Positions 1 through 64,000 of a DNA stretch of 64,000 bases are shown here, piece by piece. The stretch lies in NCBI RefSeq assembly GCF_024138715.1, contig NZ_CP092074.1, forward strand, positions 2,728,001 through 2,792,000. The letters run 5' to 3'. Numbering within the stretch: position 1 is the first letter of the stretch; each line of letters begins with the position of its first letter. The notes beneath the pieces were generated by a model. The model searched no databases, was not told where the DNA came from, and worked only from the letters and a program-made list of their open reading frames with translations. Source of the DNA: Emticicia sp. 21SJ11W-3 (GTDB lineage: Bacteria > Bacteroidota > Bacteroidia > Cytophagales > Spirosomataceae). The translations under genes were made by a program, and so were the position numbers.

Positions 1-7
1 TTCTTGT

Positions 8-910
8 CTACTGCTTAGCATTTAGCGAATTGTATTTTTCAACATACTGAGGTGTTCCGTTTTGGGTCAGGAAAAATTTACCTATGTACTCGCCTACTAT
101 TCCCAACACACTTATCTGAATACCACTAAAAAAACACAAAGCAGCCAAACCCCAACCATGAAGCACATTGGTAAAAAACAAAATGAAGAGCAGCACCGAC
201 AGAGAGGTTAGAATAAGACCTGTGGCCTGAACAAACCTGATAGGCAGATTTGAATAACCAAAAACGATTATCATAAAAAGCCGGACAAGTTTTTTTACTG
301 TGTAGTTTGACTCTCCCTCCAGTCTGTCGTTATGTTCAACCTGTACACTGCTTACCCGGTTAGTTGTTCTAAAAACCAAAGCATCAATATATGGGTAAGG
401 ACCTTTGTACTTAACAATTTCGGTAATCAGGTCTTTGCTCATCAACTTGAAACTTGACAAGTATAAATCCTGTGGCTTATGTATAAGCCAGGTGGTAATC
501 CGGTTAACTACCCAGCTTCCGATGTTCCGTACCACGTGATGCTTCTTGGTTGCATAATAACTATACACTACATCGTAATCTCCTTCCTGTGCTTTAGTTA
601 ATAATTTTAAAATTTCTGAAGGCGGATTCTGGAAGTCATCATCAATTATAACGGTATAATTTCCATTCGCATAATTCAATCCGCACATGACAGCGTTGAA
701 CTCACCAAAATTTTTCCGGAGTGAAATAAAATGAACCTTTTCATAAACTTCCGCCAACCCAAGGCAAACCTTTTCAGAATTATCTGGGCTGCCATCATTA
801 ACCAGAATGATATTAAAATCAAGATGCTTTAGTTCATCATGCAATTTGGCTACGAGTTTTGCAATCGTTTTTTCACCTCTATAGACAGGTATTACCACCG
901 ACAAAAGCAT
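8..910 (-). CDS. Glycosyltransferase family 2, GtrB/DPM1-like
   Basis: Transfers a sugar from a nucleotide donor, probably to a lipid carrier at the inner membrane. The 300-residue product begins with the GT-A fold (VVIPVYRGEKT), has an acidic metal/nucleotide-binding cluster (DDD at about residues 90-92, IIDDDFQNPP), and ends with two hydrophobic segments (about 228-250 and 258-283), the plan of bactoprenol or dolichol-phosphate glycosyltransferases. The ATG lies six bases after the stop of the upstream aminotransferase gene, so the two are probably cotranscribed and translationally close. Context suggests modification of a cell-surface or T9SS-linked glycan, which is inference; the acceptor cannot be read from sequence. 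Confidence 0.88.
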   Translation of the reverse strand: MLLSVVIPVYRGEKTIAKLVAKLHDELKHLDFNIILVNDGSPDNSEKVCLGLAEVYEKVHFISLRKNFGEFNAVMCGLNYANGNYTVIIDDDFQNPPSEILKLLTKAQEGDYDVVYSYYATKKHHVVRNIGSWVVNRITTWLIHKPQDLYLSSFKLMSKDLITEIVKYKGPYPYIDALVFRTTNRVSSVQVEHNDRLEGESNYTVKKLVRLFMIIVFGYSNLPIRFVQATGLILTSLSVLLFILFFTNVLHGWGLAALCFFSGIQISVLGIVGEYIGKFFLTQNGTPQYVEKYNSLNAKQ

Positions 911-916
911 AATGTA

Positions 917-2020
917 TCAATAATGGTTAATTTTTTCTATGATGTAACTAACCTCTTCGTCGGTCAATGTCTGGTTTAAAGGTAAACTTAGCACCTCATT
1001 ATGAAGAAGTTCTGAAATCGGGTATGAGTCCGCATTCCATTCTTTATAGGCTAGCTGCTTATGCGGAGCCACCGGATAGTGCATATCTGAACCAATCAGA
1101 TTCTCGCGCAGATACTCTCTGAATCTTGCTCTGTCTTTCAGCCGAACCACAAATAAATGCCAGGCATCTGAACTTACAGACTCAGCAGAAGGCAAAATAA
1201 TTTCCGGATTACTGATTTCAGATAGATACCTCTGGGCAATTTGCCGGCGTCTTTCATTTACAAGCTCTAAAACCGGTAACTTAATGTTAAGTATAGCCGC
1301 CTGCACTTCATCAAGCCGGCTATTTATTCCCTGTTCGTTAAAAATATATTTTTCGGCCGAACCATAATTTCTTAATGCACGTATCCCGCCGGCCAGTTCA
1401 TCATCATTGGTTGTAACAGCCCCGGCATCACCCATAGCGCCCAGGTTTTTTGTAGGGTAAAAACTAAAACCTGCCCCGTGCGATAAATTTCCGGCTTTTT
1501 GCCCTTCGTAACTTGCCCCGTGCGCCTGAGCTGTATCTTCAAAAACTTTCAGGTTGTATTTTTGGGCAATGGCATTGATGGCGTTCATATTGCAACATTT
1601 GCCATAAAGATGCACCGTTAAAATTGCCTGGGTTTTTGAAGTAATTTTTTCTTCAATTTTCTGAGGGTCAATCAGATACGTATTCAAATCGGGTTCTACC
1701 AGAACGGGAACCAGGCCCACCATAGACACCGCAAGTATAGTAGCTATATACGTATTTGAAGGTACAATTACCTCAGAACCTTTCGGGAAATCAGATGCTT
1801 TGAGTAATAATGCCAGCGCATCAAGCCCATTTGCTACACCAATACAATGCTTTGTTCCACAATATTCTGCAAAAGATTTTTCAAAATGATTGACCTCATC
1901 GCCAAGTATATACCATCCTGAAGAAACTTTCTTTGTCAGAATTTCAATAATCGGTGTTTCATAAGGTTTATTAATGCGCTTGAGGTCAAGAAAGGGAATA
2001 AAATTGGTGCGTGTGTTCAA
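917..2020 (-). CDS. DegT/DnrJ/EryC1/StrS family sugar aminotransferase
   Basis: PLP-dependent aminotransferase that converts a keto-nucleotide-sugar to an amino sugar. The 367-residue protein has the family landmarks: substrate-loop [13 protein letters not shown] near residue 61, the EDTAQAHGA acidic site near 161, and the Schiff-base lysine in [14 protein letters not shown] (about K191). The opening [10 protein letters not shown] and overall length resemble FdtB/QdtB-type enzymes that make 3-amino-3,6-dideoxyhexoses, but the regiochemistry is not certain. It is followed after six bases by the glycosyltransferase, so a short amino-sugar operon is likely. The start ATG at 2020 is the first in frame and fits family starts. 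Confidence 0.9.
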
Positions 2021-2041
2021 AGTGTTTACAAATTGTGAAAT

Positions 2042-4960
2042 TCATCGGCCGCATATTCCTTTAAAATCACACCTTTCACAAACGAGCAGGTCATTTGTTT
2101 GGGCAAATGGAACATCCGGATTCAGCATTTCTTTTATAATGTTGGCTAATATTTCTTCTGTTTTTTCAATAAAACCAAAGATAGTGGGGTTATCAGTAAA
2201 ACTCAAATTTACCTCAAGATTTTCTTTCATATTTCTGAACGAATAAATCTTTGCTTTTATATCATGGTTTTCGAGTGTTTCGCCACCTATGGTAAACATT
2301 TTATTGGTGGCCATATTTTTTAAAATCAGATACTGATACAACCACAACTGGCGTAGCTTTTCTTTGTCGGGGTCAATCAGTGCTTCTTCAAGTATCTGGT
2401 CTCGGCTTTTTTCAAGCTCTTTTTTTACTACTTTTCCGGTTTTGTAGTCAACCACTTTTATTACATTTCCGGCTTTTTCTATTCTATCTACGCGGCCTGC
2501 AATTTTAACTTTTTGTACATTTTCAAGATTTGGCATTTCAAAAGAAGCCTCAATCTGCTTCTCGGTATCAAGTATCCTGTACGGAAAAACCTGTGTTTCT
2601 TTCTGCAGGTTAAAGAAGTCGGCCAGTAATTGTTCGGCTACATGCTTCAACAAATAGTTCATACCAGAATCAATTACATAACCCCCGAATTTTTCTTTAT
2701 AGGCTGTGTCGAGGCGCTCAGGTATCTGGTTTAACACGGCATCTAATACATCCTGCGTTACTTCTGTTCCAAAATCGTTATCAATTTTTTCGAGGGTATT
2801 ATGCAGCCAGGTACCAAAAATATCAGCGCCGAAATTCTCGTCTACTTCTTCGCGCTTAGATATACCGGCAATTTTATTGAAGTAAAACTTTAAGGTACAG
2901 TGCAGGTACTCATTAAGGTTAGTAGGGTATATTCCACCATCAGCCAGCAGACTGCTTACCGAAGCCAGTATGTCTTTATTCTTTTGCACTACAACCTTAT
3001 TAACTACCTCATTATCAATAGTTTTATTGTAGACAATTTTAGGATACGTAATTTTTATTTGCTTATTGTGCCTGGCTAGTTCGTTTTCAATCTGTAAAAT
3101 AAACCTGCTTTTTTCTGTGGCTCCGCCACCAAGCCCTTCGCCTGTGGGTATTACATACAGCAGGTCTATATCTTTGGCACGTTGCAAAAGCCTGAAAAAA
3201 TGATAAGCCATTATTGCGTTCTGGTCTGACTGCAACGGCAGCCCAAACTCAAGCGAGGCATCAAAAGGGATTAACGAATTGAGATGCCTGGCCGAAGGCA
3301 ACACACCCTCGTTAACAGAAAGAAATATTACCCTGTCGAAATCAAGGCAGCGGGTCTCCAGCATACCCATTATCTGGAGGTCGGCCACGGGCTCGCCACT
3401 GAACGGAATTTTTTCCTGCCTGATGAGTTCATACAAAAAATGTCTGAAACTTTTCAGGTTCAACAGCCTGTTATTAAATAGGATTTTTTCAAGACGGTTC
3501 AGTATCGTAAGAAACAAATACAGGTATTCAATTTCAATGGCGTCGTTCGATTCATGATACACTCCGCGCAGCTCGTCAATTAAATCATAAAATGCTTTCA
3601 ACGCTTTTCTGGGGTCGTTACCCCAGCGAGAAAACAGGGCCTCAAAGAGCCTGTCGCCTTTACCGAATGCAAGCATTTCTTCCTCGCTCAGATACACCAG
3701 ATTCCCCCTTACTATTTCTGTCTGCGTTTCTGAAAAAACATTCGCTTTACCTTCTGTGCTGGCATCTGAATAATTAATCTGCTCATACTTACGACAAAAA
3801 GGGTGATTCAGCACCTTAAATACATGCCTGTGGCTATACTTGGGTATCCGGATGGTCTCGCCGCTTTTGGTTTTAAACTCAACAATATTTTGTTGCAGCT
3901 CAAAAACTGAGTCGATAAGCGTAAAGAGCATGGATCCCCTGAGCGACAAACCCATGGTTATGTTGAAGTCTGTAACCAGATTATCGAGCGAATAAATTAA
4001 TGGCGAAAGCAGGTTTTCGTCGCACAGAACAATGGCCGTAGGTACGCCCGGATTAACCAACAGGCTGTCGGCATAAATGGCGCCTGCTACTTTTGCCTGC
4101 AATGTGGCATTTTCAACACCTATTATTCTGATATTTTTCTCTTCTGCCAGCAGGTGGTTGGTCTGCCAGTTCCATTTACCAAAAGTACCCTTCGATTTAT
4201 ATTTTCTAAGCGTGCCTCCGGCTTTCTGATTATACAATGGGTTCATGAAAAACTCATCGGTATCCCATAACATCTCTGCTTTTCCGGCCTTCACCAGCTT
4301 TTCAATAACTATTTCTTCAGATCTGCTAAAAGCATTAAAGCCAACAAAATAGTATTTTTCAAAGTTTTTGTTCTCAATCAGCAGTGTCTCTACTTCTTCT
4401 GCCAGCAACCTGTAAGACATGCCCCGGTAGGTATAACCCTTCACCCGCAGCTCGGTTTGCAGGTCTACATATACCTGGTATATATTCTCAAAAAGTTTAA
4501 AGTATTTATCAAGATTTCCGGTAGTTTCAACAAAAGGTTTGTTTATTTTTACCATATCTACATTCCAGCGCTCCAGGGTCTTTGCTTCACTGATGTAATC
4601 AAATAAAGCTTTTGGGTCGCCGATAAAATACTGGTCTATGGTGTCAAAATCCCGCAGCAGCGTAGGCGCCCACGAAATAAACCTGTCGAAATCTACCTGT
4701 GCTTCATATTTTCTGAATGTTTCGTAAAGTTCAAAAAGTAGTCCTACCGAATCAATGGTTTTGAAGCCGGACATTTCAGCCACAAAGTCATCAATGGCAC
4801 AAACTTCAGGCGAAAGAAACGGAACATCAGATAGTTTACCCAAAAAGCGCTTAAAGAAAAAAACCGACCGCCTGTTAGGCAATATAATACAGACATTTTT
4901 CAGCTGAGCCAAAGAATGCCTGTCAAATACATATTGAGCCGATTTCTCTAAAAATGCCAT
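2042..4960 (-). CDS. AddB-like PD-(D/E)XK nuclease / inactivated helicase
   Basis: A 972-residue protein resembling the AddB subunit of AddAB recombination nucleases, which process double-strand breaks. The N-terminus (IILPNRRSVFFFKRFL) is the degenerate helicase-like start typical of Bacteroidota AddB-type proteins. The C-terminal domain carries the nuclease core VVDYKTGK and ends in CERCDFKGICGR, matching the terminal cysteines of the AddB iron-sulphur staple; the fourth cysteine would lie upstream of the nuclease motif, for example in the LNEYLHCTLKFYF stretch. No AddA partner is visible in the window. It sits 21 bases downstream of the aminotransferase start on the same strand, so it may belong to the same transcript. 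Confidence 0.85.
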   Translation of the reverse strand: MAFLEKSAQYVFDRHSLAQLKNVCIILPNRRSVFFFKRFLGKLSDVPFLSPEVCAIDDFVAEMSGFKTIDSVGLLFELYETFRKYEAQVDFDRFISWAPTLLRDFDTIDQYFIGDPKALFDYISEAKTLERWNVDMVKINKPFVETTGNLDKYFKLFENIYQVYVDLQTELRVKGYTYRGMSYRLLAEEVETLLIENKNFEKYYFVGFNAFSRSEEIVIEKLVKAGKAEMLWDTDEFFMNPLYNQKAGGTLRKYKSKGTFGKWNWQTNHLLAEEKNIRIIGVENATLQAKVAGAIYADSLLVNPGVPTAIVLCDENLLSPLIYSLDNLVTDFNITMGLSLRGSMLFTLIDSVFELQQNIVEFKTKSGETIRIPKYSHRHVFKVLNHPFCRKYEQINYSDASTEGKANVFSETQTEIVRGNLVYLSEEEMLAFGKGDRLFEALFSRWGNDPRKALKAFYDLIDELRGVYHESNDAIEIEYLYLFLTILNRLEKILFNNRLLNLKSFRHFLYELIRQEKIPFSGEPVADLQIMGMLETRCLDFDRVIFLSVNEGVLPSARHLNSLIPFDASLEFGLPLQSDQNAIMAYHFFRLLQRAKDIDLLYVIPTGEGLGGGATEKSRFILQIENELARHNKQIKITYPKIVYNKTIDNEVVNKVVVQKNKDILASVSSLLADGGIYPTNLNEYLHCTLKFYFNKIAGISKREEVDENFGADIFGTWLHNTLEKIDNDFGTEVTQDVLDAVLNQIPERLDTAYKEKFGGYVIDSGMNYLLKHVAEQLLADFFNLQKETQVFPYRILDTEKQIEASFEMPNLENVQKVKIAGRVDRIEKAGNVIKVVDYKTGKVVKKELEKSRDQILEEALIDPDKEKLRQLWLYQYLILKNMATNKMFTIGGETLENHDIKAKIYSFRNMKENLEVNLSFTDNPTIFGFIEKTEEILANIIKEMLNPDVPFAQTNDLLVCERCDFKGICGR

Positions 4961-5122
4961 GGGTTATCAGGCTCATGGGGTAGCCTGGTTTTGGTAAAAC
5001 AGGAAAACAATTGAAGAAAATACAAAATAACAACTAACTATCGGATTTTCCTGCTAAAAAATTATCAATGGCTTATTATTTATTTTTGAGCAACTCTGAA
5101 CAAAAATATAACAAAACCAAGA

Positions 5123-6451
5123 TTACTCCTTGGGCATTTTGTCTCCCAGTGCAGCCTTATAGGTACTCAGGGCGCGGTCACGGGCAAAAGCGTGGTCAAC
5201 CATTGGTTTAGGATAACTGAAAGAGTTGAGTTCAGGCACCCATTTTTTGATATATTTCAGATCTGCATCAAATTTTTCTGTCTGTGCCGTCGGACTAAAT
5301 ACCCTGAAATACGGAGCCGCATCGCAGCCGCTGCCTGCTGCCCATTGCCAACCGCCATTGTTGGCGGCAAAATCAAAGTCCAGCAGTTTTTCAGCAAAAT
5401 AGGCTTCGCCCCAACGCCAGTCAATCAGCAGGTGTTTAATTAAAAAACTGGCCGTTATCATTCTTACCCTGTTATGCATAAAACCGGTAGCGTTCAGCTC
5501 TCTCATGCCTGCATCTACTATCGGGTAGCCGGTTTTGCCCTGGCACCACCGTTTAAACTCTTCTTCATTGTTCCGCCATTCTATGCCGTCATACTCTTTT
5601 CTAAATGCCTGCCCGTCGCTTACGTGCGGAAAATGAAAAAGTATGTTCATATAAAACTCTCGCCATATCAGTTCGTTCAACCAGGTAGAGCTTAGAGGTA
5701 TGGCTTTCCGAACCAGTTCTCTGATACTAACCGTACCAAACCTTAAATGAATGCTCAGGCGACTGGTAGCCGGTAAGGCCGGAAAATTCCGCAATTCACC
5801 ATATTTTTCAACCAGAGAGTCAGCCACAACCGGAGGCGGAAACTCAGCCCCTGATTCTTCAAAACCAATGTCGTTCAAAGTCGGCATATTCAGACTATTA
5901 ATCTGGTAAAACCTGTTGAAGTATTTTTCTGTCGGATAACTTTTCAGGTAAAAATCGTTCAGTTTCTCTTTCCACTTTTTGCTGTAAGGCGTAAAAACCG
6001 TATAAGGTTGGCCGGTGCCAGTTAGCACTTCGTTTTTTTCAAAAATTACCTGGTCTTTAAAGGTGTAAAACCCAATGCCATCAGAGTTGAGCAAGCCGCG
6101 CACATGCTCATCCCGGTTTATAGCATACTTTTCGTAGTCGTGGTTGGTATATACCTCGGCAATATCGTATTCCTGCATTAGTTTTTGCCACACATCTATG
6201 GGGTTTCCGTGCTTAACCAGCAAGCCCGACCCCAGCAAATTTAACTGCCCGTGCAGGCTGACAAGTGTCTTGTAAATAAAATGAACCCGCGCATCTTTTT
6301 TGTTGGGTAATTTGTCGAGAATCGCGGTATCAAAAATAAAAAGTGGTAGTACCGGATGCTCGCTTTTTAGAGCATAATAAAGGGCGGCGTTGTCATTCAG
6401 CCGTAAATCTCTCCTTAACCAAAATATACTCAATCTTTGCTTTATCTCCAT
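5123..6451 (-). CDS. phrB: Deoxyribodipyrimidine photolyase (class I CPD type)
   Basis: Light-driven repair of cyclobutane pyrimidine dimers using FADH- and an antenna cofactor. The 442-residue protein opens with FWLRRDLRLNDNAALYYAL, the photolyase alpha/beta domain signature, and the C-terminal half has the FAD-binding helices: RFGTVSIREL, WLNELIWREFYMNIL, GYPIVDAGMRELNATGFMHN and DFDFAANNGGWQWAAG. Length is normal for class I enzymes. The gene stands alone, 162 bases from the nuclease gene and divergent from the LolA-like gene. Distinguishing a CPD photolyase from a (6-4) or DASH-type enzyme rests on overall motif pattern; class I is the most likely. Confidence 0.93.
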   Translation of the reverse strand: MEIKQRLSIFWLRRDLRLNDNAALYYALKSEHPVLPLFIFDTAILDKLPNKKDARVHFIYKTLVSLHGQLNLLGSGLLVKHGNPIDVWQKLMQEYDIAEVYTNHDYEKYAINRDEHVRGLLNSDGIGFYTFKDQVIFEKNEVLTGTGQPYTVFTPYSKKWKEKLNDFYLKSYPTEKYFNRFYQINSLNMPTLNDIGFEESGAEFPPPVVADSLVEKYGELRNFPALPATSRLSIHLRFGTVSIRELVRKAIPLSSTWLNELIWREFYMNILFHFPHVSDGQAFRKEYDGIEWRNNEEEFKRWCQGKTGYPIVDAGMRELNATGFMHNRVRMITASFLIKHLLIDWRWGEAYFAEKLLDFDFAANNGGWQWAAGSGCDAAPYFRVFSPTAQTEKFDADLKYIKKWVPELNSFSYPKPMVDHAFARDRALSTYKAALGDKMPKE

Positions 6452-6509
6452 TTAATGAGGTTTTATCTTCGCTATGTTTTTATTAATCTACATGTTGATA
6501 GAAAAACTT

Positions 6510-6517
6510 TACTTTTG
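6510..6517 (+). promoter_or_regulatory. -7 promoter box for the LolA-like gene
   Basis: TACTTTTG matches the Bacteroidota sigma-A -7 consensus TAnnTTTG. It lies 52 bases before the ATG at 6570 and downstream of the more distal possible start at 6474, so it supports the shorter reading. No convincing -33 TTTG at the expected spacing was found. Confidence 0.45.
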
Positions 6518-6569
6518 GGTTAATTGTTTGTCTAAACTTAAATCATTTGAAAAAACATATCATACAAAA

Positions 6570-7358
6570 ATGAAAAGATTATTTGTAAGCCTTTTTTCAT
6601 TCGTGGCTATGAGTTCTTTTGCACAAAGTACACCAACAGCCGACGCCATTCTGGACAAATACATTGCAGCCATTGGCGGTAAAGATGCCATTGCTAAAGT
6701 TCAGGACATAACCATTAACAGCACCAGTGAAACGCAAAGGGGAACGTCAGAAACGGAAGTGAAATACAAATTTCCGGACAAGTATTCATCAAGTATGTAT
6801 TTCAACGGAAATGCAGGCATGACAACCGTATTTGATGGCAAAAATTTTAAAAGCAGTGGTGGTTTCGGCGGTCGTGGCGGCTTTGGCGGTGGTAACGGCG
6901 CCGGAGGAAACGCAGGCGGCGGCAATGGCGGAAACGGCGGAGCCCGCCCGCAACCGGAAGGGCCGGCAGCCAAAATACAAGCTATGCGGTCTAACCCGTT
7001 TTTTGAATTGATGTATAAAGAACTAGGCATAACGGCTACGGTGCAAGGCACCGAAAAAGTAGGCGATAAAGATGCCTACAAAGTGGAGGTATCAACACAG
7101 GACGGAAGAAAATGGACCGATTATTTTGATGTGGCGTCTGGCCTGAAAGTAAAAACTTTCTCGACCAACGAAACCCCCAGAGGCAAATTTGAAAGTACGG
7201 TTACTTACGAAAACTACAAAAAGTTTAAAGGAACCGAGTTTCTGATTCCGGCTGTAACCAAAAGAACTGCAGGCCAGATGGGCGAGATTGTTACGGAGGT
7301 TCAATCAGTAAAAATAAACAAGGGCCTGAAAGACTCTGAGTTTGAAATTAAAGAATAA
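6570..7358 (+). CDS. Secreted LolA-fold-like protein with Gly-rich insert
   Basis: A 262-residue exported protein. The ATG at 6570 is chosen because it opens a clean signal peptide (MKRLFVSLFSFVAMSSFAQ, cleavage after SFA) and follows a -7 box; an in-frame upstream start at 6474 would bury the signal. The mature part (ADAILDKYIAAIGGKDAIAKV, later DYFDVASGLKVK, EFEIKE) resembles Bacteroidota outer-membrane lipoprotein-sorting-like domains often found near M16 peptidases. Unusual is a stretch at about residues 93-126, almost entirely Gly with Asn, Ala, Phe and Arg, inserted in the domain. Role unknown; a periplasmic lipid- or hydrophobic-ligand-binding job is inference. Confidence 0.75.
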   Translation: MKRLFVSLFSFVAMSSFAQSTPTADAILDKYIAAIGGKDAIAKVQDITINSTSETQRGTSETEVKYKFPDKYSSSMYFNGNAGMTTVFDGKNFKSSGGFGGRGGFGGGNGAGGNAGGGNGGNGGARPQPEGPAAKIQAMRSNPFFELMYKELGITATVQGTEKVGDKDAYKVEVSTQDGRKWTDYFDVASGLKVKTFSTNETPRGKFESTVTYENYKKFKGTEFLIPAVTKRTAGQMGEIVTEVQSVKINKGLKDSEFEIKE

Positions 7359-7375
7359 CAAATGTTTACCGATAC

Positions 7376-7412
7376 AAAGAGGCAGCACGAAGCAGTTCGG
7401 CTGCCTCTTTTT
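7376..7412 (+). terminator. Rho-independent terminator
   Basis: AAAGAGGCAGC and GCTGCCTCTTT form a perfect 11-bp stem around a 13-base loop, followed by a T-rich tail. It ends the LolA-like gene. Confidence 0.85.
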
Positions 7413-7527
7413 GGTTTACCGGAAATATGTAAATTTCTGATGTATTTTCTCATAAAATTCATTTCATTTTCGTTTATTCGCAAATAAATTATCCATCAAA
7501 ACAGCACTGTTTACCGATATTCAACCC

Positions 7528-8766
7528 ATGAGAAAATCCATTCTTCTTTTATTTATACCTGTTATTACACTGGTTAGTCTGATACCCTGGCATGAGCGTG
7601 CTTCTGAAAGCCAGCCGGTAACTTTAACTGCTAAACCTAAAGAAATTATTACAGGCGCCGACCAGCTAAAGGCCTACGTGCCGTATCTGAAAGGTAAAAG
7701 AGTAGGCATGGTTATTAACCAGACTTCAATTGTGGGTAAAAAACCCAGTGTCGATACCCTGATGGCCCTGGGCATAAAAATAACCAGGATTTTCGGGCCT
7801 GAGCATGGTTTCAGAGGCAATGCCAGCAATGGCGCCAAAGTTGCCGACAATGTAGATGAAAAAACAGGCATACCCATTATTTCGCTGTATGGCAAATATA
7901 AAAAACCAACCAGGGAACATCTGGCTGACGTAGATGTAATGGTATTTGATATACAGGATGTTGGCGCACGTTTTTATACTTATATTAATACACTTACGCA
8001 TGTAATGGAGTCTTGCGCCGAAAACGGCAAGGTGCTGGTGATATTAGACAGACCCAACCCGAACGGCTATTGTATTGACGGCCCCATGCTTGAAGACCAC
8101 CTGCATTCGGGCATTGGTATGCACAAAATACCCATTACACATGGCATGACCATGGGCGAATTTGCTCAAATGGTAAACGGCGAAGGCTGGCTGCCCAATA
8201 AACTGCAATGCCGCCTGAAAATAATTAAAGTGGCCAATTACAACCATGATATGCCCTACCAGCTACCGGTGTTTCCGTCACCGAATTTAAATACTCAGCA
8301 GTCAATACTTTTATACCCAAGTATTTGTTTGTTTGAGGGCACCATTCTGAGCCAGGGACGTGGCACCTACATGCCATTTACGGTTTTGGGCGCACCTGCT
8401 TTAAAAGGCAAATATGAGTTTCACTTTCGTCCGGTCAGTATTCCGGGTATGAGCGAAACCCCATTGCACCAGAACGAAGAATGTTACGGCCTTGACCTGC
8501 GAAACTATGATGTCAATGAATTGAGAAAATCTAAACGCCTGAATCTGCATTGGCTGATAGAATTATATAATGCCTACCCCCACAAAGAAAAGTTTTTTGA
8601 TATGAGCCAAAGCAAACAAATGAACAGCTTTGATAAACTGGCCGGAACCGAAAACCTGAAAAAACAGATAATTGCAGGCGTACCCGAAGAAGAAATACGC
8701 AAAAGCTGGGAACCCGGCCTGAGCCAATACAAAACCATGCGCCTGAAATACCTGTTGTATCCTTAA
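7528..8766 (+). CDS. namZ: DUF1343 / NamZ-type exo-beta-N-acetylmuramidase
   Basis: Predicted exo-lytic muramidase that removes N-acetylmuramic acid from the non-reducing end of peptidoglycan fragments; this is the activity described for the DUF1343 family (NamZ of Bacillus and Tannerella). The 412-residue protein has an N-terminal hydrophobic export signal (residues 4-20), then family motifs: KGKRVGMVINQTS, FGPEHGFRG (Glu about 92), VFDIQDVGARFYTY, DRPNPNG, and FEGTILSQGRGT. Length is typical. It stands alone between two genes that end in terminators. Likely role is periplasmic cell-wall recycling; assignment to the family is strong, exact substrate less so. Confidence 0.9.
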   Translation: MRKSILLLFIPVITLVSLIPWHERASESQPVTLTAKPKEIITGADQLKAYVPYLKGKRVGMVINQTSIVGKKPSVDTLMALGIKITRIFGPEHGFRGNASNGAKVADNVDEKTGIPIISLYGKYKKPTREHLADVDVMVFDIQDVGARFYTYINTLTHVMESCAENGKVLVILDRPNPNGYCIDGPMLEDHLHSGIGMHKIPITHGMTMGEFAQMVNGEGWLPNKLQCRLKIIKVANYNHDMPYQLPVFPSPNLNTQQSILLYPSICLFEGTILSQGRGTYMPFTVLGAPALKGKYEFHFRPVSIPGMSETPLHQNEECYGLDLRNYDVNELRKSKRLNLHWLIELYNAYPHKEKFFDMSQSKQMNSFDKLAGTENLKKQIIAGVPEEEIRKSWEPGLSQYKTMRLKYLLYP

Positions 8767-8875
8767 ACAGCGGTATAATCAGCCGGGCATTAAACCAATG
8801 CAGGCTGGGTTTGTCAAAAACACAAATATTTAATTGTCCCAAAGAAGTAAATATAAAATTTAAACTTTTAAAGCT

Positions 8876-9337
8876 ATGAAAAACCTGATTATTGCCATTT
8901 GCTTGTCCGGATTATCTGTTGCCGGTTGTGTGCCGGCACGGCCAACAGGCAGCACACCCAAACAAACCTCAGAAGCGCTTAATGCCCCTCTTAAATTGAA
9001 TGGTATGTGGGAACTAGCCGAAATACCCGGGGCAAGGGTATCTGTAGCGGGTTTGTATCCGGATAAAAAACCAACAATTAATTTTGATGTAAACGACAAC
9101 AAGTTTACTGGCAATACCAGTTGTAATAGTTTCAGCGGCCTGCTGGTGGCTTATGGTAACAAAATTACGTTTAACAAGTCTATGGCTATGACCAAAATGG
9201 CTTGCCAGGGCGATGGTGAAACAACATTTCTTGAGTCGCTAAAAAAAGTAGATTCATACACTGTAAATGCTAACAATACCTTAAGCCTGAATGCCGGTGG
9301 TGTTGAGGTACTAAGAATGGCCAAACCTGTGCGATAA
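8876..9337 (+). CDS. META domain lipoprotein
   Basis: A 153-residue lipoprotein with the lipobox SVAGC (Cys18). The mature part is a META domain, recognisable from LNGMWELAEIPGA, the INFDVNDNKFTGNTSCNSFSG block and the KMACQGDGETTFLESL block, as in HslJ-type proteins. META lipoproteins are usually found in the envelope and sometimes linked to stress or antibiotic resistance; the biochemical role is not known. It is monocistronic with its own strong terminator. Confidence 0.85.
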   Translation: MKNLIIAICLSGLSVAGCVPARPTGSTPKQTSEALNAPLKLNGMWELAEIPGARVSVAGLYPDKKPTINFDVNDNKFTGNTSCNSFSGLLVAYGNKITFNKSMAMTKMACQGDGETTFLESLKKVDSYTVNANNTLSLNAGGVEVLRMAKPVR

Positions 9338-9357
9338 TTGCGCCTCTATAAAACAGG

Positions 9358-9408
9358 TGGGGTTAAACAGTAAAAGACGTAACAGCCTTACTGTTTAACC
9401 CCATTTTT
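9358..9408 (+). terminator. Strong terminator after META lipoprotein
   Basis: A perfect 16-bp stem (TGGGGTTAAACAGTAA paired with its complement at 9388-9403) around a 14-base loop, then TTTTTATT. It separates the lipoprotein gene from purK. Confidence 0.9.
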
Positions 9409-9472
9409 ATTAAGAGGCTTAACCGTTAAAAAAGATACGCAAATTGGATGCACATACTATGTATTCTTAGTG

Positions 9473-9480
9473 TATCTTTG
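9473..9480 (+). promoter_or_regulatory. -7 promoter box for purK
   Basis: TATCTTTG matches TAnnTTTG, 17 bases before the GTG start of purK. A TTG at 9444-9446 is a loose -33 candidate, at a spacing (26) wider than usual. Confidence 0.55.
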
Positions 9481-9497
9481 CGAAAAAAAGCTACTTA

Positions 9498-10640
9498 GTG
9501 AGATTCGATAACAGAAAAAAACTGGGCATTCTTGGTGGCGGGCAACTGGGCAGAATGATTATTCAGGCCGCCATTGATTTTGATTTTAACATTAAAACGC
9601 TGGACCCGGACAGCGACGCTCCCTGTAAGTACCTGTCGCACGAGTTTGTGAACGGGTCATTGAACGATTATGATACCGTAATGGCATTCGGGCAGGATTG
9701 CGACATACTAACCATAGAGATAGAAGCCGTTAGCATTGAAGCGCTTGAAGCCCTTCAAAAACAGGGTAAAGCGGTGTTTCCGCAGCCTTCTGTGCTACGT
9801 ATTATTCAGGACAAGCGGGTTCAGAAACAATTTTATAAAGACAACAACCTGCCTACTGCAGATTTTATTCTGACAGAAAACAGGGCTGATACAGCCGGGC
9901 ATACAGCGTTTTTGCCTGCTGTTCATAAACTGGGCAAAGGCGGCTATGATGGCAAGGGCGTGCAGGTATTGCGCACCGAGGCCGACCTCGGCAAGGCATT
10001 TGACCAGCCGGGTGTGCTTGAAAAAATGATTGACTTTGAGAAAGAACTGGCCGTAATAGTTGCCCGCAATGAAAACGGCGAAACCAGCACTTTCCCGCTT
10101 GTTGAAATGGTTTTTCATCCGGAAGCCAATCTGGTTGAGTACCTTTTCAGCCCGGCTAACGTTGCCACCGGAATTGAGAAAAAAGCGCAGGATATTGCTA
10201 TACAAACAGCCAATGCCCTGGGCATAATTGGCTTGCTGGCAGTAGAGATGTTTCTGACAAGAGACGGAGAAATACTGATAAATGAGGTAGCCCCCCGCCC
10301 GCACAACAGCGGCCACCAGACCATCAGGGCTAATGATGTATCGCAGTTTGAGCAACATCTGCGAGCCATACTCAATCTGCCTCTGGGTAGCACACGTGCC
10401 CACTCAAAAGCAGCAATGGTGAATCTGCTGGGTGAAGAAGGCCATAACGGAGAAGCGGTTTATGAAGGAATGGACGATGTACTGGCCATAGAGGGTATAC
10501 ACCCTTTTTTATATGGCAAGCGTTTTACTAAACCATTCAGAAAAATGGGGCATATTACTATTGTAGACCAGGACTTTGAAAAATTAAAAGAAAAAGTGAT
10601 TTTTGTAAAAGAAAAACTCAAAGTTGTAGCCAAAAACTGA
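9498..10640 (+). CDS. purK: N5-carboxyaminoimidazole ribonucleotide synthase
   Basis: Makes N5-CAIR from AIR, ATP and bicarbonate in purine biosynthesis. The 380-residue ATP-grasp protein begins RKKLGILGGGQLGRM, has HKLGKGGYDGKGVQV for ATP binding, and EVAPRPHNSGHQT for the metal/phosphate site. Translation starts at a GTG close behind a -7 box; there is no nearer ATG that keeps the GGGQLGRM strand intact. purE follows 37 bases later on the same strand, so the two consecutive reactions are encoded as one short operon. Confidence 0.96.
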   Translation: MRFDNRKKLGILGGGQLGRMIIQAAIDFDFNIKTLDPDSDAPCKYLSHEFVNGSLNDYDTVMAFGQDCDILTIEIEAVSIEALEALQKQGKAVFPQPSVLRIIQDKRVQKQFYKDNNLPTADFILTENRADTAGHTAFLPAVHKLGKGGYDGKGVQVLRTEADLGKAFDQPGVLEKMIDFEKELAVIVARNENGETSTFPLVEMVFHPEANLVEYLFSPANVATGIEKKAQDIAIQTANALGIIGLLAVEMFLTRDGEILINEVAPRPHNSGHQTIRANDVSQFEQHLRAILNLPLGSTRAHSKAAMVNLLGEEGHNGEAVYEGMDDVLAIEGIHPFLYGKRFTKPFRKMGHITIVDQDFEKLKEKVIFVKEKLKVVAKN

Positions 10641-10677
10641 TAGTCGGATTTACATTTAAAAATTTAAACTGTAGAAG

Positions 10678-11163
10678 ATGGTAGGTATTATTATGGGCAG
10701 TTTCTCTGACTGGAAAATTATGGCAGGGGTTGCAGAAATTTTAGACGAATTAGAGATTCCATACGAGAAAGAGGTGGTTTCGGCGCACCGTACACCACAA
10801 AAAATGTTTGATTACGCCCTTACGGCTCGTCGTCGTGGTTTAAAGATAATCATTGCCGGTGCAGGTGGCGCGGCGCATTTACCGGGTATGGTGGCATCAA
10901 GTACAACCTTACCTGTTATTGGGGTTCCTATTAAATCGAGCAATTCTATTGACGGCTGGGACTCCGTGCTGTCTATTCTTCAAATGCCAACGGGTGTACC
11001 AGTAGCTACTGTGGCCCTTAATGGGGCCAAAAATGCAGGTATTCTGGCAGCGCAGATTCTGGGTGTGAGCGATGAAGAAGTGGCAAAAAGACTGAGAAAC
11101 TACCGTGAAGCCCTGAAAGACCTGGTAGATGATATGAATGAAGAACTTAAAAAAAGTATATAA
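10678..11163 (+). CDS. purE: N5-CAIR mutase
   Basis: Converts N5-CAIR to CAIR, the step after PurK. The 161-residue protein shows the class I signature: VGIIMGSFSDW, SAHRTP (His37 is the catalytic acid/base region), AGAGGAAHLPGM and GVPIKSSNSIDGWDS. The first signature is MGSFSD where many homologues have MGSxSD, so nothing essential is missing. The presence of PurK next door supports mutase rather than class II carboxylase activity. No clear hairpin terminator follows. Confidence 0.96.
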   Translation: MVGIIMGSFSDWKIMAGVAEILDELEIPYEKEVVSAHRTPQKMFDYALTARRRGLKIIIAGAGGAAHLPGMVASSTTLPVIGVPIKSSNSIDGWDSVLSILQMPTGVPVATVALNGAKNAGILAAQILGVSDEEVAKRLRNYREALKDLVDDMNEELKKSI

Positions 11164-11283
11164 GTTTATACAATTAAGTAAAAGCCGATTTTGTTAGTTT
11201 AGCTGAACAGAAGCCTGTTTTGTGTTACTTGATGCGTAGAAACCTAGTTTTCCTAATATAAATAATTAAAATTTCCTGTTACC

Positions 11284-11979
11284 ATGCAGTTCGAAGACCG
11301 CGAACAACGAAATGAACGCCCGAAAGAGGCCTCACGAAATTTACCAATGGTTGTACTTTTGGTTTTAGTGAGTATCATCTGCGCATTGCTTTACATCGGT
11401 TGGAAATATATGTCTGACGACACGTCAACTGCCGATGACCTTACCGCCGCTCCGGCAGACACCGTCGCGAATGCTATTAAAGTACAGCCAACAGACGAAG
11501 AAACCGAGGCAGAAGAACAAACCGCCTCTGAAGCCCTGCCCGAAATTTCAGTACCAACCGTAGGCAATAAAGAGCAAGCATCTAAGCCTGCCGATGAAAC
11601 TGATGCAAAAAAAGAGAAGACAAAAGAAGAGAAACCGAAAGAAGATAAAAAAGTGAGTATTCCGACCGGTGGTGAAACCTACACACATACAGTAGGAGAA
11701 GGTGAAACTTTCTTTGGAATTGCCAACAGGTTTAATGTTAAAAAGGAAACCTTAAAGGCCATGAATCCGGGTGTGGAAGAAAATGGTATTAAAGTAGGCG
11801 TTACCAGACTTAAAGTAAGAATAAAAGCGGTGCACACCGTAGGCCCTGGCGATATTTTAAGGGTGGTAGGGACAAAGTATGACGTGCCTGTTAACCTGAT
11901 TATGCAAGCCAATAAAAAGACCAAGAACTTTGCCGAACGAGGCGAGAAACTGATTATTCCGTATCCAACAAAAGAGTAA
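11284..11979 (+). CDS. Membrane-anchored double LysM protein
   Basis: A 231-residue protein with a short basic N-terminus, one membrane span (about 21-40, PMVVLLVLVSIICALLYIGW), an acidic/Lys-rich linker (45-130), and two LysM modules (about 137-180, THTVGEGETFFGIANRFNV; and 183-228, VHTVGPGDILRVVGTKYDV). LysM binds N-acetylglucosamine in peptidoglycan, so the protein probably bridges the inner membrane and the wall. There is no catalytic domain, so a scaffold or anchoring role is inferred. A strong terminator follows. Confidence 0.85.
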   Translation: MQFEDREQRNERPKEASRNLPMVVLLVLVSIICALLYIGWKYMSDDTSTADDLTAAPADTVANAIKVQPTDEETEAEEQTASEALPEISVPTVGNKEQASKPADETDAKKEKTKEEKPKEDKKVSIPTGGETYTHTVGEGETFFGIANRFNVKKETLKAMNPGVEENGIKVGVTRLKVRIKAVHTVGPGDILRVVGTKYDVPVNLIMQANKKTKNFAERGEKLIIPYPTKE

Positions 11980-11986
11980 TAAATGT

Positions 11987-12010
11987 AAAAGGGCCTTACG
12001 GCCCTTTTTT
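11987..12010. terminator. Bidirectional terminator
   Basis: AAAAGGGCC-TTAC-GGCCCTTTT forms a compact 9-bp hairpin with T-rich tails on both strands. It can end the LysM gene on plus and the lspA / small membrane gene transcript on minus. Confidence 0.9.
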
Positions 12011-12040
12011 TATATCTATACTTTTTAAGAAGCAATAATT

Positions 12041-12304
12041 TTATACCAGAAAATTAACAACCAATAAAGTAATTGTAAGGATTAACAATACAATTGACTG
12101 TATTCTGTCTGTTTTTGGATTTCTTTCAGCGCTGTTGCCGCCGGTGGCCATGCTAATTAATTGAAAAAGAAGGCAAATGGAGCCAAACACAGCCAGAATG
12201 ATATGTCTGGTAGACGGCGATTGAATCATACCCGGCAAAAGTATAATGCCCAGAAAACTCAGAACGATAATCCACACAAAAGAACGCTTTGAAAAAATTG
12301 CCAT
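12041..12304 (-). CDS. Small hypothetical membrane protein (87 aa)
   Basis: Not recognised. The product has three hydrophobic segments (about 9-26, 35-53, 68-86) separated by short polar loops, so it is probably an integral inner-membrane protein with a conserved-looking polar loop (GGNSAERNPKTDRIQS). It lies 19 bases downstream of lspA on the same strand and shares the terminator at 11987-12010, so cotranscription is likely. No function is proposed. Confidence 0.7.
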   Translation of the reverse strand: MAIFSKRSFVWIIVLSFLGIILLPGMIQSPSTRHIILAVFGSICLLFQLISMATGGNSAERNPKTDRIQSIVLLILTITLLVVNFLV

Positions 12305-12323
12305 ATCGGTTCAGATTTTTAAA

Positions 12324-13139
12324 TCAGTTATTAACTTTATCATTTACCTGCTCATCTGTGTTTGTTGCAGAAGGCTGTTCTGTCGGTATGTCTGCCAGGG
12401 GTTCGTTAACGATTTCGCTGCTAGTAATGGTACCTTCTTCATTAACAGGCTCTGCCGCATGCTCTTCAACAGGCTGATTAGTAGATTCGGTTGATGCTTC
12501 TTCAGTACTTTCAGCCACTGGTTTCTGGGGCATTTCTTCATGAATAAAGAAACTCTTCTGAAAAACAAGGATACTCAGCACCCCGCAAAAAATACAGGCA
12601 TCGGCAAAGTTAAAGATAGGCGTTGTGTTGTATTGCCCACCCAGAAAAGGAATCCAGTCGGGGTAGTCGCCGTCAAGGCCATAGGCGTAAAACATATCAA
12701 TTACCTGCCCGTGAAACCAGGGAGTAGGTGAATCTATTGGAGAATTTCCCAAAAACACACCATAAAAAGTACTATCAATTACATTACCAATGGCACCCCC
12801 TAAAACAGCAGCAATAGACCAAAGCAAACCACTATGCGCATTTCTTTTTGCCAGATGAACCAGATACCAGCAGATACCCACCATTGCTACGAGCCTGAAA
12901 GCCGTAAGCATCAGTTTGCCGTATTCGCCGGCTAAAGTCCAGCCAAAGGCCATGCCTTTGTTTTCAACATAGTGCAATTTAAAAAAACCGGGAATGATAT
13001 CAATTTCGCCATAGTGGTTAGGCAAAACATCGTAGTACATCCACAATTTAATTGCCTGGTCGGCGATAATCAAAAACACTGTCAGTAACAAAAACTTATA
13101 TGGAGATTTCCCTCCGTACAATTCACTGCTTGTAGTCAT
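12324..13139 (-). CDS. lspA: Lipoprotein signal peptidase II with acidic C-tail
   Basis: Inner-membrane aspartyl protease that cleaves prolipoproteins ahead of the lipid-modified cysteine. The 271-residue protein has the conserved VENKGMAFG box (58-66) and both catalytic aspartates: GGAIGNVID (Asp122) and FNFADACI (Asp180). Four hydrophobic segments are visible. Residues from about 200 onward are an unusual tail rich in Glu, Thr, Ser, Pro and Ala, which should lie in the cytoplasm if topology is canonical. The many lipoproteins in this window (META, GIN, phosphate-binding-like) are its expected substrates. Confidence 0.93.
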   Translation of the reverse strand: MTTSSELYGGKSPYKFLLLTVFLIIADQAIKLWMYYDVLPNHYGEIDIIPGFFKLHYVENKGMAFGWTLAGEYGKLMLTAFRLVAMVGICWYLVHLAKRNAHSGLLWSIAAVLGGAIGNVIDSTFYGVFLGNSPIDSPTPWFHGQVIDMFYAYGLDGDYPDWIPFLGGQYNTTPIFNFADACIFCGVLSILVFQKSFFIHEEMPQKPVAESTEEASTESTNQPVEEHAAEPVNEEGTITSSEIVNEPLADIPTEQPSATNTDEQVNDKVNN

Positions 13140-13252
13140 TTATTATTGAGTTTAACGCAAAAGCCTCTGAAACTGCTTCCGTAATTAGCAAATCTGGCCC
13201 GTTGTGTTTTTAGGCCGTATAAAGTTATTAAAAATATTCGATGCCCGCTTTA

Positions 13253-14452
13253 TTAGCAACCTCTTCTTCTTTGTTTTTCCTTTTTAATGAGCAAAAACTC
13301 ACGGCTGCTCTGGCCCGCAATAGAGGTGTTTTCTTCAGCTCTTCTAAAGAGGTAAGGCATTACTGCCTCAACAGGCCCGTAAGGCACATATTTGGCTACA
13401 TTGTAGCCAGCATTGGCCAGGTTGTAAGAGATGTTGTCGCTCATACCCAGCAACTGTGCAAACCAGATTCGCTCATCGCTTTTGGATATATTGTGCTGTG
13501 TCATTAAATCGGCACATAACAAAGAGCTTTCTTCATTGTGTGTACCCAAACAAATAGATAATACATCCAGATTATCAACAGAAAAATGAACTGCACTGTT
13601 AAAATCGGCGTCGGTATCTTTTTTTGAAGCGTGAATCGGGTCTTTGTACTCCAGCTCTGCCGCGCGGCGTCTTTCTTTTTCAATATAAGCGCCACGTACC
13701 AGCTTTGCCCCTACCCTGTAACTTTCTTTTCTGGCCAATGCACAGGCGTCAGCCAGGTGTTCAAGGCTTTCCCATCTATACAACTGAAAGGTATTGTAAA
13801 CTATTGTTTTACCGGCGATATTATACTTCTGCATCATGTGGTAGCTCATTTCGTCTATCACGTCCTGAATCCACGACTCTTCTGCATCTATAAAAATCCT
13901 GACATTAAGGCTGGCAGCGTAACCACACAATTTATCTACTCTGTTCTGAACCCGCTCGTAAGCATTCTTTTCTTCTGTTGTTAAATCTTCGGGGTGTTCT
14001 TGTACTTTTTCAAGAAGGTCAACCGAACCGATACCGGATACCTTAAAAACCGAGAACGGTATCTGCTGCGGCTGGTCAGCGGCTTTTTCTATCGTTTTCA
14101 GAATCTCTGAGGTAGTTGCATCAAAGGCATTTTCGTTGTCTTCGCCCTCTACCGAGTAGTCCAGAATTGTACCTACTTTGCTTTTCGCCAGGCTATTGAT
14201 GGTTTTTTGGCAGTCTGCTATACTTTCGCCCCCACAAAACTGAGAAAAAATGGTATTTCTAATGAGTAATTTTACAGGTAATCCTAATTTTATTGCGAGT
14301 TTTATAAAAAAAGTTCCTATCTTTACAACCCAGTTTTGATTCATCAACGCAAAAATCAAATAAGTTTTACGAAGCTTACTGTCTGATTGATGAGCAAAGG
14401 CAATAGAAGTATCATCGAAATTTAACGAGCGGTTTTGAATAGCCGTTTTCAT
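13253..14452 (-). CDS. Proline dehydrogenase
   Basis: FAD enzyme that oxidises proline to pyrroline-5-carboxylate and passes electrons to the quinone pool. The 399-residue monofunctional protein has the PRODH barrel motifs: YSVEGEDNENAFDAT, FIDAEESWIQDVIDEM, YRVGAKLVRGAYIEKERRRA and WFAQLLGMSDNISYNLA. There is no DNA-binding or aldehyde dehydrogenase domain, so the P5C dehydrogenase is encoded elsewhere. The gene is transcribed alone, divergent from the DAHP synthase gene. Confidence 0.94.
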   Translation of the reverse strand: MKTAIQNRSLNFDDTSIAFAHQSDSKLRKTYLIFALMNQNWVVKIGTFFIKLAIKLGLPVKLLIRNTIFSQFCGGESIADCQKTINSLAKSKVGTILDYSVEGEDNENAFDATTSEILKTIEKAADQPQQIPFSVFKVSGIGSVDLLEKVQEHPEDLTTEEKNAYERVQNRVDKLCGYAASLNVRIFIDAEESWIQDVIDEMSYHMMQKYNIAGKTIVYNTFQLYRWESLEHLADACALARKESYRVGAKLVRGAYIEKERRRAAELEYKDPIHASKKDTDADFNSAVHFSVDNLDVLSICLGTHNEESSLLCADLMTQHNISKSDERIWFAQLLGMSDNISYNLANAGYNVAKYVPYGPVEAVMPYLFRRAEENTSIAGQSSREFLLIKKEKQRRRGC

Positions 14453-14559
14453 TATTTCAAGTATTGGTTTCTTTTTAATCTTTTCAGTTTTTGATGAAGA
14501 ATTGTACTATTTAAAGAGACTAAGTCATTTTACCGAGACTTACCCCCGTAAATAGTTTG

Positions 14560-14567
14560 CAAATATA
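14560..14567 (-). promoter_or_regulatory. -7 promoter box for proline dehydrogenase
   Basis: On the minus strand TATATTTG matches TAnnTTTG, about 108 bases before the ATG at 14452. The -33 element is not clear. Confidence 0.4.
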
Positions 14568-14713
14568 CGCCAAAGAAAAGACATTCAACGAAACAATATC
14601 AATAATTCGGTAATATGTCCGGTAGTCAATGCTCCGCTTCAGTGGCTAAGTAGAAAGATTTGACAGACCTTAGAAGCATTGAAAAAATTGACAAAACAAA
14701 TTTTAGAATAGAA

Positions 14714-15808
14714 ATGAAAGCAAATTTAGATGTACTACCGCTGAACAGTTGGGTAGATACAAAAGGAAAACCCTTAATTATTGCCGGTCCGTGCAGTGCC
14801 GAGACAGAAGAGCAAGTAACCGAAACCGTAACCCGTATTGCAAAAGAAGGTTATGCGCACGTGATTCGTGCGGGTGTTTGGAAACCGCGTACGCGTCCGG
14901 GCAGTTTTGAGGGTATGGGAGAAGCAGCATTGCCGTGGTTGGCTGCGGTAAAAAAAGAAACAGGCCTACCAATTGCAGTGGAAGTAGCTACGCCTCAGCA
15001 CATCGAATTGGCTTTAAAATATGGTATTGATATTCTCTGGATCGGCGCCAGAACAACCGTTAACCCGTTTAACGTGCAAGACCTTGCCGATGCCCTGAAA
15101 GGTGTTGATGTACCAGTACTTATTAAAAACCCTGTGAACCCAGACCTTGCCCTTTGGGTAGGCGCATTTGAGCGTATAGCTGGTGCGGGTATCAAGAAAA
15201 TGGCGGCTATCCACCGTGGTTTTTCTAATGCACAGGAAACCAAATACCGTAACTCGCCTATGTGGCAGCTGGCGGTTGAACTAAAAACGCTTTTCCCTCA
15301 GTTACCTATCATCGGCGACCCTAGCCACATGGCAGGTAAAAGAGCTTACTTATATGAACTGGCACAACGTGCACTTGACCTGAACTACGATGGCTTGATT
15401 ATAGAATCGCACCGTAGCCCGGACGACGCATGGTCTGATGCCTCTCAACAATTAACACCGGAAGCGCTGGGTGAAATGCTTCGTGAACTGGAAGTTCGTA
15501 AGGCTTCTTATGGCGAAGATTTCCAAAGTGAACTGGACAGATTGCGCCAGAAAATTGACAACATTGACCGCGAATTGCTTGAAGTACTGGCAGCCCGTAT
15601 GGCAGTGGTTGAAAAACTGGGTGAATACAAAAGAGATAACAACGTGGCTGTGCTTCAGCTGGATCGTTGGAAACAGGTTCACACCAGCCGTGCCGAACAA
15701 GCTAAGAAACTAAATCTTTACCCTGAAATGGTTGAAGAATTGTTCAAGCTGATTCACATGGAGTCAATCCGTAAACAAACAGAAGTGATGAACCAACAAC
15801 CTGCCTGA
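14714..15808 (+). CDS. Bifunctional DAHP synthase / chorismate mutase
   Basis: Catalyses the first step of the shikimate pathway and, with a fused C-terminal AroQ domain, the chorismate to prephenate step. Residues 1-260 are the type I-beta DAHP synthase (KPLIIAGPCSAET, AGVWKPRTRPGSFEG, GDPSHMAGKR, IESHRSPDDAWSD); about 275-360 are chorismate mutase (LRQKIDNIDRELLEVLAARM, VVEKLGEYKR). The ATG at 14714 is preferred over a TTG at 14660, which adds 18 unaligned residues. Gene order DAHPS-then-mutase is the Bacteroidota arrangement. Confidence 0.95.
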   Translation: MKANLDVLPLNSWVDTKGKPLIIAGPCSAETEEQVTETVTRIAKEGYAHVIRAGVWKPRTRPGSFEGMGEAALPWLAAVKKETGLPIAVEVATPQHIELALKYGIDILWIGARTTVNPFNVQDLADALKGVDVPVLIKNPVNPDLALWVGAFERIAGAGIKKMAAIHRGFSNAQETKYRNSPMWQLAVELKTLFPQLPIIGDPSHMAGKRAYLYELAQRALDLNYDGLIIESHRSPDDAWSDASQQLTPEALGEMLRELEVRKASYGEDFQSELDRLRQKIDNIDRELLEVLAARMAVVEKLGEYKRDNNVAVLQLDRWKQVHTSRAEQAKKLNLYPEMVEELFKLIHMESIRKQTEVMNQQPA

Positions 15809-15848
15809 GCAGATTGAAGGAGAATACGAATAGAAAATGAAAATTGCA

Positions 15849-15882
15849 GAAGAGTGTCGGGCTTAGCCTGATACTCTTTTGT
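15849..15882. terminator. Terminator after DAHPS-CM
   Basis: AAGAGTgTC and GAtACTCTT arms with an inner GGCT/AGCC pair form a hairpin followed by TTTTG. It could also serve the minus-strand small gene whose stop is at 15882. Confidence 0.75.
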
Positions 15883-16232
15883 TATTTAAAATACCGCCAC
15901 ATTTTCATTTTATAAAATAGTTGCTTGGCGCGGTTGCGGCTTTGCTCAAGGTTAAAACTAGTTGAATTTGGGTTTAAAGCAGCCATTGCGCCATCAGCCA
16001 ATCTGAGCGAACGGAAAGCGCTTTTATCTGGAATATACCTGGAGAACAAAAGCCTTTTTTTCAAAAACAGCGTATCGGGCAGGCGTTCAGGCAAACCGAA
16101 CCTTCCTTGTGGTTTCAGCATCTTTTTATTGATAAGTAATGGCGACAGCCCATAATTAGTTTTGCAGGCCAGCTGCGCCCGCGCATGTTGTACTAAACAG
16201 ATGGTTATGATCAACAGCAAGGGTATTTTCAT
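15882..16232 (-). CDS. Hypothetical secreted protein (116 aa)
   Basis: Not recognised. The first 19 residues form a credible Sec signal (MKIPLLLIITICLVQHARA, cleavage before Q), followed by a basic mature region of about 97 residues with two Leu/Arg-rich stretches. It is in a gap otherwise empty of genes, ends at a shared terminator, and reads minus between two plus-strand genes. No domain is visible. The signal peptide is the main reason to believe it is real. Confidence 0.5.
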   Translation of the reverse strand: MKIPLLLIITICLVQHARAQLACKTNYGLSPLLINKKMLKPQGRFGLPERLPDTLFLKKRLLFSRYIPDKSAFRSLRLADGAMAALNPNSTSFNLEQSRNRAKQLFYKMKMWRYFK

Positions 16233-16327
16233 TCTGAATGAAAGGTTTAGACCTCTATTTAACGTTTATTAATACCCTAAAATTTGATAAAGCCGGCCTA
16301 TGATTTCAGAAAGGCATAATTTTGATG

Positions 16328-16335
16328 TAACTTTG
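16328..16335 (+). promoter_or_regulatory. -7 promoter box upstream of methyltransferase
   Basis: TAACTTTG matches TAnnTTTG. Transcription would start near 16342, about 84 bases before the methyltransferase ATG and almost exactly at the ATG of the small reading frame at 16344. Confidence 0.5.
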
Positions 16336-16343
16336 TAGCGGTG

Positions 16344-16478
16344 ATGCCAACAGCACACCATAAACCAGATTCAGCAACCGGCCTAAAACTGATTGAAAGC
16401 CGGATAAAAGATACCGAGCGCGTCTATGAGCAAATACGCAACAACAGAAATTACGAGTGCAGAGATACCTTCAGATAA
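16344..16478 (+). CDS. Possible 44-codon leader ORF overlapping methyltransferase start
   Basis: Starts at ATG 16344, encodes a 44-residue basic peptide (MPTAHHKPDSATGLKLIESR...) and stops at 16476-16478, overlapping the first 53 bases of the methyltransferase gene in another frame. The -7 box at 16328-16335 would place the transcript start within a few bases of this ATG, giving a nearly leaderless message. It may be a regulatory upstream reading frame or chance; codon content looks ordinary. Low confidence. Confidence 0.25.
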   Translation: MPTAHHKPDSATGLKLIESRIKDTERVYEQIRNNRNYECRDTFR

Positions 16479-17202
16479 CCCTGTTCATCAAAGATTATAT
16501 TTTCCGTATACTGAAGCAGCCAAAATAATTCATGGCAATGTGCTGGAACTCGGCTGCGGCTGGGGCCGTGGTGTAGAAACCCTGATTGAAAAATGCGACC
16601 ACTACACAGGGCTTGATAAGAACGAACCTTTGATTGAGCAGTTGCAGGCCGCACACCCGCGCCATACATTCAGAACAGCAGATTTACCCCACCTGAGCGC
16701 TTTTAAAGATAGTACTTTCGATTTTGTTGTTACCTTTCAGGTAATTGAACATATACAAGACGACCACCAGTTTTTAGCCGAAGCCGCCCGGGTGCTTAAA
16801 CCCGGTGGTAAGATTTTATTGACCACCGTAAACCGCCCTTATAGCCTGAGCCGGAACCCGTGGCACATCAGAGAATATGATACAGCCGAGTTGAGAGGCC
16901 TGATGCAGAAGTATTTCTCTAAGGTTGAAACCTTTGGTGTGGGTGGCAACCAGAAAGTATGGGACTACTACGAAGAGAACAAACGCTCGGTAAACAAAAT
17001 TATGCGGTTTGATATTTTTGACTTGCAGCATCGCCTGCCGGCTTGGGTGCTCAGGATACCTTATGAGGTGCTGAATCGGTTCAACAGAAATAAACTGATG
17101 AGCGAAACGGGTGGGCTTGCCGCCGAAATCAGATGGGATGACCACTACCTGTCTGACGAACCAGAAAAATGTATAGATTTCTTTTTTGTAGGGACAAAAT
17201 AA
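16426..17202 (+). CDS. Class I SAM-dependent methyltransferase
   Basis: A 258-residue methyltransferase of the Methyltransf_11/25 type. Motif I is VLELGCGWGRGVETL (about 39-53), followed by the acidic residue binding SAM ribose (YTGLDKNEP), the FQVIEHIQDD post-motif and ARVLKPGGKILLTT. The substrate is unknown; similar proteins in Bacteroidota act on lipid, glycan or quinone-like acceptors. The ATG at 16426 is the only reasonable start that keeps a short N-terminus. A perfect terminator follows. Confidence 0.85.
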   Translation: MSKYATTEITSAEIPSDNPVHQRLYFPYTEAAKIIHGNVLELGCGWGRGVETLIEKCDHYTGLDKNEPLIEQLQAAHPRHTFRTADLPHLSAFKDSTFDFVVTFQVIEHIQDDHQFLAEAARVLKPGGKILLTTVNRPYSLSRNPWHIREYDTAELRGLMQKYFSKVETFGVGGNQKVWDYYEENKRSVNKIMRFDIFDLQHRLPAWVLRIPYEVLNRFNRNKLMSETGGLAAEIRWDDHYLSDEPEKCIDFFFVGTK

Positions 17203-17207
17203 TTACT

Positions 17208-17236
17208 CGGGCGGTTGATGAGACCGCCCGATTTTC
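17208..17236 (+). terminator. Terminator between methyltransferase and hemW
   Basis: CGGGCGGT-TGATGAG-ACCGCCCG is a perfect 8-bp GC-rich stem followed by ATTTTCATTT. It ends only ten bases before the hemW TTG start. Confidence 0.85.
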
Positions 17237-17245
17237 ATTTAAGCA

Positions 17246-18370
17246 TTGCACTTATATATTCATATACCATTTTGCCGTAAGGCCTGCCATTACTGCGACT
17301 TCCATTTCAGTACTAATCTTAACATGAAAGCTGAAATGGCTGCTGCCATTTGTAAAGAAATTGAACTACAGGCAGGGTATTTGAGCCAAAAACACCTTGA
17401 AACCATCTATTTTGGAGGTGGCACACCCTCATTACTGAGTCCGCCGGAATTGGGAAATATTTTTGATACAATTAAAAAGTATTATACAATTGCTGATGAT
17501 GCCGAAATTACGCTGGAGGCTAATCCGGACGACATCAGTCAGCCCCTGCTTAAAAACTTAGAGTCTTTAGGTTTTAACCGCCTCAGTATTGGTATTCAGT
17601 CTTTTAACCCCGACCATCTGCTGAAACTCAACCGCATACACAATGCCTTAGAAGCCGAAAACTCGGTAAAACTGGCACAGGACATGGGTTTTGAGAACAT
17701 CACCATCGACCTGATTTATGCCATACCCAGCGAGAGCCATGCGATTTGGTTGAATGATTTAGAGAAGGCCCTTGCCCTCAACGTACCGCATATATCATCT
17801 TACTGCCTTACTATTGAAGAAAAAACCGTTTTTGGAAAATGGCTGAAGCTCAATAAGATACCGCCCATTAATGAAGACTTTGCCTCTGAGCAGTTCAGGA
17901 TTCTGGTTGATACCCTTGAAACAGCCGGATATGAGCAATATGAAATATCAAATTTTTGCCGCAACGGCCGGTACTCGCGCCATAATTCATCGTACTGGCA
18001 ACGGCATGAGTATCTGGGTGTAGGGCCGTCGGCTCATTCGTACAATGGTGTTTCAAGGCAATATAACATAGCCAATAATGCTGCTTACCTGCGGGCCATT
18101 CAGACAGGCACCGTACCTGCCGAATATGAATTGCTTAGCAAAGCAGACCAACTGAACGACTACCTGCTTACCGGCCTGCGTACCAAATGGGGCTGCACAA
18201 TTGCAGAAATCAATAAACTGGCGGGCAATAACTGGCAGCAAGCCAACCGGCATACGTTAGACAAGTATCTGACCCAACAGATGCTAACAATTGATAATGA
18301 AACCCTTACACTTACCAAAGCAGGCAAACTCTTTGCCGACAGAATAGCCAGCGACCTATTTATGGTCTGA
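17246..18370 (+). CDS. hemW: Radical SAM haem chaperone HemW
   Basis: Radical SAM protein that delivers haem to target proteins; long misannotated as an oxygen-independent coproporphyrinogen III oxidase. The 374-residue protein begins LYIHIPFCRKACHYCDFHF with the CxxxCxxC cluster at Cys10, Cys14 and Cys17, then YFGGGTPSLLS and NPDDI. The residue sequence around the start fits family N-termini, so the TTG at 17246 is accepted despite no ATG. A strong hairpin lies immediately upstream, so transcription needs read-through or a promoter inside the methyltransferase gene. Confidence 0.93.
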   Translation: MHLYIHIPFCRKACHYCDFHFSTNLNMKAEMAAAICKEIELQAGYLSQKHLETIYFGGGTPSLLSPPELGNIFDTIKKYYTIADDAEITLEANPDDISQPLLKNLESLGFNRLSIGIQSFNPDHLLKLNRIHNALEAENSVKLAQDMGFENITIDLIYAIPSESHAIWLNDLEKALALNVPHISSYCLTIEEKTVFGKWLKLNKIPPINEDFASEQFRILVDTLETAGYEQYEISNFCRNGRYSRHNSSYWQRHEYLGVGPSAHSYNGVSRQYNIANNAAYLRAIQTGTVPAEYELLSKADQLNDYLLTGLRTKWGCTIAEINKLAGNNWQQANRHTLDKYLTQQMLTIDNETLTLTKAGKLFADRIASDLFMV

Positions 18371-18412
18371 TACGCATCCCGATTAACCAGTATTTTTTTG
18401 ACTGCATTTTAT

Positions 18413-18420
18413 TATATTTG
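18413..18420 (+). promoter_or_regulatory. -7 promoter box for the antiporter gene
   Basis: TATATTTG matches TAnnTTTG. It lies downstream of a possible early start at 18398, so it argues that translation begins at the ATG at 18524 with a leader of about 95 bases. Confidence 0.5.
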
Positions 18421-18523
18421 TTTCTTTCAGGAAGATGAACATCCTGCAAAAATCAGATTATATACAACTGTAGATAAACCTTTCTCTGCCTATCTGTGTT
18501 GCCTAATTAATACCTTTACAAAA

Positions 18524-20134
18524 ATGCACTACAATTTACTTTTAGTTTTATCGCTATTGTTTGTCGTTTTCATGCTGGTCATGTTAGGGCAGAAGTTCAG
18601 AATATCAGCGCCAATTTTTCTGGTGCTGGCGGGTTTGTTCATCAGCTTTGTTCCGAATATCCCACAGATAGAGGTGAACCCAGAACTCATCTTTCTTATT
18701 TTTCTACCGCCGTTGCTTTATGAAGCGGCCTGGTACACATCCTGGAACGACTTCTGGAAATGGAAACGCCCCATTGGTCTGCTGGCATTCGGGCTGGTTT
18801 TGTTTACCTCTACCATAGTGGCGTATGCTTCACAGGCCATGATTCCCGGTTTTACACTGGCTATGGGCTTTTTGCTGGGGGGCATTATATCTCCGCCTGA
18901 TGCCGTTGCGGCATCGTCGGTATTGAAGGGTATCAAAATGCCCAAAAGAGTGATTACCATTCTGGAAGGAGAAAGCCTGATTAATGATGCATCGAGCTTA
19001 ATAGTATTCCGCTTTGCGCTGGCAGCGCTTCTTACCGGGCAGTTTTCTTTACAACAAGCCGTTGGCAGCTTTTTTGTAGTGGCTGGCATGGGCATTGTGG
19101 TTGGTCTGGCCATAGCCCATGTGGCATACGTTATACACCGTTTTTTACCTACCACCCCCAGTATAGATGCCGCCCTAACATTGCTTACCCCCTACTTTAT
19201 GTATATAGTAGCCGAGCAGTTTCATTTTTCGGGTGTGATGGCGGTGGTGAGCGGCGGTTTGTTTTTGTCGTATCGCTCGCATGAGATACTAACTCATGGT
19301 TCAACTCGCTTGCAGACAACCGGGGTTTGGTCTACGCTTATTTTTGTACTGAACGGGCTGGTATTTATACTGATAGGCCTTGAACTGCCAACCATCATTA
19401 AAGGACTTAACGGTTACTCAATTGCCGAAGCCGTTAAATACGGCCTCATTATTAGTGCCATTACCATACTTATACGCCTTATCTGGATTTACCCGGCTGC
19501 GTTTATACCCCGCTGGTTGTTCAGGAGTATCCGAGAAAATGAACCCAATCCGGGTCTCAAAAATCCGTTTGTTATTGGCTGGGCAGGTATGCGGGGGGTA
19601 ATATCTCTTGCATCGGCGCTGTCGGTACCTTTGTATCTGAATAACGGCGAGGCATTTCCACACCGAAATCTGATTCTGTTCATTACTTTTACCGTTATTC
19701 TGGTTACACTGGTTTTTCAGGGTTTAACCCTGCCATTAATTGTGAAATGGCTGGATGTAAAAGAGGTTGACCATGCCGCGCCTGAAGTAGAACAGGAGGC
19801 AGGAATTAAACTGCGAATTATGAACGCTGCGCTGAAACAACTGAACGAAAAATATGCCAGCGAACTGGAAAACAATGAATTGTTGAGTTTTCTAAGAAAC
19901 GAAATAGAAAACGATATCTCCGTAACTAATCAGCGGCTTAACTCGCTGGAATGCCAGGCCTGCCAGGTTAAAGAAATTGAGCAGTATAACCAGGTTCTGA
20001 AAGATTTATACAGCACCCAGCGAAGAGAACTGTACAGCCTCAGAAAAGAGTTTGCTTATAGCGACGAAGAAATCAGGAAACAGGAATTACAACTTGATTT
20101 CGACGAAGCCAAGATATCAACCCGTGTCCATTAA
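18524..20134 (+). CDS. Na+/H+ antiporter, CPA1 family
   Basis: Exchanges sodium for protons at the inner membrane for pH and salt homeostasis. The 536-residue protein has about 12 hydrophobic segments and the CPA1 core ILEGESLINDASSLIVFRFA with the Asn-Asp pair, GGIISPPDAVAASSVL, and WAGMRGVISLASALSVP. The cytoplasmic tail (about 450-536) is charged and helical, with a CQAC pair. The ATG at 18524 is preferred over a reading beginning at 18398 because family members start with the first span (LLLVLSLLFVVFMLVMLGQ). The stop at 20134 is 20 bases before the next gene. Confidence 0.93.
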   Translation: MHYNLLLVLSLLFVVFMLVMLGQKFRISAPIFLVLAGLFISFVPNIPQIEVNPELIFLIFLPPLLYEAAWYTSWNDFWKWKRPIGLLAFGLVLFTSTIVAYASQAMIPGFTLAMGFLLGGIISPPDAVAASSVLKGIKMPKRVITILEGESLINDASSLIVFRFALAALLTGQFSLQQAVGSFFVVAGMGIVVGLAIAHVAYVIHRFLPTTPSIDAALTLLTPYFMYIVAEQFHFSGVMAVVSGGLFLSYRSHEILTHGSTRLQTTGVWSTLIFVLNGLVFILIGLELPTIIKGLNGYSIAEAVKYGLIISAITILIRLIWIYPAAFIPRWLFRSIRENEPNPGLKNPFVIGWAGMRGVISLASALSVPLYLNNGEAFPHRNLILFITFTVILVTLVFQGLTLPLIVKWLDVKEVDHAAPEVEQEAGIKLRIMNAALKQLNEKYASELENNELLSFLRNEIENDISVTNQRLNSLECQACQVKEIEQYNQVLKDLYSTQRRELYSLRKEFAYSDEEIRKQELQLDFDEAKISTRVH

Positions 20135-20154
20135 AACTATATCAGTTGATTATT

Positions 20155-21375
20155 ATGCGTTTGCCCATCTGTTTAGGTATTGTTATCTGGTTCATTGGTT
20201 CATCTGCCTGTATGCAGAAACCCGGTGCGGGGCAGTTGCCGAAGTATGCCTATGTGCAGGCCCGTGGCGGTTTAAACAATTTTTACCGGGCTGTTGCGCA
20301 AAAACAAAATATAACGGTGGCTTACCTGGGTGGCTCTATTACTTACAATAAAGGCTGGCGAGACAAAACCAGCAGTTACCTGAAAGAGCAATTTCCGCAG
20401 AAAGACTTTACGTTTATCAATGCCGGGATACCGTCGCTGGGGAGTTTGCCGCATGCTTTCAGATTCGAACAGGATGTGCTAAATAAAGGCATTCCCGACC
20501 TGCTTTTTGTAGAAGCAGCCGTAAACGACCATACCAACGAAACCGACAGCCTGATGCAGATTTGGGCGCTGGAAGGAATAGTGCGCCATGCAAAAAAAGC
20601 GAATCCGGCCGTTGATATTGTGATGATGGCATTTGCAGACCCCGACAAAACAGCCGATTATGCCCAAGGCAAAGTGCCGCTTGAAGTACAAAATCAGGAA
20701 TTGGTGGCAGCACATTACAAGCTGCCGTCTATTAACCTGGCCAAAGAAGTGGCAGACAGGCTTCAGGCCAAAGAATTTAGCTGGGAGAATGACTTTAAAG
20801 ACCTGCACCCTTCGCCATTCGGGCAGGAGCTTTATTACCAGACCATCCGGTATTTGCTTGATTCGGCCTACAAAAGCTACCAGACCGCAAAGCCGGGCTT
20901 AAAAAAAACTACGCATTTGCCCCAAGCCTTAGAAGGCATCAGCCTCGATAAAGGCAGGTATGTTTCGGTAAAAGAAGCCCACATACAAAATGGCTGGCAA
21001 CTGATAGAAAACTGGAAACCGGCTGACAGCGCCGGGTCCAGAGATGGATTTGTGCATGTACCTGTGTTAGAGGCAACTAGTCCGGGGGCGTTATTAACTT
21101 TTGAGTTTACAGGGAATGCTGTGGGGCTTAGCGTTATGTCAGGGCCTGATACCGGAGAAATCGGTTATAAAATTAACAATGGCCCTTGGCAAAAAATGGA
21201 CCTGTACACCCAATGGAGCAGCGGGCTGCACCTGCCCTGGTATAAACTGCTTGCTGCGGGCTTAATTAACAAAAAACATACGCTTTATCTGAAAATGAGC
21301 GAGTCAAGGAATCCAAAAAGTAAAGGTACGGCGTGCCGTATTGTGCATTTTTTGGTGAATGATGGACAAAAATAG
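20155..21375 (+). CDS. SGNH/GDSL-family hydrolase (lipoprotein)
   Basis: A 406-residue exported esterase-like protein. The N-terminal hydrophobic stretch ends in a lipobox-like GSSAC (Cys19). SGNH blocks are present: YLGGSIT (Ser61), a Gly-containing turn, EAAVNDH (Asn block), and DLHPSPFG, giving the Asp-His pair. The C-terminal third (about 285-400) is a beta-rich domain with no recognised motif. The ATG at 20155 is used; a TTG nine bases upstream adds only three residues. It follows the antiporter gene closely and may share its transcript. The acyl or acetyl substrate is unknown, probably a glycan. Confidence 0.82.
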   Translation: MRLPICLGIVIWFIGSSACMQKPGAGQLPKYAYVQARGGLNNFYRAVAQKQNITVAYLGGSITYNKGWRDKTSSYLKEQFPQKDFTFINAGIPSLGSLPHAFRFEQDVLNKGIPDLLFVEAAVNDHTNETDSLMQIWALEGIVRHAKKANPAVDIVMMAFADPDKTADYAQGKVPLEVQNQELVAAHYKLPSINLAKEVADRLQAKEFSWENDFKDLHPSPFGQELYYQTIRYLLDSAYKSYQTAKPGLKKTTHLPQALEGISLDKGRYVSVKEAHIQNGWQLIENWKPADSAGSRDGFVHVPVLEATSPGALLTFEFTGNAVGLSVMSGPDTGEIGYKINNGPWQKMDLYTQWSSGLHLPWYKLLAAGLINKKHTLYLKMSESRNPKSKGTACRIVHFLVNDGQK

Positions 21376-21377
21376 CT

Positions 21378-21385
21378 TATCTTTG
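21378..21385 (+). promoter_or_regulatory. -7 promoter box for the 72-aa gene
   Basis: TATCTTTG matches TAnnTTTG, 51 bases before the ATG at 21437. A TTTG at 21351-21354 is a candidate -33 element with 23 bases between. Confidence 0.5.
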
Positions 21386-21436
21386 AAGCTGAATTTTAAA
21401 AATCGATTATTAAAATACAATACCTTTTAGAATTGA

Positions 21437-21655
21437 ATGAAGAATTTCAATCTTAAATCTTATCATGTCAGGGCTATGAATGCGGCCACAGAAGAAGAAA
21501 AAGCAAGCATAAATCAGGAATTGAAAGACTTGTACGACAGCCTGACAGACGCAGATAAGAAAGATTTTAACGAACAACTGCAGACATTTCTGGTTAAAGA
21601 AATGGCCGCTATAAACTCAATGTATCAGGCCACACAAGATGACAATCTGAATTAA
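21437..21655 (+). CDS. Small acidic hypothetical protein (72 aa)
   Basis: Not recognised. The 72-residue soluble product is helical and strongly charged (ATEEEKASINQELKDLYDSL, TDADKKDFNEQLQTFL), and lacks signal or membrane segments. It has its own -7 promoter box, which argues for a real gene, and it ends 36 bases before the outer-membrane protein gene. No function is proposed. Confidence 0.65.
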   Translation: MKNFNLKSYHVRAMNAATEEEKASINQELKDLYDSLTDADKKDFNEQLQTFLVKEMAAINSMYQATQDDNLN

Positions 21656-21691
21656 AAACCTCTTGTACTACCCCAGCTTAAACTTACCTCT

Positions 21692-22474
21692 GTGAAACAA
21701 TCCTTCAGTTTTTTTATAAGCCTTTTCATTTCTTTTGTGTGTTTTTCGCAGGAAGACCGCACCAGCGTTATTAAAGTAAACGCTTCGGCGCTTGCCTTTA
21801 AGACCTACAACATCCAGTTTGAAAAAGCATTCAATAAAAAATTCAGCTTTGCATTGGGGGTTTCGCACAGGCCGGAAGATCGTATTCCTTTTGCCGCAGC
21901 CATCAGAAAATACGTTGATGCCGCAGATGAAGGTATTGATTATGTGAGTTTAAAAAACGTAAGAAAAAGTGAAGCCTCTATGGGTTTGTTTAAGATAACC
22001 CCCGAATTAAGGTTTTATCCGGGTAATAAGTCAAGCGCGCCAATTGGTTTTTATATTTCTCTGTTTGGCCGGTACGAACGCTTCTCTGGAACACTGCCGG
22101 TTGATGTTGATATGGTATATAAAGGCCAGCCCTTACGAGTTGAACTACCTGTAAAAACAGAGTTTAAAACGCTGTCAGGTGGTTTAATGCTGGGCAGGCA
22201 GTTCAGATTGGGAGAAAGATTTACGCTCGACTGGTATATAATAGGCGGATACTTTGGAAATGTAACGGTGCATGGCGAGTCAAATCAGGATTTATCTAAA
22301 TATGATGATAAATTTATCAGCGATTTGCGCCAGAATATTCTGGATACTTTCCAGATCAATGAGGCCTATCTGGCATTGCAGGTAGATAAACAAGGCGTAA
22401 GAATTGATAACGCCCGTAGACTGAAATATCTAAACCTGAGAGGCTTCGGCCTTAACCTGGGATACCGATTTTAA
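21692..22474 (+). CDS. Outer-membrane beta-barrel protein, DUF3575-like
   Basis: A 260-residue exported protein starting at GTG with a signal peptide (FFISLFISFVCFSQ, cut after CFS). The mature part has alternating strands and aromatic girdles (VKVNASALAFKTYNIQFEKAF, ELRFYPGN, GFYISLFGRYERFSG, GGLMLGRQFRLGERFTLDWYIIGGYFGN) and ends in GFGLNLGYRF, with the terminal aromatic that outer-membrane barrels use for BAM recognition. About eight strands are likely. DUF3575 is the nearest family known to me; function unknown. Confidence 0.75.
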   Translation: MKQSFSFFISLFISFVCFSQEDRTSVIKVNASALAFKTYNIQFEKAFNKKFSFALGVSHRPEDRIPFAAAIRKYVDAADEGIDYVSLKNVRKSEASMGLFKITPELRFYPGNKSSAPIGFYISLFGRYERFSGTLPVDVDMVYKGQPLRVELPVKTEFKTLSGGLMLGRQFRLGERFTLDWYIIGGYFGNVTVHGESNQDLSKYDDKFISDLRQNILDTFQINEAYLALQVDKQGVRIDNARRLKYLNLRGFGLNLGYRF

Positions 22475-22490
22475 TCGGGCTGTTTACGTA

Positions 22491-22525
22491 AAAAAATCTC
22501 CCCCTTCAGGGAGGAGATTTTTTCT
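22491..22525. terminator. Bidirectional terminator
   Basis: AAAAAATCTCC-CCC and GGG-A-GGAGATTTTTT arms form a long hairpin with one bulged A. T-rich tails on both strands let it end the barrel gene and the convergent surface-repeat gene. Confidence 0.85.
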
Positions 22526-22542
22526 GACAAACCATGTAAATT

Positions 22543-24471
22543 TTAGATATTACATATTCTGATACCCGCCTGATAGCCCATCCAGGAGGCAAGATTTACC
22601 CGCTCGCCAAAGTATCTTCCCTGTTTTTCATAGAATTTGAATCGGCTCATATTACCCAGATTCACCTCCGGCTGCTGCTTTGCATGGAAATTGATGGTTG
22701 GCGCGGCAAACAGTGCTATGCGCGGGCTAAGGTGTACTTCAAGCCCCAGGCTGCCACGGAGCAAATTGTTGGTTTCCCATTCTTCCACATCATTTTGCAG
22801 GTGCGAGCTTACTACATCAAAATTCAACCACAGTGTTTTGTTCAGTTTCCAGGCAGTGCCAAGGCCATAGCCTAAGCTAAGCACAGGTTTGCCGGGTTGG
22901 TCGAAACCATAACCTACCGTAAATATATTATAAAACCTGCGCACACCCGTTTTGAAAGTAAGGTTACCCGGGCTTACCTCGTCGGTGCTTAGCTCCAGTC
23001 TTTTGTAGCCTCCGCGTTTTACAAAACTAATCAGACCCACCGGTATTGAATTAGACTCCTCGGCCACGTTCATCACCCCAACCTGCAAGCCGTTGTCTAC
23101 CCTGTAAGCCATATTTAGTATGCCTGCCTGCACACCGCTGAAAACATCAGATACCTGATTGAGGAATCCGGATGCCTGAACACCTTTAAAACTGCCACCC
23201 ACAAGGTTTACAAACCCGGCGGCCTGCACGCCGCTTCCGCTTTTAACGATAGCATTGGCAAAACCTGCTGCCTGAACCGAGTTCCGGGTATTATTACCGA
23301 CAACATTCACAAAACCCGAGCCTTGCACCCCACTGAAATTACGTAAAACCACATTGGCAAAACCTGCACCCTGCACGCCATAAGCCGACTGCCCCACAAC
23401 ATTGACAGTACCAGCAGCCTGCACACCATTTAATCTGCCTGCTACCAGATTGGCGAATCCGGCTGCCTGAATACCATCTACCCTGCCCCTTACCATGTTG
23501 AGCACCCCACCGATTTCAAGTTTTCTTACACCAAGCGAGTATCCGGCTATGATGTTGAACGAGTAATCGTTGATGACGTTACCGCTCATATAATGGTTGG
23601 TACCAATAAACGGCAGGATAGATACCTGAGACTGGCGGTAGAGGGTATCTTCAATATTATTGAGGTGGATATTCTGGCGGGTGGTTATCAACCAGTCTGT
23701 CAGTTTTTTATGCGCATCTTTTAAAGCGTCTTTGGTTTCGGCCCAGTACTCATCATAATCAATCGGCTTTTTTGATGTGCCTGTAGTAGTTGGCTCTTCA
23801 ATAACCTGTGGCAAAACCGCTACTTTAGGCAGGCTGTCGAGTTTTTTTGCAGGTAAGGTGTCTCTGTAAATTACCGGCAGTGTTTTTCTGGCAGCTACCT
23901 GAATAGGTTTGCTGGGCAGCAATGAAACATTAACTGTGGCGTCAGTTTTGGTTTTTACCGCCACTTCTTCATGACGATAATTCTGTTTTCTTACCTGCAG
24001 GTTTACGTTTTGAAGCGTGGCAGGTATTTTAAGGCGATAATAACCATACTGGTTTGTGACGGCCGAAGCAAGCGTGACAGGTTCGTACACACTGGCTTTT
24101 TCAATTTTCAAGCCCGTCTCCCCGTCTGAAACGTAGCCCATTACGAAAAAATCTTTTTTCGGCTCTTCAATGTTTCTTTTCAGAATAATGTAATTGCCCT
24201 TGTTTTTAAAAGTGGCCGTATTGCCGAAAACAGCATTCAAGGCCTCACGCACGGGCTGGTTCTGAACTGCCACCGAAACGCGCCTGTTAATATCAAAGTC
24301 GTCAGGATTATACGAAAAGCTGAAACTACCCGCATCAGAAATCATCTTAAGGGCTTTATCGAGTTTTTCGTTTGTAAATTTAACCGTGATTACACGTTCA
24401 AGCGGAGGTGTATCTTGTGCAAATGATTGGGACAGATGCAATAAAAAAATAAATGTTAATAGCTTTTTCAT
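22543..24471 (-). CDS. STN-domain surface-repeat protein (LA_2272-like), FecR-linked
   Basis: A 642-residue outer-membrane protein. Domains in order: signal peptide 1-18; STN domain about 27-100 (VITVKFTNEKLDKALKMISD, NYIILKR), the secretin/TonB short N-terminal domain that receives or relays signals to FecR; a carboxypeptidase-regulatory-like domain about 107-186 (GYVSDGETGLKIEKASV); a Pro/Lys linker; about ten 16-residue repeats at 317-490 (consensus GVQAAGFANVVxxxxx) as in LA_2272 surface-repeat proteins; and a C-terminal beta-rich segment. There is no TonB-dependent receptor plug or barrel. It follows sigma and fecR genes and has its own promoter-like element. Likely the surface sensor or output of that system. 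Confidence 0.8.
   Translation of the reverse strand: MKKLLTFIFLLHLSQSFAQDTPPLERVITVKFTNEKLDKALKMISDAGSFSFSYNPDDFDINRRVSVAVQNQPVREALNAVFGNTATFKNKGNYIILKRNIEEPKKDFFVMGYVSDGETGLKIEKASVYEPVTLASAVTNQYGYYRLKIPATLQNVNLQVRKQNYRHEEVAVKTKTDATVNVSLLPSKPIQVAARKTLPVIYRDTLPAKKLDSLPKVAVLPQVIEEPTTTGTSKKPIDYDEYWAETKDALKDAHKKLTDWLITTRQNIHLNNIEDTLYRQSQVSILPFIGTNHYMSGNVINDYSFNIIAGYSLGVRKLEIGGVLNMVRGRVDGIQAAGFANLVAGRLNGVQAAGTVNVVGQSAYGVQGAGFANVVLRNFSGVQGSGFVNVVGNNTRNSVQAAGFANAIVKSGSGVQAAGFVNLVGGSFKGVQASGFLNQVSDVFSGVQAGILNMAYRVDNGLQVGVMNVAEESNSIPVGLISFVKRGGYKRLELSTDEVSPGNLTFKTGVRRFYNIFTVGYGFDQPGKPVLSLGYGLGTAWKLNKTLWLNFDVVSSHLQNDVEEWETNNLLRGSLGLEVHLSPRIALFAAPTINFHAKQQPEVNLGNMSRFKFYEKQGRYFGERVNLASWMGYQAGIRICNI
23002..23523 (-). 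repeat. Sixteen-codon repeats in the surface protein gene
   Basis: The DNA encoding residues 317-490 consists of about ten degenerate 48-bp units. Each encodes Gly-[VI]-Gln-Ala-[AGS]-Gly-x-x-Asn-x-Val plus a variable tail of about five residues. Such periodic Gly-Val-Gln motifs suggest a beta-solenoid or extended surface fold. The repeats differ enough at DNA level to be fairly stable, but repeat number could vary between strains. Confidence 0.8.
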
Positions 24472-24492
24472 ACTTAATCTCTTTTTGTAGCT

Positions 24493-24518
24493 ATGACATC
24501 CGAAAACGATCCCCCCCC
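24493..24518 (-). promoter_or_regulatory. Putative ECF promoter with G8 tract before the STN gene
   Basis: On the minus strand, eight G (24518-24511), 11 bases, then ATGTCAT (24499-24493). The span from the first G to the end of TGTCAT is 26 bp, the same as the two elements between the sigma and GIN genes. TGTCAT ends 21 bases before the ATG at 24471. The TAA that follows GGGG in the other two is replaced here by more G, so the match is to GGGG and TGTCAT only. Confidence 0.55.
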
Positions 24519-24558
24519 TATAAGAAAAATATTTTTTTTCGGCTCATTACGCACTGGC

Positions 24559-25563
24559 TTATTCAGCACAGCCTTGTCCGTCTAAAACATAAGCACCCTC
24601 TTTTGCAGATACAGTAAGGTTAAGGGTTTCGGCTATAATATTGAGCGCATTGGGTAGCGACTCGTTGTTGAAACGGGTAGTGAGCCTGCAGGTTTTAATG
24701 CGGTTGTTAGTCAATACAATATTTGTATGGTAGCCATCGGCCAGCGCTTTCGCTATTTCTTCAAGGCTTTGGTTTTCAAATACAAATACTTTGGTTTTAT
24801 AAGCAAAAGCGTTTTTATCGGCACTGAGTTTTTTAATTGTATCGTTTTCAAAAGTAGCTTTTTCGCCTGCCACCAGCAGTGCGGCCTTCTTTTTGTTTTT
24901 AAACTCAACTTTCCCGGTTTCAACACTCACCTCTACATTTTTATTATAGGCTTTCACATTGAACGACGTACCCAGCACGCGGATGTCGGACCCATTGGCA
25001 TGAATCACAAATGGCTTGCTTTCGTTTCTTTTTATGTCAAAAAAAGCTTCGCCTTTCAGGGTTATCTCGCGGGTGTCGCCCTCAAAATTTTCAGGATAAA
25101 CAATAGAGGTGTTATTGTTCAGAAAAACCACAGAGCCGTCTGGCAACGTTTGTTGCAGCGTGTTGCCTGTGGTGGTAAGGGCCAGCATTTCCGGTTGGGG
25201 GTTGCTGAAAAAATAAGCTAGCAACCCTGCTGTTAGCACTACCAGAATACTGGCAGCAATACCCAGGCTAAAAAATCTTTTGGGTTTAGGTGCAGGTTTA
25301 AAGTCAATTACTTTTGCCTTGGGTGTGGTATCCATCCTTGCTTTTACTTTCAGCCAGGCGGCATCGGTATCAACGGGTTGGGTATTCTGCTCTTTCAGCA
25401 GGTCAGCCTTATCCCATATAAAAGTGTAGTCGTTTAGCTCTTTCTGATGTGCATCATTCTCCTCCAGCCACTTTTCAATCAAAGCATCTTCATGGGCATC
25501 AGTTTCCTGTGCCAGATATTTGCCTAAAAGGTCTTCGTGGTTATCTGAACGATTCGTATTCAA
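24559..25563 (-). CDS. FecR family anti-sigma / sigma regulator
   Basis: Inner-membrane regulator that holds an ECF sigma factor and releases it on a signal from the outer membrane. The 334-residue protein has an N-terminal cytoplasmic part (1-97, ALIEKWLEENDAHQKELNDY), one membrane span (about 98-119), the FecR periplasmic domain (125-225: LPDGSVVFLNNNTSI, GEAFFDIKRNESKPFVI, VRVLGTSFNVKAY-like block) and a C-terminal DUF4974 domain (about 262-330). The sigma gene ends 16 bases upstream. The C-terminal domain resembles STN (FENQSLEEIAKALAD versus FTNEKLDKALKMISD), fitting a domain-to-domain contact with the surface protein. Confidence 0.93.
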   Translation of the reverse strand: MNTNRSDNHEDLLGKYLAQETDAHEDALIEKWLEENDAHQKELNDYTFIWDKADLLKEQNTQPVDTDAAWLKVKARMDTTPKAKVIDFKPAPKPKRFFSLGIAASILVVLTAGLLAYFFSNPQPEMLALTTTGNTLQQTLPDGSVVFLNNNTSIVYPENFEGDTREITLKGEAFFDIKRNESKPFVIHANGSDIRVLGTSFNVKAYNKNVEVSVETGKVEFKNKKKAALLVAGEKATFENDTIKKLSADKNAFAYKTKVFVFENQSLEEIAKALADGYHTNIVLTNNRIKTCRLTTRFNNESLPNALNIIAETLNLTVSAKEGAYVLDGQGCAE

Positions 25564-25579
25564 GTTTAGCGTATTCTTC

Positions 25580-26182
25580 TTATAGGTACCAATATTCTAT
25601 GTTCAGCTTTACTATGCCGTCTATCTGTAAAATCAAGAGTGGCAGGTACTCGGCCAGTTCGGTTCTTAAAATTTTCAGCGCCTTGCCTACCTGGTTCTCA
25701 ACCGTTTTGGGCGAAAGCCCCAGTTGGTCGGCTATTTCATGGTACTTCAGTTCTTCAAACCGGCTCAGCTTAAAAATCACCCTGCATTGTTCGGGCAATT
25801 TTTCAATGGCTTCGTGTATGCGTTGTTCAAGTTCGTTTTTCATCACTGTCTGCCCAACCGACTCATACGAACTCTCATAATAACTGGTGGCGTACTCCTG
25901 ATACTCTTCGCGAATCTTCAGGTGTTTTATCCGGTTCAGGCAGTGGTTATGCACTGCCCTGTATAAATAAGATTTCAGCGAAATGTTAATTTCCAGGTCG
26001 CTTCGTTTTTCCCACAAGCCTGAAAACAAATTCTGCACAATTTCTTCGGCCTCTTCCATCTCTTTCAGTATAGAGTTGGCATAATTACAAAGGCTCTGAT
26101 AGTATTTCCGAAAAACTACTTCGAAAATACGTTCATTTCCCTGCCTTATTGCGCCAACTATTTCCTGCTCTGTTAACTGCAC
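25580..26182 (-). CDS. ECF RNA polymerase sigma factor, Bacteroidota expansion family
   Basis: Directs RNA polymerase to a small regulon. The 200-residue protein has region 2 (about 20-95: FRKYYQSLCNYANSIL, AEEIVQNLFSGLWEK, LKSYLYRAVHNHCLNRI) and region 4 (about 130-185: LPEQCRVIFKLSRFEELKYHEIADQLGLSPKTVENQVG). It precedes fecR and the STN surface gene. Its own upstream region has both an ECF-like element (26264-26289) and a housekeeping -7 box (26205-26212), a normal arrangement for an autoregulated sigma with a basal promoter. Confidence 0.95.
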   Translation of the reverse strand: MQLTEQEIVGAIRQGNERIFEVVFRKYYQSLCNYANSILKEMEEAEEIVQNLFSGLWEKRSDLEINISLKSYLYRAVHNHCLNRIKHLKIREEYQEYATSYYESSYESVGQTVMKNELEQRIHEAIEKLPEQCRVIFKLSRFEELKYHEIADQLGLSPKTVENQVGKALKILRTELAEYLPLLILQIDGIVKLNIEYWYL

Positions 26183-26204
26183 CGAATAAAGTTTAAATTT
26201 TATG

Positions 26205-26212
26205 CAAACATA
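26205..26212 (-). promoter_or_regulatory. Housekeeping -7 box before the sigma gene
   Basis: TATGTTTG on the minus strand fits TAnnTTTG, 22 bases before the sigma ATG. It would give basal, sigma-A-dependent expression. Confidence 0.45.
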
Positions 26213-26263
26213 GCGGTTTCTGTTGAAAGATTAAAAAATCAATTTGATGAACGGTCTGTGTAT

Positions 26264-26289
26264 ATGACAACCCACCAGCGTTTTACCCC
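26264..26289 (-). promoter_or_regulatory. Putative ECF promoter of the sigma operon
   Basis: Minus strand GGGGTAA (26289-26283), 12 bases, TTGTCAT (26270-26264). The same two boxes at the same spacing occur on the plus strand at 26362-26387. It lies 81 bases before the sigma ATG, so autoregulation is likely. Confidence 0.6.
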
Positions 26290-26361
26290 TACTTACTAAA
26301 GTAAAATTTTTTTATGGCGTGCTGCCGTAAAAAAAAACAAAGAATTTCAGCATAAGCAATG

Positions 26362-26387
26362 GGGGTAACGGAAGGCTGGTTTGTCAT
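26362..26387 (+). promoter_or_regulatory. Putative ECF promoter of the GIN lipoprotein gene
   Basis: Plus strand GGGGTAA (26362-26368), 12 bases, TTGTCAT (26381-26387), 27 bases before the ATG at 26415. It mirrors the sigma operon element across the 232-base divergent spacer. Confidence 0.6.
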
Positions 26388-26414
26388 GGATTCAAAAACA
26401 AAAAAATAATAATT

Positions 26415-27131
26415 ATGAAAAAACTAACCGTTTATTACTTGTTAGCCACTCTATTGATGGCATTTGGACTGAGTTCGTGTGAAATTATTGAGTCTGGTCT
26501 GGAACCGCGGCATCCGGAAGACAAGCACTTTAACCTGAGTGGTTTTGATAAGCTTGAAATGGGCGATGGTTTTCAGGTTGAGGTAAAGCAAAGCGCCAAT
26601 TACAGAATTTTTGTAAAAGGCGACCGCCGCGACATAGACGACCTGGTTGTGCGCGTAAGTGGCGGGCAGCTGAAAATGTATTTTTCTAAATGGCGGGCAA
26701 AACGCTACCGCATGGAGGTAGAAATTGAAATGCCAGACCTGAAAGAGACCGATTTCTCTGGTGCAGTAAATGCTTATGTAAAGGGTTTTAATAACCTGGA
26801 CCAACTGTACATTGATTTGTCGGGTGCGTCAAAGGCTACTTTTGTAACCCAGGCTAAAGGCTATGACATAGACTTGTCGGGCGCGTCAGACCTGATTATT
26901 GAGGGCAACGGCAAAAATCTGGAAGCCGAGATATCGGGGGCATCTAAACTGTATGCTTTTGATGCCGACATTGAGAAAGCTAACCTGGATGTATCAGGGG
27001 CAAGCTCGGCAAAAGTTACGGTAAGCAACAATCTGCGCGTAAGTGCCAGCGGAGCCAGTAAGGTTCGTTACCGCGGCAACCCGGTTGTTAGTTCTAATAC
27101 ATCGGGCAGCAGCCATGTTGAGAAAGATTAA
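26415..27131 (+). CDS. Head GIN-domain (DUF2807) lipoprotein
   Basis: A 238-residue lipoprotein (lipobox GLSSC, Cys22). The mature part is a right-handed beta-solenoid-like GIN domain: FDKLEMGDGFQVEVKQ start, then five Ser-Gly-Ala-Ser turns (LSGASKATF, LSGASDLII, ISGASKLYA, VSGASSAKV, ASGASKVRY) at regular steps. GIN proteins are proposed to be surface or periplasmic adhesin-like; none has a settled biochemical role. It reads divergently from the sigma operon and carries the same promoter-like element, so it is probably part of that regulon. Confidence 0.88.
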   Translation: MKKLTVYYLLATLLMAFGLSSCEIIESGLEPRHPEDKHFNLSGFDKLEMGDGFQVEVKQSANYRIFVKGDRRDIDDLVVRVSGGQLKMYFSKWRAKRYRMEVEIEMPDLKETDFSGAVNAYVKGFNNLDQLYIDLSGASKATFVTQAKGYDIDLSGASDLIIEGNGKNLEAEISGASKLYAFDADIEKANLDVSGASSAKVTVSNNLRVSASGASKVRYRGNPVVSSNTSGSSHVEKD

Positions 27132-27320
27132 TACGCCCACAAAATTTCTAAATCCAACCAGTAATCCACCAACCAGAACAATAGCCTTCATACCGGAAGG
27201 CTATTTTCATTTTGCCCTTTTGCCCAATAAAAATCGCCCCGATTTTGATTTTTGCCTAAAAAAGAGGTTATTCGTGGTGCAAAAACAAGAAACACTTTTT
27301 TAAACCATACATATAGTATT

Positions 27321-28370
27321 ATGTCAGAATTTATCAGTGGCATTCAGCAGGTCGGGATTGGCGTTAAAGATGCAGGCGAGGCTTTTCGCTGGTATAACAG
27401 AACACTCGGGCTGAATGTGCCGCTTTTTGATGATGTAGCAGAGGCTAAATTAATGACACCGCACACCAACGGGGTAGTAAGGCAACGCCGTGCCATTCTG
27501 GCCCTTAACATGGCCGGTGGTGGCGGAGCGGAAATCTGGCAGTCGAATCGTCCGGCACCTTTGGCGGCCGAATTTACCCCGGAATTAGGCGACTACGGTA
27601 TCTTTGCCCTGAAAATTAAATGCCAGAATGTAAAACAATTTGCGGGCAGGCATAGTTTAAAAGTAGAACTTTCGCTGGAAGGCAAAGAACACAGCTGGTT
27701 GCAGGACCCCTACGGAAACCAATTGCAGATAGTGCCTGATGGCTCGTGGTTTAAGCCTAAAGAGAGTAATACGGGTGGCGTTTTGGGCGTGATTATTGGT
27801 GTGAGCGACATTGACAAAGCGCTGAAACTCTATAAAGATACGCTGGGTATCAACGAAGTGGTTTATGACAAAACCGGTAGTTTCAATGACTTTGAAACCC
27901 TGGGCAAAGGCAATGCACGTTTCAGACGGGTACTTTTGCGTAAAAGTATGCAAAACCGCGGGGCGTTCAGCCGGTTGCTGGGCAATGTTGAAATAGAACT
28001 GGTGCAGGCACTGGATGCAGATGTAAAACCAAGAACCATTTTTGCAGGCCGTAGCTGGGGAGACCTGGGTTTTATTCACCTGTGTTTTGATACACTGGAT
28101 ATGGACGGACTGAAAGAATTTTGCGCCGGAAATGGTTTTCCGTTTACGGTTGACAGCAGCGATACCTTTGATATGGGCGAGGCCGGTGGCCGATTTACCT
28201 ATCTGGAAGACCCCGATGGCACACTTATTGAGTTTGTAGAAACACACCGGGTACCTATTCTGAAAAAAATAGGCTGGTATCTGAATCTGAAAACCAGAAA
28301 AACACAAAAACCATTGCCAGACTGGATGGTAGCCACCATGGGTTGGGGCAAAGTAAAAGACAAAGAATAG
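27321..28370 (+). CDS. Two-domain VOC (glyoxalase/dioxygenase) family protein
   Basis: A 349-residue cytosolic protein with two vicinal-oxygen-chelate domains (about 5-135 and 150-315). Each has the paired beta-alpha-beta-beta-beta units (GIQQVGIGVKDAGEAFRWYNRTLG; GVLGVIIGVSDIDKALKLYKDTLG), and likely metal ligands near GFIHLCFDT and GTLIEFVE. The substrate is not recognisable. The ATG at 27321 is preferred over an in-frame start at 27252, which would add 23 residues before the first domain strand. It stands alone; the nearest promoter sequence was not identified. Confidence 0.82.
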   Translation: MSEFISGIQQVGIGVKDAGEAFRWYNRTLGLNVPLFDDVAEAKLMTPHTNGVVRQRRAILALNMAGGGGAEIWQSNRPAPLAAEFTPELGDYGIFALKIKCQNVKQFAGRHSLKVELSLEGKEHSWLQDPYGNQLQIVPDGSWFKPKESNTGGVLGVIIGVSDIDKALKLYKDTLGINEVVYDKTGSFNDFETLGKGNARFRRVLLRKSMQNRGAFSRLLGNVEIELVQALDADVKPRTIFAGRSWGDLGFIHLCFDTLDMDGLKEFCAGNGFPFTVDSSDTFDMGEAGGRFTYLEDPDGTLIEFVETHRVPILKKIGWYLNLKTRKTQKPLPDWMVATMGWGKVKDKE

Positions 28371-28497
28371 CAGGTAACGAATATATTTATACGAAATTGA
28401 AAAAAAATTATATTTTTTTTTGTTGACTATTTACCTGAGAAAAAAAATTCACTATATTAGCATCAACAAAGGCAAAAAATGAAAAATCTGTTCGTTT

Positions 28498-28529
28498 TTT
28501 GGATTTTACAGTAAGATTTGTTAATTTTG
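28498..28529 (+). promoter_or_regulatory. Promoter of rplS
   Basis: TTTG (28498-28501), 20 bases, TAATTTTG (28522-28529): a full match to the Bacteroidota -33/-7 consensus at optimal spacing. Transcription should start near 28536. Confidence 0.85.
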
Positions 28530-28614
28530 CACTCCGGTTAGGAGAATGCTGGGTTTGTACGATTCAGCCGCTTCACTAAGCGAGTAAATTAATAATCAGG
28601 TAAATAATAAAACA
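28530..28614 (+). promoter_or_regulatory. Candidate structured 5' leader of rplS
   Basis: About 80 untranslated bases lie between the promoter and the rplS ATG. They include a small hairpin CGCTT-CACT-AAGCG (28569-28582). Ribosomal protein L19 leaders with an autoregulatory role are described in several phyla including flavobacteria. Whether this leader belongs to that class cannot be decided by eye. Confidence 0.35.
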
Positions 28615-28968
28615 ATGGATTTGATTAAATTGGTTGAAGCAGAATTTGCTACCAAAAGAGACAACCAACCCGAGTTTAAAGCCGGTGACACAGTAAACGT
28701 TCACGTGAAAATTAAAGAGGGTAACAAAGAACGTATACAGGTTTACACAGGTATGGTTATTCAGCGTCGTAACGCTGGTACAAATGGTGAAACTTTTACA
28801 GTACGTAAAATTTCAAACGGTGTAGGTGTAGAAAGAATTTTCCCTATCCTTTCACCAAGCATTGATAAAATTGAGGTAGTGCGCTTCGGTAAAGTACGCC
28901 GCGCAAGATTGTTCTTCCTACGTGGAAAACAAGGTAAAGCTGCCCGTATTAAAGAATTAAAGAAATAA
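28615..28968 (+). CDS. rplS: 50S ribosomal protein L19
   Basis: Large-subunit protein at the 30S-50S interface. The 117-residue product matches the family throughout: [50 protein letters not shown] and [19 protein letters not shown]. Transcribed as a single gene from a consensus promoter with an 80-base leader; trmD and rimM, its partners in many phyla, are not next to it here. Confidence 0.97.
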
Positions 28969-29055
28969 TGTATATCCGGCTGCCGGTTAAACTTTCGGCA
29001 GTTTGAGATGTCTAAAGATAAAAGTAATAGCTTTTTCATAATTTTGTATGGGAAA

Positions 29056-29082
29056 AGGTCGCTTCTTTGAAGCGGCTTTTTT
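29056..29082 (+). terminator. Terminator after rplS
   Basis: GGTCGCTTC-TTT-GAAGCGGCT forms a hairpin with one G-T wobble and ends in TTTTTTT. It lies 88 bases after the stop. Confidence 0.75.
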
Positions 29083-29196
29083 TGTGCCTAAAAACCGGTA
29101 AAAATAGAGAATCATTAGGGTTACATGACGAAAATAACGTGGTACCCTAAAGCGCACCACCAAAGCGAATTGATTTTTCCGTATGGCAGGGCTGCG

Positions 29197-29204
29197 TATC
29201 TTTG
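29197..29204 (+). promoter_or_regulatory. -7 promoter box for dapF
   Basis: TATCTTTG matches TAnnTTTG, 68 bases before the dapF ATG; TTG at 29170-29172 is a possible -33 element at 24-base spacing. Confidence 0.5.
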
Positions 29205-29272
29205 AATTTTGAAGCAGTAAAAGAAAGAACCAAACAAAAGAATTAACTTAGATATTTATTTGTTGACGTGTT

Positions 29273-30058
29273 ATGAGCAACCAGAAATATACAGGCAGTT
29301 TTTATAAGTACCAGGGTACCGGTAACGATTTTGTAATGATTGATAACCGCGACGGACAGTTTCCGGTTGAGCAGCCCTATATTGAGCATTTATGCCACCG
29401 GAGGTTCGGAATTGGTGCCGACGGTCTTATTCTGTTAGAAAACGACCCGGACTATGATTTCAGAATGGTGTACTTCAACGCTGATGGCAGAGAAGGCAGC
29501 ATGTGTGGCAATGGCGGGCGTTGCACCGTAAGATTTGCCGAAGACCTGGGTATTTTTAGTGGCAGCACTACCTTTATAGCCGTTGATGGCGAACATGAAG
29601 CCAAAGCAAACAGCACCGACATATCGTTAAAAATGGGTGAAGTACGCAGCATTGAGCATCATGAAAATTATGATTTCATGAATACCGGCTCGCCGCATTA
29701 TGTGCGTTACGTGGGCGACATCCACCATTATGATGTGGTAGCAGAAGGCAAAAAAGTAAGATATGCTGATGATTGGGTGAAACGCGGCGGCACCAATGTA
29801 AACTTTGTAGAAGTAATTGACAGCGAAACAATATATGTACGCACTTATGAACGGGGTGTAGAAGACGAGACCTATTCATGCGGTACAGGTGTAACGGCTT
29901 GTGCGTTATCGGCTCACATGAAGCATGGTATGCCCAGCCCTATTAAAGTACGAACCAACGGCGGAAATCTTCAGGTGTCGTTTGACGAAGGCTTTCAGAA
30001 TGTGTACCTCACCGGTCCTGCCATCAGGGTATTTGAAGGAAACCTGAAAGCCAGCTAA
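29273..30058 (+). CDS. dapF: Diaminopimelate epimerase
   Basis: Interconverts LL- and meso-diaminopimelate for lysine and peptidoglycan synthesis. The 261-residue protein has both catalytic cysteines in their motifs: REGSMCGNGGRC (Cys78) and DETYSCGTGVTAC (Cys203), plus the GTGNDFVMIDN start. Length is at the short end of the family but complete. It has its own promoter box and terminator. Confidence 0.96.
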   Translation: MSNQKYTGSFYKYQGTGNDFVMIDNRDGQFPVEQPYIEHLCHRRFGIGADGLILLENDPDYDFRMVYFNADGREGSMCGNGGRCTVRFAEDLGIFSGSTTFIAVDGEHEAKANSTDISLKMGEVRSIEHHENYDFMNTGSPHYVRYVGDIHHYDVVAEGKKVRYADDWVKRGGTNVNFVEVIDSETIYVRTYERGVEDETYSCGTGVTACALSAHMKHGMPSPIKVRTNGGNLQVSFDEGFQNVYLTGPAIRVFEGNLKAS

Positions 30059-30093
30059 GATTTTAACCTGTTTAATTGAGATACTATCCAGAA

Positions 30094-30120
30094 ACCGAAG
30101 GCCCGGCCTTCGGTTTTTTT
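30094..30120 (+). terminator. Terminator after dapF
   Basis: ACCGAAGG and CCTTCGGT pair around CCCGG, followed by seven T. Confidence 0.9.
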
Positions 30121-30267
30121 ATGGCTAATTGAATAAACGCTTCATTATTGCCTCAATAAGCGCTTAAGTATTATCTTCGCAGTAAATAATATTTGCATCG
30201 CTGGGTTTATAATGCAGATGTTACCTATAAAGAGGCTCGATATGAGCTATATACCATTAGCAATTAT

Positions 30268-30708
30268 ATGAAGGCTTACTTTCTAAGACTTTTTGAGCAT
30301 GAGCATTGGGCTAATGCAGAAGTGCTTGCTTCTTATTTACAGGTTGAACAGCCCCCTGCCAGGGCTATTGAGTTACTTTCGCACATGGTTTCGGCGCAGA
30401 GAATCTGGATTGAACGTTTACAAGGTGTCAGCTCAGCTACCAAAGTGTGGGAGTTATACAAAAAAGAGCAACTTAAAGATTTACTGACAGCCAATTTTAA
30501 TGATTTGAATGCCTTGCTGGAAACTGTAGATTTTAACCGTCTGGTAACCTATCGTAATTCGCTGGGTGCAGTGTTTACCAGTTCTGCCAGCGATATCCTG
30601 ACACATCTGGCATTGCACACTGCCTATCACAGAGGGCAGGTAGTACAACTCCTGAAAGGCCATGTATCACCCTTACCTGCTACCGACTACATATTTTATT
30701 ACAGATAA
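30268..30708 (+). CDS. DinB-like four-helix protein
   Basis: A 146-residue DinB/YfiT-type protein. The ATG at 30268 is chosen because MKAYFLRLFEHEHWANAEVL is the usual first helix; the in-frame extension to 30193 adds 25 unlike residues. The three metal-ligand histidines typical of the family are present in SHMV and HTAYHRGQ (HxxxH). Members are metal-dependent transferases or unknown; none of those functions can be chosen here. It lies 15 bases before the next gene, probably cotranscribed. Confidence 0.82.
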   Translation: MKAYFLRLFEHEHWANAEVLASYLQVEQPPARAIELLSHMVSAQRIWIERLQGVSSATKVWELYKKEQLKDLLTANFNDLNALLETVDFNRLVTYRNSLGAVFTSSASDILTHLALHTAYHRGQVVQLLKGHVSPLPATDYIFYYR

Positions 30709-30723
30709 ACCAGCCAAAAGCCA

Positions 30724-31671
30724 ATGAACCATATACCTACGTTTGACGACATCAAAGAATCACACGAAAAAATAAGATCATACATACGGCACACACCAGT
30801 GCTGAGCTCTGAGTTTATCAATGAGCTGGCTGGTTGCCATGTATTCTTTAAGTGCGAAAACCTGCAGAAAATTGGCGCGTTCAAAGCCCGTGGAGGCATG
30901 AATGCCGTACTTAGGCTTAGCAAGGAAGAGCAGCAAAAGGGTATTACCACGCACTCGTCAGGCAACCATGCACAGGCCATTGCACTGGCAGCCAAAGCTG
31001 TAGGTACCAGGGCCTATATTGTAATGCCAAGCAATGCACCGGATATCAAGAAAAACGGAGTAAAATATCTGGGAGCTGAGATAATTGAATGCGAACCAAC
31101 GCTTGAAGCCCGCGAAAGTGCAGTACAGAAGATAATTGATGAAAAAGGGGCAACATTTGTTCATCCTTTTAATAACTATGATGTAATAGCCGGGCAGGCC
31201 ACCGCTACGGTTGAACTGATAGAACAGGCGGGTTTGCTGGATGTGGTGATGGCCCCCGTAGGTGGTGGTGGATTGCTCAGCGGTACTGCCCTGGCAGTGC
31301 ATTACCTGCAGCCTGATGCTGAGGTAATAGCCGGAGAACCTGAAGGTGCAGCCGATGCGGTGCTTTCGTTCAGGTCTGGGAAAATAGAGAAAGCCCCGTA
31401 TATAAAAACCATTGCTGATGGCTTACTGACTAATCTGGGAGATAAAACGCTGGAGATAATCAGAAAATATGTGAAGGATATCATCATTGTAAATGATGAT
31501 GAAATTGTGGAAGCCATGCGCCTGATTTGGGAGCAACTGAAAATAGTGATTGAACCCTCGGCCGCAGTGCCTTTTGCCGCATTACTGAAACACAAAGAAC
31601 GTTTTGCTAACAAGCGCGTGGGTATTATACTAACCGGTGGCAATGTTGATTTAGGCAAATTACCGTTTTAG
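30724..31671 (+). CDS. Threonine/serine dehydratase-like PLP enzyme
   Basis: Fold-type II PLP enzyme, most like serine/threonine dehydratase or serine racemase. The 315-residue protein has the Schiff-base lysine in GAFKARGGMN (Lys54), the SSGNHAQA loop binding substrate carboxylate, and the phosphate-binding GGGGLLSG. There is no C-terminal ACT regulatory domain, so it is a catabolic, not biosynthetic, type. Dehydratase versus racemase cannot be settled from motifs. Start ATG at 30724 fits family N-termini. Confidence 0.88.
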   Translation: MNHIPTFDDIKESHEKIRSYIRHTPVLSSEFINELAGCHVFFKCENLQKIGAFKARGGMNAVLRLSKEEQQKGITTHSSGNHAQAIALAAKAVGTRAYIVMPSNAPDIKKNGVKYLGAEIIECEPTLEARESAVQKIIDEKGATFVHPFNNYDVIAGQATATVELIEQAGLLDVVMAPVGGGGLLSGTALAVHYLQPDAEVIAGEPEGAADAVLSFRSGKIEKAPYIKTIADGLLTNLGDKTLEIIRKYVKDIIIVNDDEIVEAMRLIWEQLKIVIEPSAAVPFAALLKHKERFANKRVGIILTGGNVDLGKLPF

Positions 31672-31739
31672 AAATTTCGATTGAGCAGGCAACGTTTTCT
31701 TTCTGTTTGTTGAAAGGCTCATTTGCTATGTATTATTTC

Positions 31740-31832
31740 ACCACGAAGTTTCACCAAGTTGAAATACGGAGTAGCACTGAGTTAAAACATACTTCGTGCA
31801 ACTCTGTGTGCAACTTAGGGTCACTCCGTGGT
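31740..31832. repeat. Intergenic inverted repeat with internal repeats
   Basis: Outer arms ACCACGAAGT (31740-31749) and ACTCCGTGGT (31823-31832) pair with one mismatch. Between them are further related pieces (GAAGTTTCACC, ACTTCGTGCAACTCTG, TCACTCCGTGG). It lies between the dehydratase and adenine deaminase genes, which converge here. The ACCACGnAGT ... ACTCCGTGGT pattern resembles dispersed intergenic repeats of Bacteroidota; family assignment is from memory. Confidence 0.5.
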
Positions 31833-31846
31833 AAAAAACAGTTAAG

Positions 31847-33490
31847 TCACTCCGCATGAAACAACTCAGTAAATTTAAAATTAGTACCATCAAACAAGCC
31901 TAAGTCGCTTAGCTTCAAAGAAGGTATTACTAACAAGGCCATAAAAGACAGACTCATAAAGGGAGACGTAAGCGTACTTTTGAGTACCTCTTTTGTAAAT
32001 TTATCTAACCTTGTGTAATCTTCGGCCACCTGATAACCGTCTTCATTGCTCATCAGGCCTGCCACAGGTAAAGCCAATACGCCTTTTTGATTACTGCTAA
32101 CGGCCGACACCCCACCCTGTTCTCTCACAATCAGATTTACGGCATCACAGATGGCCTCGTCTTCAACACCAATAGCCACAATATTATGCGAATCATGGGC
32201 TACTGATGAGGCTATTGCGCCTTCTTTCAGGCCAAAATTACCGATAAATGCCACGGCCGGAGGGGCATCTGAATACCGGTTGTAAACCACCATTTTCAGA
32301 ATATCTCTTGCTGTATCTGCCACCACGTTTCCGTCAAGTATGAAGGGGTTTACCAATTCTTCGCGGGTAATCAACTGGCCGTCAATGGCTTGTATTACCC
32401 TCAGAAGACTTCCTGCTGATGGTGCCTTTACGGTTATTTGCGCCGGTTTAAGAGGTGCACAATTAAAATTATTAACCACCTCACTTCTGATGTTTTCAAT
32501 CAGCGATTTTCCGTTTTCGGCAACTTTTTCACCATCAATATAAGTTTCCAGTATTTCAAAATTATCCAGATTATCCACCTTTATAAAATCAGCCCAGTCG
32601 CCTTCACGCAGCAAACCTATATTCATACGGTAATGCAACACCGGATTAATGGTGGCCATTCGCAACACCTTAAATTTATCAATGCCTTTGGCAACTGCCC
32701 TTTTTATCAGCTGGTTGATATGGCCTTCTACCAGATTATCAGGGTGCTTGTCGTCAGAGCAAAACATCATAGCTGCATGCCAGGTGTCTGCCAACGAAAT
32801 AAGTTCTTCAAAATTTTTGGCAGCGCTGCCTTCCCGAATCAGAATTTTCATTCCCATCTTCAACTTATCCAAGGCCTCAGCTTTCGTGAAACACTCATGG
32901 TCGGTTTCAATGCCTGCTTCAATGTACTTCTTGGCCGACGCCCCCCTTAAACCAGGCGCATGACCGTCAATGGGTTTGTTAAATGCCTTGGCAACAGCCA
33001 GTTTTTTCATTACAGCTGGGTCATCGTTCAGCACCCCGGGGAAATTCATCATTTCAGCCAGATACCCGATTTCCTTATAACCAAACAGCTCGGTAATGTC
33101 GTCAACGGTTACTTCTGCCCCTGCTGTTTCAAAAGTAGTAGCAGGTACGCATGACGGCGCACCAAAACAAAATTTAAAAGGCACTTTGCGGCCGTCTTCT
33201 ATCATGTATTTTACACCGGCTATACCCAGCACATTGGCAATTTCGTGCGGGTCAGACACCGTCCCGACCGTTCCATGTACCACCGCCAGCCGGGCAAACT
33301 GCGCCGGGGTAAGCATAGAACTCTCTACATGTATATGCGCATCTACCAACCCGGGTAAAATATAGGGTTCACCGGTTTTCTCTTCACCCAGAATTTTTAT
33401 TTGCTGAATCCGTCGGTTTTCAACCGTTAATTCTCCGAACGCTACCGTTCCATCAAAAACGTTTACAATATTGGCTATAAAATTGGTCAT
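31847..33490 (-). CDS. ade: Adenine deaminase
   Basis: Deaminates adenine to hypoxanthine in purine salvage. The 547-residue amidohydrolase has the metal-site PGLVDAHIHVESSMLTP, FGAPSCVPAT, DGHAPGLRG, ETDHECFT and FCSDDKHPDNLVEGHI, all Ade-specific. The ATG at 33490 is preferred over a TTG at 33499. Single gene, convergent with the dehydratase. Confidence 0.95.
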   Translation of the reverse strand: MTNFIANIVNVFDGTVAFGELTVENRRIQQIKILGEEKTGEPYILPGLVDAHIHVESSMLTPAQFARLAVVHGTVGTVSDPHEIANVLGIAGVKYMIEDGRKVPFKFCFGAPSCVPATTFETAGAEVTVDDITELFGYKEIGYLAEMMNFPGVLNDDPAVMKKLAVAKAFNKPIDGHAPGLRGASAKKYIEAGIETDHECFTKAEALDKLKMGMKILIREGSAAKNFEELISLADTWHAAMMFCSDDKHPDNLVEGHINQLIKRAVAKGIDKFKVLRMATINPVLHYRMNIGLLREGDWADFIKVDNLDNFEILETYIDGEKVAENGKSLIENIRSEVVNNFNCAPLKPAQITVKAPSAGSLLRVIQAIDGQLITREELVNPFILDGNVVADTARDILKMVVYNRYSDAPPAVAFIGNFGLKEGAIASSVAHDSHNIVAIGVEDEAICDAVNLIVREQGGVSAVSSNQKGVLALPVAGLMSNEDGYQVAEDYTRLDKFTKEVLKSTLTSPFMSLSFMALLVIPSLKLSDLGLFDGTNFKFTELFHAE

Positions 33491-33635
33491 AATCCTCAAT
33501 GCTTATTTACCCGTTTCTGTCAATCATCGGTTCTTTACCGACAATGCCTTAAAAATAGTCAATTTTCTGGCAAACAAAACCATTCATAAAAAATTATTAA
33601 CAGCCACGACACTTTTTAAGACATTTTACGTTTAA

Positions 33636-34019
33636 ATGATTAAAGTACCAAATGCGACAGAAATGAAAAGAACTGATAAAGAACTTGAAGCAAAGTTTGC
33701 TGAAAAACAAAGATTTGACCTGCTGGCCAGCCTTGCCATTGATGCACTGGGGATGTCTACCTATCTGATACCGGCTTTAGGCGAAGGTTTCGACCTGCTG
33801 CTGGCACCCGTTATATCAGGGCTGATTTACGCGGTACATCGTACTACTTTCGGGGCGGCATTCGGGTTTGTTGAAGAGATTATTCCGTTTACAGATATTA
33901 TCCCGACGGCTTCTATCCTTTGGGTGTATCGCTATGTTTTCAGAAAAAAACAAACCCGTCAACAATTTGCAGATGCGTTTAATAAGAAGAAAATGATTGT
34001 GATTCCGGTAAATGAATAA
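33636..34019 (+). CDS. Conserved-looking membrane protein (127 aa)
   Basis: Not recognised beyond a small conserved Bacteroidota membrane-protein type. The 127-residue product has a charged N-terminal helix (DKELEAKFAEKQRFDLLAS), two hydrophobic segments (about 28-50 and 55-75) with a GFDLLLAPVISGLIYAVHRTT core and a third amphipathic stretch, then a basic tail. The alternative start ATG at 33660 (MKRTDKE) is also possible. A clear terminator follows, so it is a single gene. Confidence 0.7.
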   Translation: MIKVPNATEMKRTDKELEAKFAEKQRFDLLASLAIDALGMSTYLIPALGEGFDLLLAPVISGLIYAVHRTTFGAAFGFVEEIIPFTDIIPTASILWVYRYVFRKKQTRQQFADAFNKKKMIVIPVNE

Positions 34020-34052
34020 ATTCTGAAACAAACGCCTATTCAGTAAATATGT

Positions 34053-34087
34053 AAATCGGTACTTCAGCAATGGGTACCGATTTTTTA
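34053..34087 (+). terminator. Terminator after membrane protein gene
   Basis: AAATCGGTAC and GTACCGATTT form a 10-bp stem around an 11-base loop, followed by TTTATTT. Confidence 0.85.
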
Positions 34088-34240
34088 TTTGCTCCTCGTT
34101 AAAATCCCGGCTTAAAAAGCCTAACTATTATCGTATTCCTGTCCGGTTTTGTATAGGCAATTGTCCGTTTCCGGACACCTGTATTTTCGTAAAACACGCA
34201 AATCATACCTAAAACAATCAATTTTGCAATTGGCATTGTA

Positions 34241-34335
34241 TTTGATTTACAATATAGTATATAATCAGTCATCACATTTTTATAAAGCTAATCGATTAAT
34301 TTTTGCATCATTTGATTTACAAAATAGTATCTAAT
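34241..34335 (+). promoter_or_regulatory. Paired direct repeats upstream of padR
   Basis: Two 25-bp direct repeats at 34241-34265 and 34311-34335, 70 bases apart. They share TTTGATTTACAA, ATAGTAT and TAAT, with two internal differences. Each has a short inverted arm (TACaatataGTA in the first). The second ends 19 bases before the PadR ATG. They fit operators for autorepression or duplicated promoters. This is the only notable content of the 335-base gap from 34020 to 34354. Confidence 0.5.
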
Positions 34336-34354
34336 AAAAGCGCATAAACAGATT

Positions 34355-34708
34355 ATGAAAAAGACGATTCTGGGTGAATTGGAAGAGCTAGTGCTACTGG
34401 TAGTAGCTGCAAGTAGTGAATCGGTGTACGGTGTACCTGTAATGGAACAGTTGCAGGAACTTACCGGGCGAGACTTCACCATCGGTGCCGTGCATACTAC
34501 CCTATACCGGTTGGAAGAAAAAGGCTTTCTGGTTTCTTCTGTTGGAGGGGCAACGGCTGAACGCGGTGGCCGCCGCAAGCGACTTTTTGCCCTAACCGCA
34601 TCGGGAGGACAGGCCCTTTTGGAAGTTCAGCAGATGCGTTCGCAACTCTGGCAGACAATCCCTCAAAGCAAATTAAGTTCTTTGGGTTTATCCACCGATT
34701 CACTTTAA
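34355..34708 (+). CDS. PadR family transcriptional regulator
   Basis: A 117-residue winged-helix repressor: GELEELVLLVVAASSESVYGVPVMEQL (helices 1-2), TIGAVHTTLYRLEEKGFL (recognition helix and wing) and GGRRKRLFALTASG. It is followed after eight bases by the ABC permease with a PadR-operon permease prefix domain, the standard pairing. It probably represses this operon through the repeats upstream of it. Confidence 0.93.
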   Translation: MKKTILGELEELVLLVVAASSESVYGVPVMEQLQELTGRDFTIGAVHTTLYRLEEKGFLVSSVGGATAERGGRRKRLFALTASGGQALLEVQQMRSQLWQTIPQSKLSSLGLSTDSL

Positions 34709-34716
34709 GCCCGGAT

Positions 34717-37398
34717 ATGAAAAAGCAAAGGGATACACCTCAGCCACCTTCGTGGGCTGACAAACTACTGGAATGGTTTGTGGCTCCTCACCTGCTTGAA
34801 TACGTGCAGGGAGATTTACATGAAAACTTTTACAAACGTGTAGAAACAGCAGGTATTACCCGTGCCCGCCGAGAATACCTTTGGGCAGTGTTGAACTGCC
34901 TTACACCTTTCTTTTTTAAACGAAAAAAGGAAGTGCATTTAAACAGCTATTACAAAACAGATTCTAACCCCCGCTTTATCGACATGCTCTCAAATTATCT
35001 CACCGTTGCGTTCAGAAATCTATGGCGACACAAAGCCTTTACCTCCATTAACATAGTTGGGCTGGCCGTAGGGTTAGCCACCTGCCTGCTAATTGTGCTT
35101 TTTGTAAAACACGAACTTAGCTACGACCGCTACCACGCCCATGCCGACAGAATCTACCGGATGATTATTGATGCGCGGGTGGATAAAAAAGATATCCGGC
35201 TGGCCTACGCCAGCGAACCGGCCGGGCCTGCCCTGATGCGAGACTACTCAGGGATTGAAGCTTTTACCCGCCTGCGCGACGACGGCGCTTTTCTGGTAAA
35301 GCATGGCACCGAAGTTTTTAAAGAAGAAAACATCGCCTTTGTAGATTCTAACTTCTTTTCTTTTTTTGCGCTTCCTATCATAAAAGGCAATGCGGGTACG
35401 GTACTGATTGAACCTAAAACGCTGGTGCTGAGTGAATCAAAGGCAAAGAAATACTTCGGATTTACTGACCCTATCGGTAAAACCTTGTCTATCGGGCATT
35501 TGGGAGTATTCCGTATTACGGGTATCTGTAAAGACCTACCCTCTAATACCCATTTCCACTTTGATATGTTCGGGTCGGTTAAATCTGTTAATGCCGGTAC
35601 CAAATGGATGGCCAGCGGTGCTCATACCTATCTGCGCTTAAGAGAAGGTTATACTCAAGAGCAGCTGGCCGTGCAATCAGACCGTTTGGTTAATAAGTAC
35701 GTTAACGCCGAAATAAAAGAGTTTTTCGGTATTACTATGTCGGAATTCAATAAAAACGGTAATCGCTTTGGGTTTAGCTTTCAACCTGTTACCAGTATCC
35801 ACCTGCATTCAGATCTGGATGATGAGCTCGACACCAACAGCAATATCAAATATGTTTACATTTTTACTGCGATAGCTGCCTTTATATTGCTGCTAGCCTG
35901 TATCAACTTCATGAACCTTTCAACGGCAGGGTCTGCCGGGCGTTCCAAAGAAGTAGGTATCAGAAAAGTGCTTGGCTCGGTGCAAAAACAGCTCATTGGA
36001 CAATTTCTGACTGAATCGGTGCTGCTTACGCTGCTTTCAATGGTATTGGCAATTGTAATGGTACTCCTATTGCTACCCGGTTTTAACAGCTTAACAGGTA
36101 AGCAGTTTACGGTTATTGATGTGTTCAATATACCTATGCTGGGTGTAACCATACTTGCATGCCTGCTGATTGGCGTATTAGCAGGGTTTTATCCGGCCTT
36201 TGTACTTTCGGCGTTTAAGCCTGTTGCGGTACTGAAAGGGAAAATGCAGGCCAATCTTCGTAGTGGTTGGCTACGCGATACATTGGTTACCGGCCAGTTT
36301 GTGGTATCAATCGGTCTTATAATTGCTACCATTATTGCCCGCCAGCAACTCAGTTTTATGCAGACCAAGAAACTAGGCTTCAACAAAGAGCAGGTTCTGG
36401 TTTTACATGATACTGAGGTGCTGGGCGGTAAGGTAAAAGTATTTAAAGAAAATCTGGCAAAAATGGCACAGGTTACAAAGGTCTCATCGGCCGGATTTAT
36501 GCCTGCGGGTCATTCCAGCCAGAGTGTTGATGGTATTGTAATACAGAATGGCACGCAAACGGGCATTCACCGGACCAAAAGTTATTTTATCAATGAAGAT
36601 TATCTACCGACACTGGGTATGCAGTTGGCACTTGGAAGGAATTTCTCGAAAGAATTGGCCACAGACAGCTCAGCAGTATTGCTAAACGAAGCGGCTGTGA
36701 GGGTTTATGGTTTCAAAAACCCAATTGGAAAGCAGATTTCTACTGTTGGCGACGGTACTAAAGGAAGCAAGCATACTTATACCATTGTAGGTGTAGTAAA
36801 AGATTTCCATTTTGAAAACATGCGCCAGCGCATTGCCCCATTGGTGATGTTCTATGGTGGCGACAACAATCAGCTGGCTTTACGAATCAAGACTAATGAC
36901 TTGCCCACCTTGCTGAGCAATATAGAAAAACTATGGAAAGCTGAAACAGAAAACCCGTTTGCCTATTCATTCTTAAACGACAGGTTCAATAGCATGTATG
37001 ATGCTGAACATAGAATCGGTCAGATATTCAGTGTCTGTGCCGGGCTTGCCATATTCATTGCCTGTCTGGGTCTGTTTGGTTTGGCGGCTTTTACCACTTA
37101 TCAGCGTACCAAAGAAATAGGTGTCCGCAAAGTATTGGGTGCCTCTGTTACCAGCATTGTAGGGTTGTTATTGAGCAATTATCTCAAATTAATATTAATT
37201 GCCATTGTCATCGCCTCTCCCATTGCCGGTTACAGTATGTCGCAATGGTTACAGGACTTCGCCTATAAGGTTAGTTTATCATGGTGGGTTTTTGTACTGG
37301 CTGGCGGACTGGCTGCATTGGTTGCAATATTAACAGTGAGTTATCAGGCTATCAAAGCCGCATTAGTAAACCCGATGAAGAGTTTGAAAACAGATTAA
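34717..37398 (+). CDS. FtsX/MacB-type ABC permease with prefix domain 2
   Basis: An 893-residue membrane protein. Residues 1-70 are the permease prefix domain seen in PadR-linked transporters (PPSWADKLLEWFVAPHLLEYVQGDLHENF). Then come two MacB_PCD periplasmic domains (about 115-350 and 525-740) and two FtsX cores of about four spans each (first about 375-505; second from 770, AGLAIFIACLGLFGLAAFTTYQRTKEIGVRKVLGASV). There is no ATPase in the window, so a separate MacB-like ATPase must pair with it. Likely moves a hydrophobic or peptide compound, or transduces a mechanical signal across the envelope; the substrate is unknown. Confidence 0.92.
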   Translation: MKKQRDTPQPPSWADKLLEWFVAPHLLEYVQGDLHENFYKRVETAGITRARREYLWAVLNCLTPFFFKRKKEVHLNSYYKTDSNPRFIDMLSNYLTVAFRNLWRHKAFTSINIVGLAVGLATCLLIVLFVKHELSYDRYHAHADRIYRMIIDARVDKKDIRLAYASEPAGPALMRDYSGIEAFTRLRDDGAFLVKHGTEVFKEENIAFVDSNFFSFFALPIIKGNAGTVLIEPKTLVLSESKAKKYFGFTDPIGKTLSIGHLGVFRITGICKDLPSNTHFHFDMFGSVKSVNAGTKWMASGAHTYLRLREGYTQEQLAVQSDRLVNKYVNAEIKEFFGITMSEFNKNGNRFGFSFQPVTSIHLHSDLDDELDTNSNIKYVYIFTAIAAFILLLACINFMNLSTAGSAGRSKEVGIRKVLGSVQKQLIGQFLTESVLLTLLSMVLAIVMVLLLLPGFNSLTGKQFTVIDVFNIPMLGVTILACLLIGVLAGFYPAFVLSAFKPVAVLKGKMQANLRSGWLRDTLVTGQFVVSIGLIIATIIARQQLSFMQTKKLGFNKEQVLVLHDTEVLGGKVKVFKENLAKMAQVTKVSSAGFMPAGHSSQSVDGIVIQNGTQTGIHRTKSYFINEDYLPTLGMQLALGRNFSKELATDSSAVLLNEAAVRVYGFKNPIGKQISTVGDGTKGSKHTYTIVGVVKDFHFENMRQRIAPLVMFYGGDNNQLALRIKTNDLPTLLSNIEKLWKAETENPFAYSFLNDRFNSMYDAEHRIGQIFSVCAGLAIFIACLGLFGLAAFTTYQRTKEIGVRKVLGASVTSIVGLLLSNYLKLILIAIVIASPIAGYSMSQWLQDFAYKVSLSWWVFVLAGGLAALVAILTVSYQAIKAALVNPMKSLKTD

Positions 37399-37558
37399 GC
37401 AATAGAAGGATATAATCAATTTTCGTAAAGGTGCAATGTTTGTGGCTCATAGTAGAACAAGGTTAATTAGTAATAAGGATTTACAATTATTATCCGTTGC
37501 AATTAATTCATGGTGTGGACATACCCCTGAGGCTGTCTAAAAAGGTCTAAAAAATAGG

Positions 37559-37590
37559 AATCCCCGGTCAAAAAAGACGCGGGGATTTTT
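37559..37590 (+). terminator. Inward terminator at the IS left end
   Basis: AATCCCCgGTC and GACgcGGGGATT form a stem around AAAAAA and run into TTTTTCTTTG. It protects the transposase gene from outside transcription, a known IS feature. Confidence 0.75.
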
Positions 37591-37639
37591 CTTTGTTCCT
37601 CTAAAAAGTGTTATCTTAGAGGTGCAACACAAAGAGAAG

Positions 37640-39265
37640 ATGAAGATACATTTTAAATCGTTACCGGCCAATAAATTAAGTCTTTTTCCGGAAGATATAT
37701 TTTCGAGAATACCACAGAATCACCCGGTTCGCCTCGTGAACGAAGTAGTTGACGGACTGGATATAAGCATGCTTGTTTCCCAATACAAAGGAGGGGGAAC
37801 CAGCAGCTACCATCCCCGGATGCTCCTGAAAGTATTATTCTACAGCTACCTTTCGAATATTTATTCCTGCCGTAAAATAGAGAAAGCCTTACAGGAGAAC
37901 ATTCACTTGATGTGGTTGTCGGGTAACAGCACTCCTGATTACCGGACTATTAACTACTTTCGGGGTAAACGCTTAAAAGGCCATATTCAAAGCCTGTTTG
38001 CAGCAGTAGTACGAATGCTTCATGAATTGCAATATGTGAGTTTGGATTTGCAGTATGTGGATGGTACGAAAATAGAGTCCGCCTCTGGCCGCTACAGTTT
38101 TGTATGGAAAGGGTCAGTAGAGAAGAATAAAGCTAAACTGGAAGGCAAAATCCAGTCTGTCTTATCAGAGATAGAATCACAGATTAAGCAAGACCAGGGC
38201 GAGCTAAATAGAATAGAGACCCCCAAACCCATAGACAGCACCGAACTTAAGAACAAGCTTGCAGAGTTGAATAGTAAACAAAAGGGTAGTACTAAACAGA
38301 CGCAAAAGCAAATAAAGCAACTGCAAGATGAACACTTGCCCCGCTTAGAGAAGTATGAACAGCAGTTGGAAACACTAGGAGACAGGAATAGTTATAGCAA
38401 GACCGATGAAGAGGCCACATTCATGCGACTCAAAGATGACCATATGCAGAATGGTCAACTCAAACCAGCCTATAATAGTCAGATTAGTACCGAGAACCAG
38501 TTTATTACCCATTATAGCATCCATCAGACAGCAGGAGATACCACCACACTTACCCACCACCTGGAGGGTTTTCAGGAGCAATATGGCAAGCAAAGTACAG
38601 AGGTAGTGGCCGATGCAGGTTATGGTAGTGAACAGAACTATGAGTGGCTTGAAGAGAAAGCAATAACAGCGTATGTGAAGTACAATTACTTTCATAAAGA
38701 GCAGAAACGTTCACAGAAGAACAATCCATTTTTGGTTCAGAATCTGTATTACAACAAAGCCTTAGACTTTTATGTATGTCCAATGGGTCAAAGAATGGTA
38801 TGTGTCGGCCAAGGTAAAAGGACAAGCAGCAATGGCTATGAGTCCGGTGTCAGGTATTATCAGGCCAAGCGATGCGATGGATGCCCCTTAAGAGGGATGT
38901 GCCATAAAAGTAAAGTCAACCGAAGAATAGAGGTCAATCCCAGACTTAATGAACTGAAAGCAAAGGCAAGGGCTTGGTTACTCTCAGAAGAAGGGCTTAA
39001 ACACCGAAGTAAAAGACCCATAGAGGTAGAAGCTGTCTTCGGACAGATGAAAAGTAATAACAAGTTCTCAAGATTTACTTTAAGGGGTCTTCAGAAGGTA
39101 GGTATTGAGTTTGGCCTGATGGCTATCGGGCATAATCTGAGAAAGTGGGCAGCAAAACGCCTGTCTGAACAAGAAAATCAACAAAATTCAGTATCTACCG
39201 CTCAAAATAGGACTATTTATGTACTTTTTGAATCTTACCAGATAAAATATCGCTACGCCGCTTAG
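37640..39265 (+). CDS. IS1182-family transposase
   Basis: A 541-residue DDE transposase, complete. The N-terminal domain has HPVRLVNEVVDGLDISML and YSYLSNIYSCRKIEKALQEN, then the first Asp in LQYVDGTKIESASGRYSF (about residue 141), a coiled Lys/Gln-rich insert, the second Asp in VVADAGYGSEQNYEWLEEKA, four cysteines of a zinc-like site (CDGCPLRGMC) and the Glu in RPIEVEAVFGQMK. The ATG at 37640 is chosen over a GTG at 37622; family members start MKIHFK. No frameshift or stop, so the element may still move. Confidence 0.92.
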   Translation: MKIHFKSLPANKLSLFPEDIFSRIPQNHPVRLVNEVVDGLDISMLVSQYKGGGTSSYHPRMLLKVLFYSYLSNIYSCRKIEKALQENIHLMWLSGNSTPDYRTINYFRGKRLKGHIQSLFAAVVRMLHELQYVSLDLQYVDGTKIESASGRYSFVWKGSVEKNKAKLEGKIQSVLSEIESQIKQDQGELNRIETPKPIDSTELKNKLAELNSKQKGSTKQTQKQIKQLQDEHLPRLEKYEQQLETLGDRNSYSKTDEEATFMRLKDDHMQNGQLKPAYNSQISTENQFITHYSIHQTAGDTTTLTHHLEGFQEQYGKQSTEVVADAGYGSEQNYEWLEEKAITAYVKYNYFHKEQKRSQKNNPFLVQNLYYNKALDFYVCPMGQRMVCVGQGKRTSSNGYESGVRYYQAKRCDGCPLRGMCHKSKVNRRIEVNPRLNELKAKARAWLLSEEGLKHRSKRPIEVEAVFGQMKSNNKFSRFTLRGLQKVGIEFGLMAIGHNLRKWAAKRLSEQENQQNSVSTAQNRTIYVLFESYQIKYRYAA

Positions 39266-39334
39266 TAAAACCCGAATCATTCCTATCTAAACCAAAAAAA
39301 GAAGCTGCCCCTTTTTGGACAGCCTCAACAAACA

Positions 39335-39366
39335 AAAAATCCTTTCCAGGTTGGGAAAGGATTTTT
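39335..39366 (-). terminator. Terminator copy A (nuoJ fragment)
   Basis: AAAAATCCTTTCC and GGAAAGGATTTTT pair around AGGTTG. It is the diverged twin of the nuoJ terminator at 39743-39773; relative to that copy one stem pair is T-A instead of A-T. Confidence 0.75.
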
Positions 39367-39412
39367 CAATATTGGGGATTCCTATCCCTTTATTTTGATT
39401 TCAATAAGAGTC

Positions 39413-39500
39413 TTAGAAATGTCTTTCGCCTGCTTCGCGTTTTCCAAGCATTACGGCTCCAGCCATAGCAACCAGAAATAGCACCGAAATCAATTCGAAT
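39413..39500 (-). pseudogene. nuoJ 3' fragment (last 28 codons)
   Basis: Encodes FELISVLFLVAMAGAVMLGK plus REAGERHF and a stop, identical in protein to the end of the real NuoJ (stop at 39820). Three DNA differences in 80 bases (39431, 39461, 39497) are all synonymous. Homology with the functional locus covers the terminator and this fragment (39329-39500 versus 39734-39907) and ends abruptly at 39500, next to a REP-like repeat. It has no start and cannot be a gene. Confidence 0.88.
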
Positions 39501-39503
39501 TTC

Positions 39504-39734
39504 GTAGAGCCGCAATGCTTGCGGCTTCAGGGTCATTTGTGTACAATGAATTGATTTATGATGGGAAAATACATAAAAACAATCTGTTAAATCCTTGAAT
39601 TAATGAAATATCTCAATGCTTGCGGCTTCAGGGGCATTTGTGCACAATAAATTGATTAGTCAGGTATTATAATTGGAAACCCATTTTAATCATTAAACTT
39701 GTTCTACGCTGAGCCGCAAGCATTGCGGCTCTAC
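39504..39734. repeat. REP/BIME-like element between nuoJ copies
   Basis: A 231-bp unit bounded by perfect inverted repeats: GTAGAGCCGCAATGCTTGC-GGCT at 39504-39526 and its complement at 39712-39734. Each end is itself a hairpin (GCCGCAA-TGC-TTGCGGC). A 44-bp direct repeat starting CAATGCTTGCGGCTTCAGGG occurs at 39513-39556 and 39614-39657. No reading frame. The structure is that of paired palindromic repeats mobilised by RAYT-type transposases; that link is inferred. Confidence 0.65.
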
Positions 39735-39742
39735 AAACAAAA

Positions 39743-39773
39743 AAAACCTTTCCCGGTCGGGAAAGGTTTTTTT
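39743..39773 (-). terminator. Terminator of the nuo operon
   Basis: AAAACCTTTCCCG and CGGGAAAGGTTTT form a 13-bp stem, with a T-run on the minus side. It closes the nuoA-J transcript 47 bases after the nuoJ stop. Confidence 0.85.
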
Positions 39774-39819
39774 CAATATCGGGGATTCCTATCCCTTTAT
39801 TTTGATTTCAATAAGAGTC

Positions 39820-40365
39820 TTAGAAATGTCTTTCGCCCGCTTCGCGTTTTCCAAGCATTACGGCTCCTGCCATAGCAACCAGAAATAGCACCGAAATCAA
39901 TTCAAATGGTAAAAGGTATTCTCCATAAAGCGTTCTACCCAAAATCTCTACCATACCAGTTTGTGAATTATAGGTTAACGGGTTAACCGGTTCGCGGTCT
40001 GCTCTGCGCAAGAAAATAATTATTATACCACCCAGAATTACAGCCGTAACAACAGCGGCATAAATGGTTTTTTGTTTTTTCATTTCCTCATTTTCTGTTC
40101 TCAGGTTCAGGAACATGATAACAAACAAAAACAATACCATGATAGCTCCCGCATAAACTATAATGTTTACAGCAGCAAGAAACTGTGCATTTAACAAAAT
40201 ATAGTGCGCTGAAAGCGAAAAGAAGGTTACAATCAGATAAATTACACTATGCACAGGGTTGCGCGACATAACGGTACCCAACGCCCCGAAGAGGGTGAGT
40301 ATCGAAAGAATTGCAAATGTGTAATAGATAGGAGGCAGATGTAATAAGTTTTTAAAAAATTCCAT
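39820..40365 (-). CDS. nuoJ: NADH-quinone oxidoreductase subunit J
   Basis: Membrane-arm subunit of complex I. The 181-residue protein has five hydrophobic segments and the family blocks GTVMSRNPVHSVIYLIVTFFSLSAHY and VIVYAGAIMVLFLFVIM-like (NIIVYAGAIMVLFLFVIMFLN). It is the last gene of the operon: a terminator follows and nuoK is absent. A diverged copy of its 3' end lies at 39413-39500. Confidence 0.95.
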   Translation of the reverse strand: MEFFKNLLHLPPIYYTFAILSILTLFGALGTVMSRNPVHSVIYLIVTFFSLSAHYILLNAQFLAAVNIIVYAGAIMVLFLFVIMFLNLRTENEEMKKQKTIYAAVVTAVILGGIIIIFLRRADREPVNPLTYNSQTGMVEILGRTLYGEYLLPFELISVLFLVAMAGAVMLGKREAGERHF

Positions 40366-40386
40366 ATCAGTATTTTCTCGATAGAA

Positions 40387-40938
40387 TTAAGCGTTTTTCC
40401 AAAGTTTCATTGCGTCTTCTTTTGTCCAGGCATCACGGTGGTAGCGTTCGTTAGGGTCTTCCACCAGTTTGTCTTTACCAAAAACTACGTCTTCACGCTC
40501 GGTAAATACCGGCACAAATTTGTCATGACGCAAGTAAATGGCTTGTTTCGGACAGGCCTCTTCGCAAAGCCCGCAGAAAATACAACGCAACATGTTTATC
40601 TCATAAACCGCTGCATATTTCTCTTCTCTATACAGATGCTCCTCGCCTTTCTTTCTCTCCTGAGCCACCATTGAAATGGCTTCAGCCGGGCAAGCCACTG
40701 CACACAAACCACAGGCAGTGCAACGCTCGCGACCTTCGTTATCTCTTTTCAGAATATGATGCCCGCGAAAAACCGGACCCAGGTATCTTTTTTGTTCAGG
40801 ATACTGGATGGTCGGCTTCTTCATGAAAAAGTGACGGATGGTAATTCCTAAACCTGCCGCTAAAGATGGTAAGTAGCTGCGTTCAAACAAACTCAGCTCG
40901 GTCTTATCTGTTTTTTTAGCTCTATTAGTTAATTGCAT
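40387..40938 (-). CDS. nuoI: NADH-quinone oxidoreductase subunit I
   Basis: Peripheral-arm ferredoxin-like subunit carrying clusters N6a and N6b. The 183-residue protein has both [4Fe-4S] motifs: CTACGLCAVACP and CIFCGLCEEACP. The N-terminal segment (GLGITIRHFFMKKPTIQYPE) is the usual membrane-associated lead. Position between nuoH and nuoJ is canonical. Confidence 0.96.
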   Translation of the reverse strand: MQLTNRAKKTDKTELSLFERSYLPSLAAGLGITIRHFFMKKPTIQYPEQKRYLGPVFRGHHILKRDNEGRERCTACGLCAVACPAEAISMVAQERKKGEEHLYREEKYAAVYEINMLRCIFCGLCEEACPKQAIYLRHDKFVPVFTEREDVVFGKDKLVEDPNERYHRDAWTKEDAMKLWKNA

Positions 40939-40982
40939 AATGTTAGTATTTCAATGCAGGTATGTAATAACACCCTGACTTT

Positions 40983-42158
40983 TTAAGCACCTAAAATTGC
41001 CTCTTTCTTTCGCGGACGTAAGGCCCAGAAAGCAGAGATGATCAGAATCATTACAGCCAAACCAACCCAGATTCCTACCAATCTGTAACCTGAAAGCATG
41101 GCTACTGCTGTAATTACAAGATTAGCTACTGCTAAAGGTATCAGGCCTTTCCAGCCCAGATTCATTAGTTGGTCGTAACGGAAACGAGGGAGTGTCCAGC
41201 GTACCCACATGAAGAAGAAGATTCCGAAAAGAATTTTCACAAACATGCTGCCAATACCAATGAAAGTAGCCACATTATAACCTACTGTTTGACCAAACCA
41301 GCCTATTAAAGCATTTTGAACGTAGTCCATACCCGGATAATTGTATCCGCCAAAGAACAAACAGGCAGTTACCGCCGAAGAAGCAAACATATTAATATAC
41401 TCCGCAAACAGATAGAAACCCAGTTTCATTGAGCTATATTCCGTATGGTAGCCACCAACCAGCTCGGTTTCACACTCAGGCAAGTCGAATGGTGTACGGT
41501 TACACTCGGCAAAAGCACAAACAATAAATATTAAACAACCCAATGGCTGATAAAAGAAATTCCAGTTGAAACCATGTTGCTGCTCAACAATGGTACGAAT
41601 TGACAAAGAGCCGGTAAGCATCAGAATAGCGATGATTGACATACCCATTGCCAGCTCATAACTGATATTTTGTGATGCTGCACGGATGGCACCTAATAAT
41701 GAGAACTTATTGTTAGATGCCCAACCGCCTATCATTACACCATAAACACCTAAAGAAACCACACCAAATACATAAAGAATACCGATGTTAATTTCAATGG
41801 CCTGTACTGCTACAAATTTACCGTCAATCAGAAAAGAATTTCCGAAAGGTACTACTGCACTTGACATCAAGGCTGTGAACATAGACAAACAAGGGCCCAG
41901 AATAAACAACCATTTATCTGCCTGCGCCGGAATAAAATCTTCTTTAAAGAACATTTTACCAGCATCGGCCAATGGTTGCAACAAACCACCCCATCCGGCA
42001 CGGTTAGGGCCGGGTCTGTCCTGAATATATCCGGCTACTTTACGCTCAGCCCAGGTAGAATAAGCGGCAATACCCAACGTAATTGCAAAAATCACTAAAA
42101 TTATGAGGGCTTTCCAAAGAAACATTGTTTCGTTTGCCCATTGAATAAAACCGTTCAT
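40983..42158 (-). CDS. nuoH: NADH-quinone oxidoreductase subunit H
   Basis: Membrane subunit forming most of the quinone cavity. The 391-residue protein has about nine spans and the family motifs AERKVAGYIQDRPGPNRAG, LQPLADAGKMFFKEDFIP, GGWASNNKFSLLGAIRAASQ and CNRTPFDLPECETELVGGYHTEY. Slightly longer than the usual 330-350 owing to a C-terminal span. It starts ten bases after nuoG stops. Confidence 0.96.
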   Translation of the reverse strand: MNGFIQWANETMFLWKALIILVIFAITLGIAAYSTWAERKVAGYIQDRPGPNRAGWGGLLQPLADAGKMFFKEDFIPAQADKWLFILGPCLSMFTALMSSAVVPFGNSFLIDGKFVAVQAIEINIGILYVFGVVSLGVYGVMIGGWASNNKFSLLGAIRAASQNISYELAMGMSIIAILMLTGSLSIRTIVEQQHGFNWNFFYQPLGCLIFIVCAFAECNRTPFDLPECETELVGGYHTEYSSMKLGFYLFAEYINMFASSAVTACLFFGGYNYPGMDYVQNALIGWFGQTVGYNVATFIGIGSMFVKILFGIFFFMWVRWTLPRFRYDQLMNLGWKGLIPLAVANLVITAVAMLSGYRLVGIWVGLAVMILIISAFWALRPRKKEAILGA

Positions 42159-42168
42159 AGTTTGTTAA

Positions 42169-43263
42169 TTACTTATGCCCAAAATATTTTTCATCCTTTG
42201 CCATCAGCGCTTTGAAATCTGCTGACTGCTCAATTTCACTCATTTCGTGCAGATACTCACGTTTATCATCAATTTTTTTGTATTGAGACTCAGCCAGTTT
42301 CAATGCGAAATCAGGTTTTTTAACCAGATTGGCTCCATATTTATTGGCCGAAATAACCGACGCACGCGCTACTTTGGTTGGGCCTTCGATTGTCCACTGG
42401 CTGGTTTGTTTTCTTTCAAAACGGCAGGTGTTGCAGATAAACTCTTTCACTTCTCCCCACTCGTTTTTGCGTGCTGTTACACGAATCACCTCATCGCCAC
42501 GATACCATAACTGTACTTTACCGCTACATTTCTCACAGTCGCAGTGTGCATCAACCGGTTTAGAGAACCACACACGGTTTTTGAAACGATACGTTTTATC
42601 GGTCAGGGCGCCTACGGGGCATACATCAATAACGTTTCCTGAGAAATCGTTATCAATAGCTTTACCGATATAGGTTGATATCTCTGCGTGGTCGCCTCTG
42701 TTCATTACGCCATGTACGCGATTATCAGTAATCTGATCGGCGGTATAAACACAACGGTAGCACAAGATACAGCGTGTCATGTGCAGCTGAATATATGGGC
42801 CCAGGTCTTCTTTTTCAAAAGTCCGGCGGTCTTCTTCGTAGCGGGTGTTCCCTACACCATGCTCATAAGAGAAGTCCTGCAGGTGGCATTCACCAGCCTG
42901 GTCACAAATGGGGCAATCAAGCGGGTGATTGATTAACAGAAACTCAACCACCGATTTTCTTGCATCTACTACCTGTGCATTGGTGTAGTTTTCAACCACC
43001 ATTCCATCCTGAATAGGTGTAATACAAGAAGCCACCAGCTTAGGCATTGGGCGCGGGTCTTTGGCTGAACCGGCTGTTACTTTTACAAGACAGGCACGGC
43101 ATTTACCACCCGAGCCCTTCAGAGGCTCATAATAACACATAGCCGGAGGAGCAACTTCAGGACCAATTTTACGGGCTGCCTGTAAAATGGTTGTTCCCGG
43201 TGGCACTTCTACTTCCACACCATCAATGGTTACTTTAAATAATTGAGGGGCTGTATTTTCCAT
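42169..43263 (-). CDS. nuoG: NADH-quinone oxidoreductase subunit G (short form)
   Basis: Peripheral-arm iron-sulphur subunit. The 364-residue protein has the [2Fe-2S] region (CYYEP, GGKCRACL, ASC), the His/Cys4 N5 motif HPLDCPICDQAGEC, the N4 [4Fe-4S] site CILCYRC ... CPVGAL, and a further CDCEKC ... CNTC cluster. It then stops: the molybdopterin-oxidoreductase domain that makes NuoG about 700-900 residues in proteobacteria is missing. Short NuoG proteins of this type are normal in many Bacteroidota, so this is not a truncation. Confidence 0.93.
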   Translation of the reverse strand: MENTAPQLFKVTIDGVEVEVPPGTTILQAARKIGPEVAPPAMCYYEPLKGSGGKCRACLVKVTAGSAKDPRPMPKLVASCITPIQDGMVVENYTNAQVVDARKSVVEFLLINHPLDCPICDQAGECHLQDFSYEHGVGNTRYEEDRRTFEKEDLGPYIQLHMTRCILCYRCVYTADQITDNRVHGVMNRGDHAEISTYIGKAIDNDFSGNVIDVCPVGALTDKTYRFKNRVWFSKPVDAHCDCEKCSGKVQLWYRGDEVIRVTARKNEWGEVKEFICNTCRFERKQTSQWTIEGPTKVARASVISANKYGANLVKKPDFALKLAESQYKKIDDKREYLHEMSEIEQSADFKALMAKDEKYFGHK

Positions 43264-43296
43264 AAAATCAAATTTCGTAAATAAAAAACAAGATGC

Positions 43297-44631
43297 TTAA
43301 ACCAACACGCTTTCTTTCATATATACTGCACCGGGTTTTGTGGCCTCTATCGGGTGTTTTACATGCCACTCAAATTCGTCGCGGAAATGGCGGATAGCCG
43401 AGGCCACCGGCCATGCGGCGGCGTCACCCAACGGACAAATCGTATTACCTTCTATTTTCTTCGATATATCAACCAGCAGGTCAATATCATGCATAGAGCC
43501 TTTTCCGTGTTCAATGCGGTTCAGCACTTTTTGCATCCAGCCGGTACCTTCGCGGCAAGGAGAGCATTGGCCGCATGATTCATGCTCATAAAAACGGGCA
43601 AAGTTCCAGGTATTGCGTACAATACAGGCTGTTTCGTCAAACACAATGAAACCACCAGAACCCAACATGGTTCCGGTTGCAAATCCACCGTCTGACAACG
43701 ACTCGTAGCTCATCAGGCGGTCTTCACCGTTAGCGGTTTTAAGAAACAGATGCCCCGGTACGATTGGTACTGACGAACCCCCTGCCACAACTGCTTTCAG
43801 CGTATGGCCTTTACGAACACCACCGCAGTACTCGTCTGAGTTCAGGAATTCATCACATGACAAACCCAGGTTGATTTCGTACACTCCAGGCTTATTGATA
43901 TGCCCGGAAGCAGAAATCAATTTAGTACCTGTACTTTTACCGATACCGTAAGTGGCGTATGCTTCACCGCCGTTATTGATAATCCACGAGGTTGTGGCAA
44001 TAGACTCAACGTTGTTTACAACCGTAGGGCATTGGTAAAGACCCTTAACGGCAGGGAAAGGCGGCTTGTTTCTGGGGTTTCCTCTTTTACCTTCCAACGA
44101 CTCAAGCAAGGCGGTTTCTTCTCCACAAATATAAGCGCCACCACCCGGGTGCACTACCAGTTCTAAATCATAACCGCTTCCTAATATGTTTTTTCCTAAA
44201 AAGCCTTTAGCTTTTGCTTCTTCAATGGCTTTTTCAAGAATGCGAATCACGTACATTAACTCGCCCCGCACATAAATGAAAGACTTATTGGCACCCAAAG
44301 CATAACTTGAAATAATCATACCCTCAATCAACAGATGAGGCAGGTTCTTCATCAGGTAATGGTCTTTGAATGTACCCGGCTCTGACTCATCAGCATTACA
44401 AACCAGATAACGAGGCACACCCTCTGGCTTTGCCAGAAAAGACCACTTCATACCCATTGGGAAACCCGCACCACCACGACCACGCACACCCGATTTCTTT
44501 ACTTCTTCCACCACTTCATCGGGGGTCATTTTCTTTAGCGCCTTCTCAACAGCCGTATAGCCACCTTTACTGCGATAAACATCAAAAGTGTCAATACCCG
44601 GGGTGTTAATATGTTCGGTTAATATCTTCAT
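43297..44631 (-). CDS. nuoF: NADH-quinone oxidoreductase subunit F
   Basis: NADH- and FMN-binding subunit with cluster N3. The 444-residue protein has the FMN/NADH site (SGVRGRGGAGFPMGMKW, CNADESEPGTFKD, YIYVRGE-like FIYVRGELMYV, GGGAYICGEETALLESLEG) and the cluster motif ESCGQCSPCREGTGWM with CPLGDAAAWP. Complete. Confidence 0.97.
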   Translation of the reverse strand: MKILTEHINTPGIDTFDVYRSKGGYTAVEKALKKMTPDEVVEEVKKSGVRGRGGAGFPMGMKWSFLAKPEGVPRYLVCNADESEPGTFKDHYLMKNLPHLLIEGMIISSYALGANKSFIYVRGELMYVIRILEKAIEEAKAKGFLGKNILGSGYDLELVVHPGGGAYICGEETALLESLEGKRGNPRNKPPFPAVKGLYQCPTVVNNVESIATTSWIINNGGEAYATYGIGKSTGTKLISASGHINKPGVYEINLGLSCDEFLNSDEYCGGVRKGHTLKAVVAGGSSVPIVPGHLFLKTANGEDRLMSYESLSDGGFATGTMLGSGGFIVFDETACIVRNTWNFARFYEHESCGQCSPCREGTGWMQKVLNRIEHGKGSMHDIDLLVDISKKIEGNTICPLGDAAAWPVASAIRHFRDEFEWHVKHPIEATKPGAVYMKESVLV

Positions 44632-44691
44632 GATACTCTGTTAAAAAATCAAATTCTTCTGTTAATGAACAGGGCTGAAAACAGCCTTATT

Positions 44692-45189
44692 TTATTTAGA
44701 TAATTCTTCAATTATCTCGTCAACTTTATCTTTGGTAAGATGCATGTAGTATTTTTCACGAATCTGGAAACAAGGCCCCCAGCCACAAGCAGCCAGACAC
44801 TCCACTTCTTTGAGCGTAAACAGGCCGTCGGCGGTTGTTTGTCCTTTCTTCACGCCCAGCTTCTGGGTCAGATGCGCATACACTTCTTCACCGCCCATCA
44901 ACACGCAAGGGCCTGTGCGGCAATACTCTATAACGTGCTTACCAACCGGCTCAAGGTGGAACATGGTATAAAAAGTGGCCACCTCATACACCTCAACCGG
45001 TGTAATGTTCAATAAAGAAGCCACGTAATCCATTACATCCTGACTCATCCAGGCAAATTGCTCCTGCGCCAGGTGCATAATAGGCATCAATGCCGACTTC
45101 TGCTTTCCTTCAGGATACCGGGCTATCATTTCCTGGGCTTTGGCCAGGCGTTCAGGTGTAAAAGCTACTGTATTTTTAATTTCAGTCAT
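44692..45189 (-). CDS. nuoE: NADH-quinone oxidoreductase subunit E
   Basis: Thioredoxin-fold [2Fe-2S] subunit (cluster N1a). The 165-residue protein has the four ligands in CRTGPC and CLAAC, preceded by EVYEVATFYTMFHLEPVGKH. It precedes nuoF with 60 bases between. Confidence 0.96.
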   Translation of the reverse strand: MTEIKNTVAFTPERLAKAQEMIARYPEGKQKSALMPIMHLAQEQFAWMSQDVMDYVASLLNITPVEVYEVATFYTMFHLEPVGKHVIEYCRTGPCVLMGGEEVYAHLTQKLGVKKGQTTADGLFTLKEVECLAACGWGPCFQIREKYYMHLTKDKVDEIIEELSK

Positions 45190-45205
45190 TTTAGGTAATC
45201 AAATT

Positions 45206-46453
45206 TTAGGCGTCTAGTTCTCCGGCAATTACGTTAAGGCTACTCATAATTGCGATGGCATCTGAAATGGAAACACCTTTACACATTTCAGGGTAGGCCT
45301 GGTAATAAATAAAACAAGGGCGACGGAAGTGCAAACGATAAGGAGCACGGCCGCCATCGCTTACCAGATAAAATCCTAACTCTCCGTTTCCGCCTTCAAC
45401 TGCATGATAAACCTCACCAACGGGGGCATCAATCTCACCCATCACAATCTTGAAGTGATAGATAAGTGCCTCCATGCTGCGGTAAACTTCTTGTTTAGGT
45501 GGCAGGTAGTAATGGTCTTCATTGGCATAGTATGGGCCTTCGGGCAGGTTTTCAAGCGCCTGTCTGATAATCTTCATACTCTCCCACATTTCCTGATTCC
45601 TAACCATGAAGCGGTCGTAAGTATCGCCGTTATGGCCAACCGGAATATCAAACTCGAAGTCCTGGTATGATGAATAAGGCTCCATTACACGAACGTCGTA
45701 ATCAACACCGGCAGCACGCAGGTTAGGGCCGGTAAAGCCATATTCAAGGGCGCGTTCAGCCGTTATCGGGCCTACGTTCACTACCCTGTCGATAAATATT
45801 CTGTTTCTATTGAATAGCTTTTCAAACTCAGCCAGTGTTTTTGGCAGGTCGGTATAAATCAATTGCTTGATTTTATTCAATGCAGTTGGAGATAAATCAC
45901 GCTCCATGCCGCCGATACGACCCATATTGGTAGTAAGGCGGGCACCACACATTTCTTCGTAGATTTCGTATATTTTCTCTCTTTCCTGAAACAGGTACAA
46001 GAAGCCTGAATAGGCGCCGGTATCTACCCCAAGAATAGAGTTACATATCAGGTGGTCGGCAATACGGGCCAGCTCCATCATAATTACCCTGATGTATTGC
46101 GCACGCTTAGGAACCTCTACACCCAGCAGTTTTTCAACCGTCATGTGCCAGCCCATGTTATTGATGGGAGACGAACAGTAGTTCATGCGGTCGGTGAGGG
46201 TGGTAATCTGATAGAAAGGGCGGCGTTCGGCGATTTTCTCAAAAGCCCGGTGGATATACCCGACGGTTTGTTCTCCTGATACAATTTTCTCACCGTCCAT
46301 TTTCAACACGTTCTGAAAGATACCGTGTGTTGCAGGGTGGGTAGGCCCCAGATTAAGCGTAGTATATTCTGTATCTTCAACAATCGGCCTGTTAAGAGCC
46401 AACGCATCAGTAGTGTTTTTTGGGATAATCAGTTCTTCTGCCATTGTATTCAA
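45206..46453 (-). CDS. nuoD: NADH-quinone oxidoreductase subunit D
   Basis: The 49-kDa-type subunit lining the quinone site. The 415-residue protein has NLGPTHPATHGIFQNVLKMDGE, GYIHRAFEKIAERRPF, MNYCSSPINNMGW and GGRAPYRLHFRRPCF. nuoC is a separate gene rather than a fusion. The first ATG (46453) adds two residues before MAEELIIP; both starts are possible. Confidence 0.96.
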   Translation of the reverse strand: MNTMAEELIIPKNTTDALALNRPIVEDTEYTTLNLGPTHPATHGIFQNVLKMDGEKIVSGEQTVGYIHRAFEKIAERRPFYQITTLTDRMNYCSSPINNMGWHMTVEKLLGVEVPKRAQYIRVIMMELARIADHLICNSILGVDTGAYSGFLYLFQEREKIYEIYEEMCGARLTTNMGRIGGMERDLSPTALNKIKQLIYTDLPKTLAEFEKLFNRNRIFIDRVVNVGPITAERALEYGFTGPNLRAAGVDYDVRVMEPYSSYQDFEFDIPVGHNGDTYDRFMVRNQEMWESMKIIRQALENLPEGPYYANEDHYYLPPKQEVYRSMEALIYHFKIVMGEIDAPVGEVYHAVEGGNGELGFYLVSDGGRAPYRLHFRRPCFIYYQAYPEMCKGVSISDAIAIMSSLNVIAGELDA

Positions 46454-46507
46454 TTTTCAATTAAGCCGGCTATAGTAAAACAGTCTGACCCATTGGTAAA
46501 ATTTATA

Positions 46508-47008
46508 TTATCTGCCGAAAAGCGCATCAATCTTGTCGTTTCGGGTAGCATCTTCCAAAGGATATTCTTTCCGCATCGGGAAGTAATCCATTTCTTCAAT
46601 ATTCAAAATACGCTTCAGATTCGGGTGGCCGTCGAAGATAATACCGTAGAAATCATACGTTTCTCTTTCAAGCCAGTTTGCCGTTGCATAAAGGGTAGTT
46701 GCCGTAGGGATGTGGATATCGTCAGCCGACAGAAACACCTTGATACGGATGCGCACGTTGTTTTCAAGACTATGAACATGGTAAATTACGCCAAACTCTT
46801 CGCCCTTGCTGTCAGGTAAGTGAATGCCGCAGATGTCGGTCAGAAAACGGAAACGGAAAGTTTCGTGCTTATTAAGATAAACCAGCAGATTGATAATATT
46901 CTGGCGATTGGTAGTAAAGGTGAGAAGCCCATGAGGCTCTTCAAAATTCTTTACATTCTCACCAAAATGAGCTAATAAATCTTCTGCAATTTGTTGATTA
47001 CTTAACAT
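46508..47008 (-). CDS. nuoC: NADH-quinone oxidoreductase subunit C
   Basis: The 30-kDa-type connecting subunit. The 166-residue protein has FLTDICGIHLPDSKGEEFGVIYHV, YATANWLERETYDFYGIIFDGHPNL and DYFPMRKEYPLEDATR, the family core. It is followed by nuoD with 54 bases between. Confidence 0.95.
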   Translation of the reverse strand: MLSNQQIAEDLLAHFGENVKNFEEPHGLLTFTTNRQNIINLLVYLNKHETFRFRFLTDICGIHLPDSKGEEFGVIYHVHSLENNVRIRIKVFLSADDIHIPTATTLYATANWLERETYDFYGIIFDGHPNLKRILNIEEMDYFPMRKEYPLEDATRNDKIDALFGR

Positions 47009-47032
47009 GTAATTCTATTAATGGTTGAGGCT

Positions 47033-47112
47033 ATTTAGTGATTTAGTGGTTTTGTAAATGAGTGATTAGTAAATTATTAAAAATCAAATAATCACACACT
47101 CATTCGCTAAAT
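47033..47112. repeat. Intergenic inverted repeat, nuoB-nuoC spacer
   Basis: Left arm ATTTAGTGATTTAGTGG and right arm CACTCATTCGCTAAAT pair with about 13 of 16 positions. A similar pair lies in the obgE-adk spacer (54771-54856) and one arm-like piece between nuoA and nuoB (47726-47747). It is noncoding and inside an operon. Confidence 0.5.
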
Positions 47113-47115
47113 GCT

Positions 47116-47658
47116 CTACTGTATATTATAAGACTCTAACAAAGCTGAGTATTCAGGGGTATTTCTGCGGCGCAACGACTCATTTCTGGCCAGCTCCTGT
47201 ATCTGCATCAAACCGTCAAGAATCTGTTCCGGGCGCGGAGGGCAGCCGGGTACGTACACATCAACCGGTATAATGCGGTCTATACCTTGCAATACCGAGT
47301 AGGTATCAAAAATACCACCACTTGATGCGCAGGCACCCACGGCAATTACCCAGCGGGGCTCTGCCATTTGCAGGTACACCTGTTTTACAACAGGGCCCAT
47401 CTTTTTAGCTATTGTGCCCATCACCATTAACAGGTCTGCCTGACGCGGAGAAAAACTGGGTCTTTCAGAGCCAAAGCGAGAAATATCATAGTGAGACCCC
47501 ATGGTTGCCATAAACTCAATACCACAACAAGATGTGGCAAAAGGAAGCGGCCATAGAGAATAGCTACGCGCCATACCAATTACTTTATCTAGCGAGGTAG
47601 CAAAAAATCCTGCTCCTTCAAATCCTTCCGGTGCTTCCACCATTTTAACTGAACTCAT
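47116..47658 (-). CDS. nuoB: NADH-quinone oxidoreductase subunit B
   Basis: Carries the terminal cluster N2 that reduces quinone. The 180-residue protein has the adjacent cysteines [16 protein letters not shown] and the later ligands in [17 protein letters not shown] and [14 protein letters not shown]. The ATG at 47658 gives a standard N-terminus. A 196-base spacer separates it from nuoA with no gene in it. Confidence 0.97.
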
Positions 47659-47854
47659 ATATCTGGTAGGTGTTTAAAGACTCAAAATAAAACTTAAGCC
47701 CAAACATTATATTAATTATTGAGTAATTTAGCGATGGGGTAAGTGAGCCATAAATCTGATTCTATTGAACTGGTCAATAACAGAACCAACTTATCATTCA
47801 CACCTGCACGCTGCAAAATAAAAGTGTCGGACCACCAGCCCGACCTACGCTCGC

Positions 47855-48229
47855 TTAATCTTTTTCCCAGGTTAAAACACCTTTTTTTATGATGTAATAA
47901 AAACCGGTCATTAACAAACCCAAAAACATTATCATTTCAACAAAACCAAACCAGCCGAGTTTCATGAAGTTGACCGCCCAGGGGTACATGAAAATAATTT
48001 CAACATCAAACAGCACAAACAGAATGGCGATCAGAAAGTACTTGATTGAAATGGGAGTTCGGGCGTCACCCTTTGATTCAATACCGCACTCGAAAGGGTC
48101 GTCTTTTTTAACGCTGTGTCTTTTCGGGCCGATTGAGTGGGTAACAATCATGGTAAAAACTATAAATCCAACGGCAGCGATTAACTGCACCAAAATCGGG
48201 AGAAAATCTGAAGGCAAGTATTCTTTCAT
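47855..48229 (-). CDS. nuoA: NADH-quinone oxidoreductase subunit A
   Basis: First gene of the operon and a membrane-arm subunit. The 124-residue protein has three spans and the conserved acidic block DDPFECGIESKGDARTPISIKYFLIAILFVLFDVE-like pattern (FECGIES, FLIAILFVLFDVEIIFMYPW). A consensus promoter lies about 100 bases upstream. Confidence 0.95.
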   Translation of the reverse strand: MKEYLPSDFLPILVQLIAAVGFIVFTMIVTHSIGPKRHSVKKDDPFECGIESKGDARTPISIKYFLIAILFVLFDVEIIFMYPWAVNFMKLGWFGFVEMIMFLGLLMTGFYYIIKKGVLTWEKD

Positions 48230-48326
48230 AATAACTGTAATAGTATCAGTAACACAGGGCCCGGGATTTACGACCCTATATTAGTAACGATTAATTCGTA
48301 TGTAAAGGTACAAATAAATTGCGTTT

Positions 48327-48357
48327 CAAAATTACTAACGTAAAGTTTAGAAACAAA
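48327..48357 (-). promoter_or_regulatory. Promoter of the nuo operon
   Basis: Minus strand TTTG (48357-48354), 19 bases, TAATTTTG (48334-48327): full match to the Bacteroidota consensus. It would give a leader of roughly 90 bases before nuoA. Confidence 0.8.
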
Positions 48358-48362
48358 ATAAA

Positions 48363-48386
48363 AAAGGGTTGAATCTTCAACCCTTT
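48363..48386 (-). terminator. Terminator of the T9SS esterase genes
   Basis: AAAGGGTTGAA and TTCAACCCTTT are perfectly complementary around TC. On the minus strand the hairpin is followed by a T-rich stretch, so it ends transcription from 50781 before the nuo promoter. Confidence 0.75.
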
Positions 48387-48498
48387 CAGTATTTTATGAA
48401 AACTTTTTTTTAATCTTCCGTAGCCCGGCACTGCCTGTATGCAGGCGGCATTTGTTTTACAATCATTCATGTATTACGAAGGCCTGCTTTTAAGGCTT

Positions 48499-50781
48499 TT
48501 ATTGAACCAAAACCCGCTTGATTATTTTGTATTCGTTGTTTTTTACAATTACCTGGTACAGCCCTTTGGGTATACCCGCCAGGCTTAAGGTTTGCCTGGG
48601 GTTAAGCTCGCCCACATAAAAATCTCTTACAATGCCTCCTTTGGTGTCATAAAACTGAACCCGAACGTCTTTTAATGTATAAAAAGATTCAATATTCAGC
48701 AGATTATCAGAAACGGGGTTCGGAAAAACCTTGGCAAAGTTATCTGATGGCTCAAAAACAAAATTGAACTCCTTGGAAACAGGCGACGAGCAAGTCAGAG
48801 ACGGGCGATTGGCAAATGAATAAATGACAGACTCTTTTACGGTATACGCGCCCGACTGCCCTACCCTGATGAAACTTTGCGAATCAGATAGCTTTACGCC
48901 GTCGCGGGTCCATTCAAAAACAGAGCCGAAACGCCCCTGATTGGTGGTAGCTAATACATAAGGCCCCGTTTGTGCTATAGATGTTTCGGGCGGGCTTTCT
49001 CTTACAATAACTTCTACCTCGTCTGATGGCTGAGAATAACAGCCGGTTTCATCTTTTACCTGCACATAAAAAACACCAGAGGTGTTTACATTAATGCTGC
49101 GGGCTTTGGTTTTATTGCTCCACACATATTCAAGGCTTTGCGGGGCCGTCAGATTCACATTTCCTCCTTCGCAAAAAGTAATAGCGCCGCTGGCACTGAT
49201 AACCGGCTTGGGTGGCCCCTGCTTGGCCTCTATGATAACGGGGTCTGACACAGCCTTGCAGCCGTTAATGCTATAACTGGTAACAAAATACGTACCGCTG
49301 TTTCTGATAATCAGATTCTGACCGGTTTTACTATTGTTCCAGACATTGCCAGTTAAGGAAGAAGATTTCAGAACGATGCTGTCGGAGTCGCAGAATATAG
49401 CCGGCCCCATAACCGAAACAACCGGTTTTGTAACCGTGTTCTGTTCGGCAATATTAACCGGCTGAGAAAAATACATATTCCCGGCGGCATCATGCACCTG
49501 AACCGAATAACTGCCGCTATTTACTGCAATTGATTGAGCAGTGCTGCCGTTGCTCCAGAGGTACTTACTGTAATTGCCAGCCACTTCAATTTTAAATTTA
49601 CCATTCTGGTCGTTGTCATTACAAATAACATTGAGCGCAACAGAGGCGCGGGCGGGTAATGGGCTTGAGCTGGCCAGGATTCTGTTATCAAGGGCATTAT
49701 TCCAGTATTCAGCTGCCATATTCAGGCCTTCTTTATGGAAATGGATACCGTCTGCCCGGTAGTCTGTGCCCACTATCTGGTCTGTAAAAGGCCCGGGGAA
49801 AACATGAGGCACCTGAACAATAATCATATTCTGTCCATTAATAACATTTGGCTGCTCAACGGGATTGCGCGACGACCTTGCCATTACCCATGCCAGGTCT
49901 TCTTTGCCGCTATCTTTCCTGCTGGTTTCAATAACGGTCTTCATATACTCAAGGTATTTTTCAGATGGCGTAGATTCGTCGCTTTCACCTTGCTGCCACA
50001 ACACGGCACGTACACCAGTGCGCGGTACATAATATTGCAAGGCGGCTTTCATGGCACGATAAGGCATGCCTGGTACTGCAATAAAAGTAGGCAGCTCTTT
50101 AGTGAGGTCTTCTCCATTAGCAGACCGCTGCCAGGCGTTGGCACCTATACCGCCCAGAGCGGCACCATAAAACAAAACAGGCACATTGAGCCTCTGGGCG
50201 AGTTTATCACCCAGCCTGCCCCAAAACCAGGGAACATAATTATATGGAGCCATGCGGGTTGCATTACCCATTTGAGTAAACCTGAAAGGAAGAATGGTCT
50301 CGTCCAGAAAATTCTGATAGAAGTCAATGGTTGACACGCGGTCGTCGGTAGCACCGATATCGCCACCTGCAAATTTGGCGTCTCCCTGAGCATTTGATTG
50401 ACCCGCCACTATAAATACTTCGCCAACACCTATTTTTTCTATGGTAGCGTTAGCCACTACCTGATTATTCAGAATGCCTCGTATTTCAAGGTTATACCAA
50501 CCGCCGCTCAGCTCTAGAGACCCATTAAAAATACCGGTGGTTAAGGTATTACTGATGGGGCTCCAGCCCAGTTCTTTGCCTTGCCCCTGTTTTACCGGAA
50601 TCGCCCTTGCCTCAATCCGGTCAAGGAAATTGAGGTAACTGCCGTTAATATTTACGGTAGCTACATTATTATTGTTTCGTTGAAAAACAATTCTTGAAAC
50701 CGGAAAATTAATCTGAATTTGCGAGTAAGCGCTAAGTGTAAAAATACAGAAGATAACAGCGAGCCATTTCTTATGCAGCAT
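48499..50781 (-). CDS. Secreted sialate-O-acetylesterase-like protein, T9SS tail (paralogue 1)
   Basis: A 760-residue exported protein. Signal peptide 1-20; a SASA/SGNH esterase domain about 115-370 with IVAGQSNAQG (Ser129), WQQGESD (262-268) and ADGIHFH (Asp344, His347); two Ig-like modules of about 80 residues (each with CDSD/FCEGG, a WNNS/WSNK core and a GC end); and a C-terminal T9SS type A sorting domain (VFPNPVSDNLLNIES ... GLYQVIV). It is likely delivered to the surface and removes acetyl groups from glycans, an inference. The upstream neighbour is a longer paralogue. Confidence 0.85.
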   Translation of the reverse strand: MLHKKWLAVIFCIFTLSAYSQIQINFPVSRIVFQRNNNNVATVNINGSYLNFLDRIEARAIPVKQGQGKELGWSPISNTLTTGIFNGSLELSGGWYNLEIRGILNNQVVANATIEKIGVGEVFIVAGQSNAQGDAKFAGGDIGATDDRVSTIDFYQNFLDETILPFRFTQMGNATRMAPYNYVPWFWGRLGDKLAQRLNVPVLFYGAALGGIGANAWQRSANGEDLTKELPTFIAVPGMPYRAMKAALQYYVPRTGVRAVLWQQGESDESTPSEKYLEYMKTVIETSRKDSGKEDLAWVMARSSRNPVEQPNVINGQNMIIVQVPHVFPGPFTDQIVGTDYRADGIHFHKEGLNMAAEYWNNALDNRILASSSPLPARASVALNVICNDNDQNGKFKIEVAGNYSKYLWSNGSTAQSIAVNSGSYSVQVHDAAGNMYFSQPVNIAEQNTVTKPVVSVMGPAIFCDSDSIVLKSSSLTGNVWNNSKTGQNLIIRNSGTYFVTSYSINGCKAVSDPVIIEAKQGPPKPVISASGAITFCEGGNVNLTAPQSLEYVWSNKTKARSINVNTSGVFYVQVKDETGCYSQPSDEVEVIVRESPPETSIAQTGPYVLATTNQGRFGSVFEWTRDGVKLSDSQSFIRVGQSGAYTVKESVIYSFANRPSLTCSSPVSKEFNFVFEPSDNFAKVFPNPVSDNLLNIESFYTLKDVRVQFYDTKGGIVRDFYVGELNPRQTLSLAGIPKGLYQVIVKNNEYKIIKRVLVQ

Positions 50782-50902
50782 AAAAGTCAGGTTAAAATAG
50801 ATTTATACTCATATTTATACACTTTTTGAATAAAAACCGTACACTTCCCTTATTGTTTATGGCATTTAATGATGGCTAAAACAAACATAAGGCACATGGC
50901 CG

Positions 50903-53620
50903 TTATTCAACAATAACACGCTTGAATATCTGGTAATCTTTGCTTGCAATTCTTACCACATATAAACCTTTTGCCAGGTTTTTCAGGTTCAGGGTTTGGC
51001 GTGTATTTAAATTACCAATATAAAAAGCCAAAGCGTTATTGCCTTTCATATCAAAAAAAGTAACATTAACGTTGGTATAGTCTTTCAGTGTTTCAATATT
51101 CATGAGTCCGTCAACCACGGGATTCGGAAAAACAATAGTACCGTTATCAGCCGGGTCTATTACATAATACAAAGGAGCCGAATACGGAGAGTAACATTTT
51201 AACGATGCCCCTGTATTAACGATATAACTTATTGAGCCCCTTACGGTATAATTACCTGACGACCTGCCTTTGATTATTTTTCCGGTGTCTGATAACCTTA
51301 TGCCATCCTTGACCCATTCAAATTGTGAATCAACTGTGCCTGTGGGCAGGGCTTCCAGTGAATAAGGCCCCGACTTCGTAACCGTAATAGCCTGAGCGTT
51401 AGGTTTTACATCAACCTGTACCTCGTCAGAAGCCGGAGAGATGCAACCGTTTTCATTTCTGGTTTTAACAGAAAACACGCCTGAAGTAGAGGTATTAACG
51501 GTTTGTGCTGCGGCAGAATTATTCCATATATAACCATTAACACTGGTTGATGACGTAAGGATTACACTTGAGCCCTCGCAAAAAGTAGTAGGGCCACTTG
51601 CAAAAATGGTTGGCTTTGCCGGTAGAGGATTTACCTGAACAGCCACAGGTTCAGATACCTGCTGGCATCCAAAAGTGTTAGTGGCAGTTACAGAATAATT
51701 ACCTGTCTGGTTCACAATAATTTCGTACCAGGATGCCCCGGTGCTCCATTGAATGCCTTCACGGACATCAGAAGTAAGTGTTACGCTGGCATCAGCGCAA
51801 AAAACTGTCGGCCCGCTGGCTGTCAGAAAAGGTTTCGCCGGTTTTGGGTTAACCGTTACCGTTAGTTTGCTTGAGGTAGTTTCACAACCGAATTCGTTTT
51901 TAACTTTCAGGGTGTAGTCGCCTGAATTACCAATCGTTATACTTGGTGTATTTTGACCCGTACTCCACAAATTGCCATTTGCTACAGCAGAACGAAGCGT
52001 AACGGTTTTATCCTGACAAAATGTGGTAGGTCCCTCGGCTATAATTCTGGCCTCGGGGTTCGGAAACACCGTAATATTGGTGGCTTCAGATACCGCACTA
52101 CAGCCCAGAAAATTAAATTTAGTTACTGTAAATGAGCCTGCGCTATTTGCAACAATAGATTTGGTATTTACCCCAGTTGACCAGTAGAAGTCTTCGTCAA
52201 CATTAGTTGATAGCCTCACCGCGCCTCCATCACAAAAACTGGTGGCGCTTTCGGGTATAATCAACGGCCTACCGGGTATCAATTCACCTGAATAATTAAT
52301 TCCCTGGGTATAATATACATTACCCAGCGCATCAGTTGCCTTGCCTCTTAAAAAACCATTACCAACAGCTATATTCCGGTTATTGTTGAGGTCAATAGAA
52401 CCGTTGGTCCATTTATAATTGGTGTAGCCATCCTGCATACTTATATTAAGCGGCGCACCGGTATTCTGCACATTGCAGTTTACACTGAAATTTACCTGCG
52501 CAGAAGCCTGAACCGGGGTTGACCGGCTAAAAAAATCAGTATTCAGTTTATCATTCCAGGCATTGGCAAGGTCAATTAATCCCTGCCCGAAAAAATGGAC
52601 GCCGTCAACTCTGGTAGTAATGCCATCGGTTTCGGGGCCTCTGAATACGTTGCTGTAATTAACAATAACTGCTTCCTGTGCAGATAAAATTGTTGGAGAA
52701 GTTGGCCTATCTTTAGTGCGTGACACCTTACTGACAACCCAGCTAAGGTTTTTTCCGCTATCTGTTCTGCTGCGCTGAATCAGGTATTGAAGGGTATTAC
52801 GGTAAACGTCAAAAGCAGTACCTTTATCGCTGTCGGTTTCACCCTGATGCCATAATACCGCCCTGGCACCAAACATATTTACGTAATTGTAAAGCGATTT
52901 ACGAAGGTTGTCGTATGGGTAACCCGGTAATGCATAATTGCCAGAGTAATAATCATAGCCTCTTCCGCCGTCGGCACTTACCTGCCATGATTCAACACTC
53001 ATTGACTCCATGGCCGTATTAAAAAATAACACAGGCACACCCAGTTTAGAAGTAAGCAGGTCGCCCAGCCTGCCCCAACACCATGAACTGCCCCCTAAGG
53101 GAGCTATTTTTGTATTTTCGTCGAGATGACCAATGACAGGATAAGGAACTTCAGGTATCTGGCCGAAAGAGTAGTAATTTGTAACCACATTGACGCGGTC
53201 ATCAGTAGCCGGGGGATTGCCGAAACCTGCGTAACCCATGGCATTAGACTGCCCGGCAATTACAAATACCTCACCTACCCCAACTTTATCTAAAACGGCG
53301 GTTGTTACAATCTGTTGATTTTTAATGCCTCGTACTTCAAGCTGATACCAGCCACCCCACGCAGAAATGCCGCCATTAAAAGTGCCGGTATTAGGATTAA
53401 TGTTTATGGTAGCCCAATCAGTAGACGCGCCACCATTGATGGCTAAAACGCGTACGTCTACCCTGTCGAGTTTCGACTGAAAAGAACCTGCAACAGGAAT
53501 AACCCCTCCGCCAGAACTGTTTCTTTGAAAAACAGCACGGCTCATCGGAAAAGTAATCTGGAGTTGTGCCAAAACACTTGAATTTACAAACAAAAATAAA
53601 ATTACAAGTACTTTCTTCAT
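50903..53620 (-). CDS. Secreted sialate-O-acetylesterase-like protein, T9SS tail (paralogue 2)
   Basis: A 905-residue paralogue. Signal peptide 1-19 (MKKVLVILFLFVNSSVLAQ; ATG at 53620 preferred over one 18 bases upstream). The esterase domain has IAGQSNAMG (Ser125), WHQGETD (257-263) and VDGVHF. Then come about four Ig-like modules (each with FCxxxxVxL, WSTG or WNNS, and a GC), and a T9SS type A tail (VFPNPVVDGLMNIETL, GLYVVRI). It has more Ig modules than its neighbour, so the stalk has expanded or shrunk since duplication. Confidence 0.85.
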   Translation of the reverse strand: MKKVLVILFLFVNSSVLAQLQITFPMSRAVFQRNSSGGGVIPVAGSFQSKLDRVDVRVLAINGGASTDWATININPNTGTFNGGISAWGGWYQLEVRGIKNQQIVTTAVLDKVGVGEVFVIAGQSNAMGYAGFGNPPATDDRVNVVTNYYSFGQIPEVPYPVIGHLDENTKIAPLGGSSWCWGRLGDLLTSKLGVPVLFFNTAMESMSVESWQVSADGGRGYDYYSGNYALPGYPYDNLRKSLYNYVNMFGARAVLWHQGETDSDKGTAFDVYRNTLQYLIQRSRTDSGKNLSWVVSKVSRTKDRPTSPTILSAQEAVIVNYSNVFRGPETDGITTRVDGVHFFGQGLIDLANAWNDKLNTDFFSRSTPVQASAQVNFSVNCNVQNTGAPLNISMQDGYTNYKWTNGSIDLNNNRNIAVGNGFLRGKATDALGNVYYTQGINYSGELIPGRPLIIPESATSFCDGGAVRLSTNVDEDFYWSTGVNTKSIVANSAGSFTVTKFNFLGCSAVSEATNITVFPNPEARIIAEGPTTFCQDKTVTLRSAVANGNLWSTGQNTPSITIGNSGDYTLKVKNEFGCETTSSKLTVTVNPKPAKPFLTASGPTVFCADASVTLTSDVREGIQWSTGASWYEIIVNQTGNYSVTATNTFGCQQVSEPVAVQVNPLPAKPTIFASGPTTFCEGSSVILTSSTSVNGYIWNNSAAAQTVNTSTSGVFSVKTRNENGCISPASDEVQVDVKPNAQAITVTKSGPYSLEALPTGTVDSQFEWVKDGIRLSDTGKIIKGRSSGNYTVRGSISYIVNTGASLKCYSPYSAPLYYVIDPADNGTIVFPNPVVDGLMNIETLKDYTNVNVTFFDMKGNNALAFYIGNLNTRQTLNLKNLAKGLYVVRIASKDYQIFKRVIVE

Positions 53621-53748
53621 GGTTAAATTAAATAGCAAGCGCCTCTGGGGTCTAAAATTTTAAGGGCACACCGCAATGCTTTAATCTTAAAAAAGCTTTT
53701 GCCAATTCAGGAAAAAACTACTCTTTTTATATTACTGGCAGAAGAAAC

Positions 53749-54741
53749 TTATTCTTCGTTCAGATTTTGCCAGATTAAATCTTTTAGCTCGTCGATTCCC
53801 TGGTTAGCCAGAGAAGAGAAAAACACATAAGGTAAATCAAGCGGTATTTTCTTCCTGATTTTGGCCAATTGTTTGTCGTCTATCAACTCAGATTTAGATA
53901 TACCCAGAATACGTTTTTTGTCGAGCAGTTCGGGGTTATACAGTTTTATTTCTTTCAGAAGTGTTTTATACTCTTTCAGGGGGTTTTCGCTATCGGCGGC
54001 TACAAGAAACAGCAAAATCGAGTTACGCTCAATGTGCCGCAAAAAACGCAGGCCAAGACCTTTGCCCTCTGAGGCGCCTTCTATAATACCGGGGATATCT
54101 GCCATAATAAAAGACCTGTAATCTCTGTATGACACCACACCCAGATTAGGCACAATGGTAGTAAAGGGATAATCGGCAATTTCGGGCTTCGCAGCAGAAA
54201 CAACAGACAAAAGTGTTGACTTACCGGCATTAGGGAAACCCACCAGACCTACATCGGCCAGCACTTTCAGTTCTAGTATTATCCATAACTCTTCACCTTC
54301 TTCACCGGGCTGGGCATATTCAGGCGCCTGATTGGTTGAGTTTCTGAAATGGTAATTTCCTAAACCACCCCGGCCACCTGCCAGCAAAACAATTTTTTCG
54401 CCGTCTTGTGTTACCTCACCTAGTATTTCACCGGTTTCGGCATCTCTGGCTACGGTGCCTAATGGCACCTCTATGATTTCATCTTTACCCTGGGCACCGG
54501 CTCTTCTGCCACCTTCACCTGCTACGCCGTGTTCAGCCTTTATGTGCTTACGGTATTTCAGGTGCAGGAGTGTCCAGTGCTGGGCATTTCCTCTAAGAAC
54601 AATATGGCCACCGCGACCGCCGTCTCCGCCGTCCGGCCCGCCATTAGGTACATGCTTTTCTCTTCTAAAATGTTTAGACCCAGCCCCACCATTGCCCGAG
54701 CGGCAATTTATTTTCACATAATCAATAAAATTACTTGTCAT
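53749..54741 (-). CDS. obgE: GTPase ObgE/CgtA
   Basis: Essential ribosome-assembly and stress GTPase. The 330-residue protein has the Gly-rich Obg domain (1-158: [42 protein letters not shown]) and the G domain with [12 protein letters not shown] (P-loop), [10 protein letters not shown] (switch I), [10 protein letters not shown] (G3) and GISKSEL (G4 variant). There is no OCT C-terminal extension, as in many Gram-negatives. Followed by adk upstream on the same strand, 121 bases away. Confidence 0.97.
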
Positions 54742-54770
54742 AATCTTTGGGTCGTTTGAACAATTGTATG

Positions 54771-54856
54771 ATTTAGTGAATGAGTAACTGCCTGATTAAA
54801 ACGAGTTAATCTGTGCAACGGCGACAGTAAAATCACCGATTCTCTCACTCACTAAA
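54771..54856. repeat. Intergenic inverted repeat, obgE-adk spacer
   Basis: Left arm ATTTAGTGAATGAG (54771-54784) and right arm CTCACTCACTAAAT (54843-54856) are complementary at 13 of 14 positions. The same motif family occurs in the nuoB-nuoC spacer. Confidence 0.55.
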
Positions 54857-54862
54857 TGGTTT

Positions 54863-55441
54863 TCAATGAACCATTGCGGAGTCAATTGCTTCGCAAATGG
54901 CACCGAATATGGCTTCTATTTCACCAATACCGTTCACTTTTACCACTTTGCCTTGTTGCTGATAGAACGGCAGCACGTGGATAGTCTTGGTAAAATATTC
55001 GTCTATGCGTTTTAATAATTTATCTTCGTCGTCATCGGCTCTGCCGCTTACCTTCTTTCTTTCGGCAATGCGGTTTTTAATTTCTGCCTCTGTTACGTCC
55101 AGCTGCAAAACCAGGTCTATCTTTTCTCCTTTACCCTCCAGGAATTTATCAAGCGCTTCGGCCTGATTAACCGTACGAGGGAAACCATCAAAAATAAAGC
55201 CGCTGGCATCTGGGTTACGTTGTACCTCTTCTTCCAGCATATCAATGGTGATAGAATCAGGCACCAGCAATCCGTCGGCCAATATCTGCTTTACACGTTT
55301 CCCAAGCTCGGTATCCTGGCTGATATGCATTCTGAACATATCGCCTGTTGAAATATGAGCTAGCTTGTATTTGTTAATAATCTTAGCTGATTGTGTGCCT
55401 TTTCCGGCACCGGGAGGTCCAAAAATTACAAGATTAAACAT
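54863..55441 (-). CDS. adk: Adenylate kinase
   Basis: Phosphoryl transfer between ATP and AMP. The 192-residue protein begins FNLVIFGPPGAGKGTQSAKI (P-loop), has the AMP-site STGDMFR and DGFPRT, and a short-lid form (no zinc-lid insert), as usual in Bacteroidota. A -7 box lies 57 bases upstream. Confidence 0.97.
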   Translation of the reverse strand: MFNLVIFGPPGAGKGTQSAKIINKYKLAHISTGDMFRMHISQDTELGKRVKQILADGLLVPDSITIDMLEEEVQRNPDASGFIFDGFPRTVNQAEALDKFLEGKGEKIDLVLQLDVTEAEIKNRIAERKKVSGRADDDEDKLLKRIDEYFTKTIHVLPFYQQQGKVVKVNGIGEIEAIFGAICEAIDSAMVH

Positions 55442-55497
55442 AGATAAAATTAATGGTCATAACTGTCCCTTTCAGGTTTGTGTAAAGAGCAGGACGA

Positions 55498-55505
55498 CAA
55501 AAATA
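55498..55505 (-). promoter_or_regulatory. -7 promoter box for adk
   Basis: TATTTTTG on the minus strand matches TAnnTTTG, 57 bases before the adk ATG. Confidence 0.45.
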
Positions 55506-55560
55506 AAATCAAATTTTGTAAGATGCACATTTTCAATGCAAATAATTTGAAACCGATAAA

Positions 55561-55604
55561 AAAATGAGGCCCGCTTCTGACAGAAACGAGCCTCATTTTT
55601 TTAC
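55561..55604 (-). terminator. Terminator after the TPR gene
   Basis: AAAATGAGGC and GCCTCATTTT pair in a 10-bp stem with a partly paired loop, T-rich on the minus side. It separates the TPR gene from adk. Confidence 0.85.
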
Positions 55605-55618
55605 TTTATTTTAGATCA

Positions 55619-57340
55619 TCATCCTTTCGGACCCCCATTTGCAGGGTTATTGTTGGCCGGCGCGGCTGTTCCAGCCGGAGCAGCAGTACCATTACCACCA
55701 TTAATAATTTCAAGAACTTTTATAGCCTGCTGATTGGTTGGGTCGTAGATTAACACCAGGTTCATGTACTCTTTTGCCTTGGTTGTGTCTTTATCAAGCA
55801 AAAGAGCCTTTGTACCTAAATAACCATAAGCCTCAGCCAGGTATCTTTTTGTATTATCTTTCACTTTGTCAGCCTCTGGCACTAATGAAATGTATTTTTC
55901 ATAAACTTTGGCAGCCGAGAAAGTTGAGTCGTTCGGATTTGCATATTGTTTTGCACGTGCTTTGATAATATAAGGTACCAACCAGGTATCACGATACAAT
56001 TCAATTGTTTTAGACAAAGCTGAGTCTGCTTTCACATATTCTTTTGAACGCATGTAGGCGTCAGCAAGATTATAATAATCCGGCGCTCCTGCTTTTTTAG
56101 AAGCTGCAATTGATTTCTCTAAAGTCTGAGCCAGTTTATCCCATCTTTTAGCGGCTTTATAAACATTGGCTATATCGTTCAGATAATTTGAAGTGGTATC
56201 GCCCATTTCTATAGCCTTTTGCATGCTCAGGATACCCAAAGAGTCGTTCAGAGCTTTGTTTGCATCATCTTTAATACAGATATAACCTTTACCGATTGTA
56301 CCGTAATCAGATGGCAGATGGCGATCTTTTGGAGCCTTGTTTAAAAACTCCTGGATATTTTTGATACCCTCGGCACACTCTCCTTTTTCAACTTGCGTAT
56401 AACCTCTCAAACGGTATTTAACAGGGTCCTGAATTTTATCGAAGATAGAATTCAATACGTTTGTAGCTCCATCATAATCTTTAACTGTAAACGCCAGTTT
56501 TACGTAGTTAAGTTTAGAAGCATCTGAAGCCTCACTTTTCTCAAGATACAATTTGGCGTTTTTAGCAGCCAGGTCATATTTACCGAAAACGGTATAAAGG
56601 TTACCTAAATATCTGTAAGCTGGTGCATGGTCCGGGTCAGCAGTGATAGCCTCAGTAAATTCTTTTTGTGCTGAAGGATAACTTTTACCCTGAAACCATA
56701 CTCTACCCATTTCTGTGTGAATAATAGCTGCTTTCTGGCCCATTCCCAGCGCGTTTTCAAGGGCTGTCATGGCTGGGCCACCATCGTTTTTCAATAAAAA
56801 TGCTTTTGCAAGCGCAATGTAATAATCAGGGTTGTTTTTTACTTTCAGCAGGTCAAGACCAGCCTGAATATTCAACACAGCTTCGGCAGGGTCGTTCAGT
56901 TTCGGATTATCAGAAATGGCATACGCATCTCCGATTCTGAATAAAACTTCAGCGTTTTTATTTTTTGTATCTTTTTTAATTAAATCAAAGTCAGCTTTTG
57001 CACCTGCTTTATCGCCAGACAATAATTTAACTGCACCTAAACCTACGCGGTTCAGAGGATCAGGTCTTTTATCAACGGCTGTTCCTTTAGTAAAAGCATC
57101 TTTAGCTTTTTCCAGGTCTGGCTCAGGCAAGTTAAGATAATAGTAACCCTGATAAAAATAATTTTCTGCCGTTGGAGCAGAGCTTACCAGTTGATTGAAA
57201 ATAGTTCCTGCAGCGTTGTAGCGCTCGGCCTCCAAATTTCTCAATCCGTCCTGCACTGTTTGTGCCAAGGTGTGGAACGACAACGCCAGCACCGCAACTG
57301 CTGATACTGACAAAGATCTCAAAATCTTGTTCATTTTCAC
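55619..57340 (-). CDS. Secreted TPR-repeat protein linked to TonB cluster
   Basis: A 573-residue exported protein. Signal peptide about 1-26 (SVSAVAVLALSFHTLA, then Q). The mature part is about ten tetratricopeptide units (for example AENYFYQGYYYLNLPEPDLEKA, APAYRYLGNLYTVFGKYDLAAK), and the tail is low-complexity Ala/Pro/Asn/Gly. It lies downstream of the phosphate-binding-like lipoprotein. TPR repeats mediate protein contacts, so a periplasmic scaffold role in the TonB-driven system is inferred. A -7 box at 57385-57392 may drive it separately. Confidence 0.85.
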   Translation of the reverse strand: MKMNKILRSLSVSAVAVLALSFHTLAQTVQDGLRNLEAERYNAAGTIFNQLVSSAPTAENYFYQGYYYLNLPEPDLEKAKDAFTKGTAVDKRPDPLNRVGLGAVKLLSGDKAGAKADFDLIKKDTKNKNAEVLFRIGDAYAISDNPKLNDPAEAVLNIQAGLDLLKVKNNPDYYIALAKAFLLKNDGGPAMTALENALGMGQKAAIIHTEMGRVWFQGKSYPSAQKEFTEAITADPDHAPAYRYLGNLYTVFGKYDLAAKNAKLYLEKSEASDASKLNYVKLAFTVKDYDGATNVLNSIFDKIQDPVKYRLRGYTQVEKGECAEGIKNIQEFLNKAPKDRHLPSDYGTIGKGYICIKDDANKALNDSLGILSMQKAIEMGDTTSNYLNDIANVYKAAKRWDKLAQTLEKSIAASKKAGAPDYYNLADAYMRSKEYVKADSALSKTIELYRDTWLVPYIIKARAKQYANPNDSTFSAAKVYEKYISLVPEADKVKDNTKRYLAEAYGYLGTKALLLDKDTTKAKEYMNLVLIYDPTNQQAIKVLEIINGGNGTAAPAGTAAPANNNPANGGPKG

Positions 57341-57384
57341 TCTGAAGTTAGGTTTACGATTCTTTGTATTAAAAAAACATTAAG

Positions 57385-57392
57385 CAAAATTA
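57385..57392 (-). promoter_or_regulatory. -7 promoter box for the TPR gene
   Basis: TAATTTTG on the minus strand matches TAnnTTTG, 45 bases before the ATG at 57340. Confidence 0.45.
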
Positions 57393-57561
57393 AAAAACAA
57401 TTCCGATACAGAAAAAAATTTGTTCATATCGGGCAATACTTTTTAAATCTTTTGCTATTGATGATTAAGACAAAATCTTGTATTTAAGGTTTATTAATAA
57501 TTTGTTAATGCTGATTTGTCTGAATCCCTGATTGTAAAACAAAAAAAATACCGGCAGGGTT

Positions 57562-58461
57562 CTATTTGGGCTGTTCTCTGCTGATGACCACCCCTTTTGG
57601 ATAGACATAATAGGGTATTAATCCTGACTTTTCAACCACCAGCTGGCCTATCTGGGCACAGCAAAAACGGGTAAATGCTTTGGTTAAACCGAAGTGATCC
57701 ATTGTGTGCAGATAAACGCGTCTTTCAAGCGGATATTTCCTGGCACGAAGCGATTCAGTTGTTGGCTTATAATAATCAGCGGCAGCCGGGCTATCTGAAA
57801 CCGAAACCCCAAGCACCTTAATACTAGATATAAAAACCCTGCTGTTCTGGTCGTCAAGGTCGCTAATCCAGTTACCACCAATGATACCAATAGCCTTTGG
57901 ATTCTTCTTAATATATTCTATTACATCTTTATTGCCATTGGCAGCAAAGATATTGGCACGGTTCATATCTTTTATCTGTAATTTCTGCATCATGTAATTC
58001 AGGTTGCTTGAATTACTGTTATCAAAAACCAGTTTATAATCTGAATGCGCCTTTCCGTCAAAAATATCTTTCAGCTCTTTCAGCGAAATATTTTCAATCG
58101 GGTTTTCAGGGTTAACAATCAAAGCCACACCATCAAGCGCCATTTTTGCAGGCAGGTAGGCTATTTTCTTCGATGCAAAAAAAGACTGCTCATTTTGCGT
58201 TGCTTCACGGGTTGTAACAGCAATATCAACTGAATCACTTAACATCAACGACATTGCCTTTTGCTCGGGCATATATCTGACATGTAAAATGGCTTTCGGA
58301 TAATGTGCATTGTAAGCCATAACCTGGGCATCAATAATAGGTTTAAGTGATTCGTCGGCTGCAATTGTTATTTCCCCATCGTTTGGTAAATCCGGCTTGT
58401 CGGGTTTAGAACACCGCAAAAAAAGCAAAGCGCAGATAACCAAGAGAATTAACTTCCTCAT
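57562..58461 (-). CDS. PstS-like substrate-binding lipoprotein
   Basis: A 299-residue lipoprotein (hydrophobic lead ending FLRC, Cys17) with the periplasmic-binding fold of phosphate-type proteins: EITIAADESLKPIIDAQVMAY, SVDIAVTTREATQNE, ALIVNPENPIENISLKELKDIF and GIIGGNWISD. There is no pstC/A/B nearby. The location behind tonB suggests a different role from classical Pst uptake. The usual phosphate-contact Ser/Thr-rich loop (TGSS type) is replaced by NSNSSNLNYM, so phosphate may not be the ligand. Confidence 0.82.
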   Translation of the reverse strand: MRKLILLVICALLFLRCSKPDKPDLPNDGEITIAADESLKPIIDAQVMAYNAHYPKAILHVRYMPEQKAMSLMLSDSVDIAVTTREATQNEQSFFASKKIAYLPAKMALDGVALIVNPENPIENISLKELKDIFDGKAHSDYKLVFDNSNSSNLNYMMQKLQIKDMNRANIFAANGNKDVIEYIKKNPKAIGIIGGNWISDLDDQNSRVFISSIKVLGVSVSDSPAAADYYKPTTESLRARKYPLERRVYLHTMDHFGLTKAFTRFCCAQIGQLVVEKSGLIPYYVYPKGVVISREQPK

Positions 58462-58560
58462 TGTAGTAATTCTATTATAGTTTAAGTTTGAACAACGTAA
58501 AAATACTATATAGGCAACGAAAAAAAAATAATAGACAAAATATTATTAAAAAATAATTAA

Positions 58561-58600
58561 AAAAACATGCCACCCTGTTACACAAAGTGGCATGTTTTTA
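58561..58600 (-). terminator. Terminator between the 80-aa gene and pstS-like gene
   Basis: AAAAACATGCCAC and GTGGCATGTTTTT form a perfect 13-bp stem around a 13-base loop. It probably ends most exbB-to-80-aa transcripts. Confidence 0.85.
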
Positions 58601-58610
58601 AAGAAAAAAA

Positions 58611-58853
58611 TCAGTCATTCATCGTGTCTTTGATTGACAGGTAGGCTCTGTATGCTCTGAAAATACCATAGGCTATCAACAAAGCGCCCATTGCATAAGC
58701 GAGCGTATCTGAAAGCGGCACCATCAACCATTTCAACTTAATTACAAAGTATCCTAAAACCATGTAAACCAGGGCAAATAAGCCCATTGACAATTGTAAG
58801 ACCCTTTGAAATACCTGACGCTGCTTATCTGATGAATTACGTCGTGCTGCCAT
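58611..58853 (-). CDS. Small membrane protein in TonB operon (80 aa)
   Basis: Not recognised by function. The 80-residue product has a basic N-terminus (MAARRNSSDKQRQ), two spans (about 20-42 and 48-68) and a polar end. Its ATG lies two bases after the tonB stop, so it is tightly coupled to tonB. It is likely an accessory of the Ton motor or of the binding-protein system; no further claim. Confidence 0.75.
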   Translation of the reverse strand: MAARRNSSDKQRQVFQRVLQLSMGLFALVYMVLGYFVIKLKWLMVPLSDTLAYAMGALLIAYGIFRAYRAYLSIKDTMND

Positions 58854-58855
58854 TA

Positions 58856-59683
58856 TTACTCAAGTTGGAAATTGATCGGCATGGTAAAGAATACACGCAC
58901 GCTACGACCATTTTGTTTACCCGGATTCCATTTTGGCATCGACTTAATAACTCTTATTGCCTCTTCGTCGCAACCAAAACCAATACCTTTCAGAACTTGT
59001 ACGTCGCCGATACGTCCGTCTTTTTCAACAACGAACTTAGCAAATACTCTACCTGAAACGTTGGCTCTTTGAGCTTGAGACGGATATTTAAGGTTTTTAC
59101 CAATGAAGGTATACATCTCTTTAAGACCGCCCGGAAACTCCGGTTGTTGTTCAACCGTGGTGAAGATTTCATCTTCTTTCGGTTGAGCGATTTCAGCTGG
59201 TTTAGGCGCTTCTACCGGTGGAGGTGCCGCTGCAACTTCTTCAGTTTCAACACCTTCTTTGTTCACGTTAGAAATAACCTTATTTTCAACCTCTTCCACT
59301 TTTGGTGGTGGTTCTTCGTTCTTTACTTCTTCATCGGCCTTTGGTTCAGGCGGAATGAACTTAATTTGCGCTATCTCCTGCTTTGGTGGTTCAGGCTCTT
59401 GCGGCGGAGGCGGAATATCAGGCTTTTTCTCTTCCTGTTTTTCTTCCTTTAACTTAGAGAGGTCAATTTCAACGGTTTGAAGTTCTTCTTCTTTATTACC
59501 GCCAAATTTATTAACACTCCATGCCGCTAACAATGCTCCACCAAATATACCAATACCAATAACAGAAGCTTTGGTAAGGTATCTTGAGTAGTTCTTCCTT
59601 AGTGAATATGCACCGTATTCCTTGTTACGGCCTTCGAATACAATTTCATCTAAGGTGATGTTACTAGCATTTTTTGCTTCCAT
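58856..59683 (-). CDS. tonB: TonB-type energy transducer
   Basis: Links the ExbB-ExbD motor to outer-membrane receptors. The 275-residue protein has a cytoplasmic lead (ASNITLDEIVFEGRNKEYGAY), one span (about 36-57), a Pro/Glu/Lys-rich periplasmic arm (70-150) and the TonB C-terminal domain (about 190-275: EFPGGLKEMYTFIGKNLKYPSQAQ, VSGRVFAKFVVEKDGRIGDVQV). Preceded by two exbD genes. Confidence 0.93.
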   Translation of the reverse strand: MEAKNASNITLDEIVFEGRNKEYGAYSLRKNYSRYLTKASVIGIGIFGGALLAAWSVNKFGGNKEEELQTVEIDLSKLKEEKQEEKKPDIPPPPQEPEPPKQEIAQIKFIPPEPKADEEVKNEEPPPKVEEVENKVISNVNKEGVETEEVAAAPPPVEAPKPAEIAQPKEDEIFTTVEQQPEFPGGLKEMYTFIGKNLKYPSQAQRANVSGRVFAKFVVEKDGRIGDVQVLKGIGFGCDEEAIRVIKSMPKWNPGKQNGRSVRVFFTMPINFQLE

Positions 59684-59711
59684 TGATTTGTTTGTTTTTT
59701 CCTTAGATTAC

Positions 59712-60260
59712 TTATTTTTTAGGTTCTGCCAGCTTTTGGTCAAGCAATTCCTTCTCTTTCGGAGCCAAATCAACAATTGCGTAGCGGTCTGACTTCGTAA
59801 TTGCCATTTCGTCCAAAATATCTACAGTATTCTTCCAGTTAGCTTCATCACTTGGCTTGATGATAACAGTAAACTTGTTTACATCAAGCGCATTGGCTTT
59901 CTTAACTAATACAGCTTTTCTGATACCTTCGGCAGAGTAATCTGTTTCGGTAATATCTGCTACGGTTAATTCCGGAAGAGGCTTCTGATACCAAAATACT
60001 CTGTCATCTTTCCCCATCAAAACGGTAATGGTGTTGGTTACCTTTACCTCTGGTGGTGGCGGATCATCAGGCTTTGGTTTATCAGGCATGTTCAGCTTCA
60101 TCATGTTGGGCTTGCCGAATGTAGTGGTATACATAAAGAAAGTAATCAACAGGAAGCCCAAGTCCACCATCGGTGTCATATCAGGTTTACCACCTGCTTT
60201 CTTGGACCGTACCTTATCGCCTTTCTTACCACCACCACCGGACTCCTGTATTTCTGCCAT
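59712..60260 (-). CDS. exbD: ExbD/TolR family protein (second copy)
   Basis: Proton-motor subunit. The 182-residue protein has one span with the essential Asp in PDMTPMVDLGFLLITFFMYT (Asp in MVDLG), then a Pro-rich and a beta-alpha periplasmic domain. It differs from its neighbour mainly in the periplasmic part, which suggests a heteromeric ExbD pair. Confidence 0.92.
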   Translation of the reverse strand: MAEIQESGGGGKKGDKVRSKKAGGKPDMTPMVDLGFLLITFFMYTTTFGKPNMMKLNMPDKPKPDDPPPPEVKVTNTITVLMGKDDRVFWYQKPLPELTVADITETDYSAEGIRKAVLVKKANALDVNKFTVIIKPSDEANWKNTVDILDEMAITKSDRYAIVDLAPKEKELLDQKLAEPKK

Positions 60261-60294
60261 TTTATATCTGGTAATTTAAGGGTTCGAAAATTTA

Positions 60295-60894
60295 CTATTC
60301 TTTCGTTTCAGAATCGGTAATTAACTGAAATTTGTTAATATCGTTCTTACCAAGTTCTGTAAACAATTTTTTGATTGCAGGATACTGCGTTTTCACGTCG
60401 CCACGAACAGCCAGTTTCGCTTTCTTGTTGATGTCTGACAAATAGGTTTTCACCCAGTCAACCAACTCACTTTTTGTACTGTCGTTTGGAATACCTGCAA
60501 TTTTTACCTGACCTTTCTGTGCGTCCGGAAGTGCAAGATATTGTTTTAATGAAGTGATTGAAACACCGGTTTCAGATAACTTTGTAAAACTAGCCTGCTC
60601 AGATTCCGAAAGGCCGGCGCTATACTTCTCATTCATTTTCTGAATAAGCGCGTATCTGTCAACCGGATTGGTAACGCCAAAATAATATTTGCCGTCTTTA
60701 TCAATGGTAATCGTAGCCATATCCTTGTCCTCAATTTTAATTTCTGACACTGATGAAGGCGTATCTACTGTTACAGACTCCTGACTTTTGAACTGGGTAG
60801 TCATGATGAAGAATGTAAGGAGTAGGAACGCAACGTCACACATCGCAGTCATATCCATTGATGGACTTTTTCTGGCTGGTTTCGGTGCTGCCAT
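60295..60894 (-). CDS. exbD: ExbD/TolR family protein (first copy)
   Basis: The 199-residue paralogue has the span SPSMDMTAMCDVAFLLLTFF with the motor Asp in MCDVA, and a longer periplasmic domain with several lysines. It follows exbB with 54 bases between. Two different ExbD proteins in tandem are common in Bacteroidota. Confidence 0.92.
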   Translation of the reverse strand: MAAPKPARKSPSMDMTAMCDVAFLLLTFFIMTTQFKSQESVTVDTPSSVSEIKIEDKDMATITIDKDGKYYFGVTNPVDRYALIQKMNEKYSAGLSESEQASFTKLSETGVSITSLKQYLALPDAQKGQVKIAGIPNDSTKSELVDWVKTYLSDINKKAKLAVRGDVKTQYPAIKKLFTELGKNDINKFQLITDSETKE

Positions 60895-60948
60895 AGCTTT
60901 TGTTTAAAAATTTAAAAGTTTAAACTACTGTTAACTTTACTGCTTTTC

Positions 60949-61776
60949 TTAGTGGTGAGCAGCGAAGTTTTGCTGAAGGCTCATTCCGATTTCGTCAATC
61001 TTGTAAGTAAGCGTATCTATTTTTGAGGTAAATAAGTTATACATGATGATTGAGATCGCTGATGTACCGATACCCAAGGCTGTGTTAATCAAGGCCTCAG
61101 CAATACCAGTTGCAAGAGCAGATGCATCAGGGGCACCACCACCAGAACCAAGAGCAAAGAATGAACGGATCATACCGATTACAGTTCCTAATAGGGCTAC
61201 AAGGGTTGAAACTGATGCTAGTGTTGAAAGAATAGTAAGGTTTTTCTCTAACATTGGAAGCTCAAGTGTTGTGGCTTCTTCAACTTCTTTTTGAAGTGCA
61301 ACCAATTTCTGATCTTTCAATAATGAAGTATCAGCGGCCAATTGGTTATACTTTTGTAGAGCGGTTTTAGTAACGTTACCTACTGAACCTTTTTGTTTGT
61401 CACACTCTTTGATAGCTTCTGCAATGTTGTTTGAGTCTACTAACGAACGTACTTTACGAACGAAGGCGTCCAAATCACCTGTACCAGAAGCTTTGTTGAT
61501 TGTAATGAAACGCTCAATAGAGAATACCAATACTGAAAGCATGAAAGTTAACAGGATAGGTACGATGATACCTCCTGAATAAACTATACCCATAGCAGTA
61601 ATTGGTTTGTGTTTAGTTTCAGGATCTGAGAAGTTGGCTGAGTCACCTAGGATGAAATACCACAAACAAAAACCGATAACTAATAAAATTGGGATAACGA
61701 ACGCTGGATTTAATCCACCACTTGAAGACTTAGGGGCTGCTGGTTTTGCTGCTGGGGCTGTAGTCTTTTTTTCCAT
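60949..61776 (-). CDS. exbB: MotA/TolQ/ExbB proton channel
   Basis: Inner-membrane subunit that uses the proton gradient to drive TonB. The 275-residue protein has three spans (about 25-45, 75-100, 185-245) and the family block LALLGTVIGMIRSFFALGS-like (VSTLVALLGTVIGMIRSFF) followed by GIAEALINTALGIGTSAIS. It opens the operon, with a Pro/Ala/Lys-rich lead (1-17). Confidence 0.94.
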   Translation of the reverse strand: MEKKTTAPAAKPAAPKSSSGGLNPAFVIPILLVIGFCLWYFILGDSANFSDPETKHKPITAMGIVYSGGIIVPILLTFMLSVLVFSIERFITINKASGTGDLDAFVRKVRSLVDSNNIAEAIKECDKQKGSVGNVTKTALQKYNQLAADTSLLKDQKLVALQKEVEEATTLELPMLEKNLTILSTLASVSTLVALLGTVIGMIRSFFALGSGGGAPDASALATGIAEALINTALGIGTSAISIIMYNLFTSKIDTLTYKIDEIGMSLQQNFAAHH

Positions 61777-62148
61777 TAGCTTTGAAATTTTTAGGGTTTT
61801 AAAAAATGATACAATGAATTTTTTGGTAAATAAAAGTTAAAATTTTAAAACAAAGAATATTAATAATAGAAAATTTTGTAAAAACCTGCTAAATATTCTT
61901 TTTCAATCGTGGGACAAGTTTAAGCAAAATCGGTGAAACAAAAAATATCAAACCTTATAAATTTTTATCATCAGAATATACTTTTGCATTTTTTAAAGAT
62001 TGATTATATCTATTTTCCGTATGGGCTAAAAACATAACTTTTTCATTATCAGATAGTTAAATATTATGCTTCCTGCCATATAACTAAAACTTTCGTTCTC
62101 GATTTTTTTTCACAGAAAAATACTATTTTTTTAAAAAAAACTGGCCGG
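61777..62148. other. 372-base AT-rich intergenic region
   Basis: Between the M28 peptidase gene and exbB. No coding frame or strong hairpin was seen. It must hold the exbB operon promoter on the minus strand, but no clear TAnnTTTG copy is present on that strand. A TACTTTTG at 61979-61986 faces the plus strand and has no gene downstream. Confidence 0.4.
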
Positions 62149-63765
62149 TCAGGGCTTATTACTGTCAACTTTCAGTCTTTCGTCACGATTCGCCACACCC
62201 CATGCTGTATGAAATACCAGTTCTGTAATCTGCCTGTATTTAGGAAAAAGGATTTTTTCTACGTCGTCACCCGGGCGATGATAGTCTGCATGCACCCCTG
62301 TAAAGTAGAAAGCAACGGGTATCTTATGCTTGGCGAAGTTGTAATGATCTGAACGATAATAAAATCTGTTTGGGTCTTTGGGATCGTTGTATGTATAATC
62401 TAACTGAAATTTAACCGAATTATTGTTGGCCTCTTCACTTATTTGATGTAATTCTGATGATAATTTATCAGAGCCGATGATATACACATAGTCTTCACGC
62501 GGGGCGTGTTCTTTGTCTATCCGGCCAATCATGTCAATGTTCAGGTCACACACGGTATTAGCCAGCGGAATTACCGGGTCTTTGTCGGCATAGTACTGCG
62601 ACCCCAACAGGCCCTTTTCTTCGCCGGTTACTGTCATAAACAAAATACTGCGGCGAGGCCCGAAGCCGTCTTTTTTTGCCTGGCTGAATGCCCTGGCCAG
62701 TTCAAGAACTGCACAGGTGCCTGAGCCGTCGTCATCGGCGCCGTTATGTATCTGCCCGCCCTGAATACCCACGTGGTCGTAATGTGCGGTTACCAGCACC
62801 ACTTCATCTTTTTTGTCGGTTCCTTCCAGAAAGCCCATTACGTTCATGGTTTCAACGGGTACTTCTCCCCTTTCGGCTTTTACCGATACCTTCGATTCCT
62901 TCACTGAACCCGCACTGCTAACGCCACTGGTTACTATTTTATTAACCAGTTTATCAAATTTTTTAGGCTTGATATCAAGCATTTCGGCAGCCATGGCTTT
63001 TGAAATATAAAAAACCGGGTTTGTGGTCGGCTGTTCGGGCGTTGTAGCCTGGCTGATGCTCATGCGGTTGAAACGCGACAACACCACACGTCTTTCGGCT
63101 GCCAGACTTTTGAATCCGGTCTCGTCTGAGGCTGACACCACAAAAAGCATTCTGGCACCTTTGCCGGCCGCCAGTGAGGTTTTTCTGGTGAAGCCGGCTT
63201 TGTCATCCCACTCCGACTTCTCTCCGTCTTTTGTTACATAGCTTTTGCCGGCGGCATCTTTGGGTTCGCCTTCCAGAATTACGACAGCTTTATTTTTTAC
63301 GTCTATATTTTTGTAGTCGCTGTAATTACCGGCCTCTACACCATAGCCTGCAAAAACCACCTGCACCGATTCTTCCTGCGGTATGCTGGTAAGGCCATTG
63401 GGGTAATAATCTTTAAAAAATTCTTTCTTTTTGTTGCCTATTTTGATGTAGGCGTCTTTCCAGCCCTTTTTGTATAGATTAAAATGCTGAAAATAGCCTT
63501 TGCCGCCTTTGCCGTCAGATGCTACAGGTTGCAGGCCGAGGTCTGCAAAGCGTTTGGCAATGTAATCGGCGGCTTTTTTTTGTCCTTCCGAGCCGGTATC
63601 GCGGCCTTCCAGTTCATCAGAAGCAATGTAGGTCAGGTCTTTTTTCAGGTTGTCGGCAGAAATAGTAGCTGCGTAGATTTTTGCTTTGTCGAGGGTGTTT
63701 GGGTTTTGTGCATATAAAAATGAGCACGAACTAAAGAGAAAAACTGCTAAGATGTTTTTTTTCAT
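62149..63765 (-). CDS. Secreted M28 family aminopeptidase
   Basis: A 538-residue exported metallopeptidase. Signal peptide 1-19 (ATG at 63765; an earlier start adds MYYR). A PA domain (about 100-260: VVFAGYGVEAGNYSDYKNIDV) precedes the M28 zinc core with ligands in TAHYDHVG (His), GADDDGSGTCAV (Asp), TGEEKGLLG (Glu), LNIDMIGR (Asp) and SDHYNF (His). It probably trims N-terminal residues of periplasmic or external peptides; not linked to a neighbour operon. Confidence 0.92.
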   Translation of the reverse strand: MKKNILAVFLFSSCSFLYAQNPNTLDKAKIYAATISADNLKKDLTYIASDELEGRDTGSEGQKKAADYIAKRFADLGLQPVASDGKGGKGYFQHFNLYKKGWKDAYIKIGNKKKEFFKDYYPNGLTSIPQEESVQVVFAGYGVEAGNYSDYKNIDVKNKAVVILEGEPKDAAGKSYVTKDGEKSEWDDKAGFTRKTSLAAGKGARMLFVVSASDETGFKSLAAERRVVLSRFNRMSISQATTPEQPTTNPVFYISKAMAAEMLDIKPKKFDKLVNKIVTSGVSSAGSVKESKVSVKAERGEVPVETMNVMGFLEGTDKKDEVVLVTAHYDHVGIQGGQIHNGADDDGSGTCAVLELARAFSQAKKDGFGPRRSILFMTVTGEEKGLLGSQYYADKDPVIPLANTVCDLNIDMIGRIDKEHAPREDYVYIIGSDKLSSELHQISEEANNNSVKFQLDYTYNDPKDPNRFYYRSDHYNFAKHKIPVAFYFTGVHADYHRPGDDVEKILFPKYRQITELVFHTAWGVANRDERLKVDSNKP

Positions 63766-63912
63766 ACGGTAATACAAGTTTGTTGTTTATTCTTTTGTAA
63801 AAATACGAGATATTTGCGGAGATAGCAGAATTATGAATTATTTTGTTGCAAAAACACCACCCGTTAGGGATAACATACCTGTAGTTGCTTATGTTAGTTA
63901 AATTGTTTTCTA

Positions 63913-63958
63913 AGTCCTGTAGGGACGATATATTTAAATATACCGTCTCTATAAGACT
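63913..63958. repeat. 46-bp imperfect palindrome
   Basis: The sequence begins AGTCCTGTAGGGACG and its reverse complement begins AGTCTTATAGAGACG; all differences along the 46 bases are transitions, so either strand folds with wobble or A-C pairs. It lies in the gap from 63766 to the window end, with no gene. Such TGTAGGGACG palindromes look like a REP-type family. Confidence 0.5.
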
Positions 63959-64000
63959 CAAAAAGCATCAACATGGTTAAAGTTTCTACTGATATTTCGT

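Follow-up and report, generated by a model that had tools for sequence, protein, structure and literature searches.

A two-box promoter-like element that accompanies a FecI-type ECF sigma factor and its STN partner in Emticicia and its relatives

An STN signalling domain in an outer-membrane partner is a feature of the E. coli FecI-FecR-FecA system and, with the location of the partner predicted, of the Emticicia module described here. Transcription of fecIR is not autoregulated, according to the available parts of a review of that system (PMC9249621). The VreA protein of the VreA-VreI-VreR (PUMA3) system of P. aeruginosa is small, without a beta barrel and mostly soluble, again as described in the accessible portion of the source (PMC2729926). 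Within the Bacteroidota, SigP of Porphyromonas gingivalis belongs to a PorY-PorX-SigP cascade (PMC4800418), while for the ECF sigma factors of B. thetaiotaomicron no promoter code was known in 2020 (PMC7366714) and a non-canonical element was proposed for two of them in 2025 (PMC12596196), as far as the available sections of these papers go. Of the many ECF sigma factors of the Bacteroidota, few seem to have a known promoter code. Our literature search, the coverage of which was partial, found no description of the motif or the module presented below, and the motif may already have been published.

The locus lies in a window (the whole stretch of DNA that was analysed, 64,000 nucleotides) comprising bases 2728001-2792000 of the 5,177,490-base (5.18 Mb) genome of Emticicia sp. 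21SJ11W-3. Its central gene, on the minus strand at 25580-26182, encodes an ECF sigma factor that falls in the FecI-type class (TIGR02985, 181.5 bits against a cut-off of 126.4) and in which the Sigma70_r2 and r4_2 domains were both matched. The same strand carries the genes for a FecR-type sigma regulator (24559-25563; FecR and FecR_C domains and, by eye, one hydrophobic segment) and for a protein of 642 residues with STN, CarboxypepD_reg-like and strand-rich C-terminal regions (22543-24471), which is predicted to be an outer-membrane transducer. A GIN-domain (DUF2807) protein with a lipobox recognized by eye is encoded divergently on the plus strand (26415-27131). Terminator-like stems stand after the GIN gene (27180-27205, plus strand) and after the STN gene (22497-22517, minus strand), with 8 such sites in the stretch against 5.9 expected. 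A glyoxalase-like gene, identified through its orthologue L174, occupies 27321-28370 on the plus strand; because a terminator-like stem stands between them, its co-transcription with the GIN gene was thought unlikely. A DUF3575 protein is encoded at 21692-22474, convergently with the STN gene.

Ahead of three of these genes we found an element composed of two boxes. Its full form, GGGGTAA-N12-TTGTCAT, occurs in exactly two copies, in the window and in the whole genome alike, at 26264-26289 on the minus strand and 26362-26387 on the plus strand, with 0 copies in shuffles and 0 for the reversed control. These are the two places named in a preliminary description of this DNA, which had also reported the pair to be absent elsewhere in the window; the window scan agrees, and the genome-wide scan that it had proposed returned no further copy. 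The shorter form GGGG-N16-TGTCAT has three copies in the window, where shuffles average 0.09 and none of 100 reaches 3, and eight in the genome, against three there for the reversed control. The promoter-like site of the sigma gene (26264-26291, minus strand; TAGGGG-N16-TGTCAT) stands about 81 nt ahead of the GTG start, that of the GIN lipoprotein gene (26360-26387, plus strand; TGGGGG-N16-TGTCAT) has its ATG 27 nt downstream, and that of the STN gene (24493-24520, minus strand; TAGGGG-N16-TGTCAT) has its ATG 21 nt downstream.

The third of these sites had been given in a weaker form, with GGGG alone as its first box. It falls within an eight-G run, yet TA precedes the first G, same as at the sigma site, and once the first box is written TRGGGG it is as good as the other two. 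Comparison with relatives indicates that it is real: GGGG-N16-TGTCAT stands at the matching place in all nine readable STN upstream regions, our own included (the tenth, of genome G004, runs off its contig and was left out), with TAGGGG as the first box in eight and TGGGGG in G035. The motif as originally written thus holds as a real element, but its conserved core is wider, TRGGGG-N16-TGTC. The eight-G run itself occupies 24511-24518 of the window, where most Emticicia relatives have GGGGAAAA; a G run of variable length at the STN promoter could tune promoter spacing.

Across the whole genome, the core pattern TRGGGG-N16-TGTC[ACT] gave 10 matches against 6 in the control. Six of the ten stand 21-81 nt before a start. 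Three of these are the local sites; the other three precede genes for a 235-residue protein whose start resembles a signal peptide (804867), for a small lipoprotein (1921913) and for a membrane protein. Of the remaining four matches, one falls within a frame, two are followed by no frame and one has a start 232 nt downstream. A looser scan allowing 2 mismatches returned 44 matches against 39 in the control, which is noise, and the loosened motif means nothing by itself in this genome.

To look beyond a single genome, we searched the 350-nt upstream regions of 80 named sigma orthologues (47-82% identity, the nearest being Emticicia species at 82%) for all pairs of 4-mers at distances of 10-20 nt, with downstream regions and ten shuffles as controls. 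The commonest gapped pair was GGGG-16-TGTC, present upstream of 62 of the 80 orthologues, against a control maximum of 18 in the downstream regions and 18 in the ten shuffles. Within 400 nt, where one locus may count repeatedly, the boxes were separated by N15 at 12 loci, N16 at 62 and N17 at 9, and 18 of the 80 orthologues were without the N16 form. Alignment of the 62 sites yielded the consensus [AG]TAGGGGTAA-N12-TTGTC[ATC]TA, of which the eight seed bases are fixed by construction; position -2 is T in 62/62 sites, and position -1 is A or G at frequencies of 0.87 and 0.13. Information content reaches 2 bits per base in the boxes and does not exceed 0.32 bit at spacer positions 8-14; as remarked in the preliminary description, the spacers differ while the boxes are kept. 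Nearer the second box, spacer positions 15, 17 and 18 hold 0.68-0.91 bit, and an AA about 7 nt past that box holds 1.15-1.18 bits, a conserved dinucleotide whose position fits a transcript start.

The 80 named loci, 802,424 bases in total, contain 124 matches to TRGGGG-N16-TGTC[ACT] against 1 for the reversed control, with 62 before sigma, 23 before GIN and 12 before STN genes and 27 elsewhere. FecR is encoded in 79 of the loci (adjoining sigma in 78) and STN in 77, while GIN was found in 26, in 14 of them divergently; the site is present at 14/14 divergent and 9/12 other GIN copies. Among the sites elsewhere, 26 of the 27 were examined with a frame, and 23 of these lie 10-61 nt before it, the rest at 3, 5 and 122 nt. 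Judged by eye from their translations, the genes behind these 26 sites encode twelve TonB-receptor-like proteins, ten surface-repeat proteins, one GIN-like lipoprotein and three other or short products; the surface-repeat proteins, of about 365-419 residues, are like the C-terminal part of the STN protein. In the Spirosoma and Fibrisoma loci L095, L105, L107, L108 and L110, a TonB-receptor-like gene near the module has a site of its own.

Within ten genomes (nine Emticicia and G035), a stricter pattern, TRGGGG-N-A-N14-TGTC-N-T, gave 49 matches. Seven of these are local sites of the sigma locus, and the other 42 were examined with their downstream frames; 39 of the 42 distinct sites lie within 150 nt before a plausible start, as read by eye from translations and frames, with four of the 39 distances counted from the start of an orthologue or from the STN upstream comparison rather than from the first start predicted. 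GGGG-N16-TGTC is kept on the sigma side in 9/10 genomes, G001 having one change in the G box, and on the GIN side likewise in 9/10, G007 having TAGGGG-N15-TGTC; the GIN-side site of G002 lies farther from the sigma gene (L177).

The most constant distant target is a 408-residue membrane protein (L282; G000:C1:173708-174931 in our own genome, G000), for which no Pfam or NCBIfam match was found at E 0.01 and whose site stands 22-23 nt before the ATG in all eight genomes that have both this gene and the sigma gene. Additional genes with the strict motif encode a small lipoprotein (two genomes, our own and G007), a 141-residue protein (two genomes) and a secreted YR-rich protein (three genomes). 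Against the breadth of the regulon, two genes have the site in only part of the sigma-bearing species and not in our own genome: the glyoxalase-like gene has a strict site in G003, G004, G007 and G010, TAGGGG-N16-TGTC in G001 and a one-change site in G006, with none in G000, G002, G008 and G035, while the cupin-like gene has a site in G003, G004, G006 and G007 and none in G000, G001, G002 and G008 (G010 being outside the listing). The preliminary description of a local regulon was largely right, but too small: its three sites are real, and they appear to belong to a broader regulon, mostly of envelope genes and with a membership that shifts in part, which extends from this locus to distant targets, the membrane protein and lipoproteins among them.

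The frequency of the motif was also compared between genomes with and without the sigma gene. Nine Emticicia genomes that have it, our own included, hold 47 strict matches against 3 for the reversed control, whereas G005 (90% complete) and G009 (99% complete), the two Emticicia genomes that lack an orthologue, hold 0 against 0. In the wider order, 33 genomes with the gene hold 127 strict matches against 25 in the control and 22 without it hold 11 against 8, the 55 genomes being split at a sigma E-value of 1e-40 after G042, G047 and G056, all without an orthologue, were left out of 58. Nine Emticicia genomes and G035, all with the sigma gene, also have an STN orthologue (10/10); in G005 and G009 none was found beyond weak matches to frames that are much longer.

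In both of the latter genomes, the DNA upstream of the membrane-protein gene is still alignable and the boxes are broken. Relative to the reference G003, 9 of 22 motif bases differ there as against 8 of 78 other bases (counted over 11 motif positions, one of which tolerates A or G); the corresponding counts for two sigma-bearing species are 0 of 22 and 12 of 78. The glyoxalase-like gene of G005 and G009 has a first box broken by one base each and a second box that is kept; its site changed no faster than its surroundings (2/22 motif against 9/78 other bases). G005 and G009 share changes and are perhaps sisters, and the decay of the boxes may represent one loss event. The two genomes constitute an apparent natural knockout.

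The presence, conservation and position of the sites, and their link with the sigma gene, can be read from the sequences themselves, and the question is what recognizes them. We take them to be promoters recognized by the ECF sigma factor whose gene lies at 25580-26182, with a probability of roughly 90%. That they are chance matches, or the functionless shared ancestry of intergenic DNA, deserves next to no credence: the loosened pattern does barely exceed its control in our own genome, but the boxes are kept where spacers have diverged and genes have moved, the excess over the control in the 80 loci is more than a hundredfold, and GIN genes carry the site at divergent and other positions alike. 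The G-rich first box would also suit a bipartite binding site for a DNA-binding regulator rather than a promoter. We regard such a site as very improbable, since the element is directional and often ends 19-41 nt before an ATG, the conserved AA follows its second box, and its frequency tracks a sigma gene. The distance between its boxes is ECF-like.

A main reader other than the adjacent factor would have to be sought among the further ECF sigma factors of the genome, which has 23 ECF matches. From the search that had yielded the orthologues we took 40 paralogous ECF sigma genes with at most 42% identity to the query, two of them from our own genome, and examined the 450-nt region upstream of each. 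GGGG-N15-TGTC is present in two of the 40, but the N16 form is present in none, and the two congeners that lack the sigma gene retain ECF matches, 17 in one and 22 in the other, yet have no strict site, so that a different ECF factor as the main reader seems highly unlikely. The N15 form of the two paralogue regions, L231 and L245, is located 213-224 nt upstream of the point where the fetched sequence ends; it is close to the sigma code but one base shorter. On sequence grounds, then, the motif goes with this particular sigma subfamily, and its frequency follows the presence of the gene. The suggestion in the preliminary description that the adjacent sigma factor reads an ECF-type promoter gains support on all of these counts, from 62/80 orthologues, 0/40 paralogues, the division of the 55 genomes and the broken boxes of species without the gene.

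The STN domain of the partner protein scores 36.2 bits against a cut-off of 28.4, in keeping with the STN partner of FecIRA signalling, while the plug and 22-strand barrel that define the TonB-dependent receptor of such signalling were not found in it. Among 58 aligned members (49 of 66 usable named-locus proteins and nine more), CarbopepD_reg_2 was matched in 58 and STN in 48 at E 0.001, and no TonB receptor plug or barrel Pfam family was matched in any at that threshold. A structural model built from these 58 sequences reached a pLDDT of 87.5 and a pTM of 0.71, against a poor pLDDT of 50.2 from a shallow alignment; it is laid out as an N-terminal helix, STN-like and carboxypeptidase-like regions, a low-confidence stretch at residues 191-234 and a strand-rich region from about 299 to 640. 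Foldseek returned 713 matches, one of which, a carboxypeptidase-like domain, had an E-value below 0.001. Among the best 50 of the 713 are a SusC N-terminal extension domain, PilQ N0 and carboxypeptidase-like domains and, weakly matched, other barrels such as those of OmpA, NspA, FadL and porins, with no TonB receptor plug or barrel among them; sequences of solved structures gave no match to the STN-protein profile at E 0.1. As modelled, the protein has the appearance of a partner in cell-surface signalling, though not of a TonB receptor, and it probably sits in the outer membrane.

We infer promoter activity, the flow of a signal, the location of the STN protein and the direction of regulation. 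The module would be a cell-surface signalling system in which the STN-carrying outer-membrane protein (24471-22543) senses a signal and FecR (25563-24559) carries it across the inner membrane. The freed sigma factor would bring RNA polymerase to TAGGGGTAA-N12-TTGTC[AT]T and so raise its own operon, the STN gene, the divergent GIN lipoprotein and a handful of distant genes. A box ahead of the sigma gene, TATGTTTG (26205-26212, minus strand), fits the housekeeping -7 consensus TAnnTTTG given in the available text of PMC7366714, and the sigma gene therefore probably has two promoters, the auto-site and a housekeeping one. In 10/10 genomes looked at, a count made without a chance control, TAnnTTTG stands between the auto-site and the sigma match, 30-38 nt from the latter; this housekeeping box would probably supply a basal level of sigma factor. 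More speculatively, and with considerable doubt on our part, the module could serve outer-membrane surveillance in the Bacteroidota, with the STN-barrel protein as sensor, its own level or folding as the signal, and an autoregulated sigma factor driving barrels, lipoproteins and GIN proteins through one promoter code, a functional counterpart of sigma-E outside the Proteobacteria.

If so read by its sigma factor, the element would provide one code readable across the Cytophagales and some further Bacteroidota, together with listed target genes and a natural knockout, so that the function of a widespread sigma-FecR-STN module becomes directly testable; the code also draws attention to an STN partner outside the TonB receptors. 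The module resembles E. coli FecI-FecR-FecA in its FecI-type sigma factor and FecR-type regulator, but differs from fecIR, as covered in the available parts of the review (PMC9249621), in that 62 of 80 named orthologues of the sigma gene are preceded by the site. It also differs from a system with FecA, a TonB-dependent receptor, in the nature of its STN partner. Like VreA-VreI-VreR, it has an STN-type partner that falls short of a full TonB receptor; unlike VreA, as far as the accessible portion of its description extends (PMC2729926), the Emticicia partner extends into a long strand-rich region at its C-terminus, and the site precedes its gene in 9/9 readable genomes. For SigP, another ECF factor of the Bacteroidota, the target motif put forward in the available text (PMC4800418) is C(T)AAA(G/C/T)A(T)A(C)T(A/G)A, which does not resemble the Emticicia motif. 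EcfO-Reo of Bacteroides and Phocaeicola, compared here by its description, is also a Bacteroidota ECF switch whose regulon includes surface lipoproteins; Reo itself, unlike the Emticicia module, is reported to span both membranes, and the accessible sections of the source mention neither FecR nor a separate STN partner (PMC13114119).
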